This document shows positions 1 to 6,524 of a stretch of DNA of 6,524 bases, one piece after another. How positions within the stretch are numbered: position 1 is the first letter of the stretch; the number at the start of each line of letters is the position of its first letter. Under the pieces are notes generated by a model. That model ran no database searches. It was not told where the DNA came from and saw only the letters and a list, made by a program, of their open reading frames with translations. This DNA is from Anaerolineales bacterium (GTDB taxonomy: Bacteria; Chloroflexota; Anaerolineae; Promineifilales; Promineifilaceae). The stretch lies in contig JAGQGA010000078.1 in the NCBI GenBank assembly GCA_020432595.1, positions 1 through 6,524 of the forward strand. Reading direction: 5' to 3'. Made by a program: the position numbers and the translations under genes.

Positions 1-384
1 AACGGATTGCTCTCCAGACTCGCGCTGTCCGTCATTGGACGTCAGAACGGCCGTTGATTCCTAAGAGGGATTGAAACACAAGATCGCTCAAGGGCACCCC
101 TGGCCGATCTTCGTCAGAACGGCCGTTGATTCCTAAGAGGGATTGAAACCGATTACTCATCACATCTACGTGCACTGTGGTGAACCCAGTCAGAACGGCC
201 GTTGATTCCTAAGAGGGATTGAAACTCCTACTTCTTTTAAGATCTTTGACGCGCTGGCCAGATGGTCAGAACGGCCGTTGATTCCTAAGAGGGATTGAAA
301 CACATTGTGGGGTGGCCGTCGGCGGCGGAACGGGCGTGTCAGAACGGCCGTTGATTCCTAAGAGGGATTGAAACAATTAAGTGA

Positions 385-409
385 AGTCTAGCCATGCAAT
401 GGCTAGACT
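385..409. repeat. Perfect hairpin inside CRISPR spacer 375-411
   Basis: AGTCTAGCCAT (385-395) and ATGGCTAGACT (399-409) are exact reverse complements around a 3-nt loop GCA. The 25-bp hairpin fills most of the 37-nt spacer. It was presumably captured from a palindromic site in an invader, such as an operator, terminator or recombination site. The source cannot be identified from here. Confidence 0.85.
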
Positions 410-1227
410 GAGTCAGAACGGCCGTTGATTCCTAAGAGGGATTGAAACTAGTCTCCACCCACAAATACCTTCACCAGCCAAAGGAAGTCAGAACGGCCGT
501 TGATTCCTAAGAGGGATTGAAACCAACAGTCGGAACCGCAACAATTCCGTGGTCTTTCTGTCAGAACGGCCGTTGATTCCTAAGAGGGATTGAAACAAAA
601 CCATTCCGACACCCTTTTTACACTACCAAATCGTCAGAACGGCCGTTGATTCCTAAGAGGGATTGAAACAATTTTCAACCCTTCAGTGACTAAGTCAGCA
701 TTGAGTCAGAACGGCCGTTGATTCCTAAGAGGGATTGAAACATTGAGGTTTGCGATCAGGGCGTACCTGAAAGCCTAAACGTCAGAACGGCCGTTGATTC
801 CTAAGAGGGATTGAAACAATCTGTTACCGGATGGGTGATCGTGCCTGATACTACGTCAGAACGGCCGTTGATTCCTAAGAGGGATTGAAACGGGTACTCT
901 CCGTTTTCCCCACCGTAGTAACCAAAGGCGTCAGAACGGCCGTTGATTCCTAAGAGGGATTGAAACTTCAATAACTCACCAACGTAAGGCCGAACCATAA
1001 AAGCGTCAGAACGGCCGTTGATTCCTAAGAGGGATTGAAACAAACACTTGCTGGGGTGTCATGTTTGCCTCCAATGAGTCAGAACGGCCGTTGATTCCTA
1101 AGAGGGATTGAAACACGACCGGTTTGCCTGAGGTAGTGCACCTTGAGCTAGGTCAGAACGGCCGTTGATTCCTAAGAGGGATTGAAACAATCGCATTGCC
1201 ATTTTGCAATGTGACCAAATTACATGA

Positions 1228-1255
1228 GTCAGAACGGCCGTTGATTCCTAAGAGG
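1228..1255 (+). other. Left remnant of CRISPR repeat 17, interrupted by the IS
   Basis: These are the first 28 nt of the 37-nt repeat, ending in CCTAAGAGG, directly abutting the IS end. The final 9 nt (GATTGAAAC) are missing here and are found at 3336-3344. Joining 28 nt and 18 nt and subtracting the 9-nt duplication gives exactly 37 nt, so simple insertion explains the break with no other loss. This remnant lacks the handle and the expected Cas6 cleavage point. Confidence 0.95.
1247..1255. repeat. Target site duplication, left copy (CCTAAGAGG)
   Basis: The same 9 bp directly flank the IS on both sides (1247-1255 and 3327-3335), and an uninterrupted repeat has one copy. The boundary is ambiguous because the inverted repeat can be extended outward by GG and then A: 20-bp ends with 9-bp duplication, 21 with 7, 22 with 5, or 23 with 3 all fit the sequence. 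Confidence 0.85.
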
Positions 1256-1275
1256 AGGGTTTTAGTAAACATAAA
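1256..1275 (+). repeat. IS terminal inverted repeat, left end
   Basis: AGGGTTTTAGTAAACATAAA is an exact reverse complement of 3307-3326. It lies on the 3' side of the transposase gene. Identity stops after 20 bp inward (G here against A in the right end read as complement). Confidence 0.97.
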
Positions 1276-1536
1276 GTAGGTTCAATCTTGAGCGTTTGCC
1301 AAAATGCCGCACGCCAAAAGGCAAGAGGACTGAAATTAGTCTTGTCGTAGCCGCTTTGACACCCCCATATGTGGGCAAACCAGCCCAATATGATGGTTTT
1401 CATGAATATAATGAACGCTTAATATTAAGCGTTTGCCTAAACCCTTAGGAAAATCAGGGGGTGGAAACTGAAACTGACTATGGCTCCCCCCCTCACCCGA
1501 ACAGCCCCACCAAACTAAACGGTTAAAATAAACTTG
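1276..1536. other. Non-coding left margin of the IS, with two GCGTTTG motifs and a 20-bp palindrome
   Basis: I see no coding sequence here. TTGAGCGTTTG (1288-1298) and TTAAGCGTTTG (1425-1435) match the motif repeated at the right end of the IS. AACGCTTAATATTAAGCGTT (1414-1433) is a perfect 20-bp palindrome made of two opposed copies of the AAGCGTT core. No clear terminator for the transposase was found; the palindrome could serve in part, but it lacks a T-tract. Confidence 0.7.
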
Positions 1537-3003
1537 TTATTTGCTGATAGCTCGTTGCTTCTGTTCCTGCACACGCAACAAGGCGCGTAAATTGAGGAGC
1601 AGGTAAATCAGGGAGTTTTGGTTGGTAATAGATTGCTGGTTACGCACTTTCGGCCGTTCGATGCCTAAAGCCAAAGCCTGAGAAAAAATGCGTTCGGCTG
1701 CAGTGCGTTGCTTATAGAGTACCTTATATTCCCAACTGTGGCGGTCAAGCTGGTAACGTAGCCGCGTCCCCTTATTTGTAGGTAAAGTCACCTGGCACCC
1801 TCCGGTCGCCCATTTCTCATGACCTATCGGGCATGGCTCAACTGGGAGAGCCGACAATCGTACAGGGCAAATATGGCGGGCGCATTCGTGGGGAACGGAA
1901 GTAGCCTGCTTCATGAAAGTGCTCTTGACCGGCATCGCTAATTGGGCTGCACACAAGGGCAAGCCTTGCTCATCAAACTGATAAAGCCGGCCTTTGGTAC
2001 GGTCAACATAGGGAATGGCGGCAAAACCACCGGCTCGGTCAAAATAATCATACACATACCAGGCATCATAGGCAGCATCGGCCGTGCCAAAGGGAGGCGC
2101 AAAGCCTAAACGCGCTTCTACTTGCTGCATTAAGGGAGCAAAATAGCTGACATCACTTTTGTCAAATGTGGCCGTCATCTCTGCCAAGACAAACTCACCC
2201 CAACCCGCCACTTTGGTGACAACCACCCCTGAGGCATAGCCCCAATAATATTCGCCCTTACCGACCCCTTTGCCAGCCACCGGCGTGCCTTCCTTGGTCG
2301 GGGTTGCTTCTGGTGGCAAATTGCGGCGGCGTTTACACCCCAGCTTACAATCATTGTCACCGGCTGGCTGGTTGGTTTTGTCCAAGCGGCCTTCTTTTAT
2401 ATAAGCTTTAGGATTGTTTTCCTTAACCCAGGCCAGGATATGCTTGGTATCTATAGCAACGGCGTGACCAAACCCACTCTCTACTGGCAATAATAGACGC
2501 AGTTGTGCCACCGTATCGGTGAGGAGGAATTGGAGGAGCGCGTTGGGTAAGGTGCGGAGAACATGGCTAAAATGGGCGGCTGAAGGTAAGCTGGCAGCAA
2601 CATCCACCCCACATGGCATCTCCTGACACAGTTGTAACTCAAAACCCAGCACCCAGGTCAAGGCTGGATGTGCTATTAGAAATTGGCGCAGCTGTCCCAT
2701 CCCCTGTATTTGTTGATCCCCTTTGACAAGCAAAGCAGCCATGTAGGGTAGTGGGTTCTCTGGGTATGGCCCTGGTTGCGCGGCTTGTGGCCGCCAAGGC
2801 AGGTTTTCCCAGTCGAGTTGTCCCAGCATTTGGATGTATTTCAGCGACAGCGGGCATTGTTGCACCATCGGCGGCAGTTGGTGCAACGGCCAATATTTGA
2901 TTTCGGCCAATCCCGGTGGATAGATAACCCTTGGCAGCGGCGGTACTGCCGTTGACTTGGAACCAAGTCGTTGAAAAAGTTTGGGTACAGATATAATGAA
3001 CAT
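1537..3003 (-). CDS. DDE transposase of the IS
   Basis: A 488-residue protein that should catalyse strand cleavage and transfer at the IS ends. Three acidic residues fit the DDE catalytic triad: D185 in AIDTKHI, D309 in GTADAAYD, and E437 in YKQRTAAERIF, where the Y-(2)-R-(3)-E spacing (Y430, R433, E437) is the signature of DDE_Tnp_1-type transposases. Residues 84-94 resemble the N-terminal helical region common in these proteins. Between D185 and D309 lies a basic stretch (CKRRR, 223-227). Between D309 and E437 is a Cys/His cluster (C374, H377, C379, C391, H395, C403) that may bind a metal (inference). Residues 463-478 (NSLIYLLLNLRALLRV) form a typical C-terminal hydrophobic helix. The start is well supported: AAGGAG sits 8 nt before ATG at 3003. 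The frame is open throughout, so the enzyme looks functional. IS family assignment needs a database search. Confidence 0.93.
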   Translation of the reverse strand: MFIISVPKLFQRLGSKSTAVPPLPRVIYPPGLAEIKYWPLHQLPPMVQQCPLSLKYIQMLGQLDWENLPWRPQAAQPGPYPENPLPYMAALLVKGDQQIQGMGQLRQFLIAHPALTWVLGFELQLCQEMPCGVDVAASLPSAAHFSHVLRTLPNALLQFLLTDTVAQLRLLLPVESGFGHAVAIDTKHILAWVKENNPKAYIKEGRLDKTNQPAGDNDCKLGCKRRRNLPPEATPTKEGTPVAGKGVGKGEYYWGYASGVVVTKVAGWGEFVLAEMTATFDKSDVSYFAPLMQQVEARLGFAPPFGTADAAYDAWYVYDYFDRAGGFAAIPYVDRTKGRLYQFDEQGLPLCAAQLAMPVKSTFMKQATSVPHECARHICPVRLSALPVEPCPIGHEKWATGGCQVTLPTNKGTRLRYQLDRHSWEYKVLYKQRTAAERIFSQALALGIERPKVRNQQSITNQNSLIYLLLNLRALLRVQEQKQRAISK

Positions 3004-3069
3004 GAGAGTCTCCTTCTATACGGTAAAACTGTTCGGGTAAAAGCAGTTTAATCGAGAAGGGACTCTCAT
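3002..3069 (-). promoter_or_regulatory. Leader hairpin masking the transposase ribosome binding site and start codon
   Basis: On the minus strand the segment holding AAGGAG and ATG (3002-3017) is the reverse complement of an upstream arm (3055-3069), giving 15 pairs with one bulged base. An inner stem, AAACTG with CAGTTT (3026-3031 and 3044-3049), stacks inside. RNA containing both arms would bury the ribosome site and start. This resembles the IS10/IS50 arrangement in which read-through transcripts cannot be translated. Pairing is seen in the sequence; the regulatory role is inferred. Confidence 0.7.
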
Positions 3070-3098
3070 TAACAGCCAAAGGGCAACAAGCGGGTCAA
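3068..3098 (-). promoter_or_regulatory. Possible transposase promoter
   Basis: On the minus strand TTGACC (3093-3098) is followed after 18 bp by TGTTAA (3069-3074), a good -35 and a weak -10. A start about 7 nt downstream, near 3061, would fall inside the upstream arm of the leader hairpin. The native transcript would then lack most of that arm and be translatable. Prediction from hexamer match only. Confidence 0.4.
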
Positions 3099-3306
3099 AT
3101 GAGCTCTCATGGTTTGCTTTGTCGGGTCAAAAAGCTGATAATGTGACCGAACGCTAACAAATAATAATGGTGAGCGTTTGTAAAATAATTGTGAGGGTTT
3201 GTTCTTTGCCAATCCAGAAAAAACGGTAACAAATAAATAATTGTCAGCGTTTGCTGGGTAATGTTGAGCGTTTGACTGTTAATATTGAGCGTTTAACGCT
3301 CACAAT
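3070..3306. repeat. Non-coding right margin of the IS with 21-bp-spaced subterminal repeats
   Basis: No gene is seen. Five direct copies of an 11-bp motif start at 3170 (GTGAGCGTTTG), 3191 (GTGAGGGTTTG), 3243 (GTCAGCGTTTG), 3264 (TTGAGCGTTTG) and 3285 (TTGAGCGTTTA). Spacing within each group is exactly 21 bp, two DNA turns, so the copies face the same side of the helix. The last copy is half of an inverted repeat, TGAGCGTT-T-AACGCTCA (3286-3302), just inside the terminal repeat. A separate short repeat GGGTCAAA occurs twice (3092-3099 and 3124-3131). The likely role is transposase or host-factor binding (inference). Confidence 0.8.
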
Positions 3307-3326
3307 TTTATGTTTACTAAAACCCT
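3307..3326 (-). repeat. IS terminal inverted repeat, right end
   Basis: TTTATGTTTACTAAAACCCT is a perfect complement of the left end. It lies upstream of the transposase gene, next to the cluster of subterminal repeats. Confidence 0.97.
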
Positions 3327-3335
3327 CCTAAGAGG
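3327..3335. repeat. Target site duplication, right copy (CCTAAGAGG)
   Basis: This is the second copy of the 9-bp duplication, followed by GATTGAAAC, which completes the CRISPR repeat. The duplicated bases are the small dyad of the repeat (CCT, AAG, AGG), so the IS landed on the symmetric core. Confidence 0.85.
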
Positions 3336-3568
3336 GATTGAAACGTTTCTCTCGCTTCTTAGTCTTTGGCCACTTTCGCCAGTCAGAACGGCCGTTGATT
3401 CCTAAGAGGGATTGAAACGAGACCCATTAGAAACAAAGCATGGCGCAGTGTAACAAAGTCAGAACGGCCGTTGATTCCTAAGAGGGATTGAAACTAGTAC
3501 CTACTGTTTTGGCCATATACCTAAATACACAGTCAGAACGGCCGTTGATTCCTAAGAGGGATTGAAAC
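3327..3568 (+). CRISPR. CRISPR array, distal segment beyond the IS (3 intact repeats plus the right part of repeat 17)
   Basis: The right remnant of the split repeat (3327-3344) begins with the duplicated CCTAAGAGG and keeps the ATTGAAAC handle. Intact repeats follow at 3382-3418, 3458-3494 and 3532-3568, with spacers of 37, 39 and 37 nt at 3345-3381, 3419-3457 and 3495-3531. The repeats are identical to those left of the IS, so this is one array and the split has not been followed by visible decay. New spacers are normally added at the leader end, so these should be the oldest spacers. The final repeat is not degenerate, unlike many terminal repeats; its 3' half also forms the left arm of the terminator that follows, which may explain its conservation (inference). 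Confidence 0.97.
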
Positions 3569-3600
3569 GAGCCTGCGGCTCGTTTCAATCCCTCTTTTTT
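3554..3600 (+). terminator. CRISPR array terminator built from the last repeat and its inverted copy
   Basis: AAGAGGGATTGAAACGAGCC (3554-3573) pairs perfectly over 20 bp with 3577-3596 around the 3-nt loop TGC. The downstream side ends in six T (3595-3600). Fifteen bases of the left arm (3554-3568) are the 3' part of the last CRISPR repeat; the other five lie just after it. The T-tract exists only for rightward transcription, which independently supports the array direction. In the transcript, the terminal repeat's handle and Cas6 cleavage site would be locked in this long stem. Confidence 0.9.
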
Positions 3601-3749
3601 ATTATAAGCTGGCGGATCGAGGAGGGAGTGTTTGAATATCTCAATTTGTTCTGACATTTTGGCATCATAAGCAAAACAACGGCCGTTTTTGACCAACCAA
3701 AATTCACCTTGCAACCATCACAAATCTATTGCAGCGTGAAACAGTGGAT
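3601..3749. other. Intergenic region after the array; possible gene remnant on the minus strand
   Basis: No convincing gene. A minus-strand frame beginning near 3714 reads about 40 plausible codons (MQGEFWLVKNGRCF at its start) and then runs straight into the terminator and CRISPR repeats, so it cannot be an intact gene with its own end. It may be the remnant of a gene cut off when the array arose, or chance. One AACGGCCGTT copy lies at 3678-3687. No strong promoter or ribosome site for the downstream hydrolase was recognised. Confidence 0.35.
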
Positions 3750-4388
3750 ATGAAACACAAAGCAATTATTTTCGATCTGGGTGGGGTGTTGGTGGTCTAT
3801 CAGCACCAAGCCGTGGTGGAGGCCATTGCCCGGCTTTGCCGGGGGAATGTGGAAGCGGTGCGCGGGGTGCTGAGCCGGTATGGGGATGTGCTGGGGACGG
3901 GGGCGCAAAACGGCCGTTTTCTCTACCAAGTCCTACAACAAGAAGCGGGGCTGGTGAGCAGCTATGAGGCGTTGGAAACGGCCGTTTGTACCTACCCCCG
4001 GCGGGATGAACGGGCATTGGCGTTGGTGCGGGAGTTGGCAAAACGGCCGTTTCTTGCCCTCGCCATCATCAGCAACACCGTGGAGCAACATGCCGCCTGG
4101 CAGCGTCGCCATGTGCCCGAACTCAGCCACTGTCACCCGGTCATTTTTAGCAACGAAGTGGGCCTGCTCAAACCCGACCCCGCCATCTACCAGCTTGCCC
4201 TCGCCCAGCTTGGGCTGCCCCCGCAGCAAACCCTCTTTATTGACGACAACCTCCCCAACGTCACCGCCGCCCAGCAGCTTCACATGGCCGCCCACCACCA
4301 CCAGGGGTGGGATGAGACGGAGCAGGTGATTGAGGAGTGGTTGGGGAGGATGACCGACGACGGACGACCAACGACGGACAAACTATAA
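3750..4388 (+). CDS. HAD-superfamily hydrolase (probable small-molecule phosphatase)
   Basis: A 212-residue cytosolic protein, a normal size for HAD subfamily IA. All four HAD motifs are visible: motif I FDLGGVL with nucleophile D9, motif II IISNT with S108, motif III K141 in GLLKPDP, and motif IV FIDDN with D165/D166 for magnesium. Residues 15-95 would be the helical cap. Motif I has Gly at the usual second Asp position (DLGG), as in YihX-like glucose-1-phosphatases (DLGN), so a sugar-phosphate substrate is possible but unproven. The ATG at 3750 is preferred because it places motif I at the usual distance from the N terminus; TTG 3729 and GTG 3744 are alternatives, and none has a clear ribosome site. 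The last 12 residues come from a short GAC-rich tandem repeat and look like an added tail. Three AACGGCCGTT copies fall in the gene in three different codon registers. It stands alone and converges on the next gene. Confidence 0.9.
   Translation: MKHKAIIFDLGGVLVVYQHQAVVEAIARLCRGNVEAVRGVLSRYGDVLGTGAQNGRFLYQVLQQEAGLVSSYEALETAVCTYPRRDERALALVRELAKRPFLALAIISNTVEQHAAWQRRHVPELSHCHPVIFSNEVGLLKPDPAIYQLALAQLGLPPQQTLFIDDNLPNVTAAQQLHMAAHHHQGWDETEQVIEEWLGRMTDDGRPTTDKL
4353..4379. repeat. Short GAC-rich repeat at the end of the HAD gene
   Basis: ACGACGGAC occurs at 4357-4365 and 4371-4379, inside a run of ACC/GAC/GGAC triplet-like units. It encodes the polar tail TDDGRPTTD. It looks like an intergenic repeat that invaded the 3' end of the gene and was absorbed into the reading frame. 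Confidence 0.6.
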
Positions 4389-4416
4389 CCTGGGCAAGCC
4401 AGAACCAAAAAAGCAT

Positions 4417-4504
4417 TGAACCGCAGAGAATGCAGAGTTCGCAGAGAAGGCAAAGAAAAAGAGACCTTTTCTTCCTTTGCGCTCTTTGCGCCCTCTGCGG
4501 TTCA
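4417..4504. repeat. Small hairpin element of 9-bp GCARAG units
   Basis: TGAACCGCAGAG (4417-4428) is the exact complement of CTCTGCGGTTCA (4493-4504). Between them the left side continues as 9-bp units ending GCAGAG or GCAAAG, and the right side carries matching CTTTGCGC units, so the whole 88 bp folds imperfectly. It lies between convergent genes. The same unit type recurs at 6453-6512, so this is a dispersed element, non-coding as far as I can see. Confidence 0.75.
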
Positions 4505-4531
4505 CATTCTTGTTCACGACACAAGAATGTG
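4503..4531. repeat. 11-bp inverted repeat between convergent genes
   Basis: CACATTCTTGT (4503-4513) pairs with ACAAGAATGTG (4521-4531) around a 7-nt loop. It overlaps the GCARAG element by two bases and lies 13 bp from the end of the next gene. It could terminate either convergent gene, but neither side has a T-tract, so the function is open. Confidence 0.6.
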
Positions 4532-4543
4532 GCTGATAAACGC

Positions 4544-4939
4544 CTAAGAAGGTTTCATAAAAGCAACAACGCCACTGCCAACCAGCATCACCAGGGCCAC
4601 CGGTGCCCAAATAGCCCGTTCACCTGCGCTGGGGGTAATCAGGTTGAGAATCAGGCTCACGGCGGAAAACACAACCACCACCCACAGCAGCCAACGGGCT
4701 GCCCGCCACCCTGACAGCGAAATCAGGCCTGCTTGACCCAGGACAACCAACATGAAGCCCAGCAAAAGCAACGCCTGAATAACGGCCGTTACGCGCAACG
4801 GTGGCGGAAACTGCCCTGGGTAAGCCCCACCCATGGCAAATTTACCCCAGGGTGCGCCAAGAGCCAAAGCGATCTGGAAAGCAACAACCACTACAGTGGC
4901 GATTGTGTACAAAATTGCGGCTATTCGTCTCACTGCCAT
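4544..4939 (-). CDS. Small four-helix integral membrane protein of unknown function
   Basis: A 131-residue protein with four predicted membrane segments, roughly 5-27, 50-70, 81-103 and 110-128, and a short basic N terminus (MAVRR). The loop after helix 1 has the motif GAPWGKFAMGG (28-38) followed by PGQFPPPLR, which recalls uncharacterised small bacterial membrane proteins with a conserved GAPWG-GG loop and a downstream P-LR. I do not know a function. The start is ATG at 4939, because GGAGAGGAG lies just upstream (4944-4952); an in-frame TTG at 4954 overlaps that ribosome site and is unlikely. Residues TAV (51-53) are encoded by an AACGGCCGTT copy. It is probably a single-gene unit, with a repeat at its promoter side. 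Confidence 0.8.
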   Translation of the reverse strand: MAVRRIAAILYTIATVVVVAFQIALALGAPWGKFAMGGAYPGQFPPPLRVTAVIQALLLLGFMLVVLGQAGLISLSGWRAARWLLWVVVVFSAVSLILNLITPSAGERAIWAPVALVMLVGSGVVAFMKPS

Positions 4940-4960
4940 TTTTCTCCTCTCCAATCAAGC

Positions 4961-4990
4961 CATCCGCGTTCATTCGCGTTTGTCCGTGTC
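4961..4990. repeat. Three tandem 10-bp units upstream of the membrane protein gene
   Basis: CATCCGCGTT, CATTCGCGTT and TGTCCGTGTC follow one another with exact 10-bp period and decreasing similarity. They sit between the membrane protein start and the antitoxin stop. They could affect the membrane protein promoter, but no promoter is obvious. Confidence 0.6.
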
Positions 4991-5003
4991 CTATTTTGGT
5001 TCA

Positions 5004-5321
5004 CTACGAAACGGCCGTTTCCAAACGATGAGGCATCAGTTGGTATCCCATAGCCCGCATAATGGCGTTGATGCTGTCAAGGCGCGGATTGCCCTTTGTC
5101 GAAAGGGCTTTTTGCACCCCTTGACGGGTCATCCCAATTTCGTTGGCAACCGTTGTAACCCCTTTCACGCGGGCAATAATTCGGAGAGCAGCCAAGAGCG
5201 TTGCGGAGTCCCCATCTTGGGCATAGTCAGCAAAGGCTTCGGTCATAAACGCATCTATTTCTTCAGGATGCTGGCTAAAATATTCAACGGAAAGGTCGGT
5301 TAAAGTGCGGTAATTAGTCAC
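5004..5321 (-). CDS. higA: HigA-family antitoxin, XRE-type helix-turn-helix
   Basis: A 105-residue protein of the addiction-module antidote type. It should bind and neutralise the HigB-like toxin encoded just upstream and repress their shared promoter. Residues 1-50 resemble the family's helical N-terminal part (YFSQHPEEIDAFMTEAF, then DGDSATLLAALRIIARVKG), and 55-76 form the helix-turn-helix (TTVANEIGMTRQGVQKALS), followed by the family's GNPRLDSINAIMRAMG. The GTG start at 5321 overlaps the toxin's stop by 8 bp and has AGGAG 10 nt upstream. Longer in-frame starts (to 5393) would lie deep in the toxin gene and are unlikely. The C terminus ETAVS is encoded by GAAACGGCCGTTTC, the window's iterated palindrome, directly before the stop. 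Confidence 0.9.
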   Translation of the reverse strand: MTNYRTLTDLSVEYFSQHPEEIDAFMTEAFADYAQDGDSATLLAALRIIARVKGVTTVANEIGMTRQGVQKALSTKGNPRLDSINAIMRAMGYQLMPHRLETAVS

Positions 5322-5652
5322 GGGTTTTATACTCCTGCCAATAGGCTTGAGCCTGTTGAATGTCGCGGCTTTGGCTATCCTTATCACCTCCACTCAACAG
5401 AACAACAATAGTGTCATTATCCTCACCAAAATAGACACGGTAGCCTGAACCAAAAAAGAAACGAAGCTCGTTAACCCCTGCCCCAACAGCTTTGAAGTCA
5501 CCGTAATGGCCTTGCTCAACTTGGAGTAAACGTTTCAGAATGCGACGACGAGTAGTTGCATCACGAAGACTGTTGAGCCAACGGCTAAAAGGCTCATGGC
5601 CACCACGGTCGCGGTAGATGATCACTGTTTTAGGGTTGTTTGAATCGACCAT
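5314..5652 (-). CDS. higB: HigB/RelE-family toxin (phage Gp49-like addiction-module killer)
   Basis: A 112-residue basic protein. The stretch GAGVNELRFFFGSGYRVYFG (57-76), then IVVLLSGGDKDSQSRDI (82-98), closely follows the signature of the addiction-module killer family, including the GGDK-SQ-DI block and a Tyr-Trp near the C terminus. Family members are RelE-fold, ribosome-dependent mRNA interferases; basic residues R36, R37, K40, R41, R64 and R72 are candidates for RNA contact (inference). The toxin-before-antitoxin order and overlapping frames are typical of HigBA. The ATG at 5652 has only a weak ribosome site (GACGAG), which would keep toxin output low. A promoter with a palindromic operator lies immediately upstream. 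Confidence 0.92.
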   Translation of the reverse strand: MVDSNNPKTVIIYRDRGGHEPFSRWLNSLRDATTRRRILKRLLQVEQGHYGDFKAVGAGVNELRFFFGSGYRVYFGEDNDTIVVLLSGGDKDSQSRDIQQAQAYWQEYKTRD

Positions 5653-5676
5653 AGACTCGTCTTTGTTGATATTAAC

Positions 5677-5705
5677 AGTATATCAGCGCAAACTATAGTT
5701 TGCAA
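5677..5705 (-). promoter_or_regulatory. higBA promoter with a 16-bp palindromic operator
   Basis: On the minus strand TTGCAA (5700-5705) and TATACT (5677-5682) are separated by exactly 17 bp, a credible sigma-70-type promoter that starts about 18 nt before the toxin ATG. The perfect palindrome GCAAACTATAGTTTGC (5688-5703) covers the spacer and most of the -35, where a bound HigA or HigBA complex would block polymerase. A third half-site, GCAAAC at 5709-5714, lies 21 bp from the first. Autorepression is the family rule; here it is inferred. Confidence 0.75.
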
Positions 5706-5739
5706 TAGGCAAACAAGCGTAAGGAGATTTAGCAAAACG

Positions 5740-5777
5740 CCCTACTCCCCACGCCCCACGCCCCACAACACCCTACG
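5740..5777. repeat. 7-bp tandem repeat (CCCCACG) across the end of the Pr6Pr-like gene
   Basis: Exact units CCCCACG at 5747-5753 and 5754-5760 and CCCCACA at 5761-5767 are flanked by degenerate CCCTACT (5740-5746) and CCCTACG (5771-5777). The stop codon of the membrane protein gene (5773-5775) lies in the last unit, so the repeat forms its 3' boundary. Confidence 0.75.
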
Positions 5778-6408
5778 CCCGCCGCGCCTGCCAGCGATCC
5801 ACCTGCCACATCAGCGTGCCGAGGAACAGATAGGCCAGCATCAACACCCCTGACCACTTGGCAACGCCGCCGTACCCTAGCGCGTTCACATCCATAAAAA
5901 AGTAGGGGTAGGAGCCAACCAGCGGGCCGCGAATGAGCCAGTAGCCCAGGTAGGCCAGGGGGTAAATGAGCCAGAGGAAGGGATAACGGCCGTTTATCTG
6001 CCCCTTCTCCACATGCCGCAGCCAAAAGACAACCCCCAAAATGGGTGCCAGCGAGTGGCCGCAAATTTCCGGTATCCAGTCCAACACCGTCACCAGCCCT
6101 TGTGGGCCGCCCAGCAAAAACCAAAACCCCAGCCCGACAAAGGCAATATAAAGACAGCACGCCGTCTGCACGCCGGGCGATTTAAACCAGTCATACAGCC
6201 GGCCGCGCCCCCGCAGCAACGCCCCACTCATCACCACCATCAACGAGTTGGTGGAAATGGTGAAGTAGCTAAACAAAACGGCCGTTTCCCGCCCCCACTC
6301 CCCCACCGGAGCCGCCGCCAGCCGCTTGGCATACCAAATCAAAACGGCCGTTAACGACACCCCCAGCATCACCCACAAAAATGCTCGACGTTCCTTTTCC
6401 TTGTCCAT
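5773..6408 (-). CDS. Pr6Pr-like integral membrane protein
   Basis: A 211-residue protein with about six hydrophobic segments: roughly 10-28, 44-64, 83-103, 119-130, 144-161 and 185-202. Three blocks fit the Pr6Pr family of bacterial membrane proteins: FSYFTISTNSL (46-56), GHSLAPILGVVFW (117-129) with a membrane His, and WLIYPLAYLGYWLIRG (146-161) followed by YPYFFMDV (167-174). The biochemical role of the family is not known to me. The start is ATG at 6408, because AAGGAGG (complement of 6414-6420) lies 5 nt upstream; TTG 6429 and ATG 6426 in the same frame lack a ribosome site. Three AACGGCCGTT copies encode TAV (20-22), TAV (42-44) and NGR (139-141), two of them inside membrane helices. It appears to be a single-gene unit. 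Confidence 0.82.
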   Translation of the reverse strand: MDKEKERRAFLWVMLGVSLTAVLIWYAKRLAAAPVGEWGRETAVLFSYFTISTNSLMVVMSGALLRGRGRLYDWFKSPGVQTACCLYIAFVGLGFWFLLGGPQGLVTVLDWIPEICGHSLAPILGVVFWLRHVEKGQINGRYPFLWLIYPLAYLGYWLIRGPLVGSYPYFFMDVNALGYGGVAKWSGVLMLAYLFLGTLMWQVDRWQARRA

Positions 6409-6452
6409 CCCATCCTCCTTAGGCATCAAAGATTATCGGAAATAAGAATTTC

Positions 6453-6512
6453 TCACGCAAAGGCGCAAAGACGCAAAGAAAAAATGCTTGGCGACTTTGC
6501 GCCTTTGCGTGA
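6453..6512. repeat. Small hairpin element of GCAAAG units at the right edge
   Basis: TCACGCAAAGGCGCAAAG (6453-6470) is the exact complement of 6495-6512, with a 24-nt loop that contains another ACGCAAAG unit. The 9-bp GCAAAG unit is the same type as in the element at 4417-4504. It lies upstream of the Pr6Pr-like gene, 44 bp from its start codon. Confidence 0.85.
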
Positions 6513-6524
6513 CATAAAGTGAAT

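What the first reader, a model, noticed from the sequence alone, without database searches (positions are those of the whole stretch)
3678..6352. A highly iterated 10-bp palindrome, AACGGCCGTT, saturates the chromosome flank
Seen: nine exact copies in the 2,956 bp from 3569 to the window end, about one per 330 bp; a given 10-mer is expected about once per million bases at even composition. Eight are inside genes and several are symmetric beyond 10 bp. Known: cyanobacterial HIP1 (GCGATCGC) is the closest analogue. Inference: this genome uses its own HIP-like element, perhaps a protein binding, methylation, chromosome organisation or repair site.
Basis: partly seen in the sequence, partly recalled or inferred. 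Interest (0 to 1): 0.75.

Follow-up and report, generated by a model that had tools for sequence, protein, structure and literature searches.

The report
Chloroflexota genome-wide palindrome with dialects
A short mirror-symmetric DNA word is repeated thousands of times through the genomes of one family of mostly uncultured Chloroflexota bacteria; it is kept in place between species, changes spelling between lineages, reshapes proteins and is shared by some phages, much like a puzzling element known from cyanobacteria.

Summary
The window holds 29 AACGGCCGTT: nine in the flank, 20 in the repeats of a CRISPR array. The window's own genome is not held, but relatives settle the question. In one family (52 genomes) the unit is the 8-mer ACGGCCGT, up to 15,176 copies in 7.5 Mb, O/E 16-61 in stretches of 26 genomes; AACGGCCGTT is a lineage-specific extension. 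Sister lineages use TCGGCCGA (two genomes), GCGGCCGC (one) or CGGCCG without fixed outer bases: dialects. Sites lie in and outside genes, are scarce closer than about 40-60 bp, and persist between species: where amino acids are conserved, 82 of 94 keep the exact word against 15 expected. Dialect-specific tripeptides are raised 3-6-fold. Some phage contigs carry the word at host density. It works like cyanobacterial HIP1, with another core in another phylum; six paper searches found no earlier report. What reads it is unknown: cytosine methyltransferases are patchy, and one DUF1156-like methyltransferase is in 29 of 31 8-mer genomes but also 11 of 21 others.

The parts
3678..3687 (.). AACGGCCGTT, intergenic, upstream of the HAD gene
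3909..3918 (.). AACGGCCGTT in the HAD-like gene, read Asn-Gly-Arg; 14-bp perfect palindrome
3977..3986 (.). AACGGCCGTT in the HAD-like gene, read Thr-Ala-Val; 12-bp palindrome
4042..4051 (.). AACGGCCGTT in the HAD-like gene, read Lys-Arg-Pro-Phe; 12-bp palindrome
4781..4790 (.). AACGGCCGTT in the open frame 4544-4954 (-), read Thr-Ala-Val; 12-bp palindrome
5010..5019 (.). AACGGCCGTT at the 3' end of the open frame 5004-5393 (-), read Thr-Ala-Val; 14-bp palindrome
5985..5994 (.). AACGGCCGTT in the open frame 5773-6429 (-), read Asn-Gly-Arg
6277..6286 (.). AACGGCCGTT in the open frame 5773-6429 (-), read Thr-Ala-Val; 12-bp palindrome
6343..6352 (.). AACGGCCGTT in the open frame 5773-6429 (-), read Thr-Ala-Val
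41..1256 (+). CRISPR array, left part: 16 complete 37-bp repeats and the left part of a split one, each with AACGGCCGTT (first 46-55, last 1233-1242)
3329..3568 (+). CRISPR array, right part: rest of the split repeat and three complete repeats (3382, 3458, 3532), each complete one with AACGGCCGTT
1257..3328 (-). insertion sequence (transposase frame 1537-3003, PF01609) inside a repeat; contains no ACGGCCGT

Best explanation
AACGGCCGTT is the local, extended form of a highly iterated palindrome: an 8-bp word, ACGGCCGT, that members of one Chloroflexota family carry at about 1,000-2,100 copies per Mb. Shown: it is genome-wide, held at individual positions between species at the level of DNA, scarce at short spacing, dialectal (a shared CGGCCG core with outer bases that differ between lineages), written into protein sequence, and present in some phage contigs. 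Inferred: a host factor reads the palindrome on duplex DNA, most likely a symmetric DNA-binding or DNA-modifying protein with a footprint of some 40-60 bp that serves chromosome organisation or repair; each site is favoured because that factor uses it, and dialects arose when the factor's outer-base contacts changed. Other replicons in the cell benefit in the same way, which would explain the phages.
For: Whole-genome counts against the reversed-word control. Dialects with a constant core. In-register conservation 50-52% at under 75% identity against 7-10% for other 8-mers and 82 of 94 against 15.2 expected on synonymous grounds. Deficit of short gaps: 39 of 8-30 bp against 85 expected, no deficit for four control 6-mers. 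Flank preference independent on the two sides, as for two half-sites. Tripeptide excess follows the dialect. Phage portal and head genes lie on contigs with host-like density.
Against: No such factor has been identified. The short-gap deficit could have another cause, and there is an excess at 80-120 bp (170 against 136). Nearly all Thr-Ala-Val in A-type genomes are HIP-coded (360 of 372 in G326), which a drive explains at least as well. Noncoding density is lower than coding in two of four sets (656 against 1,673 per Mb in G211). Alignments are pairwise and related, so the counts are not independent.
Confidence: 0.5

Rival explanations
1. Molecular drive without function: a repair, recombination or conversion process turns near-misses of the palindrome into the palindrome, so sites pile up until protein constraint stops them.
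For: About as dense outside genes as inside in G326 and in the T set; 97% of Thr-Ala-Val HIP-coded in G326 (360 of 372); inner one-off variants at or below expectation, O/E 0.19-0.96; phage contigs also carry it.
Against: The deficit of short gaps is not expected of a site-by-site drive; the switch of outer base between lineages would need the converting machinery to change specificity as well.
Confidence: 0.22
2. Methylation-linked HIP as proposed for cyanobacteria: an orphan DNA methyltransferase marks the core and mark-dependent repair makes and keeps the sites. The candidate writer here is a DUF1156-like enzyme.
For: A conserved 660-690-aa protein with DPMMGGGTTLHEA and DPPY motifs is in 29 of 31 genomes with an 8-mer HIP against 11 of 21 family members without (Fisher P = 0.0015, kinship ignored). 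Elhai 2015 reports fitting methyltransferases for every cyanobacterial HIP genome he studied (PMC4390886, sections 2.5 and 3.4 part 1 read).
Against: The candidate is missing from the six free-core genomes (G168, G296, G336, G337, G338, G221) with very high CGGCCG, from G001 and G010, and is present in 11 family members without an 8-mer HIP; it is only distantly like curated models (76 bits against a cut-off of 1,000 for NF042963). C5 enzymes (PF00145) are in only 24 of 52 genomes. G221 shows none of the three types. Genome completeness is not given, so absences are soft.
Confidence: 0.18
3. A DNA uptake sequence: competence machinery prefers fragments with the word, and uptake plus recombination spread it.
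For: Thousands of copies and dialects around a constant core, as in Neisseriaceae (PMC3630211, abstract seen).
Against: Fully palindromic, whereas known uptake sequences are directional (recalled); phage contigs at host density are not expected of it; competence genes were not searched.
Confidence: 0.07
4. Ordinary composition, codon usage, a transposable repeat or an assembly artefact.
For: Most copies are in genes and prefer one frame (360, 214 and 96 in G326).
Against: Reversed-word control 6-42 copies against 2,492-5,060 in the eight richest genomes; order-3 Markov O/E about 25; copies outside genes; no homology beyond a short flank preference; amino-acid conservation at sites equals background, 47%.
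Confidence: 0.02

Closest known systems
HIP1 (GCGATCGC) and alternate HIPs of cyanobacteria (Elhai 2015, PMC4390886: abstract, sections 2.3 and 2.5, first part of 3.4 and found passages read)
   Same: Short GC-rich palindrome, about 500-2,500 per Mb, in and outside genes, with alternate spellings in some relatives, one-off variants concentrated at the outer positions.
   Different: Other phylum, other core (CGGCCG), a graded series from 6-mer to 8-mer to 10-mer inside one family, present in phage contigs, and no cytosine methyltransferase common to the HIP genomes.
HIP1-like site in CRISPR1 repeats of Synechocystis 6803 (Scholz 2019, PMC6604393: abstract and passages seen)
   Same: The genome's iterated palindrome sits in every repeat of a CRISPR array.
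   Different: There the repeat holds a one-base deviation of HIP1 and its methylation was measured; here the exact 10-mer is in all 20 repeats and nothing is known of methylation. By density alone (about 1,600 per Mb) a 37-bp repeat would hold the 8-mer in roughly 5% of cases, so this may be coincidence.
DNA uptake sequence dialects of Neisseriaceae (Frye 2013, PMC3630211: abstract seen)
   Same: Thousands of copies, lineage dialects around an invariant core.
   Different: Palindromic here; phage contigs carry it; no uptake evidence.
Dimeric repressor operators, e.g. TetR-type TTHA0973 of Thermus (PMC6651687: passages seen)
   Same: One predicted TTHA0973 site contains AACGGCCGTT; shows that a homodimer can read such a palindrome.
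   Different: A local regulator; its 14-bp consensus gave 142 predicted occurrences in that genome, not thousands.

Membership tests
HIP (highly iterated palindrome, general kind) | short palindrome far above Markov expectation across the whole genome, hundreds to thousands per Mb | tested here: met
HIP (highly iterated palindrome, general kind) | present in coding and noncoding DNA | tested here: met
   (crude ORF calls; noncoding density lower in two of four sets)
HIP (highly iterated palindrome, general kind) | maintained beyond what protein constraint explains | tested here: met
HIP (highly iterated palindrome, general kind) | a cognate methyltransferase in each HIP genome (Elhai's association) | tested here: inconclusive
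HIP1 proper | sequence GCGATCGC, in cyanobacteria | tested here: not met
   the word is ACGGCCGT, in a Chloroflexota family (record titles)
DNA uptake sequence | thousands of copies with lineage dialects | tested here: met
DNA uptake sequence | directional, non-palindromic motif (recalled) | tested here: not met
   the word is a perfect palindrome
DNA uptake sequence | uptake preference in transformation | not testable with these tools
   needs a bench assay; competence genes not searched
Restriction-modification target | site avoidance, or a cognate enzyme pair shared by the carriers | tested here: not met
   the site is enriched and no C5 enzyme is shared by the carriers; restriction enzymes were not searched
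Dispersed transposable repeat (REP or MITE) | homology beyond the short word | tested here: not met
   flanks show only graded single-base preferences

The most novel reading that the evidence does not exclude
A separate HIP system in Chloroflexota whose spelling evolves like a dialect (CGGCCG, then ACGGCCGT, TCGGCCGA or GCGGCCGC), which does not depend on the cytosine methyltransferases linked to cyanobacterial HIPs, is strong enough to rewrite the amino-acid sequence of many proteins, and is followed by phages, pointing to an undiscovered duplex-reading factor that acts on all DNA in the cell.
Probability: 0.4. Interest if true: 0.87.

Novelty: new variant of a known kind. Interest (0 to 1): 0.74.

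Why it matters
What HIPs are for has been open since HIP1 was described in 1995, in part because most cyanobacteria use one word. Here one bacterial family holds genomes with the bare 6-mer, three 8-mer dialects, lineage-specific 10-mers and none, so the reading factor can be sought by co-variation. Copies in phage contigs bear on function against drive. The methylation model becomes testable in a phylum where the usual cytosine enzymes are patchy. In practice the word and its dialect look usable as a barcode for sorting metagenome contigs.

Tried and rejected
The 10-mer as the unit: rejected, because G012 has 143 ACGGCCGT in 80 kb and only 6 AACGGCCGTT. C5-methyltransferase as the common factor: rejected as universal. 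An early reading, that some A-type genomes lack any methyltransferase of the searched families, was wrong: weak PF01555 matches in G326, G015, G184 and G315 are parts of a conserved DUF1156-like protein. The C5 enzyme shared by G168, G336, G337 and G085 (66-76% identity) is like Dcm (the two scanned, L191 and L208: NF007772, below its cut-off, and TIGR00675; that Dcm reads CCWGG is recalled), so a poor candidate for CGGCCG. Distance dependence among codable tripeptides was weak (33 of 43 HIP-coded under 30 bp from another site, 92-95% at 30-1,000 bp), since most such tripeptides owe their existence to HIP. Same-place dialect swaps between A and T or G genomes: 4 of 17 observations, both directions counted, too few to judge. 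Other CRISPR arrays with a dialect-matched repeat: none seen in the stretches held at that point. Array against phage records: no match. Rfam on the window: no match. Marker tree of 8 genomes: only the two T genomes are firmly joined (100/99); G004 was a long branch of unsure place. Samples of G327, G331 and G338 were masked (all N) and gave no k-mer data; their whole-genome counts stand. Some samples (G004, G001, G010, G011, G014, G016, G017) include stretches found by the triple-copy scan and are biased towards dense sites; the whole-genome counts are not. Paper searches for an earlier report; one search had 196 papers, 20 listed; the library is partial, and one key paper (PMC3271550) is not held. 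Searches asked other questions.
Full report
OBSERVATION. AACGGCCGTT occurs 29 times in the window against 0.01 expected from dinucleotide shuffles. Nine copies lie between 3678 and 6352 as reported, eight of them in open frames. The other 20 sit one per repeat in a CRISPR array (repeat GTCAGAACGGCCGTTGATTCCTAAGAGGGATTGAAAC; 19 complete, one split by an insertion sequence at about 1257-3328). In the flank all nine ACGGCCGT are in the 10-mer form. The insertion sequence has none (chance of none 0.036 at 1,600 per Mb), as expected of recently arrived DNA.

WHERE IT OCCURS. No genome is held for the window. A scan of one genome for each of 84,980 species for three copies spaced by 31-61 bp gave 48 stretches in 18 genomes; 14 are labelled Chloroflexi, Chloroflexota, Anaerolineae or a member, the other four Saprospiraceae, Betaproteobacteria, Gemmatimonas and Hyphomicrobiales. 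Counts in those 18 genomes ran from 5 to 5,060, with 3 to 42 for the reversed word; the three lowest (17, 14, 5) are the last three labels. In 298 genomes drawn from the class of G004, six had 2,306-5,060 copies, five had 83-840 and 287 had at most 24. In the family of G004 (52 genomes) 18 had 1,443-5,060. One member, G085, has contigs of 3,989,163 and 1,004,044 bases, which I take from recall to be Ca. Promineofilum breve; proteins 61% identical to the DUF1156-like protein of G015 are named from Ca. Leptofilum and an Ardenticatenaceae bacterium by their sources. The family is thus probably Promineifilaceae (recalled name, not in the passages seen), filamentous bacteria of sludge. The window's HAD protein is 42-45% identical to its best matches in this family (G321, G005, G014, G326, G017), so the window is a relative and not a held species; against a simple story, its best match, G321, lacks the 8-mer (155 copies in 4.7 Mb). 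By word form the window (9 of 9 in the 10-mer) resembles G004 and G011, where 82-84% are (5,060 of 6,147 and 2,503 of 2,984).

THE UNIT AND ITS DIALECTS. In fetched stretches of G326, G211, G325, G231 and G012 the most over-represented 8-mer is ACGGCCGT, O/E 21-28 on an order-3 Markov model. In samples of the 52 family genomes (three all N and dropped), ACGGCCGT is the top palindromic 8-mer in 27 (O/E 16-61, but 7 in G168), TCGGCCGA in G314 and G112, GCGGCCGC in G198 and TGCCGGCA in G320 (some small or biased samples, see Tried and rejected). Whole-genome counts agree: in 28 genomes that I class as A-type, ACGGCCGT runs at 991-2,102 per Mb (27 genomes) and 437 (G315). It is 198 and 85 in G314 and G112, where TCGGCCGA reaches 9,414 and 7,668. 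TGCCGGCA, the reversed-word control, is 3,665 in G320. G168, G296, G336, G337 and G221 have CGGCCG without fixed outer bases as the top palindromic 6-mer (2,460-5,819 per Mb in samples; O/E 3.8-8.5 at order 2); in G085 the same 6-mer is only 1.6 times expectation. In whole genomes CGGCCG against the reversed GCCGGC is 21,019 against 132 in G168 and 13,814 against 51 in G198. So the core is shared, the outer base is A, T, G or free, and the next base out is mostly A in several A-type groups, C (39%) in the G012 group and G (38%) in G322-324. The two T genomes are sisters in a small marker tree (100/99), consistent with one switch; the other branches are unresolved.

BEHAVIOUR OF THE SITES. Density per 20 kb in G326 is 20-42 and the CV of gaps is 0.79-1.14 in eight sets, so there is no regular array. 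Short gaps are scarce: pooled, 39 gaps of 8-30 bp against 85 expected, 29 against 38 at 30-40 and 58 against 74 at 40-60; then 77 against 71 at 60-80 and an excess, 170 against 136, at 80-120. Four control 6-mers show no deficit. Coding and noncoding densities per Mb are 1,667 and 1,444 in G326, 1,268 and 1,315 in the T set, 1,673 and 656 in G211, 1,908 and 1,118 in the G012 group (simple ORF calls). The flank preference is independent on the two sides. One-off variants at the outermost base have O/E 2.9, 1.7 and 0.24, inner ones 0.19-0.96 (expectations include the HIP's own 4-mers).

MAINTENANCE. In cross-species alignments (97 kept), A-type sites are in register in 70 of 139 at under 70% identity (identical 8-mers elsewhere 7.2%), 48 of 93 at 70-75% (9.6%), 44 of 57 at 75-85% (18.9%) and 12 of 13 at 85% or more (52%). 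In 232 coding blocks of alignments under 85% identity, 94 of 200 site observations (both directions counted) have all overlapping amino acids conserved, the same share (47%) as any three residues; 82 of these 94 keep the exact 8-mer against 15.2 expected from how often the same codons are kept elsewhere. The DNA word, not the protein, is what is kept.

EFFECT ON PROTEINS. Thr-Ala-Val, one reading of ACGGCCGT, occurs at 27.8-30.6 per 10,000 codons in three A-type sets (expected 4.4-4.8 from composition; Val-Ala-Thr and Ala-Thr-Val 2.6-4.5), 6.2 in the T set and 4.4 in four genomes without the 8-mer; 360 of 372, 145 of 153 and 205 of 210 are HIP-coded. Asn/Asp/His/Tyr-Gly-Arg is raised about threefold (17.8-22.3 against 5.6-6.6). 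Ser-Ala-Asp/Glu, the reading of TCGGCCGA, is 28.3 in the T set (expected 6.9) and 3.9-4.3 in the A sets. So the dialect is written into proteins. Stretches around the S12 gene carry 0-4 sites per 3.0-3.3 kb (8 genomes), fewer than average in most, consistent with protein constraint.

PHAGES. Two scans of IMG/VR for close triples gave 13 stretches for ACGGCCGT and 9 for TCGGCCGA. In the first, 11 of 13 stretches have 1,248-4,654 ACGGCCGT per Mb; L224 and L226 have 435 and 618. In the second, all nine are under 1,000 TCGGCCGA per Mb, mostly local clusters, so phage copies are shown for the A word only. The stretches were picked for a triple, and several look alike in site spacing, perhaps five lineages. 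Of seven proteins scanned, L001 gives a portal protein, a head maturation protease or major head protein and a weak terminase match, L221 a portal protein, L222 a ParB-like and a PAPS-reductase-like protein, and one from L220 nothing. In L001 A precedes 41 of 44 half-sites, as in the 10-mer hosts; L221 and L230 favour G (12 of 24, 13 of 26); L222 has no preference. Hosts are not known.

WHAT READS IT. PF00145 is in 24 of 52 genomes and absent from HIP-rich ones such as G326, G015, G211 and G005. PF01555 has a match in 48 of 52, strong in many, but G326, G015, G010, G184 and G315 reach only E 5e-4 to 1e-9. The weak matches in G326, G015, G184 and G315 include one conserved protein of about 655-690 aa (cut by the contig end in G315) with a DPMMGGGTTLHEA and a later DPPY motif, distantly like DUF1156 methyltransferases. 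Its ortholog, some fragmentary, is in 26 of 28 A-type, 2 of 2 T and 1 of 1 G genomes, but also in 11 of 21 family members without an 8-mer HIP, and in none of the six free-core genomes (grouping mine; Fisher P = 0.0015, kinship ignored). The protein family is large: 1,541 members at E <= 1e-50 among 7,998 candidates scored. It is a candidate writer, neither sufficient nor, on these drafts, clearly necessary. Completeness of the genomes is not given.

COMPARISON. Elhai (PMC4390886; abstract, sections 2.3 and 2.5, first part of 3.4 and passages read) reports alternate HIPs at about 500-2,500 per Mb in cyanobacteria, each genome with a putative fitting methyltransferase; the present element behaves like one but has its own core, phylum and dialect series. 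Scholz and others (PMC6604393; abstract and passages) report a HIP1-like site in every CRISPR1 repeat of Synechocystis, a parallel to the window's array. DUS dialects of Neisseriaceae (PMC3630211, abstract) are the nearest analogue of the dialects. No earlier report was found and 60 of this partial library.

JUDGEMENT. Shown: a genome-wide, dialectal HIP in one Chloroflexota family, kept at the level of DNA. Inferred: a duplex-reading host factor. Open: binding, modification or drive.

Noticed in passing
window 1257-3328: An insertion sequence (488-aa frame, PF01609 transposase domain) has split one CRISPR repeat; the repeat stretch CCTAAGAGG stands on both sides, as a target duplication would.
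   Followed up: partly
window 3554-3596: The array ends in a perfect 20-bp inverted repeat with a 3-bp loop, made from the last repeat and followed by a run of T; terminator or end mark?
   Followed up: no
window 5004-5652 (-): A toxin-antitoxin-like pair: Gp49-like protein (PF05973) and an HI1420-like antidote (PF21716).
   Followed up: no
G002, G006, G007, G009, G018: MAGs labelled Saprospiraceae, Betaproteobacteria, Gemmatimonas, Hyphomicrobiales and one Chloroflexi have few copies; in G009 the listed hits lie on seven contigs only, which suggests binning contamination that the word could flag.
   Followed up: partly
G320: This family member has a different palindrome, TGCCGGCA (3,665 in 4.0 Mb), with GCCGGC 7,315 and CGGCCG only 447.
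   Followed up: no
G168 and G198: GCCGGC, the reversed core, is almost missing (132 in 4.1 Mb, 51 in 8.0 Mb); unexplained.
   Followed up: no
L259 (G112): The DUF1156-like gene of this T-type genome is split over two reading frames: sequencing error or decay.
   Followed up: no
L009, L023, L048, L034 (G005): HIP triples spaced about 50 bp recur many times and these stretches align to each other at 77-95%; likely tandem protein repeats with one HIP per unit.
   Followed up: no
G168:C405, G336:C6, G337:C250, G085:C2: A shared Dcm-like C5 methyltransferase (66-76% identity); no restriction partner was looked for.
   Followed up: partly
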